From a virus: a stretch of DNA of 64,000 nt. Location of the stretch: positions 1 through 64,000 of IMG/VR virus record IMGVR_UViG_3300050821_005690, one strand, 5' to 3'. The position numbers and the translations under genes are program-made. Below, piece by piece: positions 1-64,000 of this stretch. Each line of letters opens with the position of its first letter. Position 1 is the first letter of the stretch. The notes beneath the pieces were generated by a model. The model searched no databases. It worked only from the letters and a program-made list of their open reading frames with translations, and was not told the origin of the DNA.

Positions 1-384
1 AAGAAGCCGTTTGCCTCGCAGCACCCTCGCATCGACGGCACGCACACCGTTCTCTCGGGGGCTAACTCCGCGCTCGATGGGGATGTGTTTGTCGACCACC
101 GCATCCCGCAGCGCTATTGGAAATATCTCGCGATCCATGAGACGGATGAGGCAGAGTGCATGGCGAAGGGGATGAGTTACCCCCAAGCCCACAAGGTGGC
201 CACGGCGGCGGAGCGCAAGGCAGTCGAGGCGGATGGCATATCCTGGCGGCATTACACGGCCGAGATCGACGGCTATCTGGCCAAGATTGAGCACGAGGCG
301 AACACGAACCCGCCGAAGGTCAAGCTCCATGTTGATCCCGCGAAGGCGATCGACCACCATCATTCGAGGAACAAGTCGAGATAG
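1..384 (+). CDS. Peptidase-like phage protein with HExxE motif, 5' end missing
   Basis: The reading frame is open from the first base of the window, so the start lies outside it; 127 residues are visible. They contain a short DGDVFVDHRIP stretch followed by HETDE (visible residues 46-50), then a pattern of Y-x-x-A-H and E-x-x-A-V residues. I know this arrangement from small proteins found near portal and capsid genes in alphaproteobacterial phages, where HExxE suggests a metal-binding, possibly proteolytic, site. It would fit a head maturation or virion-associated role before the capsid genes. The catalytic role is inferred from the motif only. A gene beginning at 63976, after the portal, may be the start of this same gene if the genome is circular. 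Confidence 0.6.
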   Translation, partial: KKPFASQHPRIDGTHTVLSGANSALDGDVFVDHRIPQRYWKYLAIHETDEAECMAKGMSYPQAHKVATAAERKAVEADGISWRHYTAEIDGYLAKIEHEANTNPPKVKLHVDPAKAIDHHHSRNKSR

Positions 385-518
385 GCGCGGCGGCCTGGGA
401 GGCGAAAGCCGTTAGGACCAGCAGCCAAGGTTCCGCAACGACACAGGGCCTTGGTCCGTGGGGTGTATCCGTTCCCCCTGAGAGAGAGTAGCGCGCCGCC
501 AATAGCCGGGGAATAGCC

Positions 519-683
519 GTGATCGAAACGAAAGCCGATCTGCTTCGCAAGCTTCGTCACACACCGCCAGACTGGCTAGATTGGCCGGAGTGGAAAAGGC
601 GGCTATGGGAAAAGCTGATGAAGCCAGCCATCGCTGCTGTTGAAGAATTGCCGGACGATTATCAGCAGGAAGTCCCTAATTAA
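519..683 (+). CDS. Small hypothetical protein (54 aa)
   Basis: GTG start. The product is Trp-rich in its middle (DWLDWPEWKRRLW), then has an acidic tail ending QEVPN. It lies between the peptidase-like gene and the convergent gene at 751-1167. A GC-rich imperfect hairpin at about 686-717 follows the stop and may separate the converging transcripts. No family recognised. The composition looks like protein rather than noise, but the ribosome-binding site is poor. Confidence 0.45.
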   Translation: MIETKADLLRKLRHTPPDWLDWPEWKRRLWEKLMKPAIAAVEELPDDYQQEVPN

Positions 684-750
684 AAGAGGCGCCGCGTCTG
701 CAGCCGCAGCGCCCCTCCAATATACATTTACATATGTTTACGTATGTACC

Positions 751-1167
751 TTAGCCTATGGTCTCAACTCGTCGCTGGTCCTCACGCTCGGCGTCTGTCT
801 TCGGCGTGGCCGGGAGCTGGAGCACGGTCGCTTCCTGCCCCACGGGCAACAAGGTCAAAAGCGTGACCTCGCCGTCCGGTGTTTCGAGCGCATCGTGGTG
901 GGTGTGCGGGATGTGCTTCTTGACCTGCCGGAAGATAGCGACGCTGTATTTGCTCTCTTCCGCGAACGGACTGAAAAAGAAACGAGGTAACCTGCGTTGC
1001 ATTTTTTTGGCGAACGCAATCTCAGTGCCCGGGAGCACGCACACCGCGACGTCAAGGTCGTTGACGTCGGCGAACCCGCTAGTGCCTAACCCGAAGTTCT
1101 TCGTGATGAGCTTGTCTCCGACGGCGGCGGCACGGGACTTCACGGCGCTCAGCGAAAAGTCGCACAT
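751..1167 (-). CDS. MCDYSL-type conserved hypothetical protein (138 aa)
   Basis: The product begins MCDFSLSAV and continues with G-D-K-L, D-V-A-V-C-V-L-P-G-T-E and a C-terminal Q-x-A-T-V-L-Q-L-P-A motif. I recognise this pattern from short proteins common in Rhizobiales genomes and their phages; their function is unknown to me. The start is well supported by GGAGAGG upstream of the ATG. It is the only minus-strand gene inside the late plus-strand region and lies divergent from the capsid genes. It may be expressed independently of them. Confidence 0.75.
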   Translation of the reverse strand: MCDFSLSAVKSRAAAVGDKLITKNFGLGTSGFADVNDLDVAVCVLPGTEIAFAKKMQRRLPRFFFSPFAEESKYSVAIFRQVKKHIPHTHHDALETPDGEVTLLTLLPVGQEATVLQLPATPKTDAEREDQRRVETIG

Positions 1168-1192
1168 TTTGACCTCTCCATATTGAGTTTGC

Positions 1193-1264
1193 GTCTCGAT
1201 CGACGACCTCGATACACGTCTCGATCGAGTCGCTGACTTGACAAATAGATTGCGACTCTACTAT
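1193..1264 (+). promoter_or_regulatory. Candidate promoter with repeated CTCGATCGA operator upstream of capsid genes
   Basis: GTCTCGATCGA occurs twice with a 25-base period (1193-1203 and 1218-1228); the second copy contains the perfect palindrome CTCGATCGAG (1220-1229). Just downstream are TTGACA (1238-1243) and TACTAT (1259-1264), with a short 15-base spacer. The site lies between the divergent gene at 1167 and the capsid genes. The arrangement suggests a regulated late promoter, but the spacing is below the usual 16-18. Confidence 0.4.
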
Positions 1265-1394
1265 GACCTTTCCCCCAGAACTGCCGGCCCCCCATGCGCG
1301 GGTGCCGAAGGGCGAGCTTCCCGAGCCGGGACTTGATCGCCAGGGGGACGTGCCGAGCCCGGGCCGGGTGACGGCAAGATCCAAAAAGCAATGA
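1263..1394 (+). CDS. Possible small protein (43 aa)
   Basis: An ATG frame encoding a Pro-rich peptide (MTFPPELPAPHARVPKGEL at its start) in the gap before the decoration gene. The composition resembles phage proteins, but there is no clear ribosome-binding site and the ATG overlaps the proposed -10 element at 1259-1264, so both cannot be right in their simplest form. Between 1395 and 1488 I see nothing beyond a weak purine stretch before the next start. Confidence 0.25.
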   Translation: MTFPPELPAPHARVPKGELPEPGLDRQGDVPSPGRVTARSKKQ

Positions 1395-1488
1395 TCGGTG
1401 CCGTCGCGGGCCGCGATGGCGGGGACCTCTAGGCTAAAGCTGTGCCGGGCTGGCTCAGTTTACGCCAAAGACTGGGGCAGCTATTCCC

Positions 1489-2136
1489 ATGGCTAACACC
1501 GCCGCACCCTATGGCTTCAAGCGCTGGGGGGGCCAGTCTTCCACGCCGCAGAACTTCGGGTTTGCGAGTGGACAGCCGGTCCCTGGTAGTGCCACCGCCT
1601 ACGGCTACCGCATCCTGGCTGGCTTCGCGACCGCGATCTTCTTCGGCGATGCGGTCCGCATGGATGTGACCGGCCCAAACGGCTCCATCGTGCCATGGGC
1701 CAACGGCGATGGCGCGGCTGCCGCCACCAGAATCCTGGTCGGCATCTTCCTCGGCTGCGAATACTACTCAACCAGCCAGAGAAAGACTGTCTACAACAAT
1801 TACTGGCCAGGATCAGACGCGACCGGCGACGTGCGCGCCTACGTCGAGGACGACTCGAACTCGCTCTGGCAAGTGCAGGGCGGCGTCGGGACCGCCATCG
1901 GCGACGCCACGATCGGCCAAACCGCCGACATTGTCGCCACCCCTGTCGGCAATACGAACACCGGCATTTCCGGCATGTCGCTGTCCACCCCGACCACCAC
2001 GGTCACGCTTCCGTTCAAGGTTGTCGGGCTTGTCACTTCACCGCCTGGACCGAATGGGAATGACCCGACGACCCCCTTCAACAACGTGGTCGTCGCGTTC
2101 AATAACCAGATGTTCAAGGCACTCTTGGGGGTCTGA
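1489..2136 (+). CDS. Capsid decoration (stabilisation) protein
   Basis: A 215-residue protein directly before the major capsid gene. It starts MANTAAPYGFKRWGG and has the typical order of this family: an N-terminal PYGF segment, a central V-G-I-F-L-G-C-E-Y block followed by YWPGSDATGDV (about residues 107-117), then a Gly/Thr-rich region and a final V-V-V-A-F-N-N-Q segment. In related phages this protein binds the outside of the expanded capsid and strengthens it. The gene ends 3 bases before the major capsid start, so the two are co-translated in the same message. The assignment rests on motif order and position. Confidence 0.8.
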   Translation: MANTAAPYGFKRWGGQSSTPQNFGFASGQPVPGSATAYGYRILAGFATAIFFGDAVRMDVTGPNGSIVPWANGDGAAAATRILVGIFLGCEYYSTSQRKTVYNNYWPGSDATGDVRAYVEDDSNSLWQVQGGVGTAIGDATIGQTADIVATPVGNTNTGISGMSLSTPTTTVTLPFKVVGLVTSPPGPNGNDPTTPFNNVVVAFNNQMFKALLGV

Positions 2137-2139
2137 GCC

Positions 2140-3066
2140 GTGGCAATCAACGTCGCAGCAGTCCGCGATCTTCTCGTCCCCGGACTTCGGGGGGTGGTGG
2201 GCGAGTACAAGCAATGGCCTGCGATCTGGCCTCGGCTCTACGATCAGGGCAAGTCAGATATGGCCCAGGAACGCACCGCTTCGATGCGCTTCCTGCCACT
2301 GGCGCAGCTAAAGACCGACGGCGGCCAGACCACGTTCGACAACAGCAGCGGCGAGGCCTGGGTCTACAACCAGCTTCACGTCGGCATCGGCCTTGGCTAC
2401 GCGATCACCCGGAACACGATCGCGGACAATCTTTACAAGGCCCAGTTCCGGCCGTCGAACCTCGGCCTGCAGCGCTCGTTCGCTCAGACCAAGGAAATCT
2501 ACGGCGCCGCCGTGTTCAACAACGCTACCACCTTCGACCAGACGGTCGGCGGCGATGGCGTCTCGCTTCTGAACGCTGCCCATCCGCTGCCAGCGGGCGG
2601 CTCCGGTCCGGCGACATGGGCGAACCGTCCGACCGTCGATGTGGACTTGAACGAGTCCACTCTTCTGAGCGGCATGATCTCGATCCAGACCGGCTTCTAC
2701 GACAACGCCGGACTGCGCATGATGGCCACTGGCAAGTTGCTGGTGATCCACCCGAACAACGAGCCGGTCGCGCAGCGCCTGCTTCGCGCCGAGCTTCGTC
2801 CGGGCACCTCGCAGAACGACCCGAATGTCATCCCGACCACGGCAGGTGGGGTCACCGACTACGTGAAGAACGTGTTCTTCACCTCGGCGTTTCCCTGGTA
2901 CATCAAGACGGATCAGCCCGGGCTTCTGTACCTTGAGCGCGAGCCCTTCGAGATCGACATGCAAGTCGATTTCACGACCGACAACCTGCTCGTAAAGGGT
3001 TGGGAGCGCTACAGTTTCAACTACAATGACCCGCGTGCACTTTGGGGGACCGCTCCCACCAGCTAA
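2140..3066 (+). CDS. Major capsid protein
   Basis: A 308-residue protein with a GTG start three bases after the decoration gene. It has the features of the gpT-like/HK97-fold capsid proteins of podoviruses. A central G-Y-A-I-T-R-N-T-I-A-D-N segment (about 90-101) is followed by a DGVSLLNAAHPLPAGG loop (about 146-161), an ATGKLLVIHP strand (about 205-214), and a C-terminal KGWERYSFNYNDPR segment. It forms the icosahedral shell. There is no separate scaffold or head protease visible in the window, except possibly the HExxE protein at its left end. Confidence 0.88.
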   Translation: MAINVAAVRDLLVPGLRGVVGEYKQWPAIWPRLYDQGKSDMAQERTASMRFLPLAQLKTDGGQTTFDNSSGEAWVYNQLHVGIGLGYAITRNTIADNLYKAQFRPSNLGLQRSFAQTKEIYGAAVFNNATTFDQTVGGDGVSLLNAAHPLPAGGSGPATWANRPTVDVDLNESTLLSGMISIQTGFYDNAGLRMMATGKLLVIHPNNEPVAQRLLRAELRPGTSQNDPNVIPTTAGGVTDYVKNVFFTSAFPWYIKTDQPGLLYLEREPFEIDMQVDFTTDNLLVKGWERYSFNYNDPRALWGTAPTS

Positions 3067-3104
3067 GCGGTAGGTTGATCTCCGACGCAAAAGGGTAAGC
3101 AGCG

Positions 3105-4388
3105 ATGGCAATCGACCTGGAAATTGGCCCCCTGATCTCGACGGGCCTCGCCATCTATCCGACGGATAGCAAGGGCAACCCCCTTCCTGGGACGCAGGAA
3201 TCCGATCTCGAAGCGGGCCCGAACCTCAGCTATCAGGGTGACGGCTTTCTTGACCCGCGCTTTTACGTCCAGAAGGACTATTGCGCGGGCCGCCAGGGCA
3301 CGGTCACCTCGCACCTGAACAGCCCGTATGTCCTGTCGTGTGATCAGGCGCCTGCCGCCTCGGCGGCGACGCCGGTCAATATCGCTGCTGCCGCTGCTAT
3401 CGTCAGCGGCACGCCGATGGTGCTCGCCGGCGCATCGGCCGGCATTTCGACCAACGTCCCGTTCTTCCCTTTCAAGTCATCGACGCTGGTGACGGCACCT
3501 ATCGCGCTCGACTTCGGTTTCCTGGCGGCTGCTGCATCGGCCGGTGTCGAAACTTGCACGGTCACGACGACCAACGGCAACCAGCTCACCGCATCGAGCT
3601 TGCTGGCGGCCTCGAATTTCTATGTCGGCCAGTGGGTGGTCATACCCAACGGTGCCTCGGCGACCACGCCCTTCATCGGCTATGTCACGGCGATCTCGGG
3701 CGTCACCATCACGCTTTCCGCCAATCTTGGCATCGCATCGACCACCGTCGTGATGGTCGGCTCGGCCAATATCCCGAACGTGACGTGGCCGGCCGGGTCG
3801 GCCGCCTCGGGGGCTTGGCCGTATCTCGCGGGCGGCATCGGCGCCTTTCTCAATCCGAAGGAATCCATCTGCCGTGGGGTGGGCATTGTCTCCACCGCGG
3901 GCGGCACGGGTACGCTGCAGATCCAGGGCTATGACCTTTACGGCCAGCCGCAGACCGAGAACATCGTCGCCAACGCCACCACGGTCGTCTACGGCAACAA
4001 GACCTGGAAGTACATCAGCGCGGTCGTTCCGCAGACCACGGATGCTGGCCATACCTACTCGGTCGGCACCTCCGACCTGTTTGGTTTTGCGGTGCGGTCG
4101 GACCGCTGGGAGTACACCAACATCTTCTGGAACGGATCATTCACAACGGCGGCGGTTTCGGCGTCGGGCGCTTGGCTTGGTGGTGATCTGACCAATCCAG
4201 CAACAAGCACGACCAAAGATGTTCGCGGCGTTTTCCAGCCCAGTGCTCGCGGTCCGCTTGCGACTGCCGCTGCGACCGCCGCAAACGGCTCGATTCGCTT
4301 GGCCATGTTCTTGTCGTTGCCGCTCTACAACGTGATTTCGGCGACGCCTGCCAATCCGACGCCACTGTATGGTGTGATCCCGGCGTAA
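3105..4388 (+). CDS. Virion structural protein, Ala/Thr-rich (427 aa)
   Basis: Starts MAIDLEIGPLISTGLAIYPTD. It is rich in Ala, Thr, Gly and Val, with alternating hydrophobic strands and no transmembrane helix, as expected for a beta-rich surface or tail protein. Its pattern of GYDLYGQPQTENIV (about 282-295) parallels the NSTGNVITDIA region of the protein at 5093-5980; both may carry a related strand-rich domain. It is directly downstream of the major capsid gene with a good start. A structural role is inferred from position and composition. Confidence 0.65.
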   Translation: MAIDLEIGPLISTGLAIYPTDSKGNPLPGTQESDLEAGPNLSYQGDGFLDPRFYVQKDYCAGRQGTVTSHLNSPYVLSCDQAPAASAATPVNIAAAAAIVSGTPMVLAGASAGISTNVPFFPFKSSTLVTAPIALDFGFLAAAASAGVETCTVTTTNGNQLTASSLLAASNFYVGQWVVIPNGASATTPFIGYVTAISGVTITLSANLGIASTTVVMVGSANIPNVTWPAGSAASGAWPYLAGGIGAFLNPKESICRGVGIVSTAGGTGTLQIQGYDLYGQPQTENIVANATTVVYGNKTWKYISAVVPQTTDAGHTYSVGTSDLFGFAVRSDRWEYTNIFWNGSFTTAAVSASGAWLGGDLTNPATSTTKDVRGVFQPSARGPLATAAATAANGSIRLAMFLSLPLYNVISATPANPTPLYGVIPA

Positions 4389-4459
4389 AGCCTGACCTGA
4401 TCGCGAGCGGGTTTTCTCGCGGCCGAGCCCACGGACCCGGGCCTTTGAGGACGAAGACC

Positions 4460-4813
4460 ATGAGCAGGGCGCGACACAAAGCCAAGAAGGCAAAGGGCGG
4501 CGTTGTCCATTGGGAAGCGGGCGAGCACACGCCGGAAGCCAAGGAAGCCGAAGAGAAGAAGCACGGTGGTCACGTCCACGGCGAGGGCGAGAAGGCCAAG
4601 CATCGCGCTGACAAGCGGGCGCGAGGCGGCGCAGTGTCTTCTGAGCTTCACGCGATCAAGCCGATGAGCATGCACCACAAGCACGGGATGAAGATCCCGG
4701 GCCGCAAGCGCGGGGGCGGGGTTGGCGCCGACAAGCATCCGCTGACTGAGGCCGCCAAGGTCAAGCACATCATCCCTGGCGAGATCGCGGAAGAGGGCGT
4801 CCCCTCCGATTGA
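4460..4813 (+). CDS. Small basic His/Lys/Gly-rich virion-associated protein (117 aa)
   Basis: Very rich in Lys, His, Arg and Gly, with R-A-D-K-R-A-R-G-G-A and K-R-G-G-G motifs like the KARGG-type small proteins in virion modules of alphaproteobacterial podoviruses. ATG 4460 is preferred over an upstream TTG at 4445 because GAGG precedes it at suitable distance. The EKAKHRADKRARGG segment resembles the C-terminal tail of the next gene (ETPKHRADRPRRG), suggesting a shared interaction tail. It is likely packaged or attached to the capsid; no enzymatic motif is visible. Confidence 0.6.
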   Translation: MSRARHKAKKAKGGVVHWEAGEHTPEAKEAEEKKHGGHVHGEGEKAKHRADKRARGGAVSSELHAIKPMSMHHKHGMKIPGRKRGGGVGADKHPLTEAAKVKHIIPGEIAEEGVPSD

Positions 4814-4840
4814 TGGGAGCGAGTCGAGGGGCGGCGAGCA

Positions 4841-5089
4841 ATGGCCAGGATTACTGCTGCGCGCCGCCACGCTCTTCCAAAGTCGGATTTCGTTTTCCCT
4901 GACGAGGAAGCCTATCCGGTTGACACACCGGGGCGTGCGCGCAATGCCTTGTCCCGGGGCGCGCAGCACGCTTCGCCGGAGAAGCTCGCGAAGATCAAGC
5001 GGAAGGTTCACGCCAAGTATCCGTCGATCCACGTCAGCGGCGAGGGCGAGACGCCGAAGCATCGGGCAGACCGCCCAAGGCGGGGGTAG
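4841..5089 (+). CDS. DUF6582-like small protein (82 aa)
   Basis: Sequence order ALPKSDFVFPDEEAYPVD, then ARNALSRGAQHASPEKLAKI, then KRKVHAKYPSI. This matches the small family I know as DUF6582, where a [A/S]LP-x-S-x-F start and an A-x-x-A-L-x-R-x-x-Q helix are followed by K-x-x-x-K-R-x-P. The C-terminal ETPKHRADRPRRG tail echoes the preceding gene. It has a good start and ends 3 bases before the next gene. It is probably a minor virion or capsid-associated protein; the biochemical role is unknown. Confidence 0.65.
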   Translation: MARITAARRHALPKSDFVFPDEEAYPVDTPGRARNALSRGAQHASPEKLAKIKRKVHAKYPSIHVSGEGETPKHRADRPRRG

Positions 5090-5092
5090 AAG

Positions 5093-5980
5093 ATGTCCAC
5101 CGAGACTGTCTTCACCAAGCAGATGGCGGCGGCCGTAGCGAACGGCATCTGCGTATCGCAATCTGGATCGGCGCTCACACCGCTCGTACTGAACGGCTCT
5201 CTCACTAATGCTCTTTCCACCACGACCACCGCCGCGGTCGCCGCCGGTGGCGTCGTTCTGCCGCTCTCCTCGGTTGCCGGTCTCGTCGTCGGTCAAGTCG
5301 TCACCGATACGTCCGCTGTCGCCATTGCTGGTGGCACAACTATTGCGGCCGTCGGCGCCAGCAGCGTTACGCTCTCGCGTCCGGTTGGGGGCGTCGGCGT
5401 CGGCAACGGGGATACGATCGTCTTTCCCGGCACGGCGACGATCGACGTCGCGACTGCGACGAACTCGGCGATCGGGCGGCGGGTTGCTATTGCCTACACC
5501 GGCACCGACACCTCTTTCACGATCGTCGGCACCAATTCGACCGGCAACGTCATCACAGACATAGCTGTCGGCGCGACCGGAGCGGCCCAGTCGAACCTCG
5601 ACTTTGTGACGGTGACGAGCATCACGCCGGTCGGCGGCGGTCTGACGGCCCTTACCGCCGGGACAAATGGTGTCGGCTCGTCCCCCTGGTGGACGGTCAA
5701 CTGGCGCGGGAAGCCACCTCAGACCGTCAGTGCTGGCGTTGAATTGGTGACCGGGACGGCGACCTATACCGTCGAGTACACTTTCGACGATCCCAATGCC
5801 CTGCAGGGGACGGTTCTGTTCCCGCTCGCGTTCAGCACTCAGACGCCGACGCTTCTCAAGGCGGTGTCGGCTACCGGCGACGGCGTCTTCAACTTCGCGT
5901 TCAAGGCCTTGAGGCTGAGCATCACCGTCAACGGACCCGGCGAACTGCGCGCGAGATTTGTCCAGGCTGGGATCGGATAA
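5093..5980 (+). CDS. Virion structural protein, beta-rich (295 aa)
   Basis: Starts MSTETVFTKQMAAAVANGICV and is dominated by Thr, Val, Gly and Ala strands, with a TNSTGNVITDI segment (about 155-165) and SPWWTVNWRGKPPQ (about 199-212). No signal peptide or membrane segment. Lies between the small basic proteins and the head-tail adaptor. Probably a minor capsid or tail component. I do not recognise a named family. Confidence 0.6.
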   Translation: MSTETVFTKQMAAAVANGICVSQSGSALTPLVLNGSLTNALSTTTTAAVAAGGVVLPLSSVAGLVVGQVVTDTSAVAIAGGTTIAAVGASSVTLSRPVGGVGVGNGDTIVFPGTATIDVATATNSAIGRRVAIAYTGTDTSFTIVGTNSTGNVITDIAVGATGAAQSNLDFVTVTSITPVGGGLTALTAGTNGVGSSPWWTVNWRGKPPQTVSAGVELVTGTATYTVEYTFDDPNALQGTVLFPLAFSTQTPTLLKAVSATGDGVFNFAFKALRLSITVNGPGELRARFVQAGIG

Positions 5981-6043
5981 GGGACACCAATCTGGGGTCT
6001 GACGTGATAGAAAGCCCCGGGCACTCGTCGAGGGGCGATTCCT

Positions 6044-6733
6044 TTGGCTACCAGCGGCACCTTCACTTTCAATCCGGCGCTAGGCACGCTGTCGCTGCTG
6101 GCGTTCTCGCGCTGCGGGATCAAGCGCACTGAGGTGCTCTCCGAGCACATGCAGAACGCCTTCCTCGAAACCAACCTGATGCAGTCAGGCTGGGCGGCGG
6201 ACGGGATCACGTTCTTTACGGTGCAGCTTAAGACCACGCTGCTCTCGCAAGGCCAGCAACAGGTAACGGTTCCGGCAGAAGCGATCGCGGTGCTCGATGT
6301 CTACATCAACAACGGAACGACAAACCGGCTTCTGTTCCCGTTCTCGCGCACTGATTTCGCGAGCTTGGCGGTGCCACAGCAACAGGCGCCGCCTACAAGT
6401 TTTTGGCTCAATCGCGGTCTGACCCAGGTCATCAATCTGTGGCCGGTGCCGGACAACGCCGCCGTCTACACCCTGAATTATTACATCTATACCCAGGTGC
6501 AGGACGCCATCTTTCGCCAGGGCGGCCAAGCGGCAGTCCCGGAGTATTGGCTTGACGCCTACGTGGCGGACCTCGCGCACCGGCTATCCCGCCACCATGC
6601 TCCGGCGCTTGAGGCAATACGGAAGGTCGACGCCAAGGAAGCGTACGATCGGGCCTGCAAACAGGTCGAGAACGCGCCTCTCTACATCACGCCCGGGCTG
6701 TCCGGGTACTACCGGCCGGAGGGCGGCTACTGA
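6044..6733 (+). CDS. Head-tail adaptor, P22 gp4-like
   Basis: A 229-residue protein with a TTG start supported by GAGGGG. Its order fits the gp4-like tail accessory factor family: L-S-L-L-A-F-S-R-C-G-I near the N-terminus, a conserved LNRGLTQVINLWPVPDNA segment (about 125-142) and a C-terminal helix with R-H-H-A-P-A-L-E. In P22 this protein forms a ring below the portal and closes the filled capsid. The gene overlaps the next by one base. The family call is by pattern and position. Confidence 0.75.
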   Translation: MATSGTFTFNPALGTLSLLAFSRCGIKRTEVLSEHMQNAFLETNLMQSGWAADGITFFTVQLKTTLLSQGQQQVTVPAEAIAVLDVYINNGTTNRLLFPFSRTDFASLAVPQQQAPPTSFWLNRGLTQVINLWPVPDNAAVYTLNYYIYTQVQDAIFRQGGQAAVPEYWLDAYVADLAHRLSRHHAPALEAIRKVDAKEAYDRACKQVENAPLYITPGLSGYYRPEGGY

Positions 6734-7131
6734 TGCGTTCGCAAATGACCAGGGCGCGTGTCGACCCCCAGAACCCATCGGCCTGGGCGGAATGCGACCA
6801 TTGCGGCTTTTGGTTCAATCTGCGGAATCTTGCCTTCCAATACGAATGGGCGGGGACGCACCTCTACAACACCGGCTCGTTCCGATGCCCGAAGTGCATC
6901 GATGTCCCGCAAGAGCAATTGCGCACGATCATCCTGCCGCCGGACCCGCCGCCGATCTACAACGCGCGCGTTCCGAACTTCGCCTATGAAGAACAAACGC
7001 CGATGATTGCCGAAACCCCCGGGACCAGCTCGCGTGCTCCGGGGCAGCCATGGGGATACGGGCCGGAGTTGATTTTGTGCATGCAGGACGGCGAGACGCC
7101 GTTCCTGATGCAGTATCGATCGTCGTCGTGA
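6733..7131 (+). CDS. Conserved podovirus zinc-ribbon protein (132 aa)
   Basis: Contains two Cys pairs, CDHC (residues 22-25) and CPKC (about 53-56), enclosing a Trp/Tyr-rich stretch, followed by VPQEQLRTIILPPDPPPI. I know this layout from podovirus genomes, where it sits right after the head-tail adaptor. Two Cys pairs imply a bound zinc. Its role in the tail is not established. It overlaps the preceding stop by one base (ATG at TGATG), consistent with coupled translation. Confidence 0.7.
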   Translation: MRSQMTRARVDPQNPSAWAECDHCGFWFNLRNLAFQYEWAGTHLYNTGSFRCPKCIDVPQEQLRTIILPPDPPPIYNARVPNFAYEEQTPMIAETPGTSSRAPGQPWGYGPELILCMQDGETPFLMQYRSSS

Positions 7132-7138
7132 GGGGGCT

Positions 7139-7738
7139 ATGGCGATCCCGGTTGATGGCCGATTGACCAGCCAGAACATCTTCGCGGGTCCGTTCAACGG
7201 CACCGAGGTGATGTATGTCGTCTCGCCCGGCAATGCCGCGCAGGGCCAGAGTTTCCAGGCTACGACCGGCACCCTGGCGTCGTTCTTTTCGACCTTCCCG
7301 GCGCGTGCCCACGCTTCGGTCTTTGCCGCCGCGCCCGCGGCGCTCACTCCGGGAATCACTACGGCGCAGATGCTGGGGCTTTCCTCGGGCGCCACGATCA
7401 TCACGCCGAACGCAACCGGCCAAGTTGCGATCAGCATTGACGGCACGGTGCTGGTCGGCAGCACCACCAACGGTGCGATCATCCAATGCCGCTTTGCCAC
7501 CGGCAACGGGCCTGCCAACGGCACCAACGTGACCGGCAACGTATGCGGAGCGCCCAACTCCGGGCAGGTCTCCTATCTGGCTGGCTTGGCTACAGCGAAA
7601 ACGCCGTTCCATGTCAGCGGCCTCCTTACGGGGCTGACCCTCGGCGTGGCGATCTGGATCGACCTTTCGGTGCTCAACACCACGGGTGCGCAGGCGGTAA
7701 CGATCAGCAGCGTCACGATTGCGGCGCATGAATTTTAA
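7139..7738 (+). CDS. Tail/virion structural protein (199 aa)
   Basis: Starts MAIPVDGRLTSQNIF and continues as a Gly/Thr/Ala-rich, strand-forming protein with no membrane segment. A similar protein follows the zinc-ribbon gene in related phage modules and is thought to be a tail component. No enzymatic motif. It is the last gene in the head-tail block before the phosphorylase-like gene. Confidence 0.55.
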   Translation: MAIPVDGRLTSQNIFAGPFNGTEVMYVVSPGNAAQGQSFQATTGTLASFFSTFPARAHASVFAAAPAALTPGITTAQMLGLSSGATIITPNATGQVAISIDGTVLVGSTTNGAIIQCRFATGNGPANGTNVTGNVCGAPNSGQVSYLAGLATAKTPFHVSGLLTGLTLGVAIWIDLSVLNTTGAQAVTISSVTIAAHEF

Positions 7739-7754
7739 TTTTAGGAGGCGACCA

Positions 7755-8408
7755 ATGTTCTGCATCAAGACTGGCATGAAGAACGAGTCCGATGTGGCGA
7801 TGAAGTACGCCGCGCCTAGCGCGCTTGTCCTCACCGGCATCCAGATGGTCGAGGATCTGGAAAAGAGCGTCCCGAAGGACTGCGAAGCGATCATGTCTTT
7901 CGGCATGTGCGGCGGGTTGCGGCCGGCTGCCCCGATCGTCGGCCAGACGATTATCGCCTCTAGGCTGATCGGGCCGGACGGCGAGACTTATGAAGTCGAT
8001 CACGCCTGGAAACAGCGCCTCTTCGAGACCACGAGGTTCTTCGTCCAGCCGTACTATTCCTCCGGCAGGTACAACGAGGCGAACACCCCGGCACAGCGAG
8101 CGACGCTCTATGGCCGCACCGGCGCGTGGTGTGTGGATGATGAGAGTCTGTGGGTTGCGCGATTCGCCAAAGCGCGCAACATTCCCTTCGTGATCGCGCG
8201 CAACTGCTCGGACCAATGGGACCAGGACGTCTCGGTCACGTCCGCGATGCTGACCTCGAAGGGCGGCGTTGATTTGGTGGCGATTTTCAAGGGTGTTGTC
8301 ACGTCGCCAATCACGATGGGGCGGATCGCCCTCAGCTATGCGAAGTCACAGAGCGAACTGGAGAAGTTCGCGGAGAAAATAGCCCCGGGCTTTGGCTGGG
8401 AAAAATGA
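7755..8408 (+). CDS. Nucleoside phosphorylase-like protein (MTAN/HpnG superfamily)
   Basis: A 217-residue protein. ATG 7755 is preceded by AGGAGG. It shows the purine nucleoside phosphorylase / MTA-SAH nucleosidase fold signatures: a Gly-rich SFGMCGGL loop (residues 48-55), V-G-Q-T-I-I-A-S-R (62-70), an acid before Ser in DDES (128-131, matching the M-E-S of MTA/SAH nucleosidases and the hopanoid-associated phosphorylase HpnG), and a catalytic-type Asp in NCSDQW (D153), then GGVDLVAIFKG (170-180). These enzymes cleave the glycosidic bond of purine nucleosides. The key acidic residues are kept, so it may be active. Its place between tail and lysis genes is unusual for nucleotide metabolism. 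Confidence 0.7.
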   Translation: MFCIKTGMKNESDVAMKYAAPSALVLTGIQMVEDLEKSVPKDCEAIMSFGMCGGLRPAAPIVGQTIIASRLIGPDGETYEVDHAWKQRLFETTRFFVQPYYSSGRYNEANTPAQRATLYGRTGAWCVDDESLWVARFAKARNIPFVIARNCSDQWDQDVSVTSAMLTSKGGVDLVAIFKGVVTSPITMGRIALSYAKSQSELEKFAEKIAPGFGWEK

Positions 8409-8815
8409 AAATAGGCCGTACCCTGAAATGGCTTGCTGTCCTGCTGTTGGTCTGCGGCTTGGCCATCTGTCTCGCGCTCCTGATCAGGCCAGCGTGGGCG
8501 CACGACAAGCAGCACCCAAGTCTCACCGACTGGTTCAAGTCACTGAACAATTCGCAGGGTACGCCATGCTGCGACGGCAGTGATGCCACGCGCATTGAAG
8601 ATGTAGACTGGCAGACGGTATGCGAAGCTGGCACTGGCCAGTGTCACTATCAGGTTCGTTTAGAACAGGCGTGGTGGAACGTCCCGGACGAATCCGTCAT
8701 AAAGACCCCGAACCGGGTCGGCCCCGCTCTGGTGTGGCCGATTTTCTACGGCACCAAAGGCAAAGCCGACTTCAATGTTCTCATCCGTTGTTTCATACCA
8801 GGATCAGGGGCTTAA
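8405..8815 (+). CDS. Secreted conserved protein with CCDGSDA motif (136 aa)
   Basis: The N-terminus (MKIGRTLKWLAVLLLVCGL onward, residues 1-32) is a signal peptide or signal anchor ending near AWA. The mature part has the pattern CCDGSDA (55-61), V-P-D-E-S-V-I, A-L-V-W-P and a final IRCFIPG, which I know from secreted proteins of Rhizobiales and their phages. Four Cys suggest disulphides, so it acts outside the cytoplasm. It overlaps the preceding gene by four bases (ATGA). It may help lysis or modify the envelope; function unknown. Confidence 0.65.
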   Translation: MKIGRTLKWLAVLLLVCGLAICLALLIRPAWAHDKQHPSLTDWFKSLNNSQGTPCCDGSDATRIEDVDWQTVCEAGTGQCHYQVRLEQAWWNVPDESVIKTPNRVGPALVWPIFYGTKGKADFNVLIRCFIPGSGA

Positions 8816-8821
8816 CAGCCC

Positions 8822-8848
8822 GCGTCCTTAATAAGGACACGCTTTCTT
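8822..8848 (+). terminator. Probable intrinsic terminator
   Basis: GCGTCCTT (8822-8829), a 3-base loop, then AAGGAC-a-CGC (8833-8842) and TTTCTT. The hairpin lies in the 97-base gap before the endolysin gene and may partly separate head-tail from lysis transcription. Confidence 0.5.
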
Positions 8849-8912
8849 CAACTATCCGCCCTGATACTGATATGAGTGTCGAGCGCTTCAACCACCGAAA
8901 AGGTTAAGATTC

Positions 8913-9755
8913 ATGGGCGAGCTTCTCCCCCTGTCGGTTCTCAAGACCCTCTGGTCCCATGGGGATCAGCATGTGCCAGGGTTGATCGAGGGCATTGCGG
9001 CCTCAGCGCCTGCGGTGTTCGAAAAGTATGGCGTTACGACCACCTTGGAGGTTGCCCATATCATGGCGCAATTCTCCGAGGAATGTGGCGCCGGGTTGGA
9101 GATGGTCGAGAACTTGAACTATTCCGCCGAAGGATTGCGGCGAACCTTCCCGACCCATTTCACCGAGTCCATGGCCGAGCACTATGCCCACAACCCGCGC
9201 ATGATTGCCGACGTGGCCTATGGCGGGCGCATGGGCAACGCCCCGCCGCCCTCTGACGACGGCTGGAACTATCGCGGCAAGGGCCTGTCGCAATTGACCG
9301 GCAAGGCCAATTACACGCGCCTTGCGGTCGTTACCGGACTCGACGTGATCCACGACCCCGATATTCTTATTCGACCCGCCACGGCGCTCGAATGTGCCGT
9401 GGCTGATTTCGTCCGCATCTGCGGCTGCTTGCCGCTCGCCCGGCGCGACGACGTGCACGGGGTGACCCTCCATCTCAACGGGGGCTACAACGGCCTTGCG
9501 GAGCGCATACGCTGGCTTCGCGAATGGAAGGTGGCCCTGAAGCCGTTCTGGCAAACCGCACCAGCGGCCAAGCCACAGGCCTATACGCAGTCGTCAACGG
9601 GTACTCCCGTTCCCCTGAGTGGTGCGACCGATCCCCCGCCAGAAACGGCCGGCCAGGGGGTTTCCTGGGTCGGGCCGCCACCGCCGCCACCCAACCCGAG
9701 CCCGATCATGACGGCGCTGGCTAATCTCAAGGCCGAAGTCGAAAAGATCGTTTGA
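8913..9755 (+). CDS. GH19-family endolysin (chitinase-like lysozyme)
   Basis: A 280-residue protein with the glycoside hydrolase family 19 pattern. AQFSEECGAG (residues 52-61) supplies the general acid Glu region; ENLNYSAEGLRRTFP follows (66-80), then the hallmark NYRGKGLSQLTGKANY (119-134) and LNGGYNGLAERIRWL (188-202). The last 60 residues are Pro-rich (VGPPPPPPNPSP) and may be a flexible linker or cell-wall segment. There is no signal peptide, so export would need the holin. The enzyme cleaves the glycan chain of peptidoglycan during lysis. Confidence 0.88.
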   Translation: MGELLPLSVLKTLWSHGDQHVPGLIEGIAASAPAVFEKYGVTTTLEVAHIMAQFSEECGAGLEMVENLNYSAEGLRRTFPTHFTESMAEHYAHNPRMIADVAYGGRMGNAPPPSDDGWNYRGKGLSQLTGKANYTRLAVVTGLDVIHDPDILIRPATALECAVADFVRICGCLPLARRDDVHGVTLHLNGGYNGLAERIRWLREWKVALKPFWQTAPAAKPQAYTQSSTGTPVPLSGATDPPPETAGQGVSWVGPPPPPPNPSPIMTALANLKAEVEKIV

Positions 9756-9768
9756 AAGGGAACCGTTT

Positions 9769-10341
9769 ATGACGATCAAAGGAGTGGTGCTGCTTTCCTA
9801 CGGGATGGGCGGAGCGGCGATCGAGACATGGTCGACCGGCCTTCGCCTGCTGACGCAGCGGTGCAAGGCGGCCGGCCTTGAGACCTTCGCCTCGCCGTAC
9901 AACTGGAGTCAGGTCAACGAGCTTGACGCGATCATCGCGCGGGTCCCAGCGGGCATCCCGATCGCGGTTGGCGGCTCAAGCCTGGGTGACGACAATGCGC
10001 CGGTCGTTGCGTCCCGCACCAAGCGGATCATCCGCTATCTGTTCGGGTTCCAGGACTCGATGTATGGCGTCAACGTCAAGGTGCCCGACAACGTCCAGTT
10101 CGCGGACAACATCTACAATCCATCCTGGATCCAGACCCTCGGCCTTGGTTATCGCCAGTGGAAGCGCACCACGCCCCGCTCGGACGACACCAAGACGGGA
10201 CGGCTTCGCAATATCCCGATCTATGCGCCACACCCGGACGACTGGGGGGTCGCGCAGGATATCGTGTTCTCGCGCATTCATGCGCTGATTGCGACGGCGC
10301 CGCCGCCGGTTGCGCCGATCACGGCAAGCTCGGGAGCGTAA
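9769..10341 (+). CDS. Alpha/beta-hydrolase-like lysis-module protein
   Basis: A 190-residue protein in the lysis module. It contains GGSSLGDD (residues 68-75), which resembles the G-x-S-x-G nucleophile elbow of alpha/beta hydrolases, preceded by an I-P-I-A-V strand, and a late H-P-D-D-W (about 162-166) that could hold the catalytic His/Asp region. Esterases in phage lysis cassettes attack envelope lipids or esterified sugars. The match is motif-level only, and the lid and full triad cannot be confirmed by eye. Confidence 0.5.
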   Translation: MTIKGVVLLSYGMGGAAIETWSTGLRLLTQRCKAAGLETFASPYNWSQVNELDAIIARVPAGIPIAVGGSSLGDDNAPVVASRTKRIIRYLFGFQDSMYGVNVKVPDNVQFADNIYNPSWIQTLGLGYRQWKRTTPRSDDTKTGRLRNIPIYAPHPDDWGVAQDIVFSRIHALIATAPPPVAPITASSGA

Positions 10342-10343
10342 AA

Positions 10344-10604
10344 ATGGTAAACTCCGTGATATTAGCCCCGCTCGAACGGTGGGGCCTTCGCTTCGAGGGG
10401 TTCTCCGACGCGCAGATCACTCAACTCGAAGGGATCATGCCCGACATCGAGCACCTCGCGAACCTCGCCACCAAGGAGTTGCCGGCCGCCGAGAACTTGC
10501 TTAACCTCGTTGAGGCCGAGCTTCCGCGCATCAACCGCATCGTGCCGGTGATCGCGATGGCTATCCGCACCTTCAACGCCAAACAAAGGGGTTTAACGTC
10601 ATGA
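10344..10604 (+). CDS. Small helical lysis-module protein (86 aa)
   Basis: Starts 2 bases after the hydrolase-like gene. Predominantly helical, with an amphipathic segment LATKELPAAENLLNLVEAEL and IVPVIAMAIRTF near the end, which is moderately hydrophobic but short for a membrane span. The last codons overlap the start of the next gene by four bases (ATGA). No family recognised; position suggests a lysis accessory. Confidence 0.55.
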   Translation: MVNSVILAPLERWGLRFEGFSDAQITQLEGIMPDIEHLANLATKELPAAENLLNLVEAELPRINRIVPVIAMAIRTFNAKQRGLTS

Positions 10605-11119
10605 CCACGACGCCTGCGAAGCCCGCTATCCCGGTTACTCCGCCGGCCGCGACCGGCTTGACCGCTTTCGTCCATAAGCTGGAAGTTGGGTTTGCGAAGG
10701 ACGAGCAATGGGTCGTCGCCGAGTTCACCAAGGGCTGGCAGTTATTGCAGAGCGCCGAGAAGACGGCCCAGGTGGACATAGAGAACATTTTCCATTGGAT
10801 TGCAGCGCACCAATCCACCCTCCTGGCCGCCCTCCAGGAAGCTCTCAGCGCGGCCTCGATTCTTGGGAACTTCATCCCTGGCGCCGGCCCGACCGTGGCA
10901 GCGGCCACGCTTGCGATCAACGCCGCCACCGAGGCCGTGAACGTGCTTTCAAAGTCGGTGCTCGCTGGGTCTACGCCGCTCTCAACGGCGGTCAGCGCCT
11001 ATCACGCCGTGAAAGATGCACAAACGGCGGTCAACGCGGTCCTCAAAGCAAGCACGACCAAGCCGCCGACAGTCTCTGCGGCGGCGGCCGCGGCGCCAGT
11101 GACGCCCGTGAAGTCGTAG
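10601..11119 (+). CDS. Hypothetical protein with hydrophobic helix, lysis module (172 aa)
   Basis: Pro/Thr-rich N-terminus, then helical regions and a hydrophobic Ala-rich helix ASILGNFIPGAGPTVAAATL (about 86-105), which could insert in a membrane. Ends with Ala/Pro repeats. ATGA overlap with the preceding gene. It may be a holin accessory or pore-type protein, but I do not recognise a family. A terminator follows directly. Confidence 0.5.
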   Translation: MTTTPAKPAIPVTPPAATGLTAFVHKLEVGFAKDEQWVVAEFTKGWQLLQSAEKTAQVDIENIFHWIAAHQSTLLAALQEALSAASILGNFIPGAGPTVAAATLAINAATEAVNVLSKSVLAGSTPLSTAVSAYHAVKDAQTAVNAVLKASTTKPPTVSAAAAAAPVTPVKS

Positions 11120-11153
11120 GGTAGACGCTACGCAGCTAGATTAGGTACTGTGA

Positions 11154-11185
11154 AGCCGCCCCGAATCGGGGGCGGCTTTTTCTTT
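11154..11185 (+). terminator. Strong intrinsic terminator
   Basis: AGCCGCCCC (11154-11162), a 6-base loop, GGGGCGGCT (11169-11177), then TTTTTCTTT. Nine perfect base pairs and a U-run: a textbook rho-independent terminator after the gene ending at 11119. Confidence 0.9.
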
Positions 11186-11201
11186 GGTTCTGGGGGCGCA
11201 T

Positions 11202-11696
11202 ATGGCTGACGACGAGGTGAGGCCACAGACCTGGACTAATTCACAGCAGATCATTGCCTTTGCTGTGGTCGGCACGTTCATCGGGGTTATTTTAATCTGG
11301 CTGTTTCATCCCCCTCAGTCTTTGGACCAAGCGGCCCTCGGCATCATCAATATGCTGATCGGGGTCCTGGTCGCTAAATTTACGACTGTGGTGGACTACA
11401 CCTTTGGCTCCAGCGCAGAATCGAAGAACAAGGGCGACTCTCAAAGCCGCACTATCGACCGCCTCACGTCATCGCTCACTGGCACCGGCCCCGGCGTCGT
11501 AGCCGCTGCTAAGGCAGCGGCAGCGGAGGTTGCCCCTGCCGCTGCCGCCGTGGCCGCCCCTGCCGCTGCCGCCATGGCCGCCCCACCCGCCGCCGATGTA
11601 GCGGCACCGCCTGCAGCGGAGGTTGCCGTAGCGGAAGCGTTCGCCAAACGTGACGAAGATCACCCTGGAGGGAACAAAGATGGGTTTTCTCGCTGA
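11202..11696 (+). CDS. Putative holin (two membrane segments)
   Basis: A 164-residue protein. ATG 11202 is preferred over an upstream in-frame start because GGGGG lies at the right distance. Two hydrophobic helices (about 20-39 and 47-66) are followed by TFGSSAESKNKGDSQ, a GSS-x-x-SK-K motif I know from small phage holin-like proteins. A long Ala/Pro-rich tail (about 95-145) and a charged end follow. It would form the membrane lesion that releases the endolysin. It overlaps the next gene by 17 bases. Confidence 0.6.
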   Translation: MADDEVRPQTWTNSQQIIAFAVVGTFIGVILIWLFHPPQSLDQAALGIINMLIGVLVAKFTTVVDYTFGSSAESKNKGDSQSRTIDRLTSSLTGTGPGVVAAAKAAAAEVAPAAAAVAAPAAAAMAAPPAADVAAPPAAEVAVAEAFAKRDEDHPGGNKDGFSR

Positions 11697-11955
11697 TCTA
11701 AAGGCGCTGTTCACAACTGCGCCGACCTACGCCCAGAAAGTGCAATATCTCGATAACAAGGCGTCGACTGTCGGCGGCAATCTCAACTGGCGCAACTCCG
11801 TCGTTGATTTCCTCAAGCTGATGGGGATGGACAGCAGCATGAGTTCGCGAGCGACGCTTGCTAAAGAGTTGGGCTATGCAGGCGAGTACACCGGCACATC
11901 CGAGCAAAACGAATGGCTCAAGCAAAACCTCATGGATCATTTGGTGCGGAATTGA
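11680..11955 (+). CDS. DUF3597 domain protein (91 aa)
   Basis: The pattern LNWRNSVVDFLKLMGMDSSM (about 35-54), then R-A-T-L-A-K-E-L-G-Y and N-E-W-L-K-Q, matches DUF3597, a short helical domain common in bacterial proteins of unknown function. GGAGGGAACAAAG before ATG 11680 fixes the start. It begins inside the holin-like gene. Why a phage lysis module carries this domain is not known; it may be a peptidoglycan- or membrane-associated accessory. Confidence 0.75.
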   Translation: MGFLADLKALFTTAPTYAQKVQYLDNKASTVGGNLNWRNSVVDFLKLMGMDSSMSSRATLAKELGYAGEYTGTSEQNEWLKQNLMDHLVRN

Positions 11956-12176
11956 CGGCCGAGTTCGATCCGAGGCAAGAGGCTTTGGCAGCGGTGCGCG
12001 CGGCGTTCCATGAAAACATCAAGACTGTCTCGTCCGCTACCCTGGCCAGGGCGGCGGGGGGCGAACCTGTCGATAGCGTTATGGCCCACTTTCGCCTATC
12101 TCTTCATCTCGTCTTTTCGCTCTACGAGATGCACGTTAAAGAGATCGAAAGGCTTGGTGAGGCGAGAGCGGTATGA
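11952..12176 (+). CDS. Small hypothetical protein (74 aa)
   Basis: Helical protein beginning TAEFDPRQEALAAVRAAFHE after the start codon. I chose the TTG at 11952, which overlaps the preceding TGA; an ATG at 11913 in the same frame would add 13 residues and a 43-base overlap. Neither has a strong ribosome-binding site. No family recognised. Lies between the DUF3597 gene and the coiled-coil membrane protein. Confidence 0.5.
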   Translation: MTAEFDPRQEALAAVRAAFHENIKTVSSATLARAAGGEPVDSVMAHFRLSLHLVFSLYEMHVKEIERLGEARAV

Positions 12177-12204
12177 AGGTTGAGAGGAGAAGGGGGGGCA
12201 AGCA

Positions 12205-12960
12205 ATGGTCAGGCGAGTACCAAGCGCCGACGAATCCAACGGCGGTGCTCTGCGCTATAACACTGGTGTCATGGCAGACCCGACACCGCTGACTACGCAG
12301 CAATTGCTGCGCGAGAACTTCTGGCTTCGCGAGCTTCTTGAAGCGCAACTCGGTGCGATCGAAGCTCGTATAGACGCGAGCGACAAAGCCGTCAAACTGT
12401 TGCAGGCATTTGCCGACCGGACCCCGACAACCATGGACGTGCAGCATGAGGTATTCGCGCTTCGCGAGGTTCTGTCGGAGAAGCTGGCCGGGGTAAAGAC
12501 GCAAATCTCCGAGCGCGACAACCAGGGCGACAAGGCTACCAAGGTCGTCGAGGCTGCGGTCGCCAACGCTTTTGCGGCGGCAAAGGAGGTTGTCAACAAG
12601 AGCGAGGGGCAATTCAAAGAGCAGATCAATGGGATCACTTCTCAGATCAACACCATAACGAAAAACTATGACGACAAGATCGGCGGCATCGCAAAGTCCT
12701 ATGAGGGACAGGTCGGCGACATCAAAGAGCGGCTGACCATAATCGAGAGCAAGACATCGATCAGCGATCCTTCTACGGCGATCACGCTGGCGAAGCTCGA
12801 CGCAACGGTGGCGCGGTTGACATCGACCGGGGACGTCTCCAGCGGCCGCTCGGCTGGCGCGATTGCTTTGTGGGGGATCATTTTGGGATGCCTTGGTGCT
12901 GCTGTTTCGATAGGCACTCTCATCGTCGTCGCCATGAGCGTCATGAAGGCCCATGGCTAG
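12205..12960 (+). CDS. Coiled-coil protein with C-terminal membrane anchor (251 aa)
   Basis: GGGGGGG precedes the ATG. The first 205 residues are almost entirely helical with heptad-like spacing (for example LRENFWLRELLEAQLGAIEA), followed by one strongly hydrophobic helix (about 219-245) ending MSVMKAHG. Such a tail-anchored coiled coil fits a protein that spans or tethers the periplasm from the inner membrane. A spanin-like role in lysis is possible but unproven. It is the last gene in the late plus-strand block and its stop overlaps the convergent gene. Confidence 0.6.
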   Translation: MVRRVPSADESNGGALRYNTGVMADPTPLTTQQLLRENFWLRELLEAQLGAIEARIDASDKAVKLLQAFADRTPTTMDVQHEVFALREVLSEKLAGVKTQISERDNQGDKATKVVEAAVANAFAAAKEVVNKSEGQFKEQINGITSQINTITKNYDDKIGGIAKSYEGQVGDIKERLTIIESKTSISDPSTAITLAKLDATVARLTSTGDVSSGRSAGAIALWGIILGCLGAAVSIGTLIVVAMSVMKAHG

Positions 12961-13226
12961 GTGACGGCGTCGCCGGGCGGCTTAGTCCGCATCTCCTGGA
13001 GAATTTCGGCCAAGGCCTGACAGGTCAAGCTCCACGTCAACTCATCCCCCCGCATCAACGCGGCCACCAGACTTCGCCGGGCATTATCTATTAGTCTGCG
13101 TTCTTCCGGCGTTGCGGGACGGTAAGGGGTCGGGTTGCGGCCCTTAAAGCACTCGTAACACAGCCCCGTCGTGTTCTTACGCTGCCGAAGCATCCTTCCG
13201 CAGCGCACGCATGCCCGTCTTCTCAT
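12957..13226 (-). CDS. Zinc-ribbon protein (89 aa)
   Basis: N-terminal CVRCGR and, 14 residues later, CYECFKGRNP give two Cys pairs, typical of a small zinc ribbon; the rest is a helical region. Arg-rich start. The ATG is preceded by a purine-rich GGCAGG. It converges with, and overlaps by four bases, the end of the coiled-coil gene. Likely DNA-, RNA- or protein-binding. Confidence 0.6.
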   Translation of the reverse strand: MRRRACVRCGRMLRQRKNTTGLCYECFKGRNPTPYRPATPEERRLIDNARRSLVAALMRGDELTWSLTCQALAEILQEMRTKPPGDAVT

Positions 13227-13343
13227 CCTGCCGTCCCTCTTGCCCTCGCTTGCCGGGCCGGCTATAAATCAACGGTGGCGCCCGGACATTCGGAGCGCTG
13301 CATGAGCGTCCTCCTTGGACGTTTCCTCCCAGTAGTCTCAGAC

Positions 13344-13372
13344 TGGGCCGCGCGCGCAGCGGCCCATTTTTT
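13344..13372 (+). terminator. Intrinsic terminator on the plus strand
   Basis: TGGGCCGC (13344-13351), a 7-base loop, GCGGCCCA (13359-13366), then TTTTTT. It would stop plus-strand transcription, although no plus-strand gene ends just before it; the nearest ends at 12960. It overlaps the end of the minus-strand ribbon-helix-helix gene. Confidence 0.75.
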
Positions 13373-13604
13373 ATTCGCCGAGCAGGGCGTTAAGGTCGCG
13401 CACGACCTCGGTGCCAAGCATCGTGAGTACGAAGTCTCGGGCAAGCGCCCCACGAGTTATATTCCGATCGCGAGCTATGCGATCGAGCGCCGCGAACTGC
13501 TCGTGGGTCAGGTGGATCGAGACGTGACGTATCTTCCCTGTGGTCACCCTGGCGTAATCACCGCGATAGGTGCTTGCCGCCCGAGAGTGTGGGGCGCTCG
13601 TCAT
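13371..13604 (-). CDS. Ribbon-helix-helix DNA-binding protein (77 aa)
   Basis: The C-terminal half reads IRHVSIHLTHEQFAALDRIA (about 25-44) and then RDRNITRGALARDFVLTML, a classic beta strand plus two helices of the ribbon-helix-helix fold used by CopG/Arc-type repressors. The start at 13604 overlaps the upstream stop in an ATGA, which is why I prefer it to the TTG at 13694. A candidate regulator for the promoter motifs elsewhere in the window. Confidence 0.7.
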   Translation of the reverse strand: MTSAPHSRAASTYRGDYARVTTGKIRHVSIHLTHEQFAALDRIARDRNITRGALARDFVLTMLGTEVVRDLNALLGE

Positions 13605-14140
13605 AGCGGCATCGGACCAGAATAGCTGATCGGGTGCGACGCTGGTGCGCGCACGAACACCAAGCCAGTCGTTCTCACGCGATGCGTTGCCCAACTGTCG
13701 GCGACAAGCACGCTGCGACCGTCATAAGAACCGGGAACGACCGGGGCGACATGCCGCCCTGGCCTCACGGCTGCATTTGCTGCTGCAGGCTCAACGTGGG
13801 GGAACTTCCTCCAATCATCCGCCCACCAGAGATTGACGCCCCTCCAGAACTGATCGACGACGCCGAGCACCTTCCACCCCGCCCAGCATCCGCAGGGACC
13901 GCCCATCGAGGCGGCCCGCCAGAAGCAAGCCGGCTTGCCGCCGCTCCCGACGTGAACAGGGTCTCGGTGCCTAACGTAGTGGCGCTGATGGTGATACCGG
14001 AAATGCCGCATCGCCAGATAGCGGCCGAAGTGAACGTGTCGGTGATAATGGTGTCGCAGGTGTCGGTAGCTCGCGTCTGCCTGGGAACTCAACATCGTGA
14101 TGGCGGACGCAATAGTGCCAATGAGTAGTAAGACTCTCAT
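13601..14140 (-). CDS. Secreted protein with CHAP-like WAxxW pattern (179 aa)
   Basis: MRVLLLIGTIASAITMLSSQ followed by ADAS is a signal peptide (about 1-24). Next comes a His/Arg/Tyr-rich stretch, then CGCWAGWKVLGV (about 79-90) and a C-terminal GRHVAPVVPGSYDGRSVLV segment. I know this layout from secreted proteins of Rhizobiales, with a Cys near a Trp-x-x-Trp and a later G-R-H, reminiscent of the catalytic Cys/His of CHAP amidases. It could be an extra wall-degrading enzyme. GAGAGGGTGAA precedes the ATG. Operon with the ribbon-helix-helix gene. Confidence 0.6.
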   Translation of the reverse strand: MRVLLLIGTIASAITMLSSQADASYRHLRHHYHRHVHFGRYLAMRHFRYHHQRHYVRHRDPVHVGSGGKPACFWRAASMGGPCGCWAGWKVLGVVDQFWRGVNLWWADDWRKFPHVEPAAANAAVRPGRHVAPVVPGSYDGRSVLVADSWATHRVRTTGLVFVRAPASHPISYSGPMPL

Positions 14141-14188
14141 TTCACCCTCTCTGTTCCGGCCCTTCAACGGGGCCGCCCCAAACCTATA

Positions 14189-14202
14189 GGGAAAAGTTTC
14201 CC
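14189..14202. repeat. GGGAAAAGTTTCCC inverted repeat in a divergent region
   Basis: A perfect-ended inverted repeat located between the divergent genes at 14140 (-) and 14260 (+). It belongs to a loose family of GGG-A/T-rich-CCC repeats found near other promoter regions of the window (see findings). Confidence 0.45.
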
Positions 14203-14259
14203 TTGCGCAACCCGCAATTTTCCGTGTAGTTTTCCACAGGCTTTGTGGAGGGGGATCGA

Positions 14260-14526
14260 GTGTTTGCCATCCCGGTTTTCCTGATCGCCATTGCTGCATT
14301 TTTGGCACCAATAGCTCCGGTCCTTAGCGCCGTGGGCGCGAGCGCCGGGCTCTACGGCGACTACCAGCGGACCCACTCGGTCAGCGTCAACCGCAAACAG
14401 TTCAACGCCATGCGGCGCGACATCGCTAGCCTCAAGCGCGAGGTGGCGCAGTTGCGCTTGCTTGTTCGCAAGCAGCATGCTGGCGGCACAAAGATCGCCC
14501 ATCGGAGACACCGAGTCAGATCGTAA
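14260..14526 (+). CDS. Small membrane/secreted protein (88 aa)
   Basis: GTG 14260 is preceded by GGAGGGGG at ideal distance. The first 28 residues are hydrophobic (FAIPVFLIAIAAFLAPIAP), acting as a signal anchor. The rest is basic and helical, with VNRKQFNAMRRDIASLKREV forming a possible coiled coil. Divergent from the secreted-protein gene. Function unknown. Confidence 0.6.
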   Translation: MFAIPVFLIAIAAFLAPIAPVLSAVGASAGLYGDYQRTHSVSVNRKQFNAMRRDIASLKREVAQLRLLVRKQHAGGTKIAHRRHRVRS

Positions 14527-14550
14527 TCCCCGTAGTGTAGGAGTAGCGCA

Positions 14551-14949
14551 ATGAGTGAGTATCTTTCTCGTCGGAAGCGTGACGTACTGATTGATCACCT
14601 CGACGGGCGTCTGGTCGTCATCCGCAACAAGCACGCCGCCGTTCTCAAGGGGGTAGAAGCCACCGAGTGGGAAAGGAATCGGGTATCCACGAAGAGCCTT
14701 GTTGGCGATGGATACCTGGAAGAAGTTGGCGACATTCACACCCAAATCACCCAGAAGGGGCGAGAAGCCCTGGCCGAGCTTCTGGCGGATCACGCCGAAG
14801 CGCTGATCCAAGCTGGCTGGGATGCAGAGGCCGTTCCGCGCACGCCTGCGATATGGCTCCATCTGATCGAGCGGAAGATCAAATCATCCTTCAGGCCAGG
14901 ACCAGATACGGCGATGTCGACCTTGTCCTCGGCGGCCGGATCGACGTGA
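14551..14949 (+). CDS. Winged-helix-like hypothetical protein (132 aa)
   Basis: TAGGAG precedes the ATG. Residues about 8-75 read like a small DNA-binding domain: an N-terminal helix, a VVIRNKHAAVLKG strand region and a TQKGREALAELLADHAEAL recognition-like helix. The final 40 residues are less convincing and overlap an opposite-strand frame at 14790-15017. No named family recognised. Confidence 0.55.
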   Translation: MSEYLSRRKRDVLIDHLDGRLVVIRNKHAAVLKGVEATEWERNRVSTKSLVGDGYLEEVGDIHTQITQKGREALAELLADHAEALIQAGWDAEAVPRTPAIWLHLIERKIKSSFRPGPDTAMSTLSSAAGST

Positions 14950-15017
14950 ATCACGACGGCGTCCCATGTGTCGCCCGCGATCGAACAGTAGACGCATCGC
15001 TCGTTAATCGCGCGCAA
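14790..15017 (-). CDS. Possible small CVYC protein (75 aa)
   Basis: TTG-start frame overlapping the end of the plus-strand gene by 160 bases. The product (RAINERCVYCSIAGDTWDAV onward) has a believable strand pattern VDIAVSGPGLKDDLIFRSI, so one of the two overlapping frames may be the true one here. The Cys pair could bind metal. Evidence is weak. Confidence 0.3.
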   Translation of the reverse strand: MRAINERCVYCSIAGDTWDAVVIHVDPAAEDKVDIAVSGPGLKDDLIFRSIRWSHIAGVRGTASASQPAWISASA

Positions 15018-15029
15018 ATCAAGCCGCCT

Positions 15030-15101
15030 TTATCCTTGTATGGCTGCCACGGCTAAGATGCCTATGGCACCGACAAAAACAGCAATGGCAATACGGCGCA
15101 T
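15030..15101 (-). CDS. Micro membrane protein (23 aa)
   Basis: MRRIAIAVFVGAIGILAVAA plus IQG: one positive-inside transmembrane helix. GGAAG lies upstream. It resembles other single-helix micro-proteins in this genome (17181-17333, 35815-35970, 37231-37302). Such peptides are often missed by gene finders; coding status is unproven. Confidence 0.4.
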   Translation of the reverse strand: MRRIAIAVFVGAIGILAVAAIQG

Positions 15102-15133
15102 GACTTCCGGCCCTCGGTTAATCACAAGCTGGG

Positions 15134-15343
15134 TCAACGGGGCTTACTCAATTCGCGAGCGCGGAGCCACAGCTTACCTTCTGGTAGCGCCGTTCCAATT
15201 CCGCGATCTAGATTTGTGTAGTCATACAGGGCAACGATCTGGGCCAAAACCTGATAAGCTTCGCGAAGCTTCTTGGCTTCTACACCGTCCAAGACCGGCC
15301 TGTCGTCGCGAAGTTTTAGTACGGGGCCGGGGCTACTTTCCAA
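15134..15343 (-). CDS. Small hypothetical protein (69 aa)
   Basis: TTG start. Product contains LKLRDDRPVLDGVEAKKLRE and a helical AYQVLAQIVALYDYTNLD stretch, a convincing soluble helical protein. No family recognised. Last-but-one gene of the long minus-strand block. The weak start and lack of a clear ribosome-binding site lower confidence. Confidence 0.5.
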   Translation of the reverse strand: MESSPGPVLKLRDDRPVLDGVEAKKLREAYQVLAQIVALYDYTNLDRGIGTALPEGKLWLRARELSKPR

Positions 15344-15651
15344 GTTTTCACGGCCGTGGCAGTGCGCCCCGGTCCCCTACGGCTGTCGCGACAGCCGATT
15401 TCTTCACCGGCAACCCTGAAGGCGCGGCCTCACACCGTGCTTCAGGGCGCCAGTTGAGGTCGGACGCACAGAGGAAGCGCCTCTAATCGTCCGGCGCGAG
15501 ATATTCCCTTTGACACAGCGATCCATTGGAGGCAAGAGAGGCACCGAGGCTACCGGCGCGGCACAGCCGCACTCAATCGCACTCACCGAACCGTCATGCT
15601 TCTCCGATGTGGGCGGATGTTCTATGCGAGGTAACAGCTCTCATGCTCGTG
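15344..15651. other. Non-coding stretch with palindromes
   Basis: No convincing gene. It holds the perfect 18-base palindrome CGGCTGTCGCGACAGCCG (15380-15397) and the inverted repeat CCCTGAAG / CTTCAGGG (15414-15421 and 15440-15447). A minus-strand frame at 15404-15586 reads as Cys/Ser/Arg-rich noise. The palindromes could be regulator sites or RNA hairpins. Confidence 0.4.
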
Positions 15652-15861
15652 TCAAATGCTGCTAGGCCCATGAGAGTGATCCGTCGGTGACGGCGGATTG
15701 CCGGCATAGAGATCGGTGGCGCTAAGATCGGTGTAGGGGAAGTGGCTCCCTGGTGCGAGGTGATGGCCGCTGCCGGTTACAGATTGCGTCGCCCAAATGA
15801 AGAATTGGTGGCTGCCTTTCTTAATCGTCGGCGTATTTATTTGCTGGCTGTGTGCCGACAT
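15652..15861 (-). CDS. Possible small hypothetical protein (69 aa)
   Basis: GGAAAGAA precedes the ATG, and the frame starts inside the end of the radical SAM gene. The product (SAHSQQINTPTIKKGSHQFF onward) is Ser/Thr/His-rich and without hydrophobic core; it could be real but composition alone does not decide it. Confidence 0.35.
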   Translation of the reverse strand: MSAHSQQINTPTIKKGSHQFFIWATQSVTGSGHHLAPGSHFPYTDLSATDLYAGNPPSPTDHSHGPSSI

Positions 15862-16684
15862 TGTGTTTCTTTCCGTGAATTAGCGCCGGGCGCGCCCAGC
15901 GTCTTTGAAACGCACGCCAGTTAGATCCCGGCGCATGCTTCTCTTGGCTCTTAGTGTCCGGCCGCCACAGCATAGCGAACGGCGTGAACCCGATCGACAT
16001 CAAGTCGGTAAGCCGCTTTGTAGCGGCGTCGAACGTGTCCTTGGGATAACCGATCAGACAGTACGATCGCAGACGATGGGATCGAGCGGTGAAGCCTGCT
16101 GCCAGGAGCTTGCTGGCGGCAACAGCCAGAGTCTCAAACTCGTCCTGGGGATCGTAGGCAAAGAACATATTCGGCCGGGGCGTCAGGCTCGCTAGCAGAT
16201 CCACTTGGTAGTCCTGCAGCGATAGAGCTTCCAGGCCGCCGGTGAACTCGACCCTGCGCTTTTGCCGCCGTAACATTTGGAAAACCGCCTCGACGTGCGG
16301 GCGCGGGCAGGCGAGCAAGTTATCGTCGAGGATGTTCCAGGCGTCATGGATTGGCAGCAAGTTGACGGTCGGCCACATCTTGGGGACCTTGCAGAACCAG
16401 CATCGGCGCGGACAGCCCCGCGAGGTGATCGTGTAGCCGGGCTTGATGTAGCGGCCGGGGATAAATTCGAGGCTCGTGTCATTAAAGGCCACGCCGCCGA
16501 TCTTCACGGGTGCCACCGACTTCCATTGTTCGGCAAGTCCCTCGGCCCGCGCCTTGTCATAGGTGAACGTGACCGAGACGTGCACCTCGTCGGCTTCATC
16601 GAAAAATCCAGGTGGTCCGAAGCGGACAAGATCGTCGTCCGGTGTGGCCTTTGTCTTTCGCGGGAAGACGCGGATCAGTCTCAT
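15821..16684 (-). CDS. Radical SAM enzyme
   Basis: A 287-residue protein with the iron-sulphur cluster motif CxxxCxxC at C91, C95 and C98 (CPRRCWFC), preceded by a Gly-Tyr-Thr-I-T-S-R-G strand. It continues with DDNLLACPRPHVEAVF, the substrate-side motif VEFTGGLEA and RSYCLIGYPKDTF, all in the order of phage-encoded radical SAM proteins. Such enzymes use S-adenosylmethionine to start radical chemistry on RNA, DNA bases or peptides. The substrate is unknown. The ATG overlaps the preceding stop (ATGA), placing it in an operon with a small gene and, further upstream, the SNF2 helicase. Confidence 0.85.
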   Translation of the reverse strand: MRLIRVFPRKTKATPDDDLVRFGPPGFFDEADEVHVSVTFTYDKARAEGLAEQWKSVAPVKIGGVAFNDTSLEFIPGRYIKPGYTITSRGCPRRCWFCKVPKMWPTVNLLPIHDAWNILDDNLLACPRPHVEAVFQMLRRQKRRVEFTGGLEALSLQDYQVDLLASLTPRPNMFFAYDPQDEFETLAVAASKLLAAGFTARSHRLRSYCLIGYPKDTFDAATKRLTDLMSIGFTPFAMLWRPDTKSQEKHAPGSNWRAFQRRWARPALIHGKKHNVGTQPANKYADD

Positions 16685-16992
16685 TTTAGTTCTGGTTTAA
16701 CTATTGTCTCGATCATTTGCCGGAGGCCCGGCGCTGGTGTTATCTCCATACAATCCAGGTTGACGTTTGTCTGCGCGGTATAAAAAGCCATGGCCTTCGC
16801 CGCCCTATGGATTGTTGATTCGGGGGTGGTGCCGCCGTGGTGCTTGCGCAAAATTTGAAGCGTGGTCCTCCCTTCACGCAAGCAATCATTGATGATCTTC
16901 AAGCAGACCTTCTCGTAGAATTTTTCGTCACCTGGGTCTATGTCGTCAAACTCGCGGGCGGCTTCCGAGAGGTCTTGTTGGGTGAACCTCAT
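16681..16992 (-). CDS. Small helical protein coupled to radical SAM gene (103 aa)
   Basis: Start at 16992 is set by GGGAGGGAGGACAA; the upstream in-frame start at 17016 is less likely. Mostly helical and acidic-basic mixed (FTQQDLSEAAREFDDIDPGD near the start); contains TTLQILRKHHGGTTPESTIH, which could be a helix-turn-helix. Overlaps both neighbours by four bases (ATGA). Close genetic coupling with radical SAM suggests related function. Confidence 0.6.
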   Translation of the reverse strand: MRFTQQDLSEAAREFDDIDPGDEKFYEKVCLKIINDCLREGRTTLQILRKHHGGTTPESTIHRAAKAMAFYTAQTNVNLDCMEITPAPGLRQMIETIVKPELK

Positions 16993-17177
16993 TTGTCCTC
17001 CCTCCCTTTGCGGCACATCTCGCGTATGAACATCGCCTCTTCGTTGTCACCATAGTCTGAGTCGCCACAGATCGCGCAGGTAAAGACTGGCACGGAGCAA
17101 CCGCAGTCGTCGCCCTGGCCGCATCCGGCGTTGCAGCGGCCGACGTGGCGCATGTCGTGCTCGCGCTCGCATCCCAT
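16989..17177 (-). CDS. Cys-rich zinc-binding protein (62 aa)
   Basis: Seven Cys residues in the first 40, with CNAGCGQGDDCGC and CAICGDSDYGDNEEA motifs, consistent with a small zinc-binding domain. Ends in an ATGA overlap with the next gene. No family recognised. Cys-rich mini-proteins recur through this operon. Confidence 0.6.
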   Translation of the reverse strand: MGCEREHDMRHVGRCNAGCGQGDDCGCSVPVFTCAICGDSDYGDNEEAMFIREMCRKGREDK

Positions 17178-17180
17178 GAT

Positions 17181-17333
17181 CTAGCGCCTATCGCAACGGG
17201 TGGCAGGAATCGTGGAGCAACGCAGCCCGCGTGGGTAGTCGGTGCCATATACGACAAAAGCGGTGCTGATGGTCCCGGTTAGTGCCGCGATGATGATGAC
17301 AGCAATAGCAAGGCGTGTCTTGGCGTATTTCAT
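17181..17333 (-). CDS. Small membrane-anchored protein (50 aa)
   Basis: KYAKTRLAIAVIIIAALTGT plus ISTAFVVYG forms one transmembrane helix after a positive N-terminus, then a short tail with two Cys. The internal ATG at 17333 is preferred over the longer frame from 17390 because the extra residues are not membrane- or protein-like. Function unknown. Confidence 0.5.
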   Translation of the reverse strand: MKYAKTRLAIAVIIIAALTGTISTAFVVYGTDYPRGLRCSTIPATRCDRR

Positions 17334-17340
17334 TGGCGCT

Positions 17341-17454
17341 TCAATATCGCCACGGCGTGCTAACCCACTTGCAGATCCGCCCGACCGCAAAGCCGAAGAG
17401 CAAGCTTAACAGGCACCCAAGAGCGAACGCCAACGCAAATTCAAGTGGTGTCAT
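17341..17454 (-). CDS. Small membrane protein (37 aa)
   Basis: TPLEFALAFALGCLLSLLFG plus FAVGRI is a single hydrophobic helix. The ATG at 17454 overlaps the upstream stop in an ATGA, the pattern used throughout this operon; an alternative ATG at 17460 has GGAG at better spacing. Function unknown. Confidence 0.45.
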   Translation of the reverse strand: MTPLEFALAFALGCLLSLLFGFAVGRICKWVSTPWRY

Positions 17455-17639
17455 GTGCATCTGTGTCTCCATTTTGATTTCAAAAGCGCCTGCGGGTTGG
17501 GGCACCATGCCCCCTTCCTCACGCAACCTTTGCAGATTTCGTCGGGCGAGGACGCGAAACCACCTCCCTCGTTGCCAACATCCCGTAGGCGCTTAAGTCG
17601 AAGGGGCGCCGTGTTGGGCGATATGCCCGTTCGACTCAA
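17451..17639 (-). CDS. Small Cys-containing protein (62 aa)
   Basis: TTG start. C-terminal half reads ICKGCVRKGAWCPNPQALLK, with three closely spaced Cys that could form half of a metal site. Its stop overlaps the next start (ATGA). The first 20 residues are basic. Plausible but the start is uncertain. Confidence 0.4.
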   Translation of the reverse strand: MSRTGISPNTAPLRLKRLRDVGNEGGGFASSPDEICKGCVRKGAWCPNPQALLKSKWRHRCT

Positions 17640-17683
17640 TCGCGCCCGAACTCCCTGCTAGGGGTTTCACGGCGCCCCAAATG

Positions 17684-17914
17684 TTAAACTTCCTCATGCC
17701 GACGATCACCAAGCGGATCGATGCTTCGAAGCCGCGCCGCCCACGCACACTCTGGACACTGCGCACGTCTGGGCACACCTGCACTCGCCTTGCGGACCAC
17801 CTTGTGTCCGCACTCAAGCTTGAGCCTGATCGATTTAGGCTGGTAGCCGGTGTAGCGGCAGGCGCCGACGTACTCGTGGTCGATGACCCAGCGGGATGGC
17901 ATATTCGGATTCAT
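17684..17914 (-). CDS. Small zinc-ribbon-like protein (76 aa)
   Basis: ATG 17914 is preceded by GGGAG and overlaps the upstream stop (ATGA). The sequence has KLECGHKVVRKASAGVPRRA followed by CPECAWAARL, giving a C-x-H ... C-x-x-C set typical of a small zinc ribbon. No family name. Part of the radical SAM-SNF2 operon. Confidence 0.6.
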   Translation of the reverse strand: MNPNMPSRWVIDHEYVGACRYTGYQPKSIRLKLECGHKVVRKASAGVPRRAQCPECAWAARLRSIDPLGDRRHEEV

Positions 17915-18357
17915 AGCGAGGGCTCCCGATCCTTCGGGCGCTGAACGCGAGCGGCCTTCTTCGCAAGCCACTCGCGCTGCCGCTCGATGATTTCAACGAG
18001 GCTCAAAAACTCCTGCCGGTGCGCACCGATCAGTTTCTCGATAGCGACAAGCTCGCTCCTAAGACGGTCGCCACGATCATTGTGTCGCCGAAAATAATAT
18101 GTTCCGCGCTCCCACTCGATCTCGCGCGCGAGAGCAAGGCGGGGATCGTCGTTCCAGTCACGCCACCGCGTCGCGGCATCGGAGCACGTCATGCAGGTCA
18201 GCATGGCTGTCCTTTGTCGGCCAAGGTCCTTCAGGCGCCGGTCGTACGTTTCCCGTGTAATCACGCGGTTCGCCTCTGTGAGACCGCATTCGGTGATGTC
18301 GGCCGAGTCCCGCCATGGCAGCCTCGGCCGCAGGATGTGGTCGACCGGGTCCTTCAT
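17911..18357 (-). CDS. Conserved hypothetical protein with CxxC (148 aa)
   Basis: Starts KDPVDHILRPRLPWRDSADI and contains TECGLTEANRVITRETYDRR followed by LTCMTCSDAATRW. Cys at three sites may hold a metal. The C-terminal half is a long charged helix. It is translationally coupled to the SNF2 gene (ATGA at 18354-18357) and to the next gene. It resembles short proteins of Rhizobiales phages, but I cannot name the family. It may assist the helicase. Confidence 0.6.
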   Translation of the reverse strand: MKDPVDHILRPRLPWRDSADITECGLTEANRVITRETYDRRLKDLGRQRTAMLTCMTCSDAATRWRDWNDDPRLALAREIEWERGTYYFRRHNDRGDRLRSELVAIEKLIGAHRQEFLSLVEIIERQREWLAKKAARVQRPKDREPSL

Positions 18358-20447
18358 GCCTCCACCCCGAAGATCGTCTGGTAGAGGTGACTGTCGTACT
18401 GCCGCCGGTACTTGCGGATCATCTTCATGGCGGCGGCAGCCTGCCGGGGCCGCAAGCTGGCCTGGGCGGCAAGCTCGCCCCCGAAGATTGTGTCCAGCTT
18501 CGAGAAGCCCACCCCGTTCTCGTAGCGAGCGTGATCCTCGTCGTAGGCCGCTACGGTCCGCAGGGCGGCGTGGATCGCGGCAATCCGCTCGGGGGTGAGG
18601 GTAGCCGCCACCTCATCCAACCGCGCTCTGCGATCGTCCTTGGCCTGCTGCTCGGCCATCTGCTCGGGAGCCAGCGGGACTACCGAGACCTCGATCTCGG
18701 GCCGCTCCTTCTCGGTGCCCTCGGTCTTCTGGTTCAGGGCCCGATCGATCACCTCCTGCTTCTGGACGACCATCTTCGCCATCCTGGCGTCCAGGCTGTC
18801 GTCGAGCACGAGGTGCTGCACCAGGACACACTCGGTCTGGCCGATCCGGTGCGCACGGTCCTCGGCTTGGCTGATCCGCGCCGGGGTCCAGTCGAGTTCC
18901 GCGAAGACCACATGGGAGCTTGCCGTCAGGGTCAGCCCCTCGCCGGCCGCCCGGATGTTGCCGACGAAGAACCGGATGTTCGGGTTGGTCTGGAAGGCGT
19001 CCTTGATACCGTCCCGCTTCTCCTGGGGCGTCTTGCCGGTGATCGAGACCACACCCTGGTCCCGGACCGCATCGCAGATCGCGTCGACGACGTCCTGGTG
19101 CCAAGCGAAGCAGAGAATTTTTCCGGTTGTCTCCTTGAGGTGCTCGATCACGTAGGGCACCTTCGCGATGGCGGTCTCGTGGCGGGCCTTGGCCATCTCC
19201 GAGAAGGCAATCCCACTTACCTCGTTCAGCGCCTTGACCGCGATCTTGTAGGCTTCCTCGTCGCCCTCGGCCTCGGCCCGCTGCTTCGCGGCGTTTGCTT
19301 GGGCGATCGCGTTCTCGGTCTTCTCGTAGACGTCCTTCTCCCGCTTGATCGCCGCCGTAATGGTCGCGTCGTCCTCGTCGTAGGTCAGCGGAACCACCTG
19401 CCGCCGCTTCGCGGGCAACTCGGTCAGCACCTCGTTCTTGAGACGCCGCACCATCACCGTCTCCCGCAGCCGCGCGTTCAGTTCGTCGAGCCGCGAGTCG
19501 CCGCTGGTGTCATAACCGAAGCCGTTGTACTGGGCTGCGCAGTAGCGCCGGGTGAAGCTCGACCAGGAACCCCACCGCTTCGGATCGAGGTTGTGCAGCA
19601 AGGGGTAGAGTTCGGCGGGCCGGTTCAGGATCGGCGTGCCGGTCAGCATCAGGCGCTTCCGCGCCGTCACCCCCGCTACGGTCACCCGCTTCTTGGTCTC
19701 CTTGTCCAGCTTGGTGCCGCCGAGCAAAGTCAAGGTCCGCTGCGCCGTGCGGGTCTTCATGTTGTGGCACTCGTCGTAGACCGCCAAGTCCCAGTCGGTG
19801 CTGGTCAGTACGGCCGCGTACCGGGTCACGATGTCGTAGTTGATCACATACCAGCCGTCCGGCTTGCCGGTGAACACCAAGCCCGGCCGGATGATGTGGA
19901 CCGGCATGTCGGCCAAGGTCTGCCACTTGTTGATTTCGTTCCGCCAGTTCGCCAGCAAGCTCGCTGGCGCAACCACCAGGATTTTCTTCGGCGCCGGCAC
20001 CATCGCATTGGCCACCGCGATGGCCTGGATGGTCTTGCCGAGTCCCATTTCATCACCGATCAGGGTGCCCGCGCGCGGCATCGCGTAGGCCACGCCGGCC
20101 TTCTGGAAGGGCATCAGGGCGAGGCCCTCGGGGATGGGGATTTCGATCGCCGCGTCGGTCGCCCGGCTGGCAGCCGCAGCCTGCTCACGATCGACCGCGC
20201 TCATGGTCGACACCCAGTGGGTCACCTCCCATCTGCCCTCGCCGTCGAAGTTGTTCTTGCCACAACCGAAGCCCGCAGCCTTCAGGAGGGGTTTGCGAGA
20301 GTTCCAAACCTCCCACCATTTATCTTTGATTTTCTCGGTAATCGGGGCGGTGCATAACTGGCGCTCGCCGAACTTGGTCATGACAATTTTGGGCTTGGAG
20401 AAGGCCAGCCCGACCTCGGTCTCCAGGCGCTCGATGGTCTCTGTCAT
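18354..20447 (-). CDS. SNF2-family helicase-like ATPase
   Basis: A 697-residue protein with the SNF2/SMARCAL1-type order. Motif I GDEMGLGKT is at 131-139 (Walker A). Motif II DECH is at 225-228, replacing the usual DEAH. Motif III LTGTP is at 268-272. The second RecA domain ends with motif VI QAEDRAHRIGQ (527-537). A helical tail (about 590-697) follows. SNF2-type enzymes translocate on double-stranded DNA and can anneal or remodel it; phage versions are thought to support replication or restart. Its promoter at 20476-20504 is the best in the window. Operon continues to the small zinc-ribbon genes and radical SAM. Confidence 0.88.
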   Translation of the reverse strand: MTETIERLETEVGLAFSKPKIVMTKFGERQLCTAPITEKIKDKWWEVWNSRKPLLKAAGFGCGKNNFDGEGRWEVTHWVSTMSAVDREQAAAASRATDAAIEIPIPEGLALMPFQKAGVAYAMPRAGTLIGDEMGLGKTIQAIAVANAMVPAPKKILVVAPASLLANWRNEINKWQTLADMPVHIIRPGLVFTGKPDGWYVINYDIVTRYAAVLTSTDWDLAVYDECHNMKTRTAQRTLTLLGGTKLDKETKKRVTVAGVTARKRLMLTGTPILNRPAELYPLLHNLDPKRWGSWSSFTRRYCAAQYNGFGYDTSGDSRLDELNARLRETVMVRRLKNEVLTELPAKRRQVVPLTYDEDDATITAAIKREKDVYEKTENAIAQANAAKQRAEAEGDEEAYKIAVKALNEVSGIAFSEMAKARHETAIAKVPYVIEHLKETTGKILCFAWHQDVVDAICDAVRDQGVVSITGKTPQEKRDGIKDAFQTNPNIRFFVGNIRAAGEGLTLTASSHVVFAELDWTPARISQAEDRAHRIGQTECVLVQHLVLDDSLDARMAKMVVQKQEVIDRALNQKTEGTEKERPEIEVSVVPLAPEQMAEQQAKDDRRARLDEVAATLTPERIAAIHAALRTVAAYDEDHARYENGVGFSKLDTIFGGELAAQASLRPRQAAAAMKMIRKYRRQYDSHLYQTIFGVEA

Positions 20448-20475
20448 TTTTCAACCCCTATGTCTTCCGGGGCTA

Positions 20476-20504
20476 AAAATATCAATCGGGAAAAACAGTG
20501 TCAA
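20476..20504 (-). promoter_or_regulatory. Sigma70-like promoter of the SNF2 operon
   Basis: On the minus strand TTGACA (20504-20499), a 17-base spacer, then TATTTT (20481-20476); the ATG follows about 29 bases later with AGGGG upstream. The -35 lies inside TTGACACTGTTTT, a variant of the AAAATAGTGYCA motif shared with other promoters. Confidence 0.7.
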
Positions 20505-20513
20505 GGGGTAGAA

Positions 20514-20529
20514 GGGGAAAATCCGCCCC
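20514..20529. repeat. GGGGAAAATCCGCCCC inverted repeat
   Basis: GGGG-8 bases-CCCC followed by T6 on the plus strand. The minus-strand reading GGGGCGGATTTTCCCC recurs at 47607-47621. It lies just upstream of the SNF2 promoter and immediately after the stop of the minus-strand gene at 20534-20779. It could be a terminator, attenuator or operator. Confidence 0.45.
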
Positions 20530-20533
20530 TTTT

Positions 20534-20779
20534 TTAACTGGCTTCGGCGTGGGGCACGGCTGGGCAGGGATTGGTGAGCACCTTGAACTCTTCCGGCATG
20601 ACCAGCGTCGTTTTGCAATCGCGGTGTGTGCAATAATACCAGCGCGAGTAGTAGAACGGCTGCCGCAAGTGCCTCTCACGGATTTGGTCGTGCTCGCGGA
20701 TTTGCGTCGGACGATGGCAGCGCGGGCAAGGCGGACCATATTCGCCGACGACGATGTGGTGCTTGTGTTTTTTGCTCAT
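20534..20779 (-). CDS. Zinc-ribbon protein (81 aa)
   Basis: ATG at 20779 overlaps the upstream TAA by one base (TAATG). After a basic His-rich start (SKKHKHHIVVGEYGPP) comes CPRC (17-20) and later YYCTHRDCKTTLVMPEEF, giving four Cys of a zinc ribbon. The Phe/Tyr-rich centre (PFYYSRWYY) may bind nucleic acid or protein. Conserved shape seen in related phages; function unknown. Confidence 0.6.
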   Translation of the reverse strand: MSKKHKHHIVVGEYGPPCPRCHRPTQIREHDQIRERHLRQPFYYSRWYYCTHRDCKTTLVMPEEFKVLTNPCPAVPHAEAS

Positions 20780-21120
20780 TACAATGCAGCGGCCTTCCGC
20801 AGCATGGCCACGACCTCGGCCTTGGTTCGTCCTGGCACGTCGTTCCACAAATGGACATAGCGCGTGCTAACAAGCCCCGACAGTTTATTGCAGAGGGCGC
20901 TTCTGAGAACGTAAGAATGCGGGCACGCTAAAAACAAAGCTCGCGAGACGCAAACGGGGCCGGGCTTGTCGGGGGTGCCGGGTTCTTCTGCCGTGCCCTG
21001 GCACCAGCCCCTTTGCTCGATAAGGTCAATGGCGTCGAGGCACACTTGCGCCTGCGTCCTGACCGAGACCCAGGCAGCGGCTTGCGCGTTTGCTGGCTTG
21101 CATTGCGGGTCAAAAAACAT
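20779..21120 (-). CDS. DUF6197-like protein (113 aa)
   Basis: Order A-Q-V-C-L-D-A-I-D-L-I-E-Q-R-G-W-C-Q-G (about 23-41), then VCVSRALFLACPH, and finally VHLWNDVPGRTKAEVVAMLR (about 88-107). This matches the DUF6197 family, with its GWxxG motif and the W-N-D-x-x-x-R-T end, found in actinobacteria, alphaproteobacteria and phages. Molecular function is unknown. GAGGTGATCA precedes the ATG. Coupled to the next gene by TAATG. Confidence 0.7.
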   Translation of the reverse strand: MFFDPQCKPANAQAAAWVSVRTQAQVCLDAIDLIEQRGWCQGTAEEPGTPDKPGPVCVSRALFLACPHSYVLRSALCNKLSGLVSTRYVHLWNDVPGRTKAEVVAMLRKAAAL

Positions 21121-21162
21121 TGATCACCTCGCGCTCAACCTGATCGGACATCGGGGGCTTAC

Positions 21163-21351
21163 TCAAAACCCCGGCACGCCAAGCGCGGCAACTCTGACTA
21201 CTTCGGCTTGCAGGCGCTCGTTCTCGTGCAACAGGTCCGAGGCCGCCTTTGATATTTCGGCCTTGTCAGCCTCAAGCCGATCGATCTCATCGGCGGCTTC
21301 CACCATCAGCTGGCTGCCGCGCAACCGCAGCCGCTCCACGAGGCTGTTCAT
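21163..21351 (-). CDS. Small coiled-coil protein (62 aa)
   Basis: The start at 21351 overlaps the upstream stop (ATGA) and has AAGGAG before it. The sequence VEAADEIDRLEADKAEISKA is a two-heptad coiled coil ending in NERLQAEV. The pattern VEAADEIDRL is common in phage restriction-alleviation and repair-accessory proteins, but alone it does not identify one. Confidence 0.55.
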   Translation of the reverse strand: MNSLVERLRLRGSQLMVEAADEIDRLEADKAEISKAASDLLHENERLQAEVVRVAALGVPGF

Positions 21352-21560
21352 GATACGTAGACTCCTTGGGTTATGAAGGTGTGGTACGACACCCACAGGT
21401 GCCCATGGTTATCCCAGCGCCATGCTCGCTTGTCGAGCTTCCCGCTCTCGCAGATCGCGCGGATGTCGGCGTACTGCGGAGCTTCGGGCAGGATCTTCAC
21501 CCGAGCCCATTGGCCGGGGTAATCGTCGGCTAGACTGTACTCGCTGAAGCCATCACCCAT
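21348..21560 (-). CDS. Small hypothetical protein (70 aa)
   Basis: GAGGAAAAG fixes the start at ATG 21560. Product GDGFSEYSLADDYPGQWARV onward is acidic, ending with a WRWDNHGHLWVSYHTFIT beta-rich segment of many Trp/Tyr/His. No family recognised. ATGA overlap with the following gene. Confidence 0.6.
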   Translation of the reverse strand: MGDGFSEYSLADDYPGQWARVKILPEAPQYADIRAICESGKLDKRAWRWDNHGHLWVSYHTFITQGVYVS

Positions 21561-21567
21561 CTTTTCC

Positions 21568-21744
21568 TCAGTCTGGAGAAGTTGCGCATGGGGGGTCTCG
21601 CACGATAGGAATGATCCGCCAGTCAGACCCAAAATCCCCATGCCTGGAATTGATATACTCCCGAGCCTTATCCTCTGACGAGAACACAGCACGTATCCAA
21701 GGCTCATCGTTATCAGTATGAACCACCAAATACTCATATTCCAT
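21568..21744 (-). CDS. Small hypothetical protein (58 aa)
   Basis: AGAGG precedes ATG 21744. The sequence EYEYLVVHTDNDEPWIRAVF followed by EDKAREYINSR forms a compact alpha/beta peptide. No family recognised. Downstream of a large intergenic hairpin. Confidence 0.55.
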   Translation of the reverse strand: MEYEYLVVHTDNDEPWIRAVFSSEDKAREYINSRHGDFGSDWRIIPIVRDPPCATSPD

Positions 21745-21809
21745 GATCACTACCTCTCGATAGGTGAGGGCTGCGCCTACCGCGCGAATTACGGTCATGG
21801 GCACAGCCC

Positions 21810-21880
21810 TCTAGCGGGCTTCTGATCGCTCCCACTATCGCCACCGCTTCATGAGACGGTGTGGTGGGCAGCGCCCGCTA
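21810..21880 (-). other. Strong intercistronic hairpin
   Basis: TAGCGGGC (21810-21817) pairs with GCCCGCTA (21873-21880), enclosing a further G/C-rich inverted repeat around 21842-21866. The upper limb begins at the stop codon of the gene at 21878-22042. In the minus-strand message it would fold into a branched hairpin between two genes; there is no U-run, so it is more likely a processing or stability element than a terminator. Confidence 0.5.
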
Positions 21881-22042
21881 ACTTGTTGGCTTGGCGGGCC
21901 ATGGTCCAGTTCTAAGCACCTGCATGGCGTGCGCCGCGTTAAGGGCGGCCTGGGTGAACCGCATGGCGTCCGTTGAATCGCTTGCGGTCAAGGCCCTGTC
22001 TACGAGCTTGTGGACTTTTTCGTTATCGTTCACTTCGGTCAT
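21878..22042 (-). CDS. Small helical protein (54 aa)
   Basis: ATG 22042 with GGAGA upstream. Product TEVNDNEKVHKLVDRALTAS onward has an N-terminal acidic region and a helical FTQAALNAAHAMQVLRTGPW segment. The stop sits in the base of the hairpin at 21810-21880. No family recognised. Confidence 0.55.
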   Translation of the reverse strand: MTEVNDNEKVHKLVDRALTASDSTDAMRFTQAALNAAHAMQVLRTGPWPAKPTS

Positions 22043-22115
22043 CGGGTTCTATCTCCGATAGGTGGTGGCGCTTGTTTGGTGTTTCAGCGGTGCGCCAACC
22101 TAGCCCGCCGTTACC

Positions 22116-22337
22116 TCACTGAACGCGACTAATTTTGATTTGGCAAACGCGCTCGCCCTCCGCGGTTGGGCGGTAATGTACGAGATGATCGTTTTCGCGC
22201 TCAGCCAAACCCTGCGCGCAAAGCTTGTCGCATTGTTCGAGCAATTGATCTGGCGGCGAGGACCACCCTTCAAAACCCGCCTCGCGCTCCGCTCGCGCGG
22301 CCATGATCAATCCCGCCAAGACCTCGTCGTCAGTCAT
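22116..22337 (-). CDS. Small hypothetical protein (73 aa)
   Basis: The ATG at 22337 overlaps the upstream stop (ATGA). Helical start TDDEVLAGLIMAARAEREAG, central DKLCAQGLAERENDHLVHYR and a final V-C-Q-I-K-I strand; the second half resembles a winged-helix wing (…YRPTAEGERV). May be a small DNA-binding protein; not a named family. Confidence 0.5.
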   Translation of the reverse strand: MTDDEVLAGLIMAARAEREAGFEGWSSPPDQLLEQCDKLCAQGLAERENDHLVHYRPTAEGERVCQIKISRVQ

Positions 22338-22495
22338 TGAGATACCGAAGCGAAGAGGCAGCGCACACCAAGCTTGAACATCTCCCACTGGCTCATGCGC
22401 CACTGCATCCTCGTCTCCGGGTTCAGATCCTCGATGAACAATACGCCGCCCAAAAAGCGTATGCGAGGGCCGGTCGGGTGCCAAAACAGGGTCAT
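22334..22495 (-). CDS. Small hypothetical protein (53 aa)
   Basis: Start at 22495 overlaps the stop of the previous gene (ATGA) and is preceded by GGAGG. Product TLFWHPTGPRIRFLGGVLFI onward, rich in Trp, Phe and Met, with a hydrophobic strand and helix. No family recognised. Confidence 0.5.
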   Translation of the reverse strand: MTLFWHPTGPRIRFLGGVLFIEDLNPETRMQWRMSQWEMFKLGVRCLFASVSQ

Positions 22496-23058
22496 GAGAC
22501 TTTCGCCTCCAGAAGCCTGCGCGCGCGATCGTGAGCGGCGCGGTAGGGCTGTACGAGCGCGCGGACGACGGTGGCTAGCTCGGCATCGTTCGGCGGCCAG
22601 TGCGGGTTGATAACGCCAGCGGCAGCCTTCCCGCAGGTCGCCTGGATGGCCCAGGCCGGGAACTTCCGCAGCACCCCGAGCGTGATCATGACCGTGGTCG
22701 CTACCGTATCGCCCTGCTGGCGCATCGACCGGAATCCGGCAAACATCGTACCCAAGCACGCCTCTAAATCTGTTCGGTCGTCCGGGCCGTAGGGTTCAAT
22801 CACGGGGTCGAGCGCCGCCTTGCGCGCCTCAATCGCATCTCGTTCCTCCGCCGACAACGGCCGGCGTATCTCGATGTCACCGTTATTTTCCCGGAAACAA
22901 ACCAGCGTCTGGAACTTCCGGTCCACTGTTGGGTCGAAGATCGGCGGCAGTTCGTCTGGATCGGGCCTCGTGTGCTTCACGAGTTTTTTCGAGGGCGTAG
23001 TCTGCGAAGGTTTTACGTGCTGCAGAACCTGCTGTACCGGATTGCCGATGGTGTCCAT
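22492..23058 (-). CDS. Conserved phage protein following the replication gene (188 aa)
   Basis: Contains IEIRRPLSAEERDAIEARKA (about 64-83) and a helical region with GDTVATTVMITLGVLRKFPA (about 116-135). Its first 58 codons overlap the end of the DUF1376-type gene by 176 bases in a different frame. Both frames look protein-like. Replication-linked genes of this shape are common after DUF1376 proteins in phages, but I cannot name the family. ATGA overlap with the next gene. Confidence 0.6.
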   Translation of the reverse strand: MDTIGNPVQQVLQHVKPSQTTPSKKLVKHTRPDPDELPPIFDPTVDRKFQTLVCFRENNGDIEIRRPLSAEERDAIEARKAALDPVIEPYGPDDRTDLEACLGTMFAGFRSMRQQGDTVATTVMITLGVLRKFPAWAIQATCGKAAAGVINPHWPPNDAELATVVRALVQPYRAAHDRARRLLEAKVS

Positions 23059-23809
23059 TCACCAATCCTCCCTTTTTGTCCGCCCGTCTCCGCAGGAAGC
23101 CATCGAACGTCGCGTTCCAGTCGGCCTTGCGAGCTATCTGCCGGTTCGAGTTCGCCGTCGCCCACTCACGCATCCGGTCCGCGTCGTCTTGGATTTCAAA
23201 GTCGGCCAAACCAAGGCGGTGCCCGAGTGCGATCGAACCGATGCTCGGTTGCCAGTCGGCTGGTAGCGTGGCCCCCCGGTTCCGAGGTTCCTTTTTCGAT
23301 GGCGACTCCTGGCGCGCGCTCGCCCCCCCGGAGGGGGGTAGGGGGGTTCTTTCTTTCTTTCCTTCTTTATCTAAATCTGAGTCTAGAATCTGCATTGCAA
23401 CCGCATGCGTCTGCAATGCGGATGGTATGCGGCCCGCATGCCCGTTTTGTTGAATCTGTTGAGCTTTTTCCCATCTTGCGCGAGCTGCCTTTTCAGCCGC
23501 CAATTTTTTGGCCACAATTTGGTTTTCGCGCTCCTCTAAAAGAGCGTTTGCGATCGGGTTGAAATAACCCTTATCTATCAACAAAAGGCGGTTGCAGGCG
23601 CATAGCGTATGCAATGCGTTCGCAGTCACGCGCTTTGCAAGCCCTGTGCGCACCGCAATGGCGTCGACGCTGTCCGGACAGCAGGTGCCATTCTCATAGA
23701 TGCGTAGGAGGACGATCAGGTAGACGAGCTTCTCGGGCGCTGGCATGCCGGCGAGGGCCCCAAGGAGTTTTGTGGGAAAGCATTTGAACCACGGGAGCTT
23801 GTCTGCCAT
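22883..23809 (-). CDS. DUF1376-type phage replication protein
   Basis: A 308-residue protein. The N-terminal pattern KLPWFKCFPTKLLGAL, then YLIVLLRIYENGTCCPDSVD (about 30-49) and A-L-H-T-L-C-A-C-N-R-L with a later N-P-I-A-N-A-L-L-E-E-R-E, is the DUF1376 winged-helix-like domain of phage replisome organisers. A charged linker with Ser/Pro-rich low complexity and a C-terminal helix (TFADYALEKTREAHEARSR) follow. Such proteins bind the origin or load host replication factors. GGAGGAACGCCC precedes the ATG. No helicase loader gene is visible beside it. Confidence 0.72.
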   Translation of the reverse strand: MADKLPWFKCFPTKLLGALAGMPAPEKLVYLIVLLRIYENGTCCPDSVDAIAVRTGLAKRVTANALHTLCACNRLLLIDKGYFNPIANALLEERENQIVAKKLAAEKAARARWEKAQQIQQNGHAGRIPSALQTHAVAMQILDSDLDKEGKKERTPLPPSGGASARQESPSKKEPRNRGATLPADWQPSIGSIALGHRLGLADFEIQDDADRMREWATANSNRQIARKADWNATFDGFLRRRADKKGGLVNGHHRQSGTAGSAARKTFADYALEKTREAHEARSRRTAADLRPNSGPEVPDAGLFPGK

Positions 23810-23833
23810 GGGCGTTCCTCCGCCTTGTGTGCG

Positions 23834-24010
23834 TCACGCTTTGTCCCCGCTATCCTTGTTCCCCCACAGGATTTCTGAAGCGGGTCGCGACTCAAACGTC
23901 GCCAGTAGATCCCTCCATGATCGGGCGGTTGCCCGCAAGCCGCGTGCTTCGGCTATTGCGATTCGTTGTTTAATGTCACGGATGGCTGCGGTCTTCTGGG
24001 GTTCCGTCAT
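23834..24010 (-). CDS. Small helical protein (58 aa)
   Basis: ATG 24010. Product TEPQKTAAIRDIKQRIAIAE then ARGLRATARSWRDLLATF: two helices with basic face. The ribosome-binding site is weak. Lies directly before the replication gene. No family recognised. Confidence 0.5.
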   Translation of the reverse strand: MTEPQKTAAIRDIKQRIAIAEARGLRATARSWRDLLATFESRPASEILWGNKDSGDKA

Positions 24011-24041
24011 GATGCCATCTTAGAGGCGAGCGGACTGACTC

Positions 24042-24761
24042 TTAGCCTCCTCGCACTCGTTCCATGAAAGCAGATTCGCAACCAGGGTGCAGCCAGCGCA
24101 GGAAACTCCCGACGAGAATCTCGCGCTCAGTGCCGTCGTGCGGCTTGTTGCATTGGTGGCAAGTGCGGACGGCTGGCGAAAGTGTGTCGATTGTGCTGAC
24201 TTCGGGAGGATAGATCGTAAATCTTTTGGCGTTGGCGACGTTCGCCATGATTTCGGTAATCGGCACTTTCCGTGAGATGGATCGGTTTGGTTGGTGATTG
24301 TCATTGCGCTCCCATCGTTCCTCGCCTTGCTTCCAAAACCAGATTCGTAAAGGTTGGAATGGAATCCACACACAGTCGAGACAAGTAACCTTTCTCCAGC
24401 TTTCAGCGGAAAGATCAGAAACGTCTGCGTGGCAGACAAATAAGACTGTCGCCTTGCTTGGTTCATCTAGATCAATCCATCCGCGCTTTTCCTTTCCAGG
24501 GACAGAGCACGACCATGTTTCAAGATTGATTTTTTCGGCAGGCCCTCCTTTTCGCAGGCCCCGGATGATCTTCTCGTCAATGCTGTGCTCCGGCTTGCCG
24601 TCTTTAGTGCGCCTCAAGGACACGTCGACATGAAGGCGCTGCATCGAATGATCGCCTGGGAATCTTTCGACTATCCACCCCCGAAGCCGGTAAAATGGAT
24701 CAAGGAACTTTCCCGCGATCTGCTTTTGCCACTCGTCGTCTCGCACAAACTCGCGTATCAT
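24042..24761 (-). CDS. Hypothetical protein coupled to the adenine methyltransferase (239 aa)
   Basis: Start at 24761 overlaps the methyltransferase stop (ATGA), so the two proteins are co-translated. Core segment ATVLFVCHADVSDLSAESW, then CLDCVWIPFQPLRIWFWKQG (about 132-151), a hydrophobic Trp-rich beta region, and a C-terminal CHQCNKPHDGTEREILVG with CxxC plus a later His/Cys (HPGCESAFMERV), a likely zinc site. I cannot place it in a family. The tight coupling suggests a partner to DNA modification. Confidence 0.55.
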   Translation of the reverse strand: MIREFVRDDEWQKQIAGKFLDPFYRLRGWIVERFPGDHSMQRLHVDVSLRRTKDGKPEHSIDEKIIRGLRKGGPAEKINLETWSCSVPGKEKRGWIDLDEPSKATVLFVCHADVSDLSAESWRKVTCLDCVWIPFQPLRIWFWKQGEERWERNDNHQPNRSISRKVPITEIMANVANAKRFTIYPPEVSTIDTLSPAVRTCHQCNKPHDGTEREILVGSFLRWLHPGCESAFMERVRGG

Positions 24762-25768
24762 TCGGCGGCCTTCGCTTGCGTCTCTGCCCCCCAAGCTGCC
24801 CACCCATCGCGGGAAGTGCCCCGACGAAATAGCTCTATCTTTCTGGCGTCAGGATACATGCGTTCAACAATTTGGTGGAAGACTTCCGGCTTTGCCGAGT
24901 GCTCACCGCGAGGAGCCTCAACCACACTGTCCGGTAGACTTTCCGGTGCGGGGGCTGGATGATCTCCGCGTCGACATATCAGCAAAATCTCGTGCCGCTG
25001 CCGCACATACTTGCCGAGCCCTATCGAGGGCTTCACCCAAACCATCTGCGTGCGGTAGGCAAAGCCCCACGCCTCTGAGGTCTTCAGCGCCATTTCGATC
25101 ATCGACGGTGTCGCCCACAAAAACAGCATCGCCTGATCGTGCGCGATTTCGCTTACCGGCAATGCGAGAATGTCGGCAAACTTCATTGTCGGGTAGTGAT
25201 TTTCAATCGAACGATCACTCTTGCCAAACTCGTCGTCCCACGGGGGGTCGGCGAGGATCAAAGAGAACTTGCCAAGGTTTTTGGCGTTCAACGCGACCTT
25301 CTCAACGCGCTCGTTAACACCTTGCTGCTGTACCGATACCCGCTCCGCCCGAGCAGCAATCTTCGCAGCCTCTTCGCCGCTGAGTCTTGGGGAATTTTCC
25401 CCAGAGCCGCCTTTGTTTTTATTAGCTTTTTTGGAGTCTCCTGGGGAATTTTCCCCAAGGTCCTGCGAAACCGTCTTGTGATCAGCACCAAGGGTTTTGC
25501 CTATCGCCCTGGTACTGGCCGCTGGCTGTAATTGTTTGATGCGTTTGGCAATGCGCTTGCGATCCTCGGCGATGGCGCGGAATCGCTCTAAGTTGATGCT
25601 GCTGAGAAACTCATTGATGTCCTTGAAGCCAGCACCGCACTTCTTCCAATCATTTCCAGCTATCAAACTCTCTAGCCGCTGAAAAGCGCGCTCCAGCGTG
25701 TAGCCGGCAACGTGCAAACCCTCTTGCAGCTCGCCATAGAGTTGGTCGGGGAAAATTTTTGCAGGCAT
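24758..25768 (-). CDS. MT-A70-family DNA adenine methyltransferase
   Basis: A 336-residue protein. GGGAGGACTT before ATG 25768 sets the start. The catalytic motif DPPW is at 174-177, preceded by a strand (FSLILA), with ENHYPTM (189-195) and a later W-V-K-P region, the MT-A70 order. The N-terminal half is separate: a helical part, TRAIGKTLGADHKTVSQDLG (86-105) which looks like a ParB-type helix-turn-helix, then two copies of GENSP. It would methylate adenine N6 in DNA, perhaps to protect phage DNA from host restriction, with the N-terminal part giving DNA targeting. Confidence 0.85.
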   Translation of the reverse strand: MPAKIFPDQLYGELQEGLHVAGYTLERAFQRLESLIAGNDWKKCGAGFKDINEFLSSINLERFRAIAEDRKRIAKRIKQLQPAASTRAIGKTLGADHKTVSQDLGENSPGDSKKANKNKGGSGENSPRLSGEEAAKIAARAERVSVQQQGVNERVEKVALNAKNLGKFSLILADPPWDDEFGKSDRSIENHYPTMKFADILALPVSEIAHDQAMLFLWATPSMIEMALKTSEAWGFAYRTQMVWVKPSIGLGKYVRQRHEILLICRRGDHPAPAPESLPDSVVEAPRGEHSAKPEVFHQIVERMYPDARKIELFRRGTSRDGWAAWGAETQAKAAE

Positions 25769-25815
25769 AAGTCCTCCCATTGAGTCGGGGTCGGGGAACA
25801 TTTTCCCTGCCAGGA

Positions 25816-26301
25816 CTAGCGCGAGTCCGTTATGCTGTCCACAGTCGCCTTGTCAAAAAGAGGTCCGTAGTCGATCAGGGCCGGATTCGCCGTCAAGGGG
25901 ATGATCTCAATCCGTAGCCGGGGCCGCGTGGAATAGAGTTTGAAGGCCTCAGCCCAGACGATTTGCGCATCGTCGTGCCAGACGATTTTGTTCAGTGCAT
26001 CGCAGCCTATCTTCAAAATGTTGTCGTAATCCGGCTTGCTCGTCGGTCGAATGGTGCCAACCAGGGCGGCTTGGCGTTCCTTTATCGACCAGGACTTGGG
26101 TACGCGCAGGTAGGCGGTCACCCTAACCCGCAGAGGGCCGTCCAGCGGCTTTTTCCCGCGCATGGCTTGTAAGGCCATGTAGCCCAAAGCCTGCTCGTAG
26201 GCCGCTGTTTTGGCTGGCGTGTAGGTGTGCGGGCCGCCCTTGGAGGTAAACCGAGGACGGCCCTTTGCGACTGGATCGCCGTCGAGTTCGACGACAATCA
26301 T
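25816..26301 (-). CDS. rusA: RusA-family Holliday junction resolvase
   Basis: A 161-residue protein with the RusA hallmarks. KGRPRF (13-18) is near the N-terminus. KPDYDN (89-94) is followed by a helix with C-D-A-L-N, and then HDDAQIV (109-115). D91, D93 and D111 are in the positions expected for the metal-binding Asp triad. RusA cuts four-way DNA junctions in phage recombination and replication. It directly follows the lysine-rich gene at 26302 with no gap. Neighbours: MT-A70 enzyme downstream, DNA-binding proteins upstream. Confidence 0.85.
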   Translation of the reverse strand: MIVVELDGDPVAKGRPRFTSKGGPHTYTPAKTAAYEQALGYMALQAMRGKKPLDGPLRVRVTAYLRVPKSWSIKERQAALVGTIRPTSKPDYDNILKIGCDALNKIVWHDDAQIVWAEAFKLYSTRPRLRIEIIPLTANPALIDYGPLFDKATVDSITDSR

Positions 26302-26805
26302 TTACGCTTCGGCGGCGAAGGGCAGTTGGTGGACGTTGTCGTCGTCCTGCTGCTCGACGTCGCGGGACTCGGCTTCGCCGGGTCCGGTGATGACGTTCTC
26401 GTTTTCGTCGCCCTCGTCACCCACCTCGTCGCCCATGGGGAGCCTCGGGGCCGACTCGGCCCGGGCGGTTACGCCCAGGACGTCCTCGTAGTAGGCGCGG
26501 TGGGCGAGGCGGTCGTGGAGGCGACCGGGGTCCTTCTTCAGTAATTTCATAGCATCGCGGAAGGCTTCTGGGTGAAGTCCGTCGTTGTCCGCCGAGGTGC
26601 GGATGGCGGAGCCCATACGCCCGCCAAGCTCGGCGGTTGTCTCCTTGGAGTGCTGGTACTGCCGGGCGAGGTCCTTGAGCTTGCGTTCCGAGGGCATTTT
26701 CATGACTTCGGACGGCTTGACGGCGGCGCTTCTCTTCGGGGCGGCAGCGGTCTTCTTCGCCTTCGTCTTCGGGGCGGCTTTCTTCGCCCCCTTTTTCGGT
26801 GCCAT
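26302..26805 (-). CDS. Lysine/alanine-rich DNA-binding-type protein (167 aa)
   Basis: The first 30 residues are a histone-H1-like Lys/Ala tail (APKKGAKKAAPKTKAKKTAA). The middle is a helical domain with RMGSAIRTSADNDGLHPEAF and KLLKKDPGRLHDRL (about 63-98), followed by a very acidic tail (GDEVGDEGDENENV). This resembles phage homologues of GapR/DUF2312-type DNA-binding proteins in role, though not clearly in sequence. It probably binds DNA through the basic tail. It ends directly before rusA. Confidence 0.55.
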   Translation of the reverse strand: MAPKKGAKKAAPKTKAKKTAAAPKRSAAVKPSEVMKMPSERKLKDLARQYQHSKETTAELGGRMGSAIRTSADNDGLHPEAFRDAMKLLKKDPGRLHDRLAHRAYYEDVLGVTARAESAPRLPMGDEVGDEGDENENVITGPGEAESRDVEQQDDDNVHQLPFAAEA

Positions 26806-26818
26806 ATCTCAATCCCTT

Positions 26819-27013
26819 TCAGTGTTTGCAGGTTAGGCCTTCAGCCTCGGCATCATCTCTCATGATGTCGTGCAGCATCGATGCGATCATCACCTCTGGC
26901 GGGTCGCCGGTAAAGCGCTGTAGATGGCGGAGCCATACATAGACGCGATTATCCACTTGCACGTGGAGGTCCACCTTCGGCAGGTGCTCTTCGAAATGGA
27001 CGATCTTGGCCAT
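26819..27013 (-). CDS. Small hypothetical protein (64 aa)
   Basis: Starts AKIVHFEEHLPKVDLHVQVD and has a VWLRHLQRFTGDPPEVMIA helical stretch. A rhizobial-type small protein; no family recognised. A GGGGCGGCTTTTCCC repeat lies 44 bases upstream (27057-27071). Confidence 0.5.
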   Translation of the reverse strand: MAKIVHFEEHLPKVDLHVQVDNRVYVWLRHLQRFTGDPPEVMIASMLHDIMRDDAEAEGLTCKH

Positions 27014-27056
27014 GGCGCGGCGCGCATAGATGATTCTCGTGGCAATTACTAGGCGA

Positions 27057-27071
27057 GGGGCGGCTTTTCCC
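27057..27071. repeat. GGGGCGGCTTTTCCC repeat (GC-flanked T-run motif)
   Basis: Matches 15 of the positions of the repeat at 20514-20529 and 47607-47621 when read on opposite strands, with one base difference in the core. Lies in the 237-base gap 27014-27250, which otherwise holds no convincing gene, only G/C-rich sequence and an imperfect hairpin at about 27231-27265. Confidence 0.45.
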
Positions 27072-27250
27072 TTTGAGGGGGGGTGGGTGGAGGCCGGAGC
27101 TGCGCACTATCGGCCAGCCGCCTTGCTCCGGTCTCCTGTCGGCGGGGGATGAGTCCGCCGATTTACGCAAGGGAAGCATCCGCCGCCCAACAGGTGAATG
27201 TTGTTATGCCGGGATGCCTCCCCGCCTCGTCGACATGCCTTCGGCAAAAG

Positions 27251-27538
27251 CTAAGCATGCCGACTAGACAAAAAGGCGGGGCTCCTTTCACCCCTTGATC
27301 TTGGCCGATGGCGCGTCCCAAACATCCGTCGCTGGAGGAGTTGTCCACGCCATTTGAACGTCACCACGCGGATGACACCGTCCATATCGCACAGGCGCTT
27401 ATGACGCTGGTGCGATCGAAGTTCAGCCATGAAGCGGTCGATATTGTCGACCGCTAGGCGCCTACACTGGCAACAGCCGAGCCGACATCCGCCGCCCGTG
27501 AGCATTTGCTGAGGATGGTTCTCGCAAAATTCGATCAC
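27251..27538 (-). CDS. Cys-containing hypothetical protein (95 aa)
   Basis: GTG start overlaps the preceding stop (TAGTG). Product IEFCENHPQQMLTGGGCRLG then CCQCRRLAVDNIDRFMAEL shows four Cys in the first 30 residues, then RVVTFKWRGQLLQRRMFGTR. A zinc site is possible. A longer upstream frame is discarded because its extra residues are compositionally unlike protein. No family recognised. Confidence 0.5.
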   Translation of the reverse strand: MIEFCENHPQQMLTGGGCRLGCCQCRRLAVDNIDRFMAELRSHQRHKRLCDMDGVIRVVTFKWRGQLLQRRMFGTRHRPRSRGERSPAFLSSRHA

Positions 27539-27801
27539 TAGCCCTTGTCCATGAACACGGGTTCGAGCACAGGGAAGTTCTTTGGCTTGCCGTTCTGGCC
27601 GCGTGGCCAGCGGGTGCGAAACTTCCGCATGACCCGGTCGAGCTTGTCGATCGAGATCGACTGGTCGGAGTTGGCGATATCGGTCAGGAAGACGCCCCGT
27701 CCGTAGAACTCGCGGCTGACGTCGGACAAGCTCTTGCCTGTTAACTCGGCGTAGGCGTGAGCTACGATGCCGATGTTTTTGCGGATTGTTTGTGCGATCA
27801 T
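27538..27801 (-). CDS. Conserved small DNA-binding-like protein (87 aa)
   Basis: Sequence TIRKNIGIVAHAYAELTGKS then LSDVSREFYGRGVFLTDIAN (about 23-42), an arrangement I know from phage proteins with a helix-turn-helix core of the form SDVSREFYG. It is the first gene of the long minus operon, immediately left of the divergent promoter region at 27802-27907, which makes it a candidate early regulator. The ATG is weakly positioned. Confidence 0.55.
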   Translation of the reverse strand: MIAQTIRKNIGIVAHAYAELTGKSLSDVSREFYGRGVFLTDIANSDQSISIDKLDRVMRKFRTRWPRGQNGKPKNFPVLEPVFMDKG

Positions 27802-27907
27802 AGTGGGTTGCCCATAGCACACCCAAATATAGTTGCCAAGCGGCCTTGACAAGGGGGCGCATTTTCCCCCATTTCTGGAAAATAGTGTCACGGAAAGGAC
27901 CGAACCA
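27802..27907. promoter_or_regulatory. Divergent early promoter region with shared motifs
   Basis: The plus strand has TTGACA (27846-27851), the GGGGG-core-CCCCC repeat (27853-27870) and GGAAAATAGTGTCA (27877-27890). On the minus strand the same -35 block reads TTGTCA, followed after 15 bases by TATATT. It serves the minus operon (27801) and the recombination operon (27908). The plus-strand -10 is not clear. Confidence 0.55.
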
Positions 27908-28807
27908 ATGTCAGACACGACTGATAATCCCCGCGCTGTAATCGGAGACAACCGCGCCCAAAGCGCGGCAGAGAACGTCAAGGCTTACTTAGAGCGGGAT
28001 TATGCGCACCTCTTCAGGGAAGTTGATACGCTCCTTGGCGAAGCGCGGGAGGCACCCAAAGAGGTGCTGGACGATAATGGGGCGACAGCGCTGGGCAGCT
28101 TAATCAAGCGCCTTCGTGAGCTTGATGGGCGAATTGAGGCGGTGCGAGAAACGGAGAAGGCCCCCCATCGACTGTCAGCCGATGCTGTTGATTCCGTTTG
28201 CTTCCCCCTTCGGGAGAAGCTCGCGCGCCGCAACCCTCGCGATCTCAAGCAGAAGGCCGGGGCGGCCGATATCCTGCAGGCGAGGATTAACGACTACCTC
28301 GAACGCAAGCGGCTGGAGGAAGAGGCGCGGCGGCAGGCTGAGGCCGAGCGCCTAGCGGCGGAAGCCCGCGCGCGCCAGGAAGAGGAAGCTCGGGCCCGGC
28401 GTGCCGCCGAAGAGGCCGCAGCCTCGGCAGAGCGCGCCCGGAATGCCGAGCGGATCGCCGAGAAATCGGCACTTGCCAAGGTCGAGGCCGAGCGCGCCGC
28501 GGCGGCTGCGGTCGAGGCGGAGGTTGCCCGGCAGGCGGCGCAGGAGGCGCATATCGCCACCTTGGCTAAGCCCGCCGAGATGAGCCGGACGCGCGGCGAC
28601 GGCGTGCTGCTGACCCAGGCGCGGGAGGGGTACGCGATCCTGGCCGATCGCAGCCAGATCACGGCCGAGGTGGCAATGATGCTGCTGCCTCATTTCACTG
28701 ATGCCGAGATCGAGAAGGCGGCTCGGGGTTTCGCCAAGGCAACGAACCACGGGAAGCCGCTCGCTGGGTTCGAGATCGGGTTCCGCCGCAAGGGGGTGAC
28801 CCGGTAA
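27908..28807 (+). CDS. Long coiled-coil protein at head of recombination operon (299 aa)
   Basis: About residues 130-225 form an uninterrupted Glu/Ala/Arg coiled coil (for example LEEEARRQAEAERLAAEARA). The N-terminal part is globular (VKAYLERDYAHLFREVDTLL), and the C-terminal part (ITAEVAMMLLPHFTDAEI) ends in a Phe-Arg-Arg-Lys tail. It precedes ssb in the recombination operon and overlaps its start by one base. Similar proteins in related phages sit beside SSB and ERF and are thought to be DNA-processing accessories, but no catalytic motif is seen. Confidence 0.55.
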   Translation: MSDTTDNPRAVIGDNRAQSAAENVKAYLERDYAHLFREVDTLLGEAREAPKEVLDDNGATALGSLIKRLRELDGRIEAVRETEKAPHRLSADAVDSVCFPLREKLARRNPRDLKQKAGAADILQARINDYLERKRLEEEARRQAEAERLAAEARARQEEEARARRAAEEAAASAERARNAERIAEKSALAKVEAERAAAAAVEAEVARQAAQEAHIATLAKPAEMSRTRGDGVLLTQAREGYAILADRSQITAEVAMMLLPHFTDAEIEKAARGFAKATNHGKPLAGFEIGFRRKGVTR

Positions 28808-29256
28808 TGGCGGGCGTTAATAAGGCGATCCTTGTTGGCAATGTCGGCAAGGACCCAGACGTCCGTAGCATGCAAAGCGGCGGTTCGGTCGCGAGCTTCT
28901 CGGTGGCCACGTCTAAGTCCTGGAAGGACAAGGCGACCGGCGAGAGGAAGGAGCAGACCGACTGGCACAATGTGGTCGTGTTCAACGAGCATTTGGTACG
29001 GGTGGTCGAGCAGTACGTACATAAAGGTACAAAATTGTATGTTGAAGGCGAAATGCGGACCCGCAAGTACACCGATCGGGATGGCGTCGAGCGCTATCGG
29101 ACCGAGGTGGTGCTTGGTGCCTTCAAGGCGCAGTTGATCGTGCTGGATCGGCGCGAGGGTGGCGGCGGGGCTCCGGCCGACGAGTCAGCGTATGGGACGC
29201 CCAAGAGCACTCCAACCGGGAGGAAGGCGGACTTTGACGACGAGATTCCGTTTTAG
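28807..29256 (+). CDS. ssb: Single-stranded DNA-binding protein
   Basis: A 149-residue SSB with the usual OB-fold order: VNKAILVGNVGKDPDVRSMQ (4-23), the W-K-D-K-A-T-G-E-R-K-E-Q-T-D-W-H-N-V-V-V-F loop and strand (39-59), and L-Y-V-E-G-E-M-R-T-R-K. A Gly-rich linker leads to the acidic tip DFDDEIPF that recruits partner proteins. It coats single-stranded DNA during replication and annealing. The ATG overlaps the preceding TAA (TAATG). Works with ERF (29484) and the exonuclease (30753). Confidence 0.95.
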   Translation: MAGVNKAILVGNVGKDPDVRSMQSGGSVASFSVATSKSWKDKATGERKEQTDWHNVVVFNEHLVRVVEQYVHKGTKLYVEGEMRTRKYTDRDGVERYRTEVVLGAFKAQLIVLDRREGGGGAPADESAYGTPKSTPTGRKADFDDEIPF

Positions 29257-29268
29257 GGAAGGAAGCTG

Positions 29269-29487
29269 ATGGCTCGTACCAAGAAAGAGCGCGAAAAGCA
29301 GGGCGGCAGATTCTGTGAGATCTGCGAGTGGTTCAATTGGCGCAATGATGAACCGGACGCGGGCATGGGATACTGCCGACGCTACCCACCAGTAATCGAG
29401 GTCGATAAGAGTGCGGCTGACGGCTGGCCTAATGTGCGGCTCACCGACTGGTGCGGAGAATGGCAACGACGGGGAGGGATCACATGA
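29269..29487 (+). CDS. Small zinc-finger-like protein (72 aa)
   Basis: CEICEWFNWRNDEPDAGMGY, then C-R-R-Y and W-C-G-E-W, giving a C-x-x-C plus C...C pattern. I know this protein from the gap between ssb and ERF in several Rhizobiales phages. ATGA overlap with ERF. Likely metal-binding; function unknown. Confidence 0.65.
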   Translation: MARTKKEREKQGGRFCEICEWFNWRNDEPDAGMGYCRRYPPVIEVDKSAADGWPNVRLTDWCGEWQRRGGIT

Positions 29488-30440
29488 AGCGTCGCACGAA
29501 GGTCCGTAAGCCTGCCCGCAAGGCGCCCTCTCGTGCCGTTGCGATGGTCAAGGAGCCTCCTGCGCCCGTACTGCGAACCGGCAATCAGGCCTTGGACGAA
29601 TTGCTTGTCCTGGCGCGCGCTGCGTCCGACCCGAGGTGTGATCCGACGAAGATGGTGGTGCTGCGGGACATGATAACGGACATTCGCCGTGAGCGCCGTG
29701 AGGAAGCATTCACTCGCGACTTCCTCGAAATGCAGGGGAAGTTGCCGGAGATCAATCAGGACGGCAAGATCGAGATCACCCCCAAGGAAACCGCGCGCAG
29801 CCAGAAGAAGCAGGTGACCCGCTTCGCGACGTTCGCAAACATCCATCACGCTGTCATGCCGGTGCTCACACGGCACAACTTCATTCTTTGGCATCAGACC
29901 AATATCGGGGCTGGTGGCGTCGGCATTGTCGTTGAGACGTTCCTCAAGCACACTCAGGGACACCATACAAGCAGCGTCATCGCCCTGGTGCTCGACACCA
30001 CGGGGAGCAAGAACAACAACCAGGGCGCGGGCTCATCGTCCTCGTATGGTAAGCGGTACAACACGATTGCGCTGCTCAACATCGTGAGCCGGGCGATGGA
30101 CGATGCGGATCTGGACGGGCACACGGCCGAGCGCGTCGTGCGCAAGGTGCCGCTTGAAGCTACCCAAAATCCCGGCCTTACGTCCACCCAGAATCCAGCC
30201 CCGACCGAAGCCACGGTTGAGGTGGTCGAGGAAGCTGCGTCGGTCGTTACGATTGATATGGAGCAAGCCCAGAAGTTATCGACAGCGATCGTGGATTGCG
30301 GCGTGCCCGCGCACCTCTTTAAGGCCAAGTACGGCGAGCCAGCCGAGTTACCGGCCGCTCGATTCTCTGAGGCCATGCAGGCTTGTACGGATTACAAGCG
30401 CCGGATGAGCGACTCCCAGAAGATGGCAAGTGCGGGGTAG
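29484..30440 (+). CDS. ERF-family single-strand annealing protein
   Basis: A 318-residue protein. ATG 29484 is preceded by GGGAGGG and overlaps the upstream stop. The ERF-like core (about 40-215) carries FLEMQGKLPEINQDGKIEIT and FATFANIHHAVMPVLTRHNF, then the conserved GSSSSYGKRYNTIALLNIVS motif (about 182-201). ERF proteins form rings that anneal complementary strands in phage recombination. A Thr/Pro-rich linker and C-terminal helical region end it. Partners: SSB upstream and the exonuclease downstream. Confidence 0.85.
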   Translation: MKRRTKVRKPARKAPSRAVAMVKEPPAPVLRTGNQALDELLVLARAASDPRCDPTKMVVLRDMITDIRRERREEAFTRDFLEMQGKLPEINQDGKIEITPKETARSQKKQVTRFATFANIHHAVMPVLTRHNFILWHQTNIGAGGVGIVVETFLKHTQGHHTSSVIALVLDTTGSKNNNQGAGSSSSYGKRYNTIALLNIVSRAMDDADLDGHTAERVVRKVPLEATQNPGLTSTQNPAPTEATVEVVEEAASVVTIDMEQAQKLSTAIVDCGVPAHLFKAKYGEPAELPAARFSEAMQACTDYKRRMSDSQKMASAG

Positions 30441-30474
30441 CAAATGACGCTTGAAATTGAGATAGGAGGAGGTG

Positions 30475-30756
30475 ATGAAGCAGAAAGATGCAGCAGCAGT
30501 TGCCGAAATGGTGGAAGCTCTAAGGAGATTGCCCAAGGTGCGTCGCGCACTCGCCGATAAGGCGCCGCGCGATGCGTACTACGAAAGTGTCCATCTCGAA
30601 ATGTCAGCCGCCGAAATGGAAGGAAGAGAGAGCGGCGGAGCCACTCACTATTTCTATTTGCCGCCATCGATCGGCCGCGAGGTGCTCGACGCCGTCAAGA
30701 ACATCGTTCGAGACGAGTTGAGAAAGCTGGGCGTGACATTGAGGAAGAAAGCATGA
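30475..30756 (+). CDS. Small hypothetical protein (93 aa)
   Basis: ATG 30475 follows GGAGGAGG. Product KQKDAAAVAEMVEALRRLPK onward, helical, with a central HYFYLPPSIGREVLDAVKNI. Overlaps the exonuclease start by four bases (ATGA). May be an accessory of the exonuclease; no family recognised. Confidence 0.6.
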   Translation: MKQKDAAAVAEMVEALRRLPKVRRALADKAPRDAYYESVHLEMSAAEMEGRESGGATHYFYLPPSIGREVLDAVKNIVRDELRKLGVTLRKKA

Positions 30757-31430
30757 CGCGCGCCAGCGTGGACATCTTCGACGTCGAGCAAGTCTCGGAA
30801 GACTGGTTTGCGCTGCGGCGCGGCATTCCTACCGCCTCGAAATTCAATGCCATCATGGCCGACGGTCGAGGTGTCGAGCCCAGTGAGACGCGCAAAAAAT
30901 ATATGCTCAATCTTGCTGGTGAAATCCTGACCGGGATCACCGCCGAGGACTTCCAAAACGAATACATGAAGCGCGGCAAGCGCATGGAGCCCTTGGCGCT
31001 AGACTGGTACGAGCGCACGCACTTTGCGGACCTGCAGCGGGTTGGGTTCGTGCGGCGAACGATTGTCCAGGCTTTCGCCGATGAGTTCTTTGTCGGCGGC
31101 TCGCCCGATGCTTACTGGTCCGAGCAAAAGAGGGTCATCGAAGTCAAAACCATGATGCCACGGCTTATCATCCCGATCGCGAAGAAGGGGACCGCAGCTT
31201 TCCCGGCGGAGCATTGGGCGCAATGCCAGGGGTATATGTGGATCATGGGCGCTGATACTTGCGACTTGGTCATATTCTATGAAGGATGGCGGGCCCCGCC
31301 GAAGTTCACGATCGAGCGCGACGAGAACTACATCGACAGGCTCTCGTCGCAGGTTCAGGTGTTTGTGCACGAGCTACGCGCCTTGGTAAACGAAATCCGA
31401 TCGAGGGATAAGGCGTGGGGGGCGCTGTGA
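30753..31430 (+). CDS. YqaJ-type phage exonuclease
   Basis: A 225-residue protein of the YqaJ/lambda-exo nuclease superfamily. The RRGIPTASKFNAIMADGRGV start (22-41) is followed by an M-E-P (E79), GSPDAYW (116-122, D119), and the core E-V-K (E130, K132), the expected metal-binding set. It degrades one strand of DNA ends so that ERF can anneal them. ATGA overlap with the preceding gene, and a GTGA overlap with the next. Confidence 0.85.
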   Translation: MTRASVDIFDVEQVSEDWFALRRGIPTASKFNAIMADGRGVEPSETRKKYMLNLAGEILTGITAEDFQNEYMKRGKRMEPLALDWYERTHFADLQRVGFVRRTIVQAFADEFFVGGSPDAYWSEQKRVIEVKTMMPRLIIPIAKKGTAAFPAEHWAQCQGYMWIMGADTCDLVIFYEGWRAPPKFTIERDENYIDRLSSQVQVFVHELRALVNEIRSRDKAWGAL

Positions 31431-32005
31431 GCCGGAAGCAGCCGATCGTCTATCATTGGAAGCAGGTCGAGATTACGGACGAGCATGGGGAAATCCAGCG
31501 CGTTAATGCCATGGTGCCCCTGCTGCGCTATCACAACGTCGCCGCCCGCCAATTCGTCGAGGGGGCCGAATATATCTTGGCAGAAGTCGAGGAGCGCTCG
31601 CGGGCTTCGCACAATCAATACTTCGCTGCCCTGCACCAGGGTTTTGAGAACCTGCCGGAGAGAATCCAGGCGCATTTTCCCACGGTCGAGCACCTGCGCG
31701 CATGGCTGCTGATCGATACAGGCTGCTGCGAAAAAAAGGAATTCAGGCTCGCTAACGAGATGGAAAAGAAGCGGCTCGGGACGTTCATTCGTACACAGAG
31801 TCGCTATGCGCGCATTACTCCTACTCAAATTGATGGATTTCCTGTTTTGATTGTCGAAACCCCGCTATCGCAATCGATGCGGGAGATGGGGAAACAGGAG
31901 TTCGAGGATAGTAAGAGGAAGGTGCTCAGCCGCTTGGAGGACCTCCTGGATGTACCGCGCGGCACGCTGAAGAAGAACGCGCGGTCGGTGCATGCGGCTC
32001 TATAG
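31427..32005 (+). CDS. Conserved phage recombination-operon protein (192 aa)
   Basis: GTG start overlapping the exonuclease stop. The centre reads SRASHNQYFAALHQGFENLP then HFPTVEHLRAWLLIDTGCCE, a well-conserved segment I know from Rhizobiales phages, and the end is DVPRGTLKKNARSVHAAL. No catalytic motif stands out. Genome position next to ERF and exonuclease suggests DNA processing. Confidence 0.6.
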   Translation: MSRKQPIVYHWKQVEITDEHGEIQRVNAMVPLLRYHNVAARQFVEGAEYILAEVEERSRASHNQYFAALHQGFENLPERIQAHFPTVEHLRAWLLIDTGCCEKKEFRLANEMEKKRLGTFIRTQSRYARITPTQIDGFPVLIVETPLSQSMREMGKQEFEDSKRKVLSRLEDLLDVPRGTLKKNARSVHAAL

Positions 32006-32016
32006 GAGACAAAAAG

Positions 32017-33129
32017 GTGAATTATTTTCTGCGACTTAAACGGTTCTTGTGGTCGAGGTTCGTGCGCAAGGCCAGCGTGGAGACTGTCCCGCCGCCGGTC
32101 CTCTCTCCAGCGATCCCCGCCGCTCCGCGCCGGGAGCCCTCCCCGGCACGAAAGGAAGCGGCGCGAATAGCAAAACTGCGGCGCGAGATAGCGGATAAAT
32201 CGAATTTCCTGCTCGATCTCTTCATGTCCCCGAAGCTCCGTAGGTTCGACGACAAGCGTGGCGGTAACGATGCGCGAGAGGCCGTCAACGAAACAATCGG
32301 AGATTTTTTCTGCATCGAATTCGCAGATGAAATGCCCGGGGGAAGCAAATGGTTGGCGCTCAGGCCCGAAGAAGAGGACACCCGGGAGTTTGCTGAAACA
32401 ATGTGGCCGCTGAATATCGGCACGGTCATGCGGCATGACGACGGCCGGAACAGCCAGCACGGCGGCGAATGGGAGTTCTTGCGCATTCGGACTGCCAGCG
32501 CTCAAGAATTGAGGGGCCGCATCCGCATTGTCCCGCCCAAGATCGTTCTCATGTCCAATGTGAAATTCTTCGATGACGGTGCTTGGTACGGGGAAACACT
32601 CCCACTTGGCCTTATCGGCAACAAGTGGGTTCCTCTCGACACGAACATGGAGCGTAGCCGCAAAATCGGATCGATAGATGGCACTGAAGCGGTCTGTTCT
32701 CGGCTAGTCTCCGATCAGGTCAGGGACCAGTGCACCCTAACCGTAAGCATGTCGTGCTCGGTAGCGTTGACCGAACGATATAATTGGCACGCCGCCTTGG
32801 GGCCGCCCGATGGCGCGCGCCTGCTTCTCCCGACGAATCCATCGGGGTGCCTTGATCTCTTCAAGAACAGGCAGAAAGGAAGCACAGAGCGCCGCCGTTC
32901 GGCGCTGCGCCATTGGGTTGGGAATCACTTCCGAGAAGCTGGCCAGATCGGTTTGTCCTATGTCCGCGATCACTTGCGCGGAGCTACTCATTTCAATTGG
33001 TACGACCTCTCTTGTGACCTAATGGTCAGTGATTTTGATCTGGAAAAAAACGAAGTCTTCCAGCTTGAGGCCGAGAAGTGGCGGCGTAATCGGCAGAACA
33101 ACAGAGTGCGTGTGCGCATCAAGCGATGA
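32017..33129 (+). CDS. Conserved hypothetical phage protein (370 aa)
   Basis: GTG start behind TAGGAGAC. The middle of the protein has charged segments (LRRFDDKRGGNDAREAVNET) and beta-rich regions; the C-terminal part has HWVGNHFREAGQIGLSYVRD then LRGATHFNWY (about 305-335), which I know from uncharacterised phage proteins of this group. The final RRNRQNNRVRVRIKR is basic. No active-site motif seen. ATGA overlap with the HNH-like gene. Confidence 0.5.
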   Translation: MNYFLRLKRFLWSRFVRKASVETVPPPVLSPAIPAAPRREPSPARKEAARIAKLRREIADKSNFLLDLFMSPKLRRFDDKRGGNDAREAVNETIGDFFCIEFADEMPGGSKWLALRPEEEDTREFAETMWPLNIGTVMRHDDGRNSQHGGEWEFLRIRTASAQELRGRIRIVPPKIVLMSNVKFFDDGAWYGETLPLGLIGNKWVPLDTNMERSRKIGSIDGTEAVCSRLVSDQVRDQCTLTVSMSCSVALTERYNWHAALGPPDGARLLLPTNPSGCLDLFKNRQKGSTERRRSALRHWVGNHFREAGQIGLSYVRDHLRGATHFNWYDLSCDLMVSDFDLEKNEVFQLEAEKWRRNRQNNRVRVRIKR

Positions 33130-33686
33130 GATTGTTCAGGCCTTACATCCCCGTCGAGGTGCGCTGTCGGGTGGCGATGCGCCAGCTTGGCGAGATGTGG
33201 CCGGACGACGTCATTAGGAGTTGGAGTGTAAGGCCCGGAGACGCCTATCTGAGAGGGATAGGGGTGCCAACGTATCGGCCCGGGCTTGCCGCGCTTCTCG
33301 ATGACAAGCTTCGGAAACTGGCCGATCTTCTCGACAGCAAGGTCGAGGAACTGCGCCTCGACCACGATCCGGCCTTGGCGACGCGCGCGCGGACCGGCGA
33401 GGGCAAGAAGACGACCTATACCCCGGCCGCGAACGATCCCGAGTTCATGATCTACCGGACCGTGCACGGCCATCACCTCAAGACCAATGTACGAGGGGAT
33501 GGCGCGCAGTATCCAGACCGTGTCCTGATCAAGCGCGAGCGGAAGCGGCGTCAAGCCAAGGAACGAAAGATTTGCAGGCGGTGTCAGCGTAACTATGCGC
33601 TTGCAGGTAAGCGATTGTGCGATCGTTGCATGAAGGTGGCCCGAAAACTCAAATGGGGGAGCTGGAATCTTGGAGGGAGGCGATGA
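33126..33686 (+). CDS. HNH-like phage nuclease candidate (186 aa)
   Basis: Order RPYIPVEVRCRVAMRQLGEM, then ELRLDHDPALATRAR (about 74-88), YTPAANDPEFMIYR and HGHHLKTNVRGDGAQYPDRV (about 114-133), resembling the LDHDPAL / HHxKTNVRG pattern I know from HNH-type proteins of phages. A C-terminal zinc ribbon CRRCQRNYALAGKRLCDRC (about 150-168) follows. The H-H and D-H pairs suggest metal-dependent DNA cleavage, possibly in packaging or recombination. ATGA overlaps on both sides. Confidence 0.55.
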   Translation: MRLFRPYIPVEVRCRVAMRQLGEMWPDDVIRSWSVRPGDAYLRGIGVPTYRPGLAALLDDKLRKLADLLDSKVEELRLDHDPALATRARTGEGKKTTYTPAANDPEFMIYRTVHGHHLKTNVRGDGAQYPDRVLIKRERKRRQAKERKICRRCQRNYALAGKRLCDRCMKVARKLKWGSWNLGGRR

Positions 33687-33877
33687 GACGTCGAGTCCGC
33701 ATACGGAAGCAAGAGGCCGATTTCATCCAGGAGGTGCTCTTTACAATCAGTCGTCGGCAGTGCGAACTATTTTTAGAGTGGCTGGCAGACGAAAACGCTG
33801 ACGACCTATGGGACTGGATGAAGCCGAAGCGGAAAGTTAAACGGCCCGATGATGACAACGGAGAATCAAAGTCGTAG
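33683..33877 (+). CDS. Small acidic/basic hypothetical protein (64 aa)
   Basis: ATG 33683 overlaps the preceding stop and is preceded by GGAGG. Helical, with an EVLFTISRRQCELFLEWLAD core and a Lys/Asp-rich tail. No family recognised. Confidence 0.55.
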   Translation: MRRRVRIRKQEADFIQEVLFTISRRQCELFLEWLADENADDLWDWMKPKRKVKRPDDDNGESKS

Positions 33878-34034
33878 GCGCCTCGCCCAGCAATGGCTGG
33901 CGGCCTGGAAACTGCTGCCGCCGGATCTGCGGGCGGCGATAGCCTGGGTGATCGAGCGCGATCCCTTGCTTTTGGAGGTGTTTGGGTTTGGAGGCTTAGA
34001 CAAGTCTTCCTCCGATTCGAATCGTGCTATATGA
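33849..34034 (+). CDS. Small helical protein (61 aa)
   Basis: Begins inside the previous gene. Product TTENQSRRRLAQQWLAAWKL then AAIAWVIERDPLLLEVFGFG: amphipathic helices. The ribosome-binding site is weak, but the frame looks protein-like. No family recognised. Confidence 0.5.
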   Translation: MMTTENQSRRRLAQQWLAAWKLLPPDLRAAIAWVIERDPLLLEVFGFGGLDKSSSDSNRAI

Positions 34035-34062
34035 TGGCCACCTTTCAAGGGGAGCGAGATCG

Positions 34063-35025
34063 ATGACAGAGATTCAGACTCCGGCAGTTCCCGAGGACGC
34101 CGGTGTGACCCAGGCTAAGGCGGCCCTGGCGAGGGCCACCGATGACGAAGCGAAGGCCGAAGTGGCGCTGACGAAGGCCAAGGAAGCTCTCGCAAAGGCG
34201 ACCGACGACGCAGCGAAGGCCACCGATGACGCGACGAAAGCTCAAGCACAGGCGTCCGTGGCCAAGGCGACCGATGATGCGGCCAAGGCTCAGACGGCCC
34301 TGGATGCGGCGGCTGCCGCGAAGATCCAGGCAGCGAGCGCTGTCAAGCCGGATAGCGGCGCCGTAGCAAGGGCCACCGAGGGCGTGGAGGAAGCCAAGCT
34401 GGAGTTGGCTCGGGCCCAACTGGCCTTGACGAACGCCGTCGACGAGGCGGCTGCAGCGAAGGCTACCGACAGTCTGGCGAGGGCCCAGGCGGCCTTGGCT
34501 CTGGCCCAGGCGGCTTTGGCGAAAGCCACTGACGATGCGGCGAAGGCCCAAGCTCAGACGGCCGTCGAGAAGGCTACCAGCGATGTGGCCCAGGCCCAGG
34601 CGGCTTTGGCGGTGGCCCAGGCGGCCGTCGAGAAGGACAAGGCCTCGGCGAAGGCCATGAGCGAGGCGAAGGCTGTGGCCGCGACTGTGCCGAAGGTGGC
34701 GAAGATTGTCCCGGCTACTGACGAAGAGGCGATGGCCGTAGCTCAGGCCATGGACGTGGACGACAAGCTGGATTGGACTAGCCTCGACCACGACAAGGTC
34801 AACGAGCGTACCAGCGCCATGGAATGGGCGCGGAGGCACATCGCGGCTTTCCGGGCTTGCACCAACCTTGGAAGCGCTACGGCGAAAACGCCAGCCAAGA
34901 AAGTTCTGATCACCTCGCCTGCTGGTAAGCCGGAGGCGATTGTCGTGGCACCGGATGTCGTCCGACCGCCACCGCTCGGATCCTTCACCCAATCGGCCGG
35001 GGCGCCAATGGGGTCTCGTCCGTAA
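34063..35025 (+). CDS. Alanine-rich ATDDAAKA-repeat protein (320 aa)
   Basis: About residues 15-215 consist of degenerate 11- to 14-residue repeats such as AKATDDAAKAQAQ and RAQAALALAQAALAK, an almost pure Ala/Lys/Asp helix that would form a long coil. A short C-terminal domain (about 235-290, MDVDDKLDWTSLDHDKVNER and WARRHIAAFRACTNLG) is globular. GGGAGC precedes the ATG. Repeat-rich LEA-like helices can stabilise or coat other molecules; a structural or DNA-coating role is possible. The DNA repeats themselves would be prone to length change. Confidence 0.55.
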   Translation: MTEIQTPAVPEDAGVTQAKAALARATDDEAKAEVALTKAKEALAKATDDAAKATDDATKAQAQASVAKATDDAAKAQTALDAAAAAKIQAASAVKPDSGAVARATEGVEEAKLELARAQLALTNAVDEAAAAKATDSLARAQAALALAQAALAKATDDAAKAQAQTAVEKATSDVAQAQAALAVAQAAVEKDKASAKAMSEAKAVAATVPKVAKIVPATDEEAMAVAQAMDVDDKLDWTSLDHDKVNERTSAMEWARRHIAAFRACTNLGSATAKTPAKKVLITSPAGKPEAIVVAPDVVRPPPLGSFTQSAGAPMGSRP

Positions 35026-35034
35026 GGGTCGCCC

Positions 35035-35071
35035 GGCTAACTTGCGCAGAAACGCAAGTTGGCCTCCTTTT
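35035..35071 (+). terminator. Probable intrinsic terminator
   Basis: GGC-t-AACTTGCG (35035-35046), a 6-base loop, CGCAAGTT-g-GCC (35053-35064), then TCCTTTT. It lies directly after the alanine-rich gene and would end the recombination operon transcript or weaken read-through into the membrane-protein genes. Confidence 0.65.
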
Positions 35072-35127
35072 AGGACGGGTCTTGAGCTTTGGAAGTGCGG
35101 CGCGCTTGCGAGCGCAGGAGGGGCGCC

Positions 35128-35637
35128 ATGATCAATCTTGGCGGCGTGTTCAACTTCATCATTGTCTTTGTGGAGTTGCTTGTCATCGGGGGCATGATTT
35201 TTGCCGCGATCGAGTTCATCTCGACTGATGTGCGGTTCAAATATATCGCCAAGATTGCGGTTGGCGGCGTGCTGCTCGTTTTGTTTCTGTTTGCGGCTAA
35301 GGCCGTCTTTCTCGGTGGCGATGGCGGCGCGAATCTGACGCCCATCGGGTTTCTGTGGTTCGCCATCGGCGTGATTCTGACGCTGCTCGTCTGGTACATC
35401 ATCGATGTCGCGCTCGGCTATATCGCCCGGGAGTGGTGGCCGCCTCTAGCTGGCGCGCTCGACATTGTGAGGTTCGTTCTGGCAGGCCTTATGCTTGTGG
35501 TGATCCTGCTGATTGCTGCGAACGTGCTGTTCGGAGCCAATGTCATGGGAGGCGTCACCTTTCGAAACGATCGCCACTCCCAACTTGAGCGGCCCGCGCC
35601 ACGATTGGCTGCCGCCCGAGCTGCCGTCAATCTGTAG
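35128..35637 (+). CDS. Multi-pass membrane protein (169 aa)
   Basis: AGGAGGGGCGCC precedes ATG 35128. Four to five hydrophobic helices occur between residues 5 and 135 (for example FNFIIVFVELLVIGGMIFAA and LLVLFLFAAKAVFLGG), then a charged tail. I do not recognise the family. It may act at the host membrane, for instance in superinfection exclusion; that is speculation from topology only. Confidence 0.55.
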   Translation: MINLGGVFNFIIVFVELLVIGGMIFAAIEFISTDVRFKYIAKIAVGGVLLVLFLFAAKAVFLGGDGGANLTPIGFLWFAIGVILTLLVWYIIDVALGYIAREWWPPLAGALDIVRFVLAGLMLVVILLIAANVLFGANVMGGVTFRNDRHSQLERPAPRLAAARAAVNL

Positions 35638-35647
35638 CAAGTGCTAG

Positions 35648-35794
35648 ATGCGCCCGCTCGTCAGGAGATGGCGCAGGGGTCGTGCGGTGGCTACGGGTAC
35701 GGCGTGGGTGAGAGAGGTGGTTATCGTCACCTTCCTCGCCAGCCTGTTTCTCGCAGCGTTCCTGGTTTGGGCGACCGATAGGATCTGGCAATAG
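35648..35794 (+). CDS. Small membrane protein (48 aa)
   Basis: Arg-rich N-terminus (RPLVRRWRRGRAVATG) followed by one hydrophobic helix (VVIVTFLASLFLAAFLVWAT) and RIWQ. The ATG is 10 bases after the previous stop; no strong ribosome-binding site. Probably a tail-anchored micro-membrane protein. Confidence 0.45.
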   Translation: MRPLVRRWRRGRAVATGTAWVREVVIVTFLASLFLAAFLVWATDRIWQ

Positions 35795-35814
35795 CTCTGC
35801 CCGCGGAGGGCCTG

Positions 35815-35970
35815 ATGCTTTCCACCGTCCTGATCATCATCCTCATCCTGTTGCTCCTGGGAGTTATCCCAGCTTGGCCGTACTCGGCTAGTTGGGGAGC
35901 CGGTCCGTCGGGCCTTCTCGGCCTCGTGCTCGTCGTCGTAATAATTTTGTGGTTAGCCGGGCGCCTGTGA
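35815..35970 (+). CDS. DUF3309 family membrane micro-protein (51 aa)
   Basis: GGAGGGCCTG precedes the ATG. LSTVLIIILILLLLGVIPAW then PYSASWGAGPSGLLGLVLV, with the DUF3309 pattern of an N-terminal hydrophobic helix, W-P-Y-S-x-x-W-G-x-G-P-S-G, and a second helix. This short family is common in proteobacteria and has no known function. Its presence in a phage genome suggests capture from a host. Ends in a GTGA overlap with the next gene. Confidence 0.8.
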   Translation: MLSTVLIIILILLLLGVIPAWPYSASWGAGPSGLLGLVLVVVIILWLAGRL

Positions 35971-36287
35971 AGTACACGCGCCACAAGCTTACGTATGCCT
36001 CGCCCGACCAGCCCGCCCTGGTCCGTCTCAAATTCGATGGCAGTAATCGTGCGCTGTATGACGTGCTCGATCGCGCGGCCCGGCGACGCGACTGCTCACG
36101 GCAATACCTAATCTTTGAAATTCTGAACCGCGAGTTTGAAATAAAAACCCCGACCGAGGGGGTTGATGCCTCGGTCGGGGCGCGGCTGGGGGACCACTTC
36201 GCGCGAGACGATCGGGGGGACGAGGGGGCTGTCTCAGCGCGCAGGACGTACATAGCACAGGTGAATAATAGTGCCAAGGGGGTCTAG
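35967..36287 (+). CDS. Ribbon-helix-helix-like protein (106 aa)
   Basis: GTG 35967 overlaps the preceding TGA. Sequence KFDGSNRALYDVLDRAARRR then CSRQYLIFEILNREFEI (about 23-60) resembles the two-helix part of a ribbon-helix-helix DNA-binding domain. The C-terminal half contains an internal antisense terminator-shaped sequence (36143-36180). A plausible small regulator. Confidence 0.5.
   Translation: MKYTRHKLTYASPDQPALVRLKFDGSNRALYDVLDRAARRRDCSRQYLIFEILNREFEIKTPTEGVDASVGARLGDHFARDDRGDEGAVSARRTYIAQVNNSAKGV
36143..36180 (-). terminator. Minus-strand intrinsic terminator inside a plus-strand gene
   Basis: CCCCGACCGAGG (36148-36159) and CCTCGGTCGGGG (36169-36180) form a perfect 12-base-pair stem with a 9-base loop; on the minus strand it is followed by TTTTT. 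It could stop antisense transcripts coming from the minus cluster at 37341-38399. Confidence 0.7.
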
Positions 36288-36300
36288 GGAAGTTTTTCCC
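36264..36300 (+). promoter_or_regulatory. Shared motif cluster before the beta-helix gene
   Basis: AATAATAGTGCCAA (36264-36277), a variant of the AAAATAGTGYCA motif, and GGGAAGTTTTTCCC (36287-36300) followed by TTTTTTG. The first lies at the very end of the previous gene. No clear -35/-10 pair is visible, but the same two motifs precede other transcription units. Confidence 0.5.
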
Positions 36301-36320
36301 TTTTTTGTGGAGAACGGGCA

Positions 36321-37208
36321 ATGACGGTATTTTCCATCGCTGACCAGGGGGCCAAGGGAAACGGTCGCGCCGATGATACGGCGGCTATCCAGGCCACGGT
36401 CAATCTGGCTCAGCCTGGAGATGTTGTTCGGGTCCCGACAGGCGGCAAGTTCCTGGTCAACGGGCTCGTCGGCCTGGATAACTTCATGAGCGGCGGCATT
36501 TTCCTGAAGTCCGACGTAACGCTGTCGATCGAGGCGGGCGCCTCGCTGCAGGCGATACCCAACGCCTCTGATCACTACACCGTAGTGACCGTGAGGGACT
36601 GCGAGCGCACCAAAATCATCGGTCCCGGTTCGATCATTGGAGATCGAGATCAGCACGCTGCTAATAAGGACGCCACAAGTCAGTGGGGCTTCGGTATTTC
36701 CATCCGCGACAGTCGTAGCGTTGCAGTGCAAAACTTGACGGTTGCTAGATTGTGGGGTGACGCTGTAACGATGACTGGAGTAAGTGGCGTGCTTATTGAT
36801 CGGTCGACGATTGATGGTAATCGTCGGCAAGGCATCTCGGTGCAGGGAGAGAAGATTAAGATCACCAATTGCGTGTTCAAAAATGCAACGATGTCTGATT
36901 TGGACCTAGAAATTGACTTAGCCTCGCAAACACTACGCGATGTTCTTGTTCAGTATTGTAATTTTACCAGCACAAAAGGTGGTCCGGCACACATTGGAGT
37001 GGGTTCGCCAGTCGGCACTTACCGGGGTATTGTCATCAAGGATTGCCAGTTCAATTTGCGGATGCAGCCGATCTTCGTGCACGACAATGCGGGGAATCTT
37101 GGCACGCCTCCTTGGGCGTTCTTGTTGAACCGGGTGTTTTACGAGGGCATGAAGCTGCCAATCTATCGATTCGTCGGCTATCCGCAGTCCTGGTCGAGCG
37201 CTTCATGA
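36321..37208 (+). CDS. Right-handed beta-helix (pectate-lyase-like) protein (295 aa)
   Basis: Begins TVFSIADQGAKGNGRADDTA, then AIQATVNLAQPGDVVRVPTG, the typical N-terminal motif of pectate-lyase-3/beta-helix phage proteins, and continues with repeating strands such as TVVTVRDCERTKIIG, IRDSRSVAVQNLTV and ITNCVFKNATMSDLDLEID. Such folds form tailspikes or polysaccharide depolymerases. It lies 30 kb away from the head-tail genes, between early and accessory genes, and has its own motif cluster upstream. Its target polysaccharide is unknown. Confidence 0.75.
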   Translation: MTVFSIADQGAKGNGRADDTAAIQATVNLAQPGDVVRVPTGGKFLVNGLVGLDNFMSGGIFLKSDVTLSIEAGASLQAIPNASDHYTVVTVRDCERTKIIGPGSIIGDRDQHAANKDATSQWGFGISIRDSRSVAVQNLTVARLWGDAVTMTGVSGVLIDRSTIDGNRRQGISVQGEKIKITNCVFKNATMSDLDLEIDLASQTLRDVLVQYCNFTSTKGGPAHIGVGSPVGTYRGIVIKDCQFNLRMQPIFVHDNAGNLGTPPWAFLLNRVFYEGMKLPIYRFVGYPQSWSSAS

Positions 37209-37230
37209 GGGGAAGCGGACGTACTCCTTG

Positions 37231-37302
37231 ATGACACTTCTCATCATAGCAATCGTCCTGCTTCTTACGCTTTATGGAGCTACCTACCTCAAAACAAAAT
37301 AG
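37231..37302 (+). CDS. Possible micro membrane protein (23 aa)
   Basis: TLLIIAIVLLLTLYGATYLK plus TK: one hydrophobic helix. ATG 37231 lacks a clear ribosome-binding site. The frame ends in the limb of the terminator at 37302. Length and composition match other micro-proteins of this genome. Confidence 0.35.
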   Translation: MTLLIIAIVLLLTLYGATYLKTK

Positions 37303-37327
37303 CCCCCCCAGGGCGACCTGGGGGGGC
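37291..37327 (-). terminator. Minus-strand intrinsic terminator
   Basis: GCCCCCCCAGG (37302-37312), loop GCGA, CCTGGGGGGGC (37317-37327). Read on the minus strand it is followed by TATTTTGTTTT. It ends the minus cluster 37341-38399. Confidence 0.85.
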
Positions 37328-37340
37328 CGTTCGGGGGCGG

Positions 37341-37802
37341 TCACATAGAGCCTTTTGCGATGGCGTCCAGGGCAGCTTTGCCTTCGAGAGGAAACCGTTT
37401 TGTGACACCGGCTTGTTTGGCCTTGTTTTCCTCGCGACTGATGGTGGCCCTGGTCTTCTTCCGCTCCGCCTGCTCCTGGCGGATGGCCTCGGCTGCGATC
37501 CGGTCTCGCTCTCGCCCGGCGGCTTCCTCGGTCGCCCGGTCCCGGATCAAGAAGGTCGGGATGGTCAAGTCCTCGGCCGTCTTGGGCGCCTCGACCGGGG
37601 GCTCGTACTCGGCTGCAAGCTGGTCGAGGCGAGCTTCCTCTGGCGTCGGCTTTGGCGCTGCCGGCTTCGTGGTCAGGCGCTTGCGCTTGCGCTCGGCCTT
37701 GATGAGGGCGTTGATCGTTCGCTTCAGCCTTCGGCGTAGGCGCTCGATCAGGCGGTCGGTCTTAACGAGTTCGAGATCAGGCGTGATAGTCCGCTTTGGC
37801 AT
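37341..37802 (-). CDS. Basic coiled-coil-like protein (153 aa)
   Basis: GGAGGACGATC fixes ATG 37802. Starts PKRTITPDLELVKTDRLIER, continues with a highly basic LRRRLKRTINALIKAERKRK (about 22-41), a Pro-rich middle and a helical, charged end. It probably binds nucleic acid. No family recognised. Preceded by a leader with strong hairpins. Confidence 0.5.
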   Translation of the reverse strand: MPKRTITPDLELVKTDRLIERLRRRLKRTINALIKAERKRKRLTTKPAAPKPTPEEARLDQLAAEYEPPVEAPKTAEDLTIPTFLIRDRATEEAAGRERDRIAAEAIRQEQAERKKTRATISREENKAKQAGVTKRFPLEGKAALDAIAKGSM

Positions 37803-37998
37803 GATCGTCCTCCACTGTTTCAAACAACCCGGTTGTCCGGGCGCGTGATCCCCACGCGCAGGAATATGGTAGCACACAAATAAGGCAGGTCTTTTGTTGG
37901 TGACCAAACAAACAGACGTGATCAATGACTTAGCTGGAGTCGGCTTGCGCGTTCTTAGCAGTGGCGTGCAACAATTCGTGATAGTGGGCCGCCTTAAT
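37803..37998. other. Leader region with hairpins, no gene
   Basis: Contains GCGCGTG / CACGCGC (37841-37847 and 37853-37859) and CCCGG / CCGGG (37828-37832 and 37837-37841), plus an imperfect palindrome TTTGTTGGTGACCAAACAAA (37893-37912) that could be an operator. No open frame of note. Confidence 0.4.
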
Positions 37999-38226
37999 TC
38001 ACCAGAAGCGTGATGATGACCTGAACAGCGTGATGATGCTCTTGTGCCATTCCTCATCGATTGCATCGAGCGCGCGTTCTTGGGCGTCCCATAGCCACGA
38101 CAGCGCGGCGAGAACCTCATTCTCGCAATACTCCATTTCATCTCTGCGAGCGCCGAGCCGTCGCATCGCCGCAAGATGTCGCTGCTTGATCCGCAGAAAG
38201 GTCAATGCTTTCTTCCGCTCGTTCAT
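37999..38226 (-). CDS. Helical hypothetical protein (75 aa)
   Basis: GGAGGACACGG precedes the ATG. Starts NERKKALTFLRIKQRHLAAM and is basic and helical, ending with W-H-K-S-I-I-T-L-F-R. ATGA overlap with the next upstream gene. No family recognised. Confidence 0.55.
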   Translation of the reverse strand: MNERKKALTFLRIKQRHLAAMRRLGARRDEMEYCENEVLAALSWLWDAQERALDAIDEEWHKSIITLFRSSSRFW

Positions 38227-38399
38227 CCGTGTCCTCCGTAATCTTTGGCGATCTGTTGCATGATAGCGATGCGCCTCGCGGCCTCATGCTCTTTCATGCG
38301 ACCGTCCGCAACCCACTTCTTATAGACGCTGCGCCGCAGCGCGATCTCGCGGACGATCTCGCTTAGCTTCTCTTCGCGGGTGAACTGATCCTCGCTCAT
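38223..38399 (-). CDS. Small hypothetical protein (58 aa)
   Basis: ATG 38399 with GGAG upstream. SEDQFTREEKLSEIVREIAL then RRSVYKKWVADGRMKEHEAA: helical, charged. First gene of the minus cluster, about 30 bases downstream of its promoter. Confidence 0.55.
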   Translation of the reverse strand: MSEDQFTREEKLSEIVREIALRRSVYKKWVADGRMKEHEAARRIAIMQQIAKDYGGHG

Positions 38400-38409
38400 G
38401 TGGTTCTCC

Positions 38410-38458
38410 GGGCTTATTTTCCCTCTTGACACTATTTTGGCCCGGCGATACCTGTCAA
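38410..38458. promoter_or_regulatory. Divergent promoter with AAAATAGTGTCAA motif
   Basis: GGGCTTATTTTCCC (38410-38423) followed by TTGACACTATTTT (38426-38438). On the minus strand TTGACA (38458-38453), 16 bases, AATAGT (38436-38431), then a sensible leader to ATG 38399. On the plus strand TTGACA (38426-38431), 17 bases, TACCTG (38449-38454), only about 10 bases before ATG 38464. Confidence 0.6.
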
Positions 38459-38463
38459 GGACT

Positions 38464-38646
38464 ATGGCAGAGCTTGGCGACGGCGGCGCTCCCGATTTGC
38501 AAAAGCTGGTGCAAAAATACGGAAGCTATGCAGCTATCCCGGAATCTGAGTGGAAGGCGTACGACGAAGCTCTTGTGGCGTGCAACAAGCGTCTTGCCGG
38601 GTATCATAAGGTGGCAAAGGCGAAGCCAAATGCGAGTTCGCTCTGA
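38464..38646 (+). CDS. Small hypothetical protein (60 aa)
   Basis: Starts AELGDGGAPDLQKLVQKYGS, then a helical AYDEALVACNKRLAGYHKVA region. If the plus promoter at 38426-38454 is used, its message would be nearly leaderless. A possible AAGGA lies just before the ATG. No family recognised. Confidence 0.55.
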   Translation: MAELGDGGAPDLQKLVQKYGSYAAIPESEWKAYDEALVACNKRLAGYHKVAKAKPNASSL

Positions 38647-38746
38647 TAATCTGTGCGAGGTTCCCAAGGACGTGGCCGAGTTGGCGCTGTTAAGCTTCCT
38701 CGCCGCCTCCAGATATTGGATGCTTTTTCATGTATATAGAAAATAG
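38630..38746 (+). CDS. Possible small protein (38 aa)
   Basis: RVRSDNLCEVPKDVAELALL then SFLAASRYWMLFHVYRK, starting inside the previous gene behind AAAGGCG. Partly hydrophobic C-terminus. It is followed one gene later by a micro-membrane protein that overlaps its end. Weak evidence. Confidence 0.4.
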   Translation: MRVRSDNLCEVPKDVAELALLSFLAASRYWMLFHVYRK

Positions 38747-38840
38747 GACTATTGAGGCGTGGTGTCGTGCCGTGTTCTGGCTATTCGTTGTCGTGGGTGC
38801 CCTGGGTGGGTTCATCTGTTTAATTAGGATGGTGGTTTGA
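38730..38840 (+). CDS. Micro membrane protein (36 aa)
   Basis: YIENRTIEAWCRAVFWLFVV then VGALGGFICLIRMVV: one hydrophobic helix. Stop overlaps the next ATG by one base (TGATG), which supports a genuine coupled gene. Confidence 0.45.
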   Translation: MYIENRTIEAWCRAVFWLFVVVGALGGFICLIRMVV

Positions 38841-39055
38841 TGACTCTTTCGAAGATCGTCGAGAAGGCGGAGCACCAAACCGGGATGGACGCCCTGGTTG
38901 GCATCCCGATCTACGAATCGTCCACGAACCAGATCGCGCCAGCTTTGGCTGAAATCATCCTCAATCACCTGTTCGAGCGCGGGTACAGGATCGTCCGGCA
39001 TGTCTCCGTTCCCAGGAAACCGTTCGCGTTCCGAGAGGACGACAATGTCGCTTGA
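38840..39055 (+). CDS. Small hypothetical protein (71 aa)
   Basis: ATG overlaps the previous stop. Sequence TLSKIVEKAEHQTGMDALVG, a possible catalytic-free helical protein ending RIVRHVSVPRKPFAFREDDN. Its end overlaps the next gene by 11 bases. No family recognised. Confidence 0.55.
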   Translation: MTLSKIVEKAEHQTGMDALVGIPIYESSTNQIAPALAEIILNHLFERGYRIVRHVSVPRKPFAFREDDNVA

Positions 39056-39503
39056 CGTCTACCTTTACCTCGATGCGCCGCCGACCGCGCCCGCCGAAGG
39101 CAGCGGCATCTATGTTCGCCGCAATGCCGAGGTCGTGGAGATCACGCGCGCGGAGTGGGATAGTAGGTTCCCGGGCCAAGAGCCCTTCGTGCTGGCTGCG
39201 GAGTATGGTGTGGATTGCACGGTCTACACTGCGAACATCACGCACAATCTCGCGCCCATGGCGGTGGCTGCCAATTGCTACGAGGCCATATGGCGGCCGG
39301 AGGAAATTAGGGCGACGCGAGCGAAGGACATTATCCGCTACCTCAAGCAGGGCCTGGAGCTTCTGCGCTCCGACCCGGAGCGATTCAAGGTCTACAATCC
39401 CAAGAACAAATGGGGCGACTATGACGGTCTGGTGAGATTCATTGCAGCCTACCTGGACGCCTGCGAAAGGTATCCGGAGGCCACGATCAGGGCGTCGGCC
39501 TAA
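39045..39503 (+). CDS. MSLDVYL-type conserved protein (152 aa)
   Basis: GAGAGGACGACA precedes ATG 39045. The start SLDVYLYLDAPPTAPA, a central CTVYTANITHNLAPMAVAAN (about 56-75), and RAKDIIRYLKQGLELLRSDP (about 91-110) match a family of short proteins in bacteria and phages without assigned function. The conserved N-I-T-H-N-L motif suggests a binding pocket. No active-site call. Confidence 0.7.
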   Translation: MSLDVYLYLDAPPTAPAEGSGIYVRRNAEVVEITRAEWDSRFPGQEPFVLAAEYGVDCTVYTANITHNLAPMAVAANCYEAIWRPEEIRATRAKDIIRYLKQGLELLRSDPERFKVYNPKNKWGDYDGLVRFIAAYLDACERYPEATIRASA

Positions 39504-39504
39504 A

Positions 39505-39744
39505 ATGGGCATGAAGGTGGTCTGCCTTGACGAATTTGCGGTATTTCCTCGACCTTGTGCGCTTGAACTTTCTTGCGACAGCAAGGAGTCGTTATTCTGC
39601 GACGCCGAGTGGCGGTCTGTTCACCGGGATGGCTTTGTCGCGCAACACCGAGAGGCAATGGCCGCAGGTTGGCTGGAGCGAAATGGCGGAGCTAGAGGCC
39701 GCATTTGGGTATGCCCCGAGTGCTCGGGCAAGAAGGCAACGTGA
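39505..39744 (+). CDS. Small Cys-containing protein (79 aa)
   Basis: ATG 39505. GMKVVCLDEFAVFPRPCALE, then C-D-S-K-E-S-L-F-C-D and a final CPECSGKKAT; four to six Cys imply a metal site. Overlaps the next gene's start region. No family recognised. Confidence 0.5.
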   Translation: MGMKVVCLDEFAVFPRPCALELSCDSKESLFCDAEWRSVHRDGFVAQHREAMAAGWLERNGGARGRIWVCPECSGKKAT

Positions 39745-39745
39745 C

Positions 39746-39889
39746 ATGGGCAAGCAGGCGATCGGCGAGCGTGAGCTTCAGCTGCGGAAGCAACGCGAGG
39801 CAACGGCGAGGCGGGCGGAGGAAAAACATGCCAAAGCGAAGAAGGAAGCTCGCGCCGCTCAAAAAGCCAAGGCGGTCAAAGCCCGCTGA
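39746..39889 (+). CDS. Small basic helical protein (47 aa)
   Basis: GKQAIGERELQLRKQREATA then RRAEEKHAKAKKEARAAQKA: almost purely helical, Lys/Arg/Ala-rich, and probably nucleic-acid binding. ATG 39746 is one base past the previous stop. Overlaps the following gene by 62 bases. Confidence 0.4.
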   Translation: MGKQAIGERELQLRKQREATARRAEEKHAKAKKEARAAQKAKAVKAR

Positions 39890-40127
39890 AGTTCTCGTCG
39901 GCGCCCCTGGCGGCCGGATGCTGTGCCTCGTCCCCTTTTGCCGACGAACGCGCAAGGATGACGGTCGTTTCGATGAGTGGATTTGCGGTAAACATTGGAC
40001 CTTGACGCCCCGTTCCTGGCGCCGCGGCCTATTTTTGTTCAGGCGGCGCGGGGTCCATCACGAGCTTGTTGCCCGCATGTGGGATCGACTAAAGCGCGTT
40101 GCTATCGAGCGGGCGGCCGGGCTGTGA
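39828..40127 (+). CDS. Conserved phage Cys/His protein (99 aa)
   Basis: GGAGGAAAAAC before ATG 39828 is a very good start. Sequence PKRRRKLAPLKKPRRSKPAE then LCLVPFCRRTRKDDGRFDEW and ICGKHWTLTPRSWRRGLFLF: a C...C...C-G-K-H-W pattern I know from zinc-binding phage proteins of this type. Overlaps the convergent gene's end by 70 bases. Confidence 0.65.
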   Translation: MPKRRRKLAPLKKPRRSKPAEVLVGAPGGRMLCLVPFCRRTRKDDGRFDEWICGKHWTLTPRSWRRGLFLFRRRGVHHELVARMWDRLKRVAIERAAGL

Positions 40128-40333
40128 TGGCGTTGCCTGAGTTCGTCGCCCAGACTTTCCTGGCCGCCCTCGCTTTCATTCCAGATGTCATGCAACAGTT
40201 CGTCGTCCTGGTCGAGCCATTGCGGGAACTTCTGCAAGCATCCTCCGCAAATCTGCCATCGGTCAACGCCCAGCCACGGGGTTCCCGGGTTGATCGGCTT
40301 CTTGCACTTGTCGCAAGCCACGGTGAAGGTCAT
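40058..40333 (-). CDS. Zinc-ribbon protein (91 aa)
   Basis: CDKC (residues 7-10) and CGGC (about 29-32) with TPWLGVDRWQI between them form a clear zinc ribbon. ATGA overlap with the next upstream gene. Its 3' end overlaps the plus-strand gene by 70 bases, so one of the two ends may be used less. No family recognised. Confidence 0.6.
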   Translation of the reverse strand: MTFTVACDKCKKPINPGTPWLGVDRWQICGGCLQKFPQWLDQDDELLHDIWNESEGGQESLGDELRQRHHSPAARSIATRFSRSHMRATSS

Positions 40334-40833
40334 GGGGCGGTCGGGTTCCTATTGGGGTTAGTGATTGTGCCGCCCTGCGGCATCGGTCGCGTTGTCATTT
40401 TATCGATTTCCTTGAGCCCCTTCTTCAAAAACTCGCGCGCTCGATCGTAGTGAAGCGGCGGCTGGTAGCCGTACAGGGGTGAGCGCAGTCGGCTGGCAAC
40501 GTGGTGGAAGATCCGTCGGCGCGCTTCCCTGGTCTTGCCGTGGTGGTCGACCAGCACCTTGTATTCGATGACGTGGGCGGCGAGTTCTTCGATCAGGCGG
40601 AAGTTGTCGTCGGCTAGGTATTGGTCCCACCATCCGGCCGGGTTCGACCCTTGGCGTGCGCTGTGCACCTTCTCGTGCTCGAACAGCTCCAGCGGGATCT
40701 TCGTCCTGTGCGGGTTGAATATGAACAAACCATAAGCGAAAATCGGCTTGAACTTCTTCTTGTCGAATTGGTCGAGGCGAAAGCGGCGGTTGATCGCCTC
40801 GTAATTTGGCGGGAAATCCAGTCTGACGATCAT
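40330..40833 (-). CDS. HExxH metallopeptidase-like protein (167 aa)
   Basis: HEKVH at residues 53-57 (HExxH), with a second Glu at E82/E83 in LIEELAAHVIEY, the spacing of many zinc metallopeptidases. The surrounding FNPHRTKIPLELFEHEKVHS and WWDQYLADDNFRL fit small phage peptidase-like proteins. It may cleave a host or phage protein. Part of a small minus operon with two coupled genes (ATGA on both sides). Confidence 0.6.
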   Translation of the reverse strand: MIVRLDFPPNYEAINRRFRLDQFDKKKFKPIFAYGLFIFNPHRTKIPLELFEHEKVHSARQGSNPAGWWDQYLADDNFRLIEELAAHVIEYKVLVDHHGKTREARRRIFHHVASRLRSPLYGYQPPLHYDRAREFLKKGLKEIDKMTTRPMPQGGTITNPNRNPTAP

Positions 40834-41297
40834 CGGACGGGCGTCTGCTTGTAGGGGAGGGGGCGGAGCCTCGTCCTCTCCTCGGCCTCCAACAGCTTGA
40901 CCTCGGGCGGGACGGTCAGGTCATAGGTGTCGTCATCGACCCGAACGATAGCGCATTTCACTCCGTCGAAGATATCATCGCCGAAGCGCGGGACATGTCC
41001 GAAGTGCAGTCTGATGAAGGCCTTGAAGTTCACCCCCGTGACGCCGCCCGGCACGCCCGGCTTTAGGCCGGTGATGCGGAGCTTGTTGCGGTCTGCCCCG
41101 GTCCCGACCGCAATCGCAAACTTCTTGCACTTGGAGATGCAGATGACGGTTGGCAGCGTCACCAGTAGTTTTGGCTTTGGCGGCGGTGTTCCGGCCTTCC
41201 TTGGCTTGGCCGTATTGCGGGCGTGCGTCAGGTAGGACAGCGATGCCATCGGCGGCGTATTGGCCTTGGTGTGCGTTTCAAGGTCCTCGAACGGCAT
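40830..41297 (-). CDS. Conserved hypothetical protein (155 aa)
   Basis: Pro/Lys-rich beginning, then KLLVTLPTVICISKCKKFAI (about 43-62) and a beta-rich VKCAIVRVDDDTYDLTVPPE end. ATGA overlap with the peptidase-like gene; overlaps the upstream gene by 20 bases. No active-site motif. Function unknown. Confidence 0.5.
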   Translation of the reverse strand: MPFEDLETHTKANTPPMASLSYLTHARNTAKPRKAGTPPPKPKLLVTLPTVICISKCKKFAIAVGTGADRNKLRITGLKPGVPGGVTGVNFKAFIRLHFGHVPRFGDDIFDGVKCAIVRVDDDTYDLTVPPEVKLLEAEERTRLRPLPYKQTPVR

Positions 41298-41526
41298 CCC
41301 CCGCCTCCTTGTCCTTTTTATCCACGAGGAGGTAGATCATCTGGCCCTCGACGCTGACGATATCGCACTGATGTTCGAATAAATTGAGGCAGCGGTTGAC
41401 GAAGGGGAAGAGAGCCCGGTCGCAGGCCAGGACTCGGCTTCGGACTTGGCAGTCGTGCTCAAGCTCGGCGACGATCTGCTCGATCGGGATCATGTCCGAC
41501 GCTTCTCGGATTGCTTCAACGCTCAT
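41278..41526 (-). CDS. Small hypothetical protein (82 aa)
   Basis: ATG 41526 lies 4 bases after the previous stop with GAGGAAGA before it; the longer frame from 41736 is rejected because its extra residues are Arg/Pro noise. Product SVEAIREASDMIPIEQIVAE then CQVRSRVLACDRALFPFVNR. No family recognised. Confidence 0.5.
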   Translation of the reverse strand: MSVEAIREASDMIPIEQIVAELEHDCQVRSRVLACDRALFPFVNRCLNLFEHQCDIVSVEGQMIYLLVDKKDKEAGDAVRGP

Positions 41527-41530
41527 GGGG

Positions 41531-42187
41531 TCATTCTTCCTCTGAGGCCGCAGTATTGGAGACGGCCTTGCGAAGCTGATCGCGCAGTTCGGCCTTGCTG
41601 GGGGAAGATTGGGGCTTTTCCCAGCCTCCGGCGGCGCCGGCCCTGGTCTTATCGAAAATTGGCTTATCGTCCTCGTCCTCGTCCTCGACCACCTTGGCGA
41701 TGGTTCCGGGCGGCGGCCGGTAGCCTTCGCCCTCAAGCGCCCCCGCCAGCGCCCGGGCGCGCACGTCCTTGGGCCTAGCTCGCCCGCCCTGTGGCCGCTG
41801 GGGCGTTTTTTCCCGTGGGGGGGCCTGTCCTACCGGGGCAGGCAATGGCGCATCCAGGGCCTTCTGAGGGGGCAGGGGCGGAACCGGCATCCTCGCCTTA
41901 GCCTCCGCCGGCTTCGCCCTGCTGGGGTAGGGCTCCGTCGACCAGTCGATCTTCTTCCGCCCAGTGGCGAATTCGGGCCGCTCGACGGGCTCGGGCGGTG
42001 TGACTGGAATCTCGACGGCCGTCGCCCCGACGACAACGATCTCCGCCTCAGCGAAAGCGTCCCGCTGCAGCACGCCCTGCGGGTCAAACCACGCGGCGGT
42101 GTAGAAGCCATCCGTGCGCCCCATCTCGATGATGGTCATGGCGGGGCCGCCACTCTTGAGGATGACAATCGTTCCGATCGGGATCAT
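41531..42187 (-). CDS. DUF2158-like protein with Pro-rich linker (218 aa)
   Basis: Residues 3-46 carry the DUF2158 pattern: I-G-T-I-V-I-L-K-S-G-G-P-A-M-T, then G-x-x-x-A-A-W-F-D and A-x-F at the expected positions. This domain is a small beta barrel of unknown ligand. A long Pro/Lys-rich linker and an acidic segment EDEDEDDKP follow, then a helical end. ATG is followed 21 bases upstream by the zinc-ribbon gene at 42226. Confidence 0.6.
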   Translation of the reverse strand: MIPIGTIVILKSGGPAMTIIEMGRTDGFYTAAWFDPQGVLQRDAFAEAEIVVVGATAVEIPVTPPEPVERPEFATGRKKIDWSTEPYPSRAKPAEAKARMPVPPLPPQKALDAPLPAPVGQAPPREKTPQRPQGGRARPKDVRARALAGALEGEGYRPPPGTIAKVVEDEDEDDKPIFDKTRAGAAGGWEKPQSSPSKAELRDQLRKAVSNTAASEEE

Positions 42188-42225
42188 CGCTTGTTCCAGG
42201 GCTTGAATTTAAGCAGTTCAGATCT

Positions 42226-42402
42226 TCAAACTCCGCAGTTCGGGCACGAGTGCACCCAGTCTTCGTCCCCCATCTTCCGGGTTCTCCAGCCGTCACGCTT
42301 TGCCGCCGCCCAGACCTCGGAGAACTCGCCGCTTTCTCCATCGAATACCTCGCCGCAGGAGTCGCATTCGAACAGGAGCTTGCCGTGCTGCCGGTCAATC
42401 AT
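42226..42402 (-). CDS. Zinc-ribbon protein (58 aa)
   Basis: CDSC (13-16) and CPNC (54-57) enclose an acidic middle; the whole protein is a mini zinc ribbon. Start 42402 overlaps the HNH gene stop (ATGA). It lies 12 bases downstream of the dyad operator at 42414-42438. Confidence 0.65.
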   Translation of the reverse strand: MIDRQHGKLLFECDSCGEVFDGESGEFSEVWAAAKRDGWRTRKMGDEDWVHSCPNCGV

Positions 42403-42800
42403 GAGGTCCTCTGTGGCACTATTTTCAAAATGGTGTCAAGGCTCCCGGTCCCGATCTGTATCCCGTGGGCAATTGCGCGATTCTTCAGCCGTCCCGTCAG
42501 GAATGCGATATACTTGGGGTGAAGCTCCCCGGCCGCAAGAAAATGCCTGTACTCGTCGCTCGTCATGTCGCCCTTGATGTGATTGCACGCCAAACATGAG
42601 AGCACGGCGTTGGGCCCGAATCGCGCTCCTCCCCTGGTCTTCGGGGTCGCATGGTCGAGCGTCGGCTTTCGCCATTCCGCAAGATGGTCAAAGCGGTCAA
42701 AGAGCCGGCCGTCGTGGTCGATACAGGGCCGCCGGCAATAAGCGCAAATCCCATCGAACGCCAGCTTGAGCTTCCGTATCTGTGATCGCGATTTGCCCAT
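42399..42800 (-). CDS. HNH endonuclease
   Basis: A 133-residue HNH protein: CAYC (19-22), LDHATPK (48-54, the His-containing core) and CLACNHIKGD (69-78). The two Cys pairs hold a structural zinc, and the H-N-H order implies DNA cleavage. It could serve DNA packaging, or act as a homing-type nuclease. Its 3' end contains the dyad operator, so an internal promoter may drive the following gene. Confidence 0.8.
   Translation of the reverse strand: MGKSRSQIRKLKLAFDGICAYCRRPCIDHDGRLFDRFDHLAEWRKPTLDHATPKTRGGARFGPNAVLSCLACNHIKGDMTSDEYRHFLAAGELHPKYIAFLTGRLKNRAIAHGIQIGTGSLDTILKIVPQRTS
42414..42438. promoter_or_regulatory. Dyad operator TGGCACTATTTT-c-AAAATGGTGTCA
   Basis: Two inverted copies of the AAAATAGTGYCA half-site (42414-42425 and 42427-42438) around one central base, with 10 of 12 positions paired. 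This is the cleanest dimer-site form of the motif in the window. Confidence 0.55.
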
Positions 42801-42873
42801 GTTTTGCCTTTAATAGAGGTGTATCTAATCCCGGTCCTAAGCCTAACCGTATGGAACACCAAGGTTACCTAGC

Positions 42874-43353
42874 ATGAAGCGACCACGAGGGAAGCGACTA
42901 CGGGGAAAAGGCCGCAAGACGCTGGCACGCGAGCGGGCGGCCCGGATCAAGAAGGTGCTAGGCGAGTACGCCAAGAACGCCCCGCCGATCGATTTCAAGG
43001 CCTCGCTCGACAGCCTCGATCTCATGGAAGGGGTAATGCGGCATTTTTATTTCCGCGCCCTGGTCGAGCGCAGCGTTGGGGACGAGGCAAATTGGGACAA
43101 GGTCGACGCGCTCATGCTCAAGACCTTGACGGCGGCCGAGAAGGTTGCGCGTTACAAGCACGCGCAGTTGTCGGCGGTCCGCCTTGCCGGGGACATCAGT
43201 GGCAACATGGACAACGTCAGCCTGGACGAACTCTTGGTGACCATCCGGCAGGAGTGGGCCAAGCTCGGCCCGCTGATCAATCTCGAAACCGAGGACGAGG
43301 AAATCGAGGCTTTGGGGATTGAGAACCAACCTCCGCCAGGACGGGAGCATTGA
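42874..43353 (+). CDS. Terminase-small-subunit-like protein (159 aa)
   Basis: Lys/Arg-rich start (RPRGKRLRGKGRKTLARERA) and a helical core LMEGVMRHFYFRALVERSVG followed by TLTAAEKVARYKHAQLSAVR (about 51-70 and 88-107). The A-A-E-K-V-A-x-Y-x-H-A-Q-L pattern is typical of DNA-binding packaging proteins in podoviruses and rhizobial phages. It is far from the large terminase (57910) but on the same strand. Packaging role is inferred. Confidence 0.5.
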   Translation: MKRPRGKRLRGKGRKTLARERAARIKKVLGEYAKNAPPIDFKASLDSLDLMEGVMRHFYFRALVERSVGDEANWDKVDALMLKTLTAAEKVARYKHAQLSAVRLAGDISGNMDNVSLDELLVTIRQEWAKLGPLINLETEDEEIEALGIENQPPPGREH

Positions 43354-43356
43354 GCA

Positions 43357-43662
43357 TTGAAACTGTTTTATATCCCGATGGTGGACGACAATGGCGAGCA
43401 GATGCACGAGTTCGTGTGGGCCGAAGGCCCCGTGAGTGCCGCCATCATCTTTTGGAAACCTTACATCGAGCAGGGATTGAGGCCTCTCGACGTCTGGGTC
43501 TACTGCCTGTCAGACTGCTGGCCTGCCAATTCGCCGCGCAGGATCGACGCTGGGGACATGCCGGCCTCAAAAGTCAGAGGCGATATCGACGGTCATTTCA
43601 CTACCATCATCGACTTGAACGTGGTGCCGGAAGCCCCGCCGAAAGCTGGCGGTCGTGGTTGA
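43357..43662 (+). CDS. Hypothetical protein (101 aa)
   Basis: TTG start with GGGAG upstream. KLFYIPMVDDNGEQMHEFVW then AIIFWKPYIEQGLRPLDVWV: a soluble alpha/beta protein ending in a Pro/Gly-rich tail. No family recognised. Confidence 0.5.
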   Translation: MKLFYIPMVDDNGEQMHEFVWAEGPVSAAIIFWKPYIEQGLRPLDVWVYCLSDCWPANSPRRIDAGDMPASKVRGDIDGHFTTIIDLNVVPEAPPKAGGRG

Positions 43663-43678
43663 CATGGGGATTTGAAAG

Positions 43679-43879
43679 ATGCCGAGCATCCATGTGATCT
43701 ACGTTCCCGCCGGAGAGCTTGTGGTGCCAAGTGAAACGCTAAAGCACATGAAGGCCTCCTACGCCGTTCTGCGCCTGGAGGACGAGATGTCGGACGAGCA
43801 CATCGCCGAGGTGGTTCAAGCTCTGGCAAAAATGGTGATTGAGCCGAACACGGCACAGAGAGGTGACGGGGATGCTTGA
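43679..43879 (+). CDS. Small hypothetical protein (66 aa)
   Basis: PSIHVIYVPAGELVVPSETL then SYAVLRLEDEMSDEHIAEVV; mixed alpha/beta. Overlaps the next gene by 8 bases. No family recognised. Confidence 0.5.
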   Translation: MPSIHVIYVPAGELVVPSETLKHMKASYAVLRLEDEMSDEHIAEVVQALAKMVIEPNTAQRGDGDA

Positions 43880-44174
43880 GCGTCGTGGGTTCCTGTTAGG
43901 CTTGGCAACGAGCGCGCTGGCGGCGCCAGCTATTGTGCGGGCCGCCAGCATCATGCCGGTCAAGGCGCTCGTGGGCGATACGTGGACGCTGACAGGCTTC
44001 GATATGTACGGCGAGCCGATAACTGAAACAATTCGTTGGGTAGTGGATCATTGGATGGTGGAGATGCCGGTTAAGACAATGCGCGAACTTGAGTTGCCGG
44101 GACTGACGGGCGTGCGATGGTCGTATTCTGGTTATGAGCCCCACTGGTCCAGACAAGCATTCTGTTCAGTTTAA
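43872..44174 (+). CDS. Tat-signal secreted protein (100 aa)
   Basis: LERRGFLLGLATSALAAPAI then VRAASIMPV: a twin-arginine signal (RRGFLLG) and hydrophobic segment, cleaved near VRAAS. The mature part (about 60 residues) is beta-rich with Trp and Glu. Folded proteins exported by Tat usually bind cofactors or metals. GAGG precedes ATG 43872. A strong 24-base palindrome follows the stop. Confidence 0.65.
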   Translation: MLERRGFLLGLATSALAAPAIVRAASIMPVKALVGDTWTLTGFDMYGEPITETIRWVVDHWMVEMPVKTMRELELPGLTGVRWSYSGYEPHWSRQAFCSV

Positions 44175-44194
44175 CGGATTTGCAAATCCGTTAA
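44171..44194. repeat. 24-base perfect palindrome TTAACGGATTTG/CAAATCCGTTAA
   Basis: Located at the stop codon of the Tat protein gene, between convergent genes. It could be a bidirectional hairpin terminator without U-run, or a protein site. Confidence 0.55.
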
Positions 44195-44195
44195 T

Positions 44196-44271
44196 TCATC
44201 AGGCCTCCAAGAGGAGCAGGCGGACGCTCTCAAGAAAGATGCCAGAAGGCCCGAAGCTCGGCGTTGGTCAT
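44196..44271 (-). pseudogene. Remnant of a duplicated small gene
   Basis: On the minus strand the last 12 codons read LESVRLLLLEA plus stop and match IARVRLLILEA plus stop at 44408-44638; the DNA CATCAGGCCTCCAAGA is identical in both. Upstream the remnant carries a short frame starting MTNAELRAFWHLS that is out of frame with the conserved end. Best read as a decayed copy, or a frameshifted gene. Confidence 0.5.
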
Positions 44272-44408
44272 AGTCCGAGCCAGTGGAACAGCGTGGCGAC
44301 AAACCAGAATAAATCCATCGCGAACCACAGAAGCGCAAAGAGTGCGGCTGCCCGTACCTCGCGCGGTGTGATGGGCGCTCCCGAGAACACTCGGTAGAAA
44401 GCGTTCAT
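44268..44408 (-). CDS. Small membrane protein (46 aa)
   Basis: NAFYRVFSGAPITPREVRAA then ALFALLWFAMDLFWFVATLF: one or two hydrophobic helices. ATG overlaps the previous stop (TGATG). Function unknown. Confidence 0.55.
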   Translation of the reverse strand: MNAFYRVFSGAPITPREVRAAALFALLWFAMDLFWFVATLFHWLGL

Positions 44409-44638
44409 CAGGCCTCCAAGATGAGCAAGCGGACGCGCGCGATCGTGTCGACGCTTGAACGCCCTACGAGTTCCTTGTGGACAATCTGGGCGAGACGCTC
44501 GCGCTCGGCGCGGGTGTCGGGCACGAAGACCATGCCTTCCTCGTAGTAGCGATAGAGCCAGCCGCCGGGGACGGCGAGGCGGTATGTGTTGTTGAGGCCG
44601 TCGACGCACTCCCATTTCGGCGGATTATTTTGCGGCAT
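44408..44638 (-). CDS. Small hypothetical protein (76 aa)
   Basis: PQNNPPKWECVDGLNNTYRL then LYRYYEEGMVFVPDTRAERE, ending IARVRLLILEA. The final part has a decayed copy at 44196-44271. No family recognised. Confidence 0.55.
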   Translation of the reverse strand: MPQNNPPKWECVDGLNNTYRLAVPGGWLYRYYEEGMVFVPDTRAERERLAQIVHKELVGRSSVDTIARVRLLILEA

Positions 44639-44804
44639 TGTAAGCCTCCTTGAAACGCCTCTGCCATGCGGCGTACTCGATGCGCACGCGCATCCAGTCC
44701 TCGTACTCGGCTGCGGTTAGCTCGATGGTCTCGTCATATTGCCCTTCGTCGCGGGCGACGTTGAAGTCTGGCCAGCGCTCGTCGAGTTCAAAGAAGTATT
44801 TCAT
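44625..44804 (-). CDS. Small hypothetical protein (59 aa)
   Basis: AAAGGAG precedes ATG 44804. KYFFELDERWPDFNVARDEG then YDETIELTAAEYEDWMRVRI: acidic, helical. No family recognised. Confidence 0.5.
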   Translation of the reverse strand: MKYFFELDERWPDFNVARDEGQYDETIELTAAEYEDWMRVRIEYAAWQRRFKEAYNAAK

Positions 44805-44832
44805 CGTTTTCGCTCCTTTGGATAACACACAC

Positions 44833-45321
44833 TCACATGAGACCCGCACCCAGTCTTTGTGCTCGGCTGAGCATCAAGCTGTCGGCGTCGTGGCGGGGGA
44901 TCGAATCTAGATACTTGTCGGCTCGCTCATGGGCCGCCTTGGCCTCGGCGCGCAGTATGACCCAGCGTTGAAGCTCGGCAATGTTTTCGACTGGTACGAG
45001 GGCATCGAGACGGACCTTGCTGCGGCCTTCCTTGCTCTTGATCCAGCAATGAACGATCGAAGGTGGGTGGCCGTGTCCATACGTCTCGGGCTCGCACAGG
45101 ACGGTGACCGTAACCTCTTCGACCTGAGGTGTTCCGCAATAGTTGAGCAATAGGGCACGCACGTCGATGCGTCGCTCTCCCTTGCTGAGTTCATCGATCT
45201 TGCGCTTAACGGCCGAGAGGCTTTGCTGGCCCTCGATGCTCAGATCGGGGCAGGCCCAGGTCTCGTCGTCATCTCGGAACTTAATGATTCGCCCGCGATA
45301 GTTGATTTCTAGTAGGTTCAT
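44833..45321 (-). CDS. Conserved hypothetical protein (162 aa)
   Basis: AGGAGAGAACGC precedes ATG 45321. NLLEINYRGRIIKFRDDDET then CPDLSIEGQQSLSAVKRKID, a beta-rich core with several conserved acidic residues and a helical end. ATGA overlap with the upstream gene. No family recognised. Confidence 0.55.
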   Translation of the reverse strand: MNLLEINYRGRIIKFRDDDETWACPDLSIEGQQSLSAVKRKIDELSKGERRIDVRALLLNYCGTPQVEEVTVTVLCEPETYGHGHPPSIVHCWIKSKEGRSKVRLDALVPVENIAELQRWVILRAEAKAAHERADKYLDSIPRHDADSLMLSRAQRLGAGLM

Positions 45322-45554
45322 GCGTTCTCTCCTATTCGATCTGGGGTGGCAGCCGGGCTGTCGTCGTTCAAAACCTGAATGGCGCTCCTGATTCCGCGGT
45401 TGGCCGCTTCGATCTCGGCGACCTTCCGCTCGATGGCGATTGAAAAGCCACGTAACATCCCCAACTGCCGCTCGATGCGGCGCAGCCGGTATTGATGCGA
45501 TGCGATTATTGTGACCCAGGCGAGAACGCAGGCGATCATTAGTGTTTCGATCAT
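45318..45554 (-). CDS. Membrane-anchored coiled-coil protein (78 aa)
   Basis: IETLMIACVLAWVTIIASHQ is an N-terminal membrane helix; the next 40 residues (RRIERQLGMLRGFSIAIERK) form a coiled coil. GGAG precedes the ATG. ATGA overlap with the gene below. Function unknown. Confidence 0.55.
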   Translation of the reverse strand: MIETLMIACVLAWVTIIASHQYRLRRIERQLGMLRGFSIAIERKVAEIEAANRGIRSAIQVLNDDSPAATPDRIGENA

Positions 45555-45556
45555 GG

Positions 45557-46171
45557 TTACTCCTTCCCGAGGGGATGCCAGGATTGGCTGGCGATGTTCC
45601 AGGCATGGGTCTGCTTCCAGCCGTCGTACCGTTTTTGAAACTCGATGATGTCGTCGGCGAGGCGCTGGATGGCTTGTTCGCGGTTGAACAGGTCTGTCGT
45701 CTTGACCTTGTTGAAGTCATGCCAGGAATGCGTGAGGAACAAGCCCTCACGTTCGGCCTTGACCGCCTGGAAGGTCGCTCGTGTGACCTGTATCGTTCGA
45801 GGGTCGCGCCGTCCGGTATTCCGATTGCGCTCCCCGTAGGTGAGGACGATCGGGATTGTCTCAGCCTCGGCCTTGCCTCGGTCCTCGATCTCCCTAGCAA
45901 GCCAAGCTTGCAGCGAGACGATGAGGGTGCCGATCGCATCGCGGCTCACCTCGAAGGGCGGTTTCTTCGCGCCGTGGCAACTCGACGTCTGCCAGCCTTG
46001 GCCCGGCCGGGTGTAGCCGTGGAGGGCGATGTGGCCGGTGTTGGCCAGGATCGCCCGCCCGCAGATTTGGCAGTGCATAGCCGCCGCCAAGCGCGCGGCC
46101 TTGCGAGCGGCGTTGGCGGCAGTCTGCTCCGGCGTCAGTTTCTCGCGCGGTCCCCTCCAGACTCTCCTCAT
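45557..46171 (-). CDS. Zinc-ribbon-containing protein (204 aa)
   Basis: After a helical start comes CQICGRAILANTGHIALHGY (34-53) and later SSCHGAKKPPFEVSRDAIGT, giving four Cys/His candidates for a zinc ribbon, then long helices and a Trp-rich end (RYDGWKQTHAWNIASQSWHP). ATGA overlap with the preceding gene. No family recognised. Confidence 0.55.
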   Translation of the reverse strand: MRRVWRGPREKLTPEQTAANAARKAARLAAAMHCQICGRAILANTGHIALHGYTRPGQGWQTSSCHGAKKPPFEVSRDAIGTLIVSLQAWLAREIEDRGKAEAETIPIVLTYGERNRNTGRRDPRTIQVTRATFQAVKAEREGLFLTHSWHDFNKVKTTDLFNREQAIQRLADDIIEFQKRYDGWKQTHAWNIASQSWHPLGKE

Positions 46172-46425
46172 GTCAGGGCTCCTTCCTCGTTCTCGCCGTC
46201 GACGAACGCGCTGATTCGCGCCGTGACGCTGCGGCCTCGCGCGGATCTGACGATCTCCTTCCAGGGGTTCGGCCGCTTGAACTCGCCAATCCGGTTTAGG
46301 TGGACCCAGACGCCTGCCCAGTAGCCGAACATCTGGAACTTGTAGCGGCCCAGGCTGTCCCAGGCCTTCGCCTCGGCCTCTTCGAGTTCAATCAAGAGGC
46401 GCGCGTTGAGCAGTGATGCTGTCAT
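46168..46425 (-). CDS. Small hypothetical protein (85 aa)
   Basis: GGGAAGGGAG precedes ATG 46425. TASLLNARLLIELEEAEAKA then KFQMFGYWAGVWVHLNRIGE; two helices and a charged end. Overlaps the next gene (ATGA). A hyperstable hairpin precedes it in the message. Confidence 0.55.
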   Translation of the reverse strand: MTASLLNARLLIELEEAEAKAWDSLGRYKFQMFGYWAGVWVHLNRIGEFKRPNPWKEIVRSARGRSVTARISAFVDGENEEGALT

Positions 46426-46441
46426 CCGGTACTCCCTTCCC

Positions 46442-46487
46442 CTGATTGCCGTGGGAGCCCTCCGAAGAGGGCTCGGGCTGCAATCAG
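46442..46487 (-). ncRNA. Hyperstable UUCG hairpin between two genes
   Basis: On the minus strand the message has CTGATTGC (46487-46480), then GAGCCCTC-TTCG-GAGGGCTC (46474-46455) and GCAATCAG (46449-46442): an 8-bp inner stem with a C(UUCG)G tetraloop inside an 8-bp outer stem, starting at the stop of the gene at 46484-46774. Likely an mRNA stability or processing element. Confidence 0.6.
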
Positions 46488-46774
46488 CCGTCTCGCGGCA
46501 TCGGTGCGACTTGTTCCATTTCCGAGGGTGTGATCGCCGTGCCAGCCTTGAGGGCGGCGCGGCGCTCTGCGAGCACCTCTTCGCACTTGAGCACGAAGGG
46601 CATGCGCTTCTCGATCTGCTCGTCGGTCAAGCTATCGAGGGGCACGCTGCAGGTCCCGACGCCAGGGACGAACTCCAGCACTACCTTGGTTCGATCCTCA
46701 TCGTTGCGGATGCCTCGATAGTCGCGGTGGGTGTAGCGCCAGATCAGCTTGAGCTTCTGTTCCCGTGTCATCAT
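46484..46774 (-). CDS. Small hypothetical protein (96 aa)
   Basis: GGAGGAC before ATG 46774, with ATGA overlap. MTREQKLKLIWRYTHRDYRG then EDRTKVVLEFVPGVGTCSVP; alpha/beta with a C-terminal acidic tail. No family recognised. Confidence 0.55.
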   Translation of the reverse strand: MMTREQKLKLIWRYTHRDYRGIRNDEDRTKVVLEFVPGVGTCSVPLDSLTDEQIEKRMPFVLKCEEVLAERRAALKAGTAITPSEMEQVAPMPRDG

Positions 46775-46965
46775 GTCCTCCATCCGTCGGCGGGGCAGCA
46801 GAAAAAGCAGCGGTCGTCCTCCACTCGGTCGACCTCGATGTGATGGTCGCTACGGCTGTCCCAGACCATGTAGGACCCGGGCTTGCCGCGTATCGGCCGG
46901 ACGACGTAGTCGCGATCCCACTTCGCGACGATCTCGGCTTGGAACCTGGTGAACTCTGCTGCCAT
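46771..46965 (-). CDS. Small Cys-containing protein (64 aa)
   Basis: AAEFTRFQAEIVAKWDRDYV then a VEDDRCFFCCPADGWRT end with three Cys. Likely metal-binding. ATGA overlap. No family recognised. Confidence 0.5.
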   Translation of the reverse strand: MAAEFTRFQAEIVAKWDRDYVVRPIRGKPGSYMVWDSRSDHHIEVDRVEDDRCFFCCPADGWRT

Positions 46966-46982
46966 GTCAGTCCTCCTTCCCC

Positions 46983-47162
46983 TCAGTAGTTGGTTTCAAA
47001 GTCACAGTGATATAGATCGGCGATTTTCTTGGCCCTGGTCTCAGCTTCAGTCCTGAAGGCGAAGCAACTGTCTGTCTCCCGCTCGTCATCCTGCATGATG
47101 CACTCGACGTGGTAGGTATCGCCATCGAAGTCCACCTGCACCGTCCTGACTGTCTTTCCCAT
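46983..47162 (-). CDS. Small hypothetical protein (59 aa)
   Basis: ATG 47162. GKTVRTVQVDFDGDTYHVEC then DERETDSCFAFRTEAETRAK: alpha/beta with three Cys (residues 21, 33, 53). No strong ribosome-binding site. No family recognised. Confidence 0.5.
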   Translation of the reverse strand: MGKTVRTVQVDFDGDTYHVECIMQDDERETDSCFAFRTEAETRAKKIADLYHCDFETNY

Positions 47163-47165
47163 TGA

Positions 47166-47363
47166 TTAGCCCTCCTTTGCGAAGATCAGGTCGTTGTCGT
47201 ACCGGACCGCCGACCCCGAGCGGCCAAAGCGCACGTCGTACCAGACGCTGCCCTTCCAGTTGGTGACCTTGGTGACCGTTCCGACATGGCCGTCACGGTC
47301 GCGGACCCGGTCGCCGACCTGGAAGGTTGCTGCCATTCGCCAGCGCCAGCCTATTCCCATCAT
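47166..47363 (-). CDS. SH3/KOW-like small protein (65 aa)
   Basis: AAGGAGGGCTCACG precedes ATG 47363, with ATGA overlap. The core FQVGDRVRDRDGHVGTVTKV, then V-W-Y-D-V-R-F-G, looks like a small beta-barrel of the SH3/KOW type that binds RNA, DNA or protein. No function assigned. Confidence 0.6.
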   Translation of the reverse strand: MMGIGWRWRMAATFQVGDRVRDRDGHVGTVTKVTNWKGSVWYDVRFGRSGSAVRYDNDLIFAKEG

Positions 47364-47557
47364 CGTGAGCCCTCCTTCTGCGCTACCTCGCGGTTCAGTC
47401 GGTCGCGAGTTAGATTGGCGCGGCCATGTGCTTCGCCGCGCGCCAATTCGCCTTTCTTGTAGGGGAAAGCCTTGAAGGTCGAGGCGTCCGCCACGCAATA
47501 GACTTCGTACCGGGTGGTGGGGGTCTCAGTCCAGCGAACTCCGTACTTCGTCGCCAT
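47360..47557 (-). CDS. Small hypothetical protein (65 aa)
   Basis: GGAGGACGAAC precedes ATG 47557. ATKYGVRWTETPTTRYEVYC, then YKKGELARGEAHGRANLTRD. Basic, helical end. First gene of this minus cluster, next to the divergent promoter. No family recognised. Confidence 0.55.
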   Translation of the reverse strand: MATKYGVRWTETPTTRYEVYCVADASTFKAFPYKKGELARGEAHGRANLTRDRLNREVAQKEGSR

Positions 47558-47606
47558 GTTCGTCCTCCGCCCTAAAAGATATTCGCGAGCAATCTTTTTC
47601 GCAATA

Positions 47607-47650
47607 GGGAAAATCCGCCCCTTGCGAAAATAGTGCCACGGGGATATGTT
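47607..47650. promoter_or_regulatory. Divergent promoter with AAAATAGTGCCA between -35 and -10
   Basis: GGGAAAATCCGCCCC (47607-47621) precedes TTGCGA (47622-47627), a 17-base spacer containing AAAATAGTGCCA (47627-47638), and TATGTT (47645-47650) on the plus strand. On the minus strand TTGCGA and TATCTT lie at 17-base spacing, closer to the gene at 47557. The motif sits between the plus -35 and -10, an operator-like position. Confidence 0.6.
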
Positions 47651-47680
47651 TATGGGGCAACGGGGAAAGGAGGCTTTCGG

Positions 47681-47938
47681 ATGAAGGGATGGCGGAAGGA
47701 AAGCCAAGCCCGCTACCACGAGATGCTGGAGGTTCTGCCTCCGGCCATGTGGATCGGGGACGGCTTCTTGGTTGGCGAGCCTTGGGATCACGACGCGGAG
47801 GGCAACCCCCGCTTCGAGGCGCACTTCAAAACCACGGACGGGTACGTGGTCTCGACCAAGCCCATGACCGGCGCTCGGTTCGCGGCGGTCGCGAGGGCGG
47901 GCGGGCCTTGTGTGTGCCCGGTCTGCGACCCGGAATGA
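47681..47938 (+). CDS. Small Cys/Trp-containing protein (85 aa)
   Basis: AGGAGG precedes ATG 47681. KGWRKESQARYHEMLEVLPP then PPAMWIGDGFLVGEPWDHDA and a final CVCPVCDP, which could bind zinc. First gene of the long plus cluster. No family recognised. Confidence 0.55.
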   Translation: MKGWRKESQARYHEMLEVLPPAMWIGDGFLVGEPWDHDAEGNPRFEAHFKTTDGYVVSTKPMTGARFAAVARAGGPCVCPVCDPE

Positions 47939-47948
47939 GGAGGACTGA

Positions 47949-48305
47949 ATGAAGAGATACATCACGCTTGGCTGCGGCCGTCACATCGGCCTCGGCCGCT
48001 ACGTCGCCGCTTGGAAGGCCTGCCTAGTCCTCGGGCCCGACACTCCGATCGGGCGCGGGGTTGACGGCTGGGGCCAGAACGCCGGCGAGGCGCTGCGCGA
48101 CCTGCGCGCGGGCCTGGATGACCGGATCAACCGGCACCTGCCCTGGTACGGCAAGGGCCGGAAATGGGATGGCGACTGGCAACGCTCGATGAGCTACGCC
48201 GCGCGCGAACTGAACACCCCGCGCCTCGTGGTCCACTGGTTGCCTTCGGACCTGCGCAAGATTGAGCGGTTCCGTGAACGGGAAGGGGCGATAGGCCCTC
48301 TGTGA
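47949..48305 (+). CDS. Conserved hypothetical protein (118 aa)
   Basis: KRYITLGCGRHIGLGRYVAA then AWKACLVLGPDTPIGRGVDG; a GC-x-x-H-x-G pattern early and a Trp-rich end (VVHWLPSDLRKIERFRER). GTGA overlap with the next gene. I know a similar small protein from phages of this type; unnamed. Confidence 0.55.
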   Translation: MKRYITLGCGRHIGLGRYVAAWKACLVLGPDTPIGRGVDGWGQNAGEALRDLRAGLDDRINRHLPWYGKGRKWDGDWQRSMSYAARELNTPRLVVHWLPSDLRKIERFREREGAIGPL

Positions 48306-48547
48306 CCCGCTGTTTGACTATGACCCACTGGATGGTCTGTGACTGCGGGCACTACGTCTCGGCGCCCTTGAAGAAGCCTTGCCTGTTCGATGAGGGCGCC
48401 GGCTTGCGGCGGGGCGATCCACCCCGCTGCATTCGTCACGGTGCCTTATTGTTCAGCGATAGCACACTCAGCGGGATGACTCGCGAAGAAGCCCGCCGCG
48501 TGGTGCGCGAGCGTCACGAGGCAGAGGAAAGGTGGGGCACCAAATGA
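48302..48547 (+). CDS. Small Cys/His protein (81 aa)
   Basis: Begins with GTG 48302 overlapping the previous stop. CDCGHYVSAPLKKPC (13-27) and a later C-I-R-H-G suggest a small metal site; the rest is an acidic-basic helix with REEARRVVRERHEAEE. A later ATG at 48320 is possible. No family recognised. Confidence 0.5.
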   Translation: MTRCLTMTHWMVCDCGHYVSAPLKKPCLFDEGAGLRRGDPPRCIRHGALLFSDSTLSGMTREEARRVVRERHEAEERWGTK

Positions 48548-48780
48548 GAATCGTTCTTGATCCGCACGGCAAGTATGTCGAATTGAAAGCTAATGAGTGG
48601 GTGCGCTTTTACTTCGACGATGAGACTGCGCTTCCGGGCGAGGTCAATCGTTTCGTTGACGCCCATCCTGATCCCGATACCGGGCGCCTTGTGTTGCGCT
48701 CGGATGGGTGGCACGGCGGCATAATTGTTCGCCCGCGCGCCGCGAACGAGATTGAGATCGAATCGGAGAAGGGCAAATGA
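48544..48780 (+). CDS. Small hypothetical protein (78 aa)
   Basis: ATG overlaps the previous stop (ATGA). RIVLDPHGKYVELKANEWVR then TGRLVLRSDGWHGGIIVRPR; beta-strand-rich. No family recognised. Confidence 0.5.
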   Translation: MRIVLDPHGKYVELKANEWVRFYFDDETALPGEVNRFVDAHPDPDTGRLVLRSDGWHGGIIVRPRAANEIEIESEKGK

Positions 48781-49295
48781 CCGAGCGCACCGTCGAGCTT
48801 ATCCGGCCGGGTCCGCAGAACGAGCGCTTTGACGTCGGCGAGCGCATTATTGTGGTCGATGGTGTTCGCTGGGGCCGCACCATTGTTCAGTCCAAGGGGC
48901 CACTCGGGCAGATCCACAGATTTCACCAGGACGGCGGCGAGGGATTTATTATGGACGTTTACCCCCCTAGCCGCTTCAATCGTTTCACCGAGGTGCGCAG
49001 CCTCAAAATGCGCATGCGTAATAGGGATTTTCGAACGACCGAGGAAGCCGTCCTTGCCAAAGCGCGCGAGCTAGTCGCCGACGGCCTGTTGCGTGATCCG
49101 GCGATTGTCCGCCGTGAGCACGCCGTTGCCGCAGAGGGTGCCCGGCTGGAAGCCTACCGGAAGGCCGAGCTTAAGCTTCGCGCCTTCTACTGCATCCCCG
49201 AGGATTTGCCGATTACGCAAGAGGCGCGCAATGCGCTTGCTGCCAGCATCGTCCAGGCGATGGAATGGGCAATGGAATGGGAGCGGACCAAGTGA
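48777..49295 (+). CDS. Hypothetical protein (172 aa)
   Basis: ATGA overlap at the start. TERTVELIRPGPQNERFDVG then IIVVDGVRWGRTIVQSKGPL: a beta-rich first half (about 1-80) and a helical, Arg/Ala-rich second half ending in SIVQAMEWAMEWERTK. No family recognised. Confidence 0.5.
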   Translation: MTERTVELIRPGPQNERFDVGERIIVVDGVRWGRTIVQSKGPLGQIHRFHQDGGEGFIMDVYPPSRFNRFTEVRSLKMRMRNRDFRTTEEAVLAKARELVADGLLRDPAIVRREHAVAAEGARLEAYRKAELKLRAFYCIPEDLPITQEARNALAASIVQAMEWAMEWERTK

Positions 49296-49510
49296 GAGCA
49301 GATGCAATGAGGGCCCTAGTGTTGATCACCGTAGGCATTGCTGTGCTTGTGTACGGCTCTGCTTCGTTCGAGCTTGGCTTTCGGTACGGCCGCGCGATGG
49401 CATCTCCGCCGCTGACGTTCGAGGATCGGTTCGGCAATTGGCACAGTCGTCCCTTTCACCGTTGGCATCCTACCTTGCCACCGGAGCCTGGGCGAAGTTT
49501 TTACGCATGA
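49292..49510 (+). CDS. Membrane-anchored protein (72 aa)
   Basis: GTG 49292 overlaps the previous stop; an ATG at 49307 is the alternative. RADAMRALVLITVGIAVLVY then GSASFELGFRYGRAM: an N-terminal helix and a short Pro-rich tail. Function unknown. Confidence 0.5.
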   Translation: MRADAMRALVLITVGIAVLVYGSASFELGFRYGRAMASPPLTFEDRFGNWHSRPFHRWHPTLPPEPGRSFYA

Positions 49511-49695
49511 AGGATCGTGGTCACGAGTTCGTCGAGGTCGGCGCCCGGCGCTGGTGCATGGGCTGCGATCTATTCCAGCGCCGGACATGGATAGCCGGTC
49601 CGTTCCCGGAGCCGCGCCAGGACTGCCCGCGCGACACACCCTATGCGGCGAGGTGTGACGGCCGACTTGAATTGCCGCTAACGAAGGAGGACTAA
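49507..49695 (+). CDS. Small Cys-containing protein (62 aa)
   Basis: ATG overlaps the previous stop (ATGA). KDRGHEFVEVGARRWCMGCD then PFPEPRQDCPRDTPYAARCD; CxxC plus two more Cys. A GGAGG lies after its end for the next gene. Likely zinc-binding. Confidence 0.55.
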   Translation: MKDRGHEFVEVGARRWCMGCDLFQRRTWIAGPFPEPRQDCPRDTPYAARCDGRLELPLTKED

Positions 49696-49696
49696 G

Positions 49697-50101
49697 ATGC
49701 CATACGCCCGAGTGGGGCCGCTATGCCGCTACTGCGCCGAGCCGATTGCCAAGCGCACCATCAAGGTCCACGTTGTGGCCGCACGGACCGGCTTCAACAA
49801 GGACAGCGCGTTCTGGCGCTACGTCGAGGTGGGCGGCAACTTCCCGCTGAACTGGGCTGAATGCGAGAAGCTCACGAACCAGCAGGTAATCGCGGTCCGG
49901 TATGCTGACAGCGGCGGTGCCACAGCTCGCCCGCACGTCATTGACTGGTTCACCGAATGGGACGGGCAGAGCTACGTCGACCCGTATTTTTGCAATGGGG
50001 ATCACGCCCAACTGTTCGGGCGCGCTCTTGCGAGAGTCGGCCTCGGTTCGACGAAGTATTTCGCGGCAGTCCGCGAGCAGCAAGGGAAAACGGCGGCATG
50101 A
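49697..50101 (+). CDS. Conserved zinc-binding-type protein (134 aa)
   Basis: CRYCAEPIAKRTIKVHVVAA then WRYVEVGGNFPLNWAECEKL and C-N-G-D-H-A; CxxC with later Cys/His. It overlaps the next gene's start (ATGA). A beta-rich core suggests a globular domain. No family recognised. Confidence 0.5.
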   Translation: MPYARVGPLCRYCAEPIAKRTIKVHVVAARTGFNKDSAFWRYVEVGGNFPLNWAECEKLTNQQVIAVRYADSGGATARPHVIDWFTEWDGQSYVDPYFCNGDHAQLFGRALARVGLGSTKYFAAVREQQGKTAA

Positions 50102-50337
50102 CCCGGCCCGAGCCGACGATCGCCGAAGAATACTTCGCGCGCCTCATTGCCTTCTGGCACGGGCAAAGGCTCGTTTGCTTTACGCGCGACGGCGCCAAGA
50201 CCGTCGCGGCCCTGCGCGGGTATGATTCCGGCTGGGCCTGGGAGACCGATCGTTACGTGGACGCTCATTGGCGGGAGTACGTGCCAGCCGCCCAGGCGGT
50301 GATTCGAGATCGAGGCGAGGTTGATCAATGGTCGTGA
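50098..50337 (+). CDS. Small hypothetical protein (79 aa)
   Basis: TRPEPTIAEEYFARLIAFWH then FTRDGAKTVAALRGYDSGWA, helical with Trp near the end. ATGA overlap with the previous gene; overlaps the next by 10 bases. No family recognised. Confidence 0.5.
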   Translation: MTRPEPTIAEEYFARLIAFWHGQRLVCFTRDGAKTVAALRGYDSGWAWETDRYVDAHWREYVPAAQAVIRDRGEVDQWS

Positions 50338-50516
50338 TTGACCAGTACGGTGAAGATTGGACCATTATCGAGCGCAGCGGCAGCTTGTGGGCCACGCGCC
50401 CTGGTATGATCCGATTCATCTTAAACGATGAAATCCACACCGATTTGTCTGAACCACGGGGCATCCGCAACCTAAAAGGAGGGCGCAAATGGACACCACT
50501 TACGCCGACGCGATGA
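50328..50516 (+). CDS. Small hypothetical protein (62 aa)
   Basis: VVIDQYGEDWTIIERSGSLW then IRFILNDEIHTDLSEPRGIR; beta-rich. Overlaps the next gene by 28 bases. No family recognised. Confidence 0.45.
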   Translation: MVVIDQYGEDWTIIERSGSLWATRPGMIRFILNDEIHTDLSEPRGIRNLKGGRKWTPLTPTR

Positions 50517-50635
50517 ACGAGCTTAACGATGCGATCTCTCGCGCCTGCGCCTTGGTTGACGGCATACTGAGCCGCGAGGAAATCGCGAAGGAACTGCGTG
50601 CCATAGCCGAGCAGATCGAGAAGGGTGAATTTTAG
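50489..50635 (+). CDS. Small helical protein (48 aa)
   Basis: AAAGGAGGGC precedes ATG 50489. DTTYADAMNELNDAISRACA then VDGILSREEIAKELRAIAEQ: coiled-coil-like helices. No family recognised. Confidence 0.5.
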   Translation: MDTTYADAMNELNDAISRACALVDGILSREEIAKELRAIAEQIEKGEF

Positions 50636-50650
50636 GGCAGATATGCCCCC

Positions 50651-50678
50651 TTGACTTGGCACTATTTTCCATTAGCTT
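50651..50678 (+). promoter_or_regulatory. Promoter-like site with TTGGCACTATTTT motif
   Basis: TTGACT (50651-50656), a 16-base spacer containing TTGGCACTATTTT (50656-50668), and TAGCTT (50673-50678). The gene starts at 50688, only about 10 bases downstream, so a message from this site would have almost no leader. Confidence 0.5.
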
Positions 50679-50687
50679 GGGTGGACT

Positions 50688-50882
50688 ATGAACGAACTGG
50701 ACCTGCGAAATAAAATTGCCGACGGCCATGTCGCGCTGAGGATCGAGCGCGACAAGCGCCGGTTCGCCGATAGCCGCGTGCTCGGGCCGTTCATTAGCGC
50801 AGCACGCAAGGAGTTGATAAGTTTCACGAATGCTCAACCCGCAGCATGGCCGGAGATGTCGCGCGATGTCGATGAGGGCTAA
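50688..50882 (+). CDS. Small hypothetical protein (64 aa)
   Basis: NELDLRNKIADGHVALRIER then DKRRFADSRVLGPFISAARK; helical and basic. Possible leaderless start. Followed by the structured region at 50895-51103. No family recognised. Confidence 0.5.
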   Translation: MNELDLRNKIADGHVALRIERDKRRFADSRVLGPFISAARKELISFTNAQPAAWPEMSRDVDEG

Positions 50883-50894
50883 AGCGGGACTTGC

Positions 50895-51103
50895 AGGGGC
50901 CCCGGAAGGTTGCAAGGCCTTCTGGGATCACCCCTGGCCAATATCGCGGACGTCGCTTGGCGTGCTGGAGGAAAGACGGCATCCCTCGCGGCCCGTGGTT
51001 AGTCCTGCCGGGTAGGCACCACGGCAGGCGGTCATCGGGTTCTTGGCGGACCCGCTGGTGACAGGCTCCCTCCGCGCCGAGCAACGACGGTGCGGAGGGG
51101 GCC
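50895..51103 (+). ncRNA. Structured RNA region of unknown class
   Basis: Four successive hairpins: CAGGGG...CCCCTG (50895-50900 / 50932-50937) enclosing CCGGAAGG/CCTTCTGG (50903-50910 / 50919-50926); CCTGCCGGGT with ACC-a-CGGCAGG (51005-51029); CGGGT/ACCCG (51037-51041 / 51051-51055); GGC-t-CCCTCCGC with GCGGAGGG-g-GCC (51064-51103). The region lies before the gene at 51127. A weak frame (50866-51015) overlaps part of it. Could be a cis-regulatory RNA; no class recognised. Confidence 0.45.
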
Positions 51104-51126
51104 TAAAGATCGGAGTGGATTTTGAT

Positions 51127-51606
51127 ATGGCTCGTCGCTTGCCTCGCCTTCCGATGATCTTTGACTCCGAGGGAAAGCCTAAAATCGTGAGTAATGGCGG
51201 TTGGGGTCCGTACATGGACCCGGACTTTATCGACTCGGTCGACGACCATCTCCTGGCACACATCAGCCACTTCCCGATCGCCGGGTACTCTCTCGGAGAG
51301 GTGGCGGGCACTTTAACCGAGGAACTTTCTGTCCACTTCGGCGGCTCCCGTCTGGGAGAGCTGGATTCCATCGCCTACTGCTGGGATGCAGATCGCAGCG
51401 GGTCGCCTTGGTTCAATGACGAGGCCTTGGCGATACGTGGTATCACCAAAGCGGAAGTCGAGGATCGGGTGGCACTCAAAAAGTTTTATCGAGAGGAACT
51501 TCGCAAGGAACGTGAGGCCGAGGAACGTGAGGCACAGTTGGAATGGGAGTTGAGCGTCGAGCGGGCGCGCCAGATTGCGGAAATCGAGGAAGAGCGGGGA
51601 CGCTAG
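51127..51606 (+). CDS. Acidic coiled-coil-ending protein (159 aa)
   Basis: GGAGTGG precedes ATG 51127. ARRLPRLPMIFDSEGKPKIV, a beta-rich core with AHISHFPIAGYSLGEVAGTL, then a charged helix KKFYREELRKEREAEEREAQ (about 119-138). Downstream of the structured region. No family recognised. Confidence 0.55.
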   Translation: MARRLPRLPMIFDSEGKPKIVSNGGWGPYMDPDFIDSVDDHLLAHISHFPIAGYSLGEVAGTLTEELSVHFGGSRLGELDSIAYCWDADRSGSPWFNDEALAIRGITKAEVEDRVALKKFYREELRKEREAEEREAQLEWELSVERARQIAEIEEERGR

Positions 51607-51762
51607 ATGGCGATCACAGAGGAAGAAATTATGCGGTTAAAGCTCCGGGCAGCGCTGAATGCCGCGCCGCGCCCTACCGCCAAGCCCGACGCCGAGTGGA
51701 TGGTTGCGTACATGGATTGGTTTTTCCAGATGCGTATCAATGCTTTGGAGAACAAACAATGA
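51607..51762 (+). CDS. Small hypothetical protein (51 aa)
   Basis: ATG directly after the previous stop. AITEEEIMRLKLRAALNAAP then EWMVAYMDWFFQMRINALEN: helical with a Trp/Phe-rich end. ATGA overlap with the next gene. Confidence 0.5.
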   Translation: MAITEEEIMRLKLRAALNAAPRPTAKPDAEWMVAYMDWFFQMRINALENKQ

Positions 51763-52184
51763 GTCGGTCCGGGTACAACGACGATTACGACATCTCCGCG
51801 GTTGCCATGTGGCGCGGCCAAGTCGCCAGCGCGATCAGGGGTCGGCGCGGGCAGGCATTTCTCCGGGATCTGCTGGCGGCCCTTGAGGCGCTCCCTGATA
51901 AGCGCCTGATTGCCGACCACATGGAGCGCGATGGCTGCGTCTGCGCGACCGGCGCCCTCGGCAAGGCCCGTGGCGTTGATATGACGCAGATAGACAAGTT
52001 CATCGATGCGGAGGACGACGATGAGGATGTGGTCGCCTATTGGGTGGCTGAGGCCTTCGACATCGCGTCTCCGTTGGCGCGCGAGGTACTCTACATGAAT
52101 GATGAAGGGTTCTTCGGCGTCGAGACCGACGAGCAGCGCTACGAGCGCATGGTGGGGTGGGTGAAGAGCAAGATCAGAGCGTAA
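51759..52184 (+). CDS. Conserved rhizobial/phage protein (141 aa)
   Basis: ATGA overlap at the start. The order SRSGYNDDYDISAVAMWRGQ, then VASAIRGRRGQAFLRDLLAA, LEALPDKRLIADHM, C-A-T-G-A-L-G-K-A-R-G and EVLYMNDEGFFGVETDEQR matches a widespread family in Rhizobiales and phages with a conserved M-W-R-G / I-R-G-R-R-G-Q-A signature. Its function is not established. Confidence 0.7.
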   Translation: MSRSGYNDDYDISAVAMWRGQVASAIRGRRGQAFLRDLLAALEALPDKRLIADHMERDGCVCATGALGKARGVDMTQIDKFIDAEDDDEDVVAYWVAEAFDIASPLAREVLYMNDEGFFGVETDEQRYERMVGWVKSKIRA

Positions 52185-52220
52185 TAGTTGCATCGCTATC
52201 CGCACGAAAAGGTCCGACAT

Positions 52221-52379
52221 ATGGCTGGCAAGATCAACGAGGCCGGTCAGGTCTCGGCGCTATGCTCTGATCCGCCCAAGCCTATTCGACTGGCGGTCGC
52301 GGGCTGGGTACTCCAAGCAAAATATGTGACCTGCAAGAAATGCCTCAAAAGGTTGAAGGGAGGAACCGATGTGCGATGA
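52221..52379 (+). CDS. Small Cys-containing protein (52 aa)
   Basis: AAGG precedes ATG 52221. AGKINEAGQVSALCSDPPKP then CKKCLKRLKGGTDVR; a C...C...C-x-x-C arrangement, possibly zinc-binding. Overlaps the next gene by 11 bases. Confidence 0.5.
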   Translation: MAGKINEAGQVSALCSDPPKPIRLAVAGWVLQAKYVTCKKCLKRLKGGTDVR

Positions 52380-52671
52380 ATGCGGGGCGGAATTTGTGGT
52401 GTATCCGAGCGGGCCGCCGTTCACGGTGGTCAAGCTGCAGGCCGGATCGATCGTGATCCTGGACAGCTTCGACACCGAGATCAGGGCGGAGGCCTTCGCC
52501 GCCGAGCTACACTCCGACCGTCTGGAGGAACACGCCAAGTTCGGCCAATTCAAGGAGTGCGCCAATCTGGTGGCTGAGGAATTTGAGCGGGGGATGGTGG
52601 ATGCGCTTCTCAAGCCCCATCCAAAGGTCGAGAGAATTCTAGCCAAAAGACGCGCAGAGGCCCGAAAATAA
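52369..52671 (+). CDS. Conserved zinc-binding-type protein (100 aa)
   Basis: CDECGAEFVVYPSGPPFTVV: CxxC at residues 2-5, a single C later. The centre (SIVILDSFDTEIRAEAFAAE) is alpha/beta; the end is helical. Its stop overlaps the next ATG (TAATG). No family recognised. Confidence 0.5.
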   Translation: MCDECGAEFVVYPSGPPFTVVKLQAGSIVILDSFDTEIRAEAFAAELHSDRLEEHAKFGQFKECANLVAEEFERGMVDALLKPHPKVERILAKRRAEARK

Positions 52672-52829
52672 TGAAGGACCAGCTCGAGATTTTCCGCAAG
52701 ATGCTCGACGAACGGAACTGGCCGAGGTTTGACATTATTCACCAGGGCCGTCTTTACAGGTGGATCAGCGACGACCCGGACGAAGAGTGCTTTGTCGAGG
52801 TTTTCTTGTCCGAGGGCAGGTTCCAGTGA
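52671..52829 (+). CDS. Small hypothetical protein (52 aa)
   Basis: ATG overlaps the previous TAA. KDQLEIFRKMLDERNWPRFD then IIHQGRLYRWISDDPDEECF: alpha/beta. GTGA overlap with the next gene. No family recognised. Confidence 0.5.
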   Translation: MKDQLEIFRKMLDERNWPRFDIIHQGRLYRWISDDPDEECFVEVFLSEGRFQ

Positions 52830-53026
52830 CCAAGGCTCGAAGGCGGAGCGCCAGCCCGGCGCGGCTTTGGTGGTACATACAGCACCGGCTAGGGCGCATT
52901 TTCCGGCGCGAGATGAACAAGGTGGCCGTCGACGCCATGATGCGCGGTTCGGGGGCCTACCGTATTGGGCCCGAGGTGCCAGACCTGATCGAGCACATTA
53001 GTTCGGAGCAGTTCCGTGACCTTTGA
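52826..53026 (+). CDS. Small basic protein (66 aa)
   Basis: GTG overlaps the previous stop. TKARRRSASPARLWWYIQHR then LGRIFRREMNKVAVDAMMRG: Arg-rich, with a Trp pair, probably nucleic-acid or membrane-surface binding. Overlaps the next gene by 11 bases. Confidence 0.45.
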   Translation: MTKARRRSASPARLWWYIQHRLGRIFRREMNKVAVDAMMRGSGAYRIGPEVPDLIEHISSEQFRDL

Positions 53027-53330
53027 GCAGGCGACGAAGACCGACATTGTGGCGTGGCTGCGGGGCTTTCGTAATACGGATTTCAGCGTTTATGACCTGT
53101 GGGCCGCTATTCGCAAAGCCGCCGACGAGATTGATCGGCTGCAGGCCGACCTGAATCGGCAAGGCGAATACTCGGCGGCGGCTTATGCCGAGCGCGATCA
53201 ATACATGGAAAGCAATGTTAAGCTAGTCGCCGAGATCGAGCGGCTACAGGCTCTCGGCGGGCCAAACAAGTGCTTGAATTGCGACGACGTGCTCGAAGGC
53301 TTCTGCCCCGAGTGCTCACAGAAGATGTGA
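53016..53330 (+). CDS. Coiled-coil plus zinc-ribbon protein (104 aa)
   Basis: GTG start. TFEQATKTDIVAWLRGFRNT, a coiled coil AAIRKAADEIDRLQADLNRQ (about 30-49), and CLNCDDVLEGFCPECSQKM, a CxxC ... CxxC zinc ribbon. The mix of coil and ribbon suggests an adaptor protein. No family recognised. Confidence 0.55.
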   Translation: MTFEQATKTDIVAWLRGFRNTDFSVYDLWAAIRKAADEIDRLQADLNRQGEYSAAAYAERDQYMESNVKLVAEIERLQALGGPNKCLNCDDVLEGFCPECSQKM

Positions 53331-53331
53331 A

Positions 53332-53643
53332 ATGACCTGGGAGCGCATGCTTGAGCGAATGAAGTGGCGCAGCCCGTTCGGCGATCTGCCTGATGCCTGG
53401 AAGGGCGGCCGGATGCGCCGCTCGTGCTGGCCTAAACGCGACGGCCTCGTTTGGCACATCTGGCACCACGACGACGTGGGTGACCAGAGTACATACGAGG
53501 GCGGCTTGTGTCAGGGGTGGGGTGGGCAGATCGGATGGGAGCATGCCGAGATCGTTTTGGTTAACGGCGACCAGCTACGCGATGGCACCATGTACTCCTC
53601 AACCGAAGGCGATAGGTTGGCGCAGGATTGGGAGATCGCCTGA
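53332..53643 (+). CDS. DUF2829 (Tad2)-like protein, candidate anti-defence factor
   Basis: A 103-residue protein. An A-W-K-G-G-R-M-R-R-S-C-W-P (about 22-34) aligns with the G-K-x-V-x-R-x-x-W motif of DUF2829, and the end G-D-R-L-A-Q-D-W-E-I-A matches the family's hallmark D-x-L-A-x-D-W-E-I. DUF2829 proteins include Tad2, which sequesters the signalling nucleotide of Thoeris immunity. The middle is not conserved enough to be sure. The ligand-binding residues cannot be verified by eye, so this is a family-level guess. It sits among other small coupled genes. Confidence 0.5.
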   Translation: MTWERMLERMKWRSPFGDLPDAWKGGRMRRSCWPKRDGLVWHIWHHDDVGDQSTYEGGLCQGWGGQIGWEHAEIVLVNGDQLRDGTMYSSTEGDRLAQDWEIA

Positions 53644-53795
53644 TGACGCCGCTATGGTTCTGGCAAGAACTGTGGCAACCTGTGCTGGTGAACAACCGCA
53701 TTGTAGATGACAACGTAGGGGCATGGATAGCTCACTTCAAACGCCATGGTTATCCTAGCTGGAAGGAATGGCAACTCAACAGGAGAGAGCAATGA
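53643..53795 (+). CDS. Small Trp-rich protein (50 aa)
   Basis: ATG overlaps the previous stop (TGATG). TPLWFWQELWQPVLVNNRIV then AWIAHFKRHGYPSWKEWQLN; seven Trp in 50 residues. A GGAG for the following gene lies in its end. No family recognised. Confidence 0.5.
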   Translation: MTPLWFWQELWQPVLVNNRIVDDNVGAWIAHFKRHGYPSWKEWQLNRREQ

Positions 53796-53820
53796 CACAG
53801 CAGCACCAGCGAGGTGTCTG

Positions 53821-53913
53821 ATGATGTCCACCGTGGCTTTGTGGGTGATCGCAATCTCGGTCGCGTGGTTGGCGTTCCGGGCAACGCTTTGGTTCAATGA
53901 CCATCCGGTGTGA
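53821..53913 (+). CDS. Possible micro membrane protein (30 aa)
   Basis: MSTVALWVIAISVAWLAFRA then TLWFNDHPV: one hydrophobic helix. Start follows the previous gene by 25 bases without a strong ribosome-binding site. Confidence 0.4.
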   Translation: MMSTVALWVIAISVAWLAFRATLWFNDHPV

Positions 53914-53917
53914 AATT

Positions 53918-54067
53918 GTGAGCGACATGATTCAGAGAATTGTAGTTTTTGTCCTGATATGCGCCGCCTTAGCCCCGGTTGCTCTCTTGTTTTGGCTGGC
54001 CGCTGCCGGTCTTTATGCGAGATGCGGCACTTGGCTGGCTCTAGTGGTAGGCGTGTGTGCGAAATAG
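53918..54067 (+). CDS. Small membrane protein (49 aa)
   Basis: GTG start. SDMIQRIVVFVLICAALAPV then ALLFWLAAAGLYARCGTWLA: two hydrophobic helices. Its end overlaps the first copy of the AAATAGTGCAA motif. Possibly holin- or exclusion-like; function unknown. Confidence 0.45.
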   Translation: MSDMIQRIVVFVLICAALAPVALLFWLAAAGLYARCGTWLALVVGVCAK

Positions 54068-54112
54068 TGCAATTCTGCCCTTGACACCGTTTCCCTGTGG
54101 TAATTAGTGTCA
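54061..54112 (+). promoter_or_regulatory. Promoter with two motif copies
   Basis: GAAATAGTGCAA (54061-54072) at the end of the previous gene, then TTGACA (54081-54086), 16 bases, ATTAGT (54103-54108) inside TAATTAGTGTCA (54101-54112). TGACAC ... GTGTCA form an inverted pair. It drives the cluster starting at 54136. Confidence 0.55.
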
Positions 54113-54135
54113 CCGCTCACCCAAAAGGCTGGCCA

Positions 54136-54426
54136 ATGAAGCAGCGCCGTCGAACCCGCCTCTCTCGCGCTCTGAAGCTCGGGCTGGTGGCCCGCCAAGC
54201 GGAGACCCAGTTGGTGCCGCTAACGGCCGACGACCGTGATGAACGCTTGAGCCGGTCCGAGACCGATCGCCTCTTGATCGAAACCACAGCCAAGCTCAAG
54301 GACATGGTTGCCCTGTGCGATCGGCAGCGGGTCGAGCTGCGCTATCTGCGGGCGGTTTACACCGCCACCAGGGCCATACACGCGTCCGATCTCGATGCTT
54401 CGCTTTTGGAAAGGCAGGCCCCCTAG
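54136..54426 (+). CDS. Basic coiled-coil protein (96 aa)
   Basis: KQRRRTRLSRALKLGLVARQ then AETQLVPLTADDRDERLSRS and ETDRLLIETTAKLKDMVALC: basic start and a coiled coil. Its stop overlaps the next GTG (TAGTG). Possibly DNA-binding. No family recognised. Confidence 0.5.
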   Translation: MKQRRRTRLSRALKLGLVARQAETQLVPLTADDRDERLSRSETDRLLIETTAKLKDMVALCDRQRVELRYLRAVYTATRAIHASDLDASLLERQAP

Positions 54427-54608
54427 TGGCAAAAAAAGCTAAGGCGAAGAAGCGGAAGTCCAAGCCGAAAGCCGAGAGGCGCAAATATGGCGGACGGCCG
54501 CAGAGCGGCATGGAAGCCTGGACGATCGAGGCCGACGCCCCATGGAAGCGCCTCGGGATCTCGCGGCGGACCTACTATCGGTGGAAGAAGCGAGGGAAGA
54601 AGGTGTGA
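54426..54608 (+). CDS. Helix-turn-helix-like basic protein (60 aa)
   Basis: GTG start. AKKAKAKKRKSKPKAERRKY then APWKRLGISRRTYYRWKKRG: a very basic tail and an RRTYYRWKKRGK motif, the recognition helix of HTH proteins such as transposase or Mor-like activators. A candidate regulator of the motif sites. Confidence 0.5.
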   Translation: MAKKAKAKKRKSKPKAERRKYGGRPQSGMEAWTIEADAPWKRLGISRRTYYRWKKRGKKV

Positions 54609-54614
54609 TGATGC

Positions 54615-54848
54615 ATGGCTTCCATGTTGGCTGACGATATTGCGAAGGTGATGGCCGATGCGATGTTTGAGCGCATCCGCGATAACCTCCGCGCTCAAAT
54701 CCTAGAGAAGATCGAGCCGGATATTCAGGCCTCGATCGACGCGGTGATGGAGACCTTCAAGGCGCGTGTCGCTGTCTGGAAGGATTACGCGCAGGACGAG
54801 CTAGTGGTCAAATTCCTTATCGAGGACCGTCGCGAGAACAAGAAGTGA
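54615..54848 (+). CDS. Small helical protein (77 aa)
   Basis: ATG 54615. ASMLADDIAKVMADAMFERI then DIQASIDAVMETFKARVAVW: helices. Last 4 bases overlap the next gene (GTGA). No family recognised. Confidence 0.5.
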   Translation: MASMLADDIAKVMADAMFERIRDNLRAQILEKIEPDIQASIDAVMETFKARVAVWKDYAQDELVVKFLIEDRRENKK

Positions 54849-55468
54849 CCGACGACGCCCCCGTGGACCCACAGCCGTCTCGGCGTCATCTGTACGTCGC
54901 CTTCTCGGCCCGTAAGCAGGGCCAGTTTGTCTTTGGATGGTCGGTAACCACCACCGACGACTGGGTCATACGTAGCGGCAAGGAAATCGAGGAGCTGTCA
55001 TCCACGATCGAGAAAATCTTTGGCTATGATGAGAACTCGGTCGTCATCATCAATTTCATGCGGATGGAGGAACCATTGACGGACGAACAGAAGCCGATGA
55101 TCGTGACTCATGTGCCCCCGCCACCCATCAAGCCCCCGCCGTCTGCGGTCCCTGCGTTTGCTGGACCGCAGTTTGTGACACAGCCGCCCGCGCCGGACGC
55201 GACCGCCACCTCTTATGAGCCGCCGCCTGCCTACCCTTGGGACGGCCCCCCTGTGGTGCAGGATGATGTATCAGGGCCGATGGTTACATCGATCGAGCCG
55301 AAGCCGAAGGTCGACCTGCTCCGCCTGTGCGCTACCATTGTCGAGCTTCTCCACGACCTGTGTGCTGAGATGAGGTATTCGACGCCGTCGCACTCCTGGA
55401 GGGACATGCCTAAGATTCGGGACAAGATCGAACAGTTGCGCGACGAGTTGAGGGAGCTGACGAAATGA
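54845..55468 (+). CDS. Pro-rich protein with C-terminal coil (207 aa)
   Basis: GTG overlaps the previous stop. A beta-rich first part (FSARKQGQFVFGWSVTTTDD, about 20-39), a long Pro-rich middle (PPPPIKPPPSAVPAFAGPQF), and a coil DKIEQLRDELRELTK. Disordered linker between two ordered parts. No family recognised. Overlaps the next gene (ATGA). Confidence 0.5.
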   Translation: MTDDAPVDPQPSRRHLYVAFSARKQGQFVFGWSVTTTDDWVIRSGKEIEELSSTIEKIFGYDENSVVIINFMRMEEPLTDEQKPMIVTHVPPPPIKPPPSAVPAFAGPQFVTQPPAPDATATSYEPPPAYPWDGPPVVQDDVSGPMVTSIEPKPKVDLLRLCATIVELLHDLCAEMRYSTPSHSWRDMPKIRDKIEQLRDELRELTK

Positions 55469-55758
55469 AGCTCTTTGAGGACAGCCAGGGCTTCATCTTT
55501 GCGTTCGGCTTCGACATGAACGCGCGCAAGCCGCACCACAGTATGATCTGCTGGTGCGATCCCGAAACGAAGGAGTGGGAGGCTACCTCCGCCAATCAAG
55601 CCGGGTGGCTCACGGTGCCGACCACGATCTTGGCGCCGGAGTTCGTGTTCGAGAGCCGGGACCGCGCGATCGTGGCTTATCAACCGGGGCTGTGCATCGA
55701 GCTGCGGCGCCAGGGGAAGCCGTTCGTGTTTACCCTGTTCACTATGCACGCGAGGTGA
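55465..55758 (+). CDS. Hypothetical protein (97 aa)
   Basis: ATGA overlap. KLFEDSQGFIFAFGFDMNAR then VPTTILAPEFVFESRDRAIV: beta-strand-rich single domain. No family recognised. Confidence 0.5.
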   Translation: MKLFEDSQGFIFAFGFDMNARKPHHSMICWCDPETKEWEATSANQAGWLTVPTTILAPEFVFESRDRAIVAYQPGLCIELRRQGKPFVFTLFTMHAR

Positions 55759-55768
55759 GAGTGAACGG

Positions 55769-55927
55769 ATGTCCTGGCCGCACGACAACGACGCGACCGA
55801 GCGCTACTTTGAAGCGGTGCACCGCCGGCATCGGCGGGAGTTATGGCTGTGGCGCGTCAAGATGTGTACCCTGGTCGTCGTTCTTGCCGCAGGCATTAAA
55901 TACTTGGTGTGGGGATGGCTGATATGA
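55769..55927 (+). CDS. Small membrane-anchored protein (52 aa)
   Basis: SWPHDNDATERYFEAVHRRH, a basic helix, then CTLVVVLAAGIKYLVWGWLI, one C-terminal membrane helix. Stop overlaps the next ATG (ATGA). Function unknown. Confidence 0.5.
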   Translation: MSWPHDNDATERYFEAVHRRHRRELWLWRVKMCTLVVVLAAGIKYLVWGWLI

Positions 55928-56286
55928 ACAGACGCGCTTTCCTATGGCTCGGCTCGATCGGTGCGGCAGTTGTCACCATGGGGCGCATCGGGCGTGACGC
56001 GCCGCTAGTCCACCCGGAGCAAGAGGTCTTTTTCGACGTTGGCTGGAATACGTATCCCAAGGTCTTCGCCTCCGCTGGCGAGGTCGTGACCTGCGAGAGT
56101 GGGCATTCGATCTGCACCTTCGCCGAGACGGTGAACATTGGCCAGTACCAGTTGCCGCACCACCTCGGCGAATGGAGGCAGGAAGAGCCGAAGATCGGGA
56201 CCTTTCCCATGCCGGTCTGCGCGAAGTGCGGTTCGAAGTTCGTGCTCGATAACGGCCATTTCCATTTCCATGGAGGCTGGCGATGA
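55924..56286 (+). CDS. Tat-like signal protein with zinc ribbon (120 aa)
   Basis: NRRAFLWLGSIGAAVVTMGR is a twin-arginine-like signal (RRAFLWLG) or membrane anchor. After a beta-rich part comes CAKCGSKFVLDNGHFHFHGG (about 97-116), a CxxC plus His cluster that would bind a metal. If Tat-exported, the metal site would be filled in the cytoplasm. ATGA overlap with the previous gene. Confidence 0.55.
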   Translation: MNRRAFLWLGSIGAAVVTMGRIGRDAPLVHPEQEVFFDVGWNTYPKVFASAGEVVTCESGHSICTFAETVNIGQYQLPHHLGEWRQEEPKIGTFPMPVCAKCGSKFVLDNGHFHFHGGWR

Positions 56287-56660
56287 GACTGGTGGCTTGC
56301 GATTGCTCGGTTGGCGACTCGTGCCCGCAGGGAAAGACTGGGTTTGAAGTCCGGTGCAAAATCTTAGTTAAGGAGTCGGGGCGGAGAACGAAGCTTGATG
56401 CGAAGTTCACCGGCATCATCACCAAGGTAAAAGACGGCTCGGACGTCCCGGACGATGAGTGGATGGTGTTCCTGGCGAAGGACAACGCCTTCCCGGCGGC
56501 GCTAGCTTACTATCGCGCTCGCTGCGTTGGACTAGGTTGCGACACCGAACAGATCGAGGCAATCGACCGTGCGATCGATCGCGTGAACGTCTGGCGAGCG
56601 TCTAATCCGGGCCGTTGCAAGACGCCGGATGCCAAGGGCGAGAAGCTTCTGGATGTCTGA
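56283..56660 (+). CDS. Hypothetical protein with early Cys pair (125 aa)
   Basis: RLVACDCSVGDSCPQGKTGF with three Cys in the first 15 residues, then EWMVFLAKDNAFPAALAYYR and IDRAIDRVNVWRASNPGRCK. Overlaps the next gene by 8 bases. The G-x-G-C / R-C spacing suggests a metal or disulphide. No family recognised. Confidence 0.5.
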   Translation: MRLVACDCSVGDSCPQGKTGFEVRCKILVKESGRRTKLDAKFTGIITKVKDGSDVPDDEWMVFLAKDNAFPAALAYYRARCVGLGCDTEQIEAIDRAIDRVNVWRASNPGRCKTPDAKGEKLLDV

Positions 56661-56886
56661 CCGTCCATACAAAGAACAGCCATCTTACGGCAAGGACGGG
56701 ATTACCTCGCCGTGGAACCCGATGTCGAAGGGAATGCAGAAGGGCTTGGAACTGGCGGCCTACATCTGCCGCATGTACGGCGATGGCGATCAGTGGGCCG
56801 ATATGATCTTGAATTACGGCGAGCAGGTCCGCGCCCGCTGGTGGATGGAAAAGGAGAAGAAATTTGACCGTAACCGTAACCGTTGA
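56653..56886 (+). CDS. Small hypothetical protein (77 aa)
   Basis: SDRPYKEQPSYGKDGITSPW then GLELAAYICRMYGDGDQWAD; Trp/Tyr-rich. Overlaps the next gene by 23 bases. No family recognised. Confidence 0.5.
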   Translation: MSDRPYKEQPSYGKDGITSPWNPMSKGMQKGLELAAYICRMYGDGDQWADMILNYGEQVRARWWMEKEKKFDRNRNR

Positions 56887-57361
56887 TCTTGCCGATCTGG
56901 AGCGCATCATCTTTGCCGCCTCGGCGGTAAAGCAGATCGAGGCCTCACTGGCGGCGTTCAAGCGCGATCCGTTCGTGCAGCCGCATCTTGAGTTCACTGA
57001 CGCGGCGAAGCGCCTGGAGGGTGCCATGAACCATGCCAAGCGTGCCGCGCGCGCAAGAGAGGACACCCTGATCGACTACAACGAGCCGCCGAACAAGGTG
57101 GAGATGGCGGCACTAAAAAGAGTTTTCGACGAGAAACTGCCGTTCATGTTCATCAAGGCAAACGAGAAAGCCCCGGACCCGAAATTGAACGAGGTCATGT
57201 CGGTCTTCGACCGCTTGGAGGCCAAGGGCCTAGTTCGCATGGGGCAGGTTGTGACGGGGATTGTTTGGGCCGGTCATAATCATCCAGACCTGCGGAAGGA
57301 GGCTAAGTTCGCCGTCGCCTTGACCGATCGCGGGATGGACATAGCCAGGGAGATCGCATGA
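56864..57361 (+). CDS. Hypothetical protein (165 aa)
   Basis: TTG start. TVTVTVDLADLERIIFAASA then LEFTDAAKRLEGAMNHAKRA and VKQIEASLAAFKRDP: helical core. A C-terminal F-A-V-A-L-T-D-R-G-M-D strand end looks winged-helix-like. ATGA overlap with the next gene. No family recognised. Confidence 0.5.
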   Translation: MTVTVTVDLADLERIIFAASAVKQIEASLAAFKRDPFVQPHLEFTDAAKRLEGAMNHAKRAARAREDTLIDYNEPPNKVEMAALKRVFDEKLPFMFIKANEKAPDPKLNEVMSVFDRLEAKGLVRMGQVVTGIVWAGHNHPDLRKEAKFAVALTDRGMDIAREIA

Positions 57362-57903
57362 CCGACGCAAGGTTCCCCGACTGGCCCAAGATTAGTGAGG
57401 CCCTTCGCGAGAAGGCGAAGGAATTGTGCCGCGATCTAGCGGTCGATCTTAACCCGAGCATCGAGGGGCTTGTGCTTACCGCGCTGCGGGCGGCGCACTT
57501 CGATGCTTACCGGGATGAATTTAAGGCGAAGGTCGAGGCCAAAGGGGCATGGGCGGAGTTGGAGGTCGCAAAGCAAGTCATGCGGGGTGAAGGCTTCACG
57601 GATGAGATGCTTGACTTGGTTTGCGGCATCCCGGGCTTCAAGGCGCCTGTCGCCACTATGGCGGACGGCAAAGAAGCTGTCTGCGTGGAGTATATGGCTG
57701 GGCTTAACCCAAGGCCGCTTTCGGCCTATTTTCTAGAGCGGGTCCGGGAGGCTATTGAAATTTCGGCCAGGGTCGGAGCATTAGAGATGCTTAAGGCCGA
57801 GGGGAAGGGCGATGTCGCTGCCGTACAGGGTGTCGAGAAAGAAGCTGCCGCCGAGTCCGCTGACGCGCAAACGGGCTTCGCCTTCGGTGACGCCGCCGGG
57901 TGA
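57358..57903 (+). CDS. Protein preceding the large terminase (181 aa)
   Basis: TDARFPDWPKISEALREKAK then IEGLVLTALRAAHFDAYRDE and FKAKVEAKGAWAELEVAKQV; helical. It sits directly before the large terminase with a 6-base gap, the usual place of the small terminase subunit, but no clear DNA-binding motif identifies it. The gene at 42874 is the other candidate. Confidence 0.5.
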   Translation: MTDARFPDWPKISEALREKAKELCRDLAVDLNPSIEGLVLTALRAAHFDAYRDEFKAKVEAKGAWAELEVAKQVMRGEGFTDEMLDLVCGIPGFKAPVATMADGKEAVCVEYMAGLNPRPLSAYFLERVREAIEISARVGALEMLKAEGKGDVAAVQGVEKEAAAESADAQTGFAFGDAAG

Positions 57904-57909
57904 GGCGCC

Positions 57910-59655
57910 GTGAAGTACCAGGAACTGCTCAAGCTCGGGAACCTGAACGAACTGTTCTTGGCCGCGACCCACGCGAAGCGGGCGAACTCCATGATCGATC
58001 GCGAGGACCTTGAGAACGATTTTTTGATGTTTCTGGAGGCTGCATGGCCGTCGATCGACTCGGCGCCGTTTCAATCGTGCTGGGCGATTGATGCGATGGC
58101 CCAGCACCTTGAGGCGGTCACGCTCGGTCATATCAAGCGGCTGCTGATCAACATTCCGCCCCGCTGCGCGAAGACGAACACGGCCTCGATCTGCTGGAAC
58201 GCCTGGATATGGGCGCGCTCGCAGCAGAGCTTCGTCAGCGGCCCGCAGGTCAAGTTCCTAAGCGCCAGCTATAATTCAGCCTTGTCGTTGATGGCCTCCA
58301 ACAAGACCCGACGTCTGATCATGAGCCCGTTCTATCAGGCGCTTTGGGGCGATCGATTCACGCTGCGGCTCGATCAGAACAGCAAGTCCCAGTTCGATAA
58401 CACGGTCGGCGGCTCGCGCATCGCCACCTCGGTCCGTGGCTCGCTGCTCGGTCTGGGCGGCGATGTGATCTGCGTCGACGACCCACACAACACCGAGACC
58501 GAGAAGAAGATCGAGACCGATGCCGATCGGCGCGTTGTGGCTTCTTGGTATCAAGAGCTTCATGGCACGCGCCTCAATAATCCGAAGCTCACGCCGCTCG
58601 TGGTGGTAATGCAGCGCCTGCACAAAGGCGATCTTTCTGGCATCATCCTCGACGGTTCCGAGCCATTTGTGCACGTCATGGTCCCGATGGAGTTCGACAG
58701 TCGGCGGCGGAGCGTCACTGTGATCCTCCCGCAACTCGATTACGAGGGGAAGGAACCCACCCCGTGGGCGGACCCCAGGACCGATGACGACGAGCTTATG
58801 TGGCCGGAGCGGTTCGGGCACCGTGAGTTGGAGCGCATGAAGCATCTGCTGGGGCCGTACATGGCGGCGGGGCGTTTACAGCAGAGTCCCATCGCCAAAG
58901 GCGGAGCAATCCTCAAGCGCGGCTGGTGGAAGCTGTGGGACATGGATGTAGCTCGCACCTATGGCCTGGAATGGGCCGAGGGTGGCCGGAAGGAGTTCCC
59001 GGAGTGCAGCTTCATCTGCGGGAGCCTCGACACCTCGTACGGGGAAAAGGACGAAAATAACTTCAACGCTCTGACGGTCTGGGGGGTGTGGGTCGATCAC
59101 AATAAGAATCGCCGGGCGATGCTCATGTTCGCCTGGGCGAAGCGCCTGCCGCTGCACGGTCAAGTGCTCACGCCTCGGCCCAACGAGGCCGGGGTGAATT
59201 TCCGGGCCCGGCAGCAAAGGGAATGGGGACTGGTCGAGTGGGTCGCCGACACCTGCCGCCGGTACAAGGTCCATCGCCTGCTGATCGAGGATAAGACCAG
59301 GGGGCACGACGTGGCGAACGAATTACGGCGCCTGTACGCCCGCGAGAACTTCGGCATCGAGATGATCTCGGTAAACAAGATAGACAAGGTCTCCCGCACC
59401 CATTCGGTGGTTTCGCTTTTCGTCGATGACGTGGTATGGGCGCCGGAAACGAAGTGGTCGGAAGAGGTGCTCGACCAATGCGAATACTTCCCGCGGCACG
59501 ATCATGACGATCTGCACGACACGGTGACACAGTTCTTGAATTGGGCTAGAGAGCGCGGCATCTTATTGCGTGGCGACGAGATGAGCGCGGCTCTTGAGGA
59601 TGAGGCGGCTTACAAGCCGAAGGATCATGGCGTCGCCGAGCATTACGGGGTTTGA
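57910..59655 (+). CDS. terL: Terminase large subunit
   Basis: A 581-residue packaging motor. NIPPRCAKT (81-89) is the atypical Walker A of this family, VICVDDPH (186-193) is Walker B with the catalytic Asp-Asp, and VVVMQRLHKGDLSG (231-244) is the coupling region. The nuclease domain keeps SLDTSYGEKDENN (372-384), LLIEDKTRG (457-465) and the acidic HDHDDLHDTV (530-539), a three-acid site. It pumps DNA into the capsid through the portal and cuts it. GTG start. Downstream small genes lead to the portal. Confidence 0.95.
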   Translation: MKYQELLKLGNLNELFLAATHAKRANSMIDREDLENDFLMFLEAAWPSIDSAPFQSCWAIDAMAQHLEAVTLGHIKRLLINIPPRCAKTNTASICWNAWIWARSQQSFVSGPQVKFLSASYNSALSLMASNKTRRLIMSPFYQALWGDRFTLRLDQNSKSQFDNTVGGSRIATSVRGSLLGLGGDVICVDDPHNTETEKKIETDADRRVVASWYQELHGTRLNNPKLTPLVVVMQRLHKGDLSGIILDGSEPFVHVMVPMEFDSRRRSVTVILPQLDYEGKEPTPWADPRTDDDELMWPERFGHRELERMKHLLGPYMAAGRLQQSPIAKGGAILKRGWWKLWDMDVARTYGLEWAEGGRKEFPECSFICGSLDTSYGEKDENNFNALTVWGVWVDHNKNRRAMLMFAWAKRLPLHGQVLTPRPNEAGVNFRARQQREWGLVEWVADTCRRYKVHRLLIEDKTRGHDVANELRRLYARENFGIEMISVNKIDKVSRTHSVVSLFVDDVVWAPETKWSEEVLDQCEYFPRHDHDDLHDTVTQFLNWARERGILLRGDEMSAALEDEAAYKPKDHGVAEHYGV

Positions 59656-59671
59656 CCACGACATCCTGCGC

Positions 59672-59731
59672 ATGATCGTCGTCCTGATTGTGCTCGGGAT
59701 TATTATCTGGCCGGCCTCCCGATGGCCCTAA
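59672..59731 (+). CDS. Possible micro membrane peptide (19 aa)
   Basis: MIVVLIVLGIIIWPASRWP: a single short hydrophobic segment. No ribosome-binding site worth naming and a length at the edge of credibility; listed because similar micro-proteins recur in this genome. Confidence 0.25.
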   Translation: MIVVLIVLGIIIWPASRWP

Positions 59732-59928
59732 GCCCTCGGCCGAAGCCGTGGCGGGTCCGGGTCCGGCGCGTCATAGAGACCTGGATCGAGGTGAGTGCGC
59801 ACAGTGCGACCGAGGCCGAGGGGCTAGCGGCCAACTATCCGCAAGTGGTGTCCGTCTTCGTTGGGTCCACCATCCGGGCCGATCTAAAGGACGCTGAACC
59901 GAGGGACATAGGAGTCGAGGATGAGTGA
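59722..59928 (+). CDS. Small alpha/beta protein (68 aa)
   Basis: ALSPRPKPWRVRVRRVIETW, then a VVSVFVGSTIRADLKDAEPR strand segment. ATGA overlap with the next gene. No family recognised. Confidence 0.5.
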   Translation: MALSPRPKPWRVRVRRVIETWIEVSAHSATEAEGLAANYPQVVSVFVGSTIRADLKDAEPRDIGVEDE

Positions 59929-60199
59929 CGTTGGAGCCATGAACGGGTTGCCGCCCGCGGCGGCGGTTTCAGTGAATGCCGTAGCGATCGAATTAGTCGA
60001 GAGGCATCTTGCGGCGCTCAAGCGTGGCGAAACCAATACGGTTGCTATCATCTCGGTTGACCATCAGGGCCAGACGGTCACCAATTGGGCGGGACCGCGA
60101 CTCGGCGACGTCTATATCGGTTGTGCGACGATCCACCGAAAGCTCATGGATGGGTTCATCGCCCCGCCGCTGCAATCGCGGATTTTGCGTCCGCGCTGA
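59921..60199 (+). CDS. Hypothetical protein (92 aa)
   Basis: SDVGAMNGLPPAAAVSVNAV then ERHLAALKRGETNTVAIISV; a helix followed by strands. No family recognised. Confidence 0.5.
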   Translation: MSDVGAMNGLPPAAAVSVNAVAIELVERHLAALKRGETNTVAIISVDHQGQTVTNWAGPRLGDVYIGCATIHRKLMDGFIAPPLQSRILRPR

Positions 60200-60267
60200 A
60201 GGCTACGCTTCCTTCGACTTTCCCCGCGATTCGGGGTAAGACTTGCCCTTCGAGGGGGCGCGGTCCG

Positions 60268-60657
60268 ATGGCTGACACGTTCTACATCCTGCGGAAGCTG
60301 GTGAGCGAAGTTAAGTACAAGCCCGGCTGGACTTTCCGCATTGTTAACGAAGACGACGCGCTTCGCCTCGTGATCACCGACACGAAGTGTGTGGATGCGT
60401 ACAATTCTGCGCAGCAGATGCCGCTGTCCCACTTTCATCCTGTCCCGATCGCGACCTACAACGAGAAGACATGGAAGCGGTGGATTTATGAGCAATGCCG
60501 CCGCGTCGAGAACCATGAGATAGGTGAATGGCTGCGGTGGGGCGAGGATCGGCCGTTTGCCCCGCTTCACGGCCCCGGCGAGGATCCCTATACGGTTCAC
60601 GAGTACCGCGACGAGGGCGATGCCAGAATCACTCAAGATGGATCAATGCGGCAATGA
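60268..60657 (+). CDS. Conserved phage protein near portal (129 aa)
   Basis: GGGGG precedes ATG 60268. ADTFYILRKLVSEVKYKPGW, then TYNEKTWKRWIYEQCRRVEN (about 71-90) and HEIGEWLRWGEDRPFAPLHG (91-110), a strongly conserved block I know from many phages, ending PYTVHEY. The E-W-x-R-W-x-x-D-R-P-F-x-P-L-H-G motif is the family's hallmark. Function unknown; usually found close to terminase and portal genes. Confidence 0.75.
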   Translation: MADTFYILRKLVSEVKYKPGWTFRIVNEDDALRLVITDTKCVDAYNSAQQMPLSHFHPVPIATYNEKTWKRWIYEQCRRVENHEIGEWLRWGEDRPFAPLHGPGEDPYTVHEYRDEGDARITQDGSMRQ

Positions 60658-60935
60658 CCGACATTTCTCCAGCAATGCGCAAGGCCCTAAACGAGGTCGA
60701 GGCGGCGCTGTCGCCTCTGCCCGAGGGATACACGGTCGAGCCGACGGCGAACGGCAATGCGATCATTGTCGCCTGCAAGTACCCGGAGCCTGAAGGCTTA
60801 GGCTTTGCTATCACTGAGCTTGAAATCAAGGACGGCAAGCACGTCGAGCGGGCGGTCGAAAACTTTGGCCCCTTGATGCGCGCCGTGGAAACGGGGAATC
60901 GGTCGGATGGATCGAAAACCAGTTACCTCCAGTAA
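60654..60935 (+). CDS. Hypothetical protein (93 aa)
   Basis: ATGA overlap. TDISPAMRKALNEVEAALSP then TANGNAIIVACKYPEPEGLG; a helix and a beta strand pair. Overlaps the next gene by 29 bases. No family recognised. Confidence 0.5.
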   Translation: MTDISPAMRKALNEVEAALSPLPEGYTVEPTANGNAIIVACKYPEPEGLGFAITELEIKDGKHVERAVENFGPLMRAVETGNRSDGSKTSYLQ

Positions 60936-61137
60936 TATCGCCAGCGTCGGCTACGATCCCGCCACGCGCGAGCTAGAGGTTGAGTTCAAGGGTGGCAAGG
61001 GGAAGCTCGGCACGGGGCCGGTCTACCGATATGCGGATGTGCCGCAAGAGACCTATGATGCGTTCATGGGGCATGATTCGAAGGGGGCGTTCCACCATGC
61101 GTCGATCAAGGGCAAGTTCAGCTACACGAAGCTCTGA
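60907..61137 (+). CDS. KTSC-domain protein (76 aa)
   Basis: Contains SSNIASVGYDPATRELEVEF and Y-R-Y-A-D-V-P-Q-E-T-Y, then FHHASIKGKFSYTKL, the order of the KTSC domain: a small beta-rich domain found in phages, in some cases attached to nucleases or lysyl-tRNA synthetases. It may bind a partner or nucleic acid. It ends 9 bases before the portal gene. Confidence 0.75.
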   Translation: MDRKPVTSSNIASVGYDPATRELEVEFKGGKGKLGTGPVYRYADVPQETYDAFMGHDSKGAFHHASIKGKFSYTKL

Positions 61138-61146
61138 GCGGCTTTA

Positions 61147-63921
61147 ATGGCTGGAGGCCTAACCCCGTTCAACGGCGCGGATGCGGTCGAGGTCGTCGTC
61201 TCGTTCGCGGACGCTAACGGATTCGACCCCGAGAGCGATACCAGGATCGTCGCCAACGAGGACGGCTCGGTCGAAGTCGGCTGGGGCCCAGACGCGCGTC
61301 CGAAGCGCAAGCCGAGCGAATCCGAGAAGTTCGACGACAATATCGCCGAGTACCTGACCGACGCCGACCTGTCCATGGTCGCCGAAAGGCTGATTCTCGG
61401 CATCGAGCAGGATCTTCAAAGCCGATCGGAGTGGCTGGAGAACATGAGCCAGGGCATCTCCCTGCTCGGGCTCCAGATCAAGAACCCGCGCGGTGCGGCG
61501 GCAAGCGGGGCGACGCCGGCGGAGGGCGTCTCGACCGTCGACAGTCCGATCCTGTTGGAAGCAGTCCTACGGTTCCAGGCGAATGCCGTTGGCGAGCTTT
61601 TGCCTGCGGACGGCCCGGTGAAGGTGCGCAACGACGGCTTGGGCAACGCCCTCACCGATCAGCTTGCCGACGCTCTCGAAAAGGACATGAATCATTACCT
61701 TACGAAGGTAGCGACAGAATACGTTCCCGACACCGACCGCATGCTGTTGATGTGCGGCTTCTGCGGCATCGCCTTCAAGAAGGGGTTTCACGATCCGATC
61801 AAGCGGCGGCCGGTGATTGCCTCGATCAATGCCGAGGATCTGATCGTCTCGAACGCGGCGACCGACATCAACGGCGCCGGGCGCATTACCCATCGGATTC
61901 TGATGCGGCCCTCGTTGCTCCGCCGCATGCAATTGGTCGGGGCCTATCGCGATATCGTTCTGCCCGACACCGGCATGCCGCTGCAAGAGGACGCAGTCAA
62001 AAGCAAAATCCGGCAGACTCAAGGCATCGCGCCGCCAGCTTACGTCGAGCCGGGCGACCAGGATCGCGAGCTTTACGAGTGCTATTGCGAGGTCGACCTT
62101 CCCGGGTTTGAGCACACCCTGAAGGATGAAACGCCTACCGGCCTGCCGCTCCCGTACAAGGTCGTGCTCGATAAAGAATCGCGGCAAATCCTCGAAATCC
62201 GCCGCAACTGGGACGAGGATGATCTGTTCTGCCTCGCGCTGAACAGGATCGTCGCCTACACCTTCATCCCGGGACTGGGTTTCTACGGCATCGGCCTGCT
62301 CAATGTGCTCGGCAACGCCACCAAGGCGGTGACGGCAGCGTGGCGCCTGCTGATCGACGCGGGCATGTACGCCAATTTCCCCGGATTCCTCTATCTCAAG
62401 TCTCTTGCCAAGCAATTGACTAACCAGTTCCGTGTGCCTCCGGGCGGCGGCATGCCGATCGATACCAGCGGCCAGGACATCCGCACGGCTATCATGCCGC
62501 TGCCGTACAAGGACCCGAGCGCGGTCTTTATCCAACTGATCGAGAAGATCGCCGAGGGCGCGCAGCGGGTCGGCGGGACGGCCGAGCTACAGGTCGGCGA
62601 GGGGACGCAGAACGCCCCGGTCGGCACCACGCTCGCTTTGATCGAGCAGGCGACGCGGCTCATGGCGGCGGTGCACAAGCGCCTCCACCAAGCCCAAGGG
62701 CAGGAACTCGACATGCTCAAGAGCCTGCTGATGGAGGACCCCGAGGCGCTGTGGCGGCACAACAAGAAGAGCAAGGTGCTCAAGCTTTTGACCCAGATGG
62801 CCGGGCAACAGACTGTCGCTGACCAGATCGAGGAAGCCCAGAATCGGCATCGGGCGTTGTTCCTGACGGCCTTGAGCGATGCGGAGCTTGTGCCGGCGTC
62901 CGATCCGAACACCTCGTCGCAGACCGAGCGCTACATGAAGGTGGTGGCGGCGCGGCAGATGGCTCAGACCAACCAGTCGATCGACATGAACGCCGTCGAT
63001 TCCAAGGCCTTCAAGGTCATGGGCTGGGACAACCCCGATCAGTATTTCAAGCCGGCGCCACCTCCTGGTGCGCAGCCGCAGCCGTCGCCGGAAGAGCTTA
63101 CCGCCCAGGCCACGATCATGGCCGCCCAGGCGCGCATCGCCGATTCCAGAACCAGGGCGCAGGAAGCTCAGATCAAGGCGACGACCGGGCAAGCCGAGCT
63201 TGCCTCAAAGGAGAAGATCGCCTCGCTGCAGGTCGCGCGCGAACTCGTTATCCACGGTTCCGAACGCGAGCAGGCGGCACAAGAATCCGGCATTGCCAAT
63301 CGCGAGAGTGCGGCCAACCGGCTTCACAAGCTTGCTCTGGCAAATATGGCCGGCCGCACCGCCAGTGCGCAGGGCGTGGCGGACAATGCCCACGAGGCAA
63401 ACCAAGCGGCGATCGATCGCGCGCATGAAGCTGGTCTGGCCGACCAGCAACGCCGGCACCAATTCTTCTCGAACATACTCGCCCAGCACCATGAGGCGAC
63501 AGAGGGGGTGCTGGACCGCCAGCACGAGAAAGCGATGCAGCCTGCGGCGGAGGGGGTGGCGCGGCGGGCCTCTGGCGGCCGAGTCGAATCACCTTATCAA
63601 GAGCCTCCGCCTTCAAGGGTTATGACGGACTTGGTCGAGGCACTTCGCGCCATCTCGCGGGAGAATGAAGCGCGGACTTCGGCCTTGCGATCGATGGTGC
63701 AAAGCGGAACGCCGGCCGGGAACGATACGTCGATCGAAGTCTTGACCGCCTCAGTTAACCGTCTGATCGACTTGCAGTCGGCGCCCCGGGTGATCGTTCG
63801 TGATAGCAGCGGGAGGCCGATCGGGGCGCGTATCGATTTGCCCGCCGTGAGGAGTGAGTTGCCGACAATTACTAAAACCTCTGGCGGCGAGGTTGATATT
63901 CAGGTAGAAATCGAGGAATAG
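61147..63921 (+). CDS. Portal protein, P22-like
   Basis: A 924-residue protein fitting the large podovirus portal family. A helical N-terminal part is followed by a core with WLENMSQGISLLGLQIKNPR (about 97-116) and NAVGELLPADGP. Farther on, G-L-G-F-Y-G-I-G-L-L-N-V-L-G (about 376-389) and KALKSLAKQLTNQF-like and IDTSGQDIRTAIMPLPYKDP segments match the crown and wing region. Residues about 640-800 form a long Ala/Gln-rich coiled-coil barrel (AQARIADSRTRAQEAQIKAT), as in P22 gp1. It forms the DNA entry ring and contacts the terminase and gp4-like adaptor. Confidence 0.88.
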   Translation: MAGGLTPFNGADAVEVVVSFADANGFDPESDTRIVANEDGSVEVGWGPDARPKRKPSESEKFDDNIAEYLTDADLSMVAERLILGIEQDLQSRSEWLENMSQGISLLGLQIKNPRGAAASGATPAEGVSTVDSPILLEAVLRFQANAVGELLPADGPVKVRNDGLGNALTDQLADALEKDMNHYLTKVATEYVPDTDRMLLMCGFCGIAFKKGFHDPIKRRPVIASINAEDLIVSNAATDINGAGRITHRILMRPSLLRRMQLVGAYRDIVLPDTGMPLQEDAVKSKIRQTQGIAPPAYVEPGDQDRELYECYCEVDLPGFEHTLKDETPTGLPLPYKVVLDKESRQILEIRRNWDEDDLFCLALNRIVAYTFIPGLGFYGIGLLNVLGNATKAVTAAWRLLIDAGMYANFPGFLYLKSLAKQLTNQFRVPPGGGMPIDTSGQDIRTAIMPLPYKDPSAVFIQLIEKIAEGAQRVGGTAELQVGEGTQNAPVGTTLALIEQATRLMAAVHKRLHQAQGQELDMLKSLLMEDPEALWRHNKKSKVLKLLTQMAGQQTVADQIEEAQNRHRALFLTALSDAELVPASDPNTSSQTERYMKVVAARQMAQTNQSIDMNAVDSKAFKVMGWDNPDQYFKPAPPPGAQPQPSPEELTAQATIMAAQARIADSRTRAQEAQIKATTGQAELASKEKIASLQVARELVIHGSEREQAAQESGIANRESAANRLHKLALANMAGRTASAQGVADNAHEANQAAIDRAHEAGLADQQRRHQFFSNILAQHHEATEGVLDRQHEKAMQPAAEGVARRASGGRVESPYQEPPPSRVMTDLVEALRAISRENEARTSALRSMVQSGTPAGNDTSIEVLTASVNRLIDLQSAPRVIVRDSSGRPIGARIDLPAVRSELPTITKTSGGEVDIQVEIEE

Positions 63922-63975
63922 GGCGGGGTCGAGGCGTTTACGGGGCACAATGATGGGGGTTTCGGGGGCATCAGC

Positions 63976-64000
63976 ATGAGTCGTCCGAAGTATTTTGGTT
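63976..64000 (+). CDS. Start of the gene after portal (window end)
   Basis: GGGGGC precedes ATG 63976; only MSRPKYFG is visible. Gene order in related phages and the fragment at 1-384 make it plausible that this is the beginning of the HExxE peptidase-like gene whose end lies at 1-384, if the genome is circular. The two ends do not join in frame directly, so some sequence would be missing between them. Confidence 0.45.

Follow-up and report, generated by a model that had tools for sequence, protein, structure and literature searches.

Why should a soil phage carry, close to its head-tail and lysis genes, a gene whose product resembles nucleosidases and phosphorylases, and on what would such an enzyme act? 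The phage is represented by a 102,449-base virus contig (IMG/VR record IMGVR_UViG_3300050821_005690), the first 64,000 nucleotides of which form the window, the whole stretch of DNA analysed here. On the sequence and a predicted structure, the gene probably encodes an active, phage-specific nucleosidase of the MTAN/HpnG branch. It is most likely an accessory nucleosidase for a 5′-substituted adenosine, with SAH, MTA, 5′-deoxyadenosine or a hopanoid as candidate substrates.

The gene and its neighbors

The frame is a real gene, with a strong Shine-Dalgarno sequence before its start, a stop codon that overlaps the ATG of the next gene (8405) as ATGA, and a match to PF01048. Its placement among tail and lysis genes, as given in the initial annotation, holds as well: a SU10-type adaptor, with a capsid gene also 5′ of the nucleosidase gene, and a GH19-type endolysin are its neighbors (Table 1). 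An identical copy of the nucleosidase (100%) is present on L002, another contig from this phage. The small secreted protein encoded next has a relative near the nucleosidase gene of another phage, L011, and other relatives in phages without the nucleosidase (L162 and L140). The GGSSLG-motif protein following the endolysin is possibly an esterase of the lysis cassette; a relative lies directly after a GH25 endolysin in L098.

Two further frames of the record deserve mention. Beyond the window, at 86267-102448 of the record G000 (3267-19448 of L122), an open frame of at least 5394 amino acids runs off the record end; ParB-like, zeta-toxin-like and inorganic pyrophosphatase domains exceed the Pfam cut-off in it and there is a weak helicase match, giving it the appearance of a giant polyvalent phage protein. 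Within the window a 680-amino-acid open frame (18315-20357, + strand) is antisense to a helicase gene (18354-20447, − strand) and is probably a by-product of high GC content, not a gene.

Table 1. Features of the nucleosidase locus and SAM-related genes of the window (window coordinates)
Feature	Position	Strand	Basis
SU10-type head-tail adaptor, conserved upstream landmark	6044-6733	+	Profile match
Shine-Dalgarno AGGAGG, 6 bases 5′ of ATG 7755	7743-7748	+	Sequence
HpnG/MTAN-like nucleosidase gene, 217 aa (ATG 7755, TGA 8408, 217 codons)	7755-8408	+	PF01048 above cut-off; HpnG 92.7 bits; AF2 pLDDT 95; MTAN fold matches
E11, pairs with E. coli MTAN E12	7785-7787	+	Alignment
Glycine-rich loop SFGMCGGL, residues 48-55	7896-7919	+	Alignment
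D128-D129-E130-S131; E130 aligns with MTAN E174	8136-8147	+	Alignment
R149-N-C-S-D153; R149 and D153 align with MTAN R193 and D197	8199-8213	+	Alignment
Small secreted cysteine-containing protein, ATGA overlap with nucleosidase stop	8405-8815	+	Sequence
GH19-type endolysin, lysis cassette marker	8913-9755	+	PHROG_181, E 7.5e-50
GGSSLG-motif protein directly after endolysin, no Pfam family	9769-10341	+	Sequence and Pfam
Radical-SAM domain protein	15821-16684	−	PHROG_9298
MT-A70-like DNA methyltransferase	24758-25801	−	PHROG_359

Family and predicted fold

Membership of the nucleosidase/phosphorylase superfamily, proposed at the outset, is confirmed by a Pfam match (PF01048, PNP_UDP_1) of 33.5 bits, above the gathering cut-off of 25.1 (E 3.8e-8), with which the fold search agrees. 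HpnG, named initially as the closest pattern, is the best-scoring curated family in NCBIfam (TIGR03468, 92.7 bits, E 2e-26), though its curated cut-off of 187.1 is not reached; five phage relatives give 102-128 bits with the same model (125 for L009), and so all six scored phage proteins lie below 187. The MTAN model NF004079 gives 16.2 bits against a cut-off of 169, and NCBIfam models for MTAN and futalosine hydrolase are near noise for the window protein. PHROGs has no match to the nucleosidase, neither the window protein nor three proteins related to it have a relative in INPHARED, and with PADLOC models there is only Cas12 noise (E 0.014-0.03). A single-protein sequence search of the PDB returns noise only and a family profile is needed, with which MTAN and aminodeoxyfutalosine nucleosidases are matched at E 3e-15 and PNPs only at 1e-5 or worse.

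The AlphaFold (AF2) model, made with an alignment of 49 sequences, has a mean pLDDT of 95 and a pTM of 0.90. MTA/SAH or futalosine nucleosidases account for the 27 best matches in a fold search of the PDB, with E values from 4e-11 and TM scores of about 0.6-0.66; AMP nucleosidase and PNP rank lower, and MTAN/PNP fold matches at probability 1.00 place the model in the phosphorylase/nucleosidase fold. A fold match to another family would have spoken against the initial annotation, and the structure search returned the same superfamily. In BFVD the three significant fold matches are all giant-virus phosphorylases, with no phage protein among them. For the predicted structure, MTAN-like hydrolysis of 5′-substituted adenosines is a better fit to these matches than salvage by a purine phosphorylase.

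Predicted active site

In a profile alignment with E. coli MTAN, E11, E130, R149 and D153 pair with the catalytic residues E12, E174, R193 and D197 of that enzyme (counted on the E. coli sequence). Each of the 12 distinct phage proteins has all four, and loss of the catalytic E and D in homologues, the other finding that would have counted against the initial annotation, was not encountered, both being retained in all of them. The glycine-rich loop (S48-F-G50-M-C-G53-G54-L55), E130-S131 and D153, all singled out at first sight, are present and lie within the conserved alignment: S48, G50, D128, E130, R149 and D153 are invariant across the 12 phage proteins and the aligned HpnG proteins, and G7, E11 and G53 are nearly so.

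Residue 129 varies. HpnG has DMES where nine of the 12 phage proteins have DDE(S/T), VDDES in the window protein; in those nine the usual M-E pair has its Met exchanged for Asp. MTAN has Met at this position, as do 70 of 80 cellular homologues. The scan pattern for cellular proteins permitted Asp at this position, and none of the 76 cellular homologues parsed has Asp-129 or DDE. The change from Met to Asp, expected in the ribose site, may mean a different substrate.

Distribution among phages

The initial annotation considered this fold rare in phage late modules. Rarity in phages stands, yet MTAN-type phage genes have already been reported. About 80 phages that share the capsid protein of the window phage (57-91% identity) were compared, and apart from the identical copy the flanking DNA of none has the nucleosidase. 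Nor is it anywhere in 20 full capsid-relative records, a set that includes no positive control, though the family profiles do find cellular relatives. Relatives with the same upstream gene hold other cargo in the slot and, together with the absence from capsid relatives, this indicates an accessory gene inserted sporadically in a variable late slot. Hosts of named phages with a related capsid are mostly Alphaproteobacteria (for example Caulobacter, Pelagibacter and Roseobacter), with some others. An alphaproteobacterial host would be consistent with this, though it is not proof of one.

Scans of IMG/VR, mostly with the window protein or alignments of its family, yielded the identical copy and eleven further distinct relatives with 21-45% identity to the window protein (L009, L010, L097, L099, L011, L118, L103/L111, L117, L012, L013 and L106). 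Their settings vary: a GH25 lysis cassette for L009 (on the same contig as L098), an M15 endolysin for L011, a GH108 endolysin for L118, terminase-portal genes for L097, the portal for L099, capsid and head genes for L012 and L010, a UvsW helicase region for L117 and, by inspection only, lysis or membrane-protein regions for L013 and L106. The lysis cassette setting is clear in at least four phages (that of the window, L098/L009, L011 and L118), each with a different endolysin. A general rule to that effect was dropped, as it does not apply to L010, L012, L097, L099 or L117. The differing settings imply that the gene moves between phages with unrelated structural genes. In close pairs the nucleosidase is under purifying selection, third-position change being 2-3 fold greater than second-position change and dN/dS about 0.28 for L011 and L118.

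Cellular homologues and origin

Capture of the gene from a host, suggested initially as possible, lacks support as a recent event. In a tree of 92 proteins, eight phage proteins including that of the window form one clade (100/95) separate from most cellular HpnG, to which phage proteins have only 20-30% identity. Among the cellular homologues 71 of 80 adjoin hpnH or shc; neither gene is present at the phage loci, nor is HpnH in the 102-kb record, and so the gene-cluster signature of HpnG is missing. Third-position GC is 0.80 for the nucleosidase gene against 0.77-0.81 for the phage structural genes; this and the tree speak against recent host capture. When 385 alphaproteobacterial genomes were scanned with a profile of the DDE branch, their HpnG proteins scored about 1e-25 to 1e-36 and no match was strong (E at most 1e-40). 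An ancient origin from HpnG is possible: with an MTAN outgroup the phage branch joins one HpnG group (97/96), and AU tests reject neither cellular monophyly (p 0.43) nor a single phage clade (p 0.62). One soil alphaproteobacterium (L017, G034) has two HpnG-like genes, one of them without nearby hpnH or shc on a short contig.

What might the enzyme do?

The analysis directly supports the family assignment, the fold, the conservation of the catalytic residues, selection of the purifying kind and a sporadic location in the late region. The role that we tentatively place first, for a catalytically competent N-ribosyl hydrolase of the MTAN/HpnG branch, is clearance of SAM by-products, which include SAH, MTA and 5′-deoxyadenosine (PMC10986504). 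The enzyme would remove adenine from a small 5′-substituted adenosine: E11, R149 and E130 would position the ribose and the water that attacks it, while the departing adenine would be protonated by D153. That the reaction is hydrolysis and not phosphorolysis, that adenine leaves, that the substrate has a 5′ group and what the physiological role is are all matters that we infer. The gene is accessory cargo, and its slot among the late head, tail and lysis genes is a variable one. The enzyme would likely clear SAH from the phage methyltransferase, 5′-deoxyadenosine from the phage radical-SAM protein, or MTA; such by-products would otherwise inhibit those SAM enzymes, and their clearance would also return adenine.

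Several considerations favor this role. Adenine removal from a 5′-substituted adenosine is the chemistry common to MTAN and HpnG. The phage itself encodes a radical-SAM protein and a methylase. Radical-SAM genes are present in four of seven large nucleosidase-carrying records and in one of 20 capsid relatives without the nucleosidase (Fisher p 0.009, with controls of one lineage), an association that we treat as suggestive, given that the radical-SAM proteins differ in type, one being QueE-like; their genes are distant from the nucleosidase gene. Finally, there is a precedent in Lake Baikal phage VP_139, with an MTAN, radical SAM, SAM synthetase and methyltransferases (PMC7678222). Against clearance, the MTAN model score of 16 bits is far under its cut-off, the best family, HpnG, acts on a lipid, the Asp at residue 129 may point to another substrate, and the late-region position does not obviously fit metabolic recycling. 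If clearance is the role, phages with SAM-dependent enzymes would bring their own clean-up enzyme.

A phage HpnG proper, converting adenosylhopane to ribosylhopane and so altering envelope hopanoids of the host during infection or before lysis, is unlikely. Among curated families HpnG scores far above any other (92.7 bits for the window protein, 125 for L009), it takes adenine off adenosylhopane (PMC12583986), the nearest cellular homologues mostly adjoin hpnH or shc, and several phages have the gene in a lysis cassette. However, scores under the cut-off, lack of hopanoid genes and DDE(S/T) in place of DMES all weigh against it, and one member is in a T4-like replication region, so that the link to lysis is not general.

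It is also improbable that the product is a salvage phosphorylase that would use phosphate to cleave inosine, guanosine or adenosine and so feed late DNA synthesis. Membership of PNP_UDP_1 allows for this and the sole significant viral fold matches are nucleoside phosphorylases, of giant viruses, but in both profile and fold searches MTAN is far closer than the families of PNP and uridine phosphorylase.

Counter-defence, by N-glycosidic cleavage of an adenosine-based immune signal such as a derivative of ADP-ribose or of a cyclic nucleotide, was proposed initially along with second-messenger depletion and late salvage, and has a slim chance of being the function. An accessory gene that turns up sporadically, in slots that vary and in phages that are unrelated, is what might be expected of it, and base-ribose cleavage would be suitable chemistry. 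Set against this are the lack of a meaningful PADLOC family match and of a known anti-defence neighbor, and a late-operon position that is atypical, anti-defence genes usually being early; furthermore, dinucleotide signals are not known to be accepted by small MTAN-like active sites. A related proposal, with a similarly slim chance, is that the DDE ribose site of the phage-only branch was selected for a new adenosine target at the end of infection, either an immune signal or an envelope hopanoid intermediate, and spread between unrelated phages as late cargo. If the enzyme did act on a signal or on a hopanoid, this would amount to host takeover of a new sort. Very improbable is a protein of retained fold that has no catalytic role and works in lysis or as part of the virion. 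The recurrence of the gene near head, tail or lysis genes could be cited for it; against it stand the purifying selection and the fact that the catalytic residues do not vary across the 12 divergent phage proteins.

Comparison with known systems

The Pandoravirus and Pithovirus nucleoside phosphorylases found in BFVD share the fold, but with 13% identity, and they belong to viruses of eukaryotes and not to late phage modules. A paper considered as a precedent for a phage-borne PNP (PMC8779076) was set aside, as what it reports is integration into deoD of the host. E. coli MTAN/Pfs (1jys) is alike in providing the best type of fold match and in having E12, E174, R193 and D197 at aligned positions; it is unlike in the 10-17% identity of the fold matches, in model scores far under cut-off, and in M173 of its ribose site, which is not conserved in the phage proteins. 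The likeness to HpnG (TIGR03468, NF005476), whose own chemistry is only putative in the literature (PMC12583986), extends to an alignment of nearly whole length, the glycine loop and the E/E/R/D set, in contrast to a score about half the cut-off, the DDE(S/T) motif, a separate phage branch and no hopanoid genes nearby. The phage MTANs, VP_139 (PMC7678222) and MTAN-like stretches in some INPHARED records, share superfamily and probable chemistry, yet are true MTANs, unlike the window protein, which has no match in INPHARED. To these known MTAN-type genes of phages the present gene adds a rare phage-specific variant, representing a nucleosidase branch that has intact predicted active sites and spans phages with unrelated structural genes.
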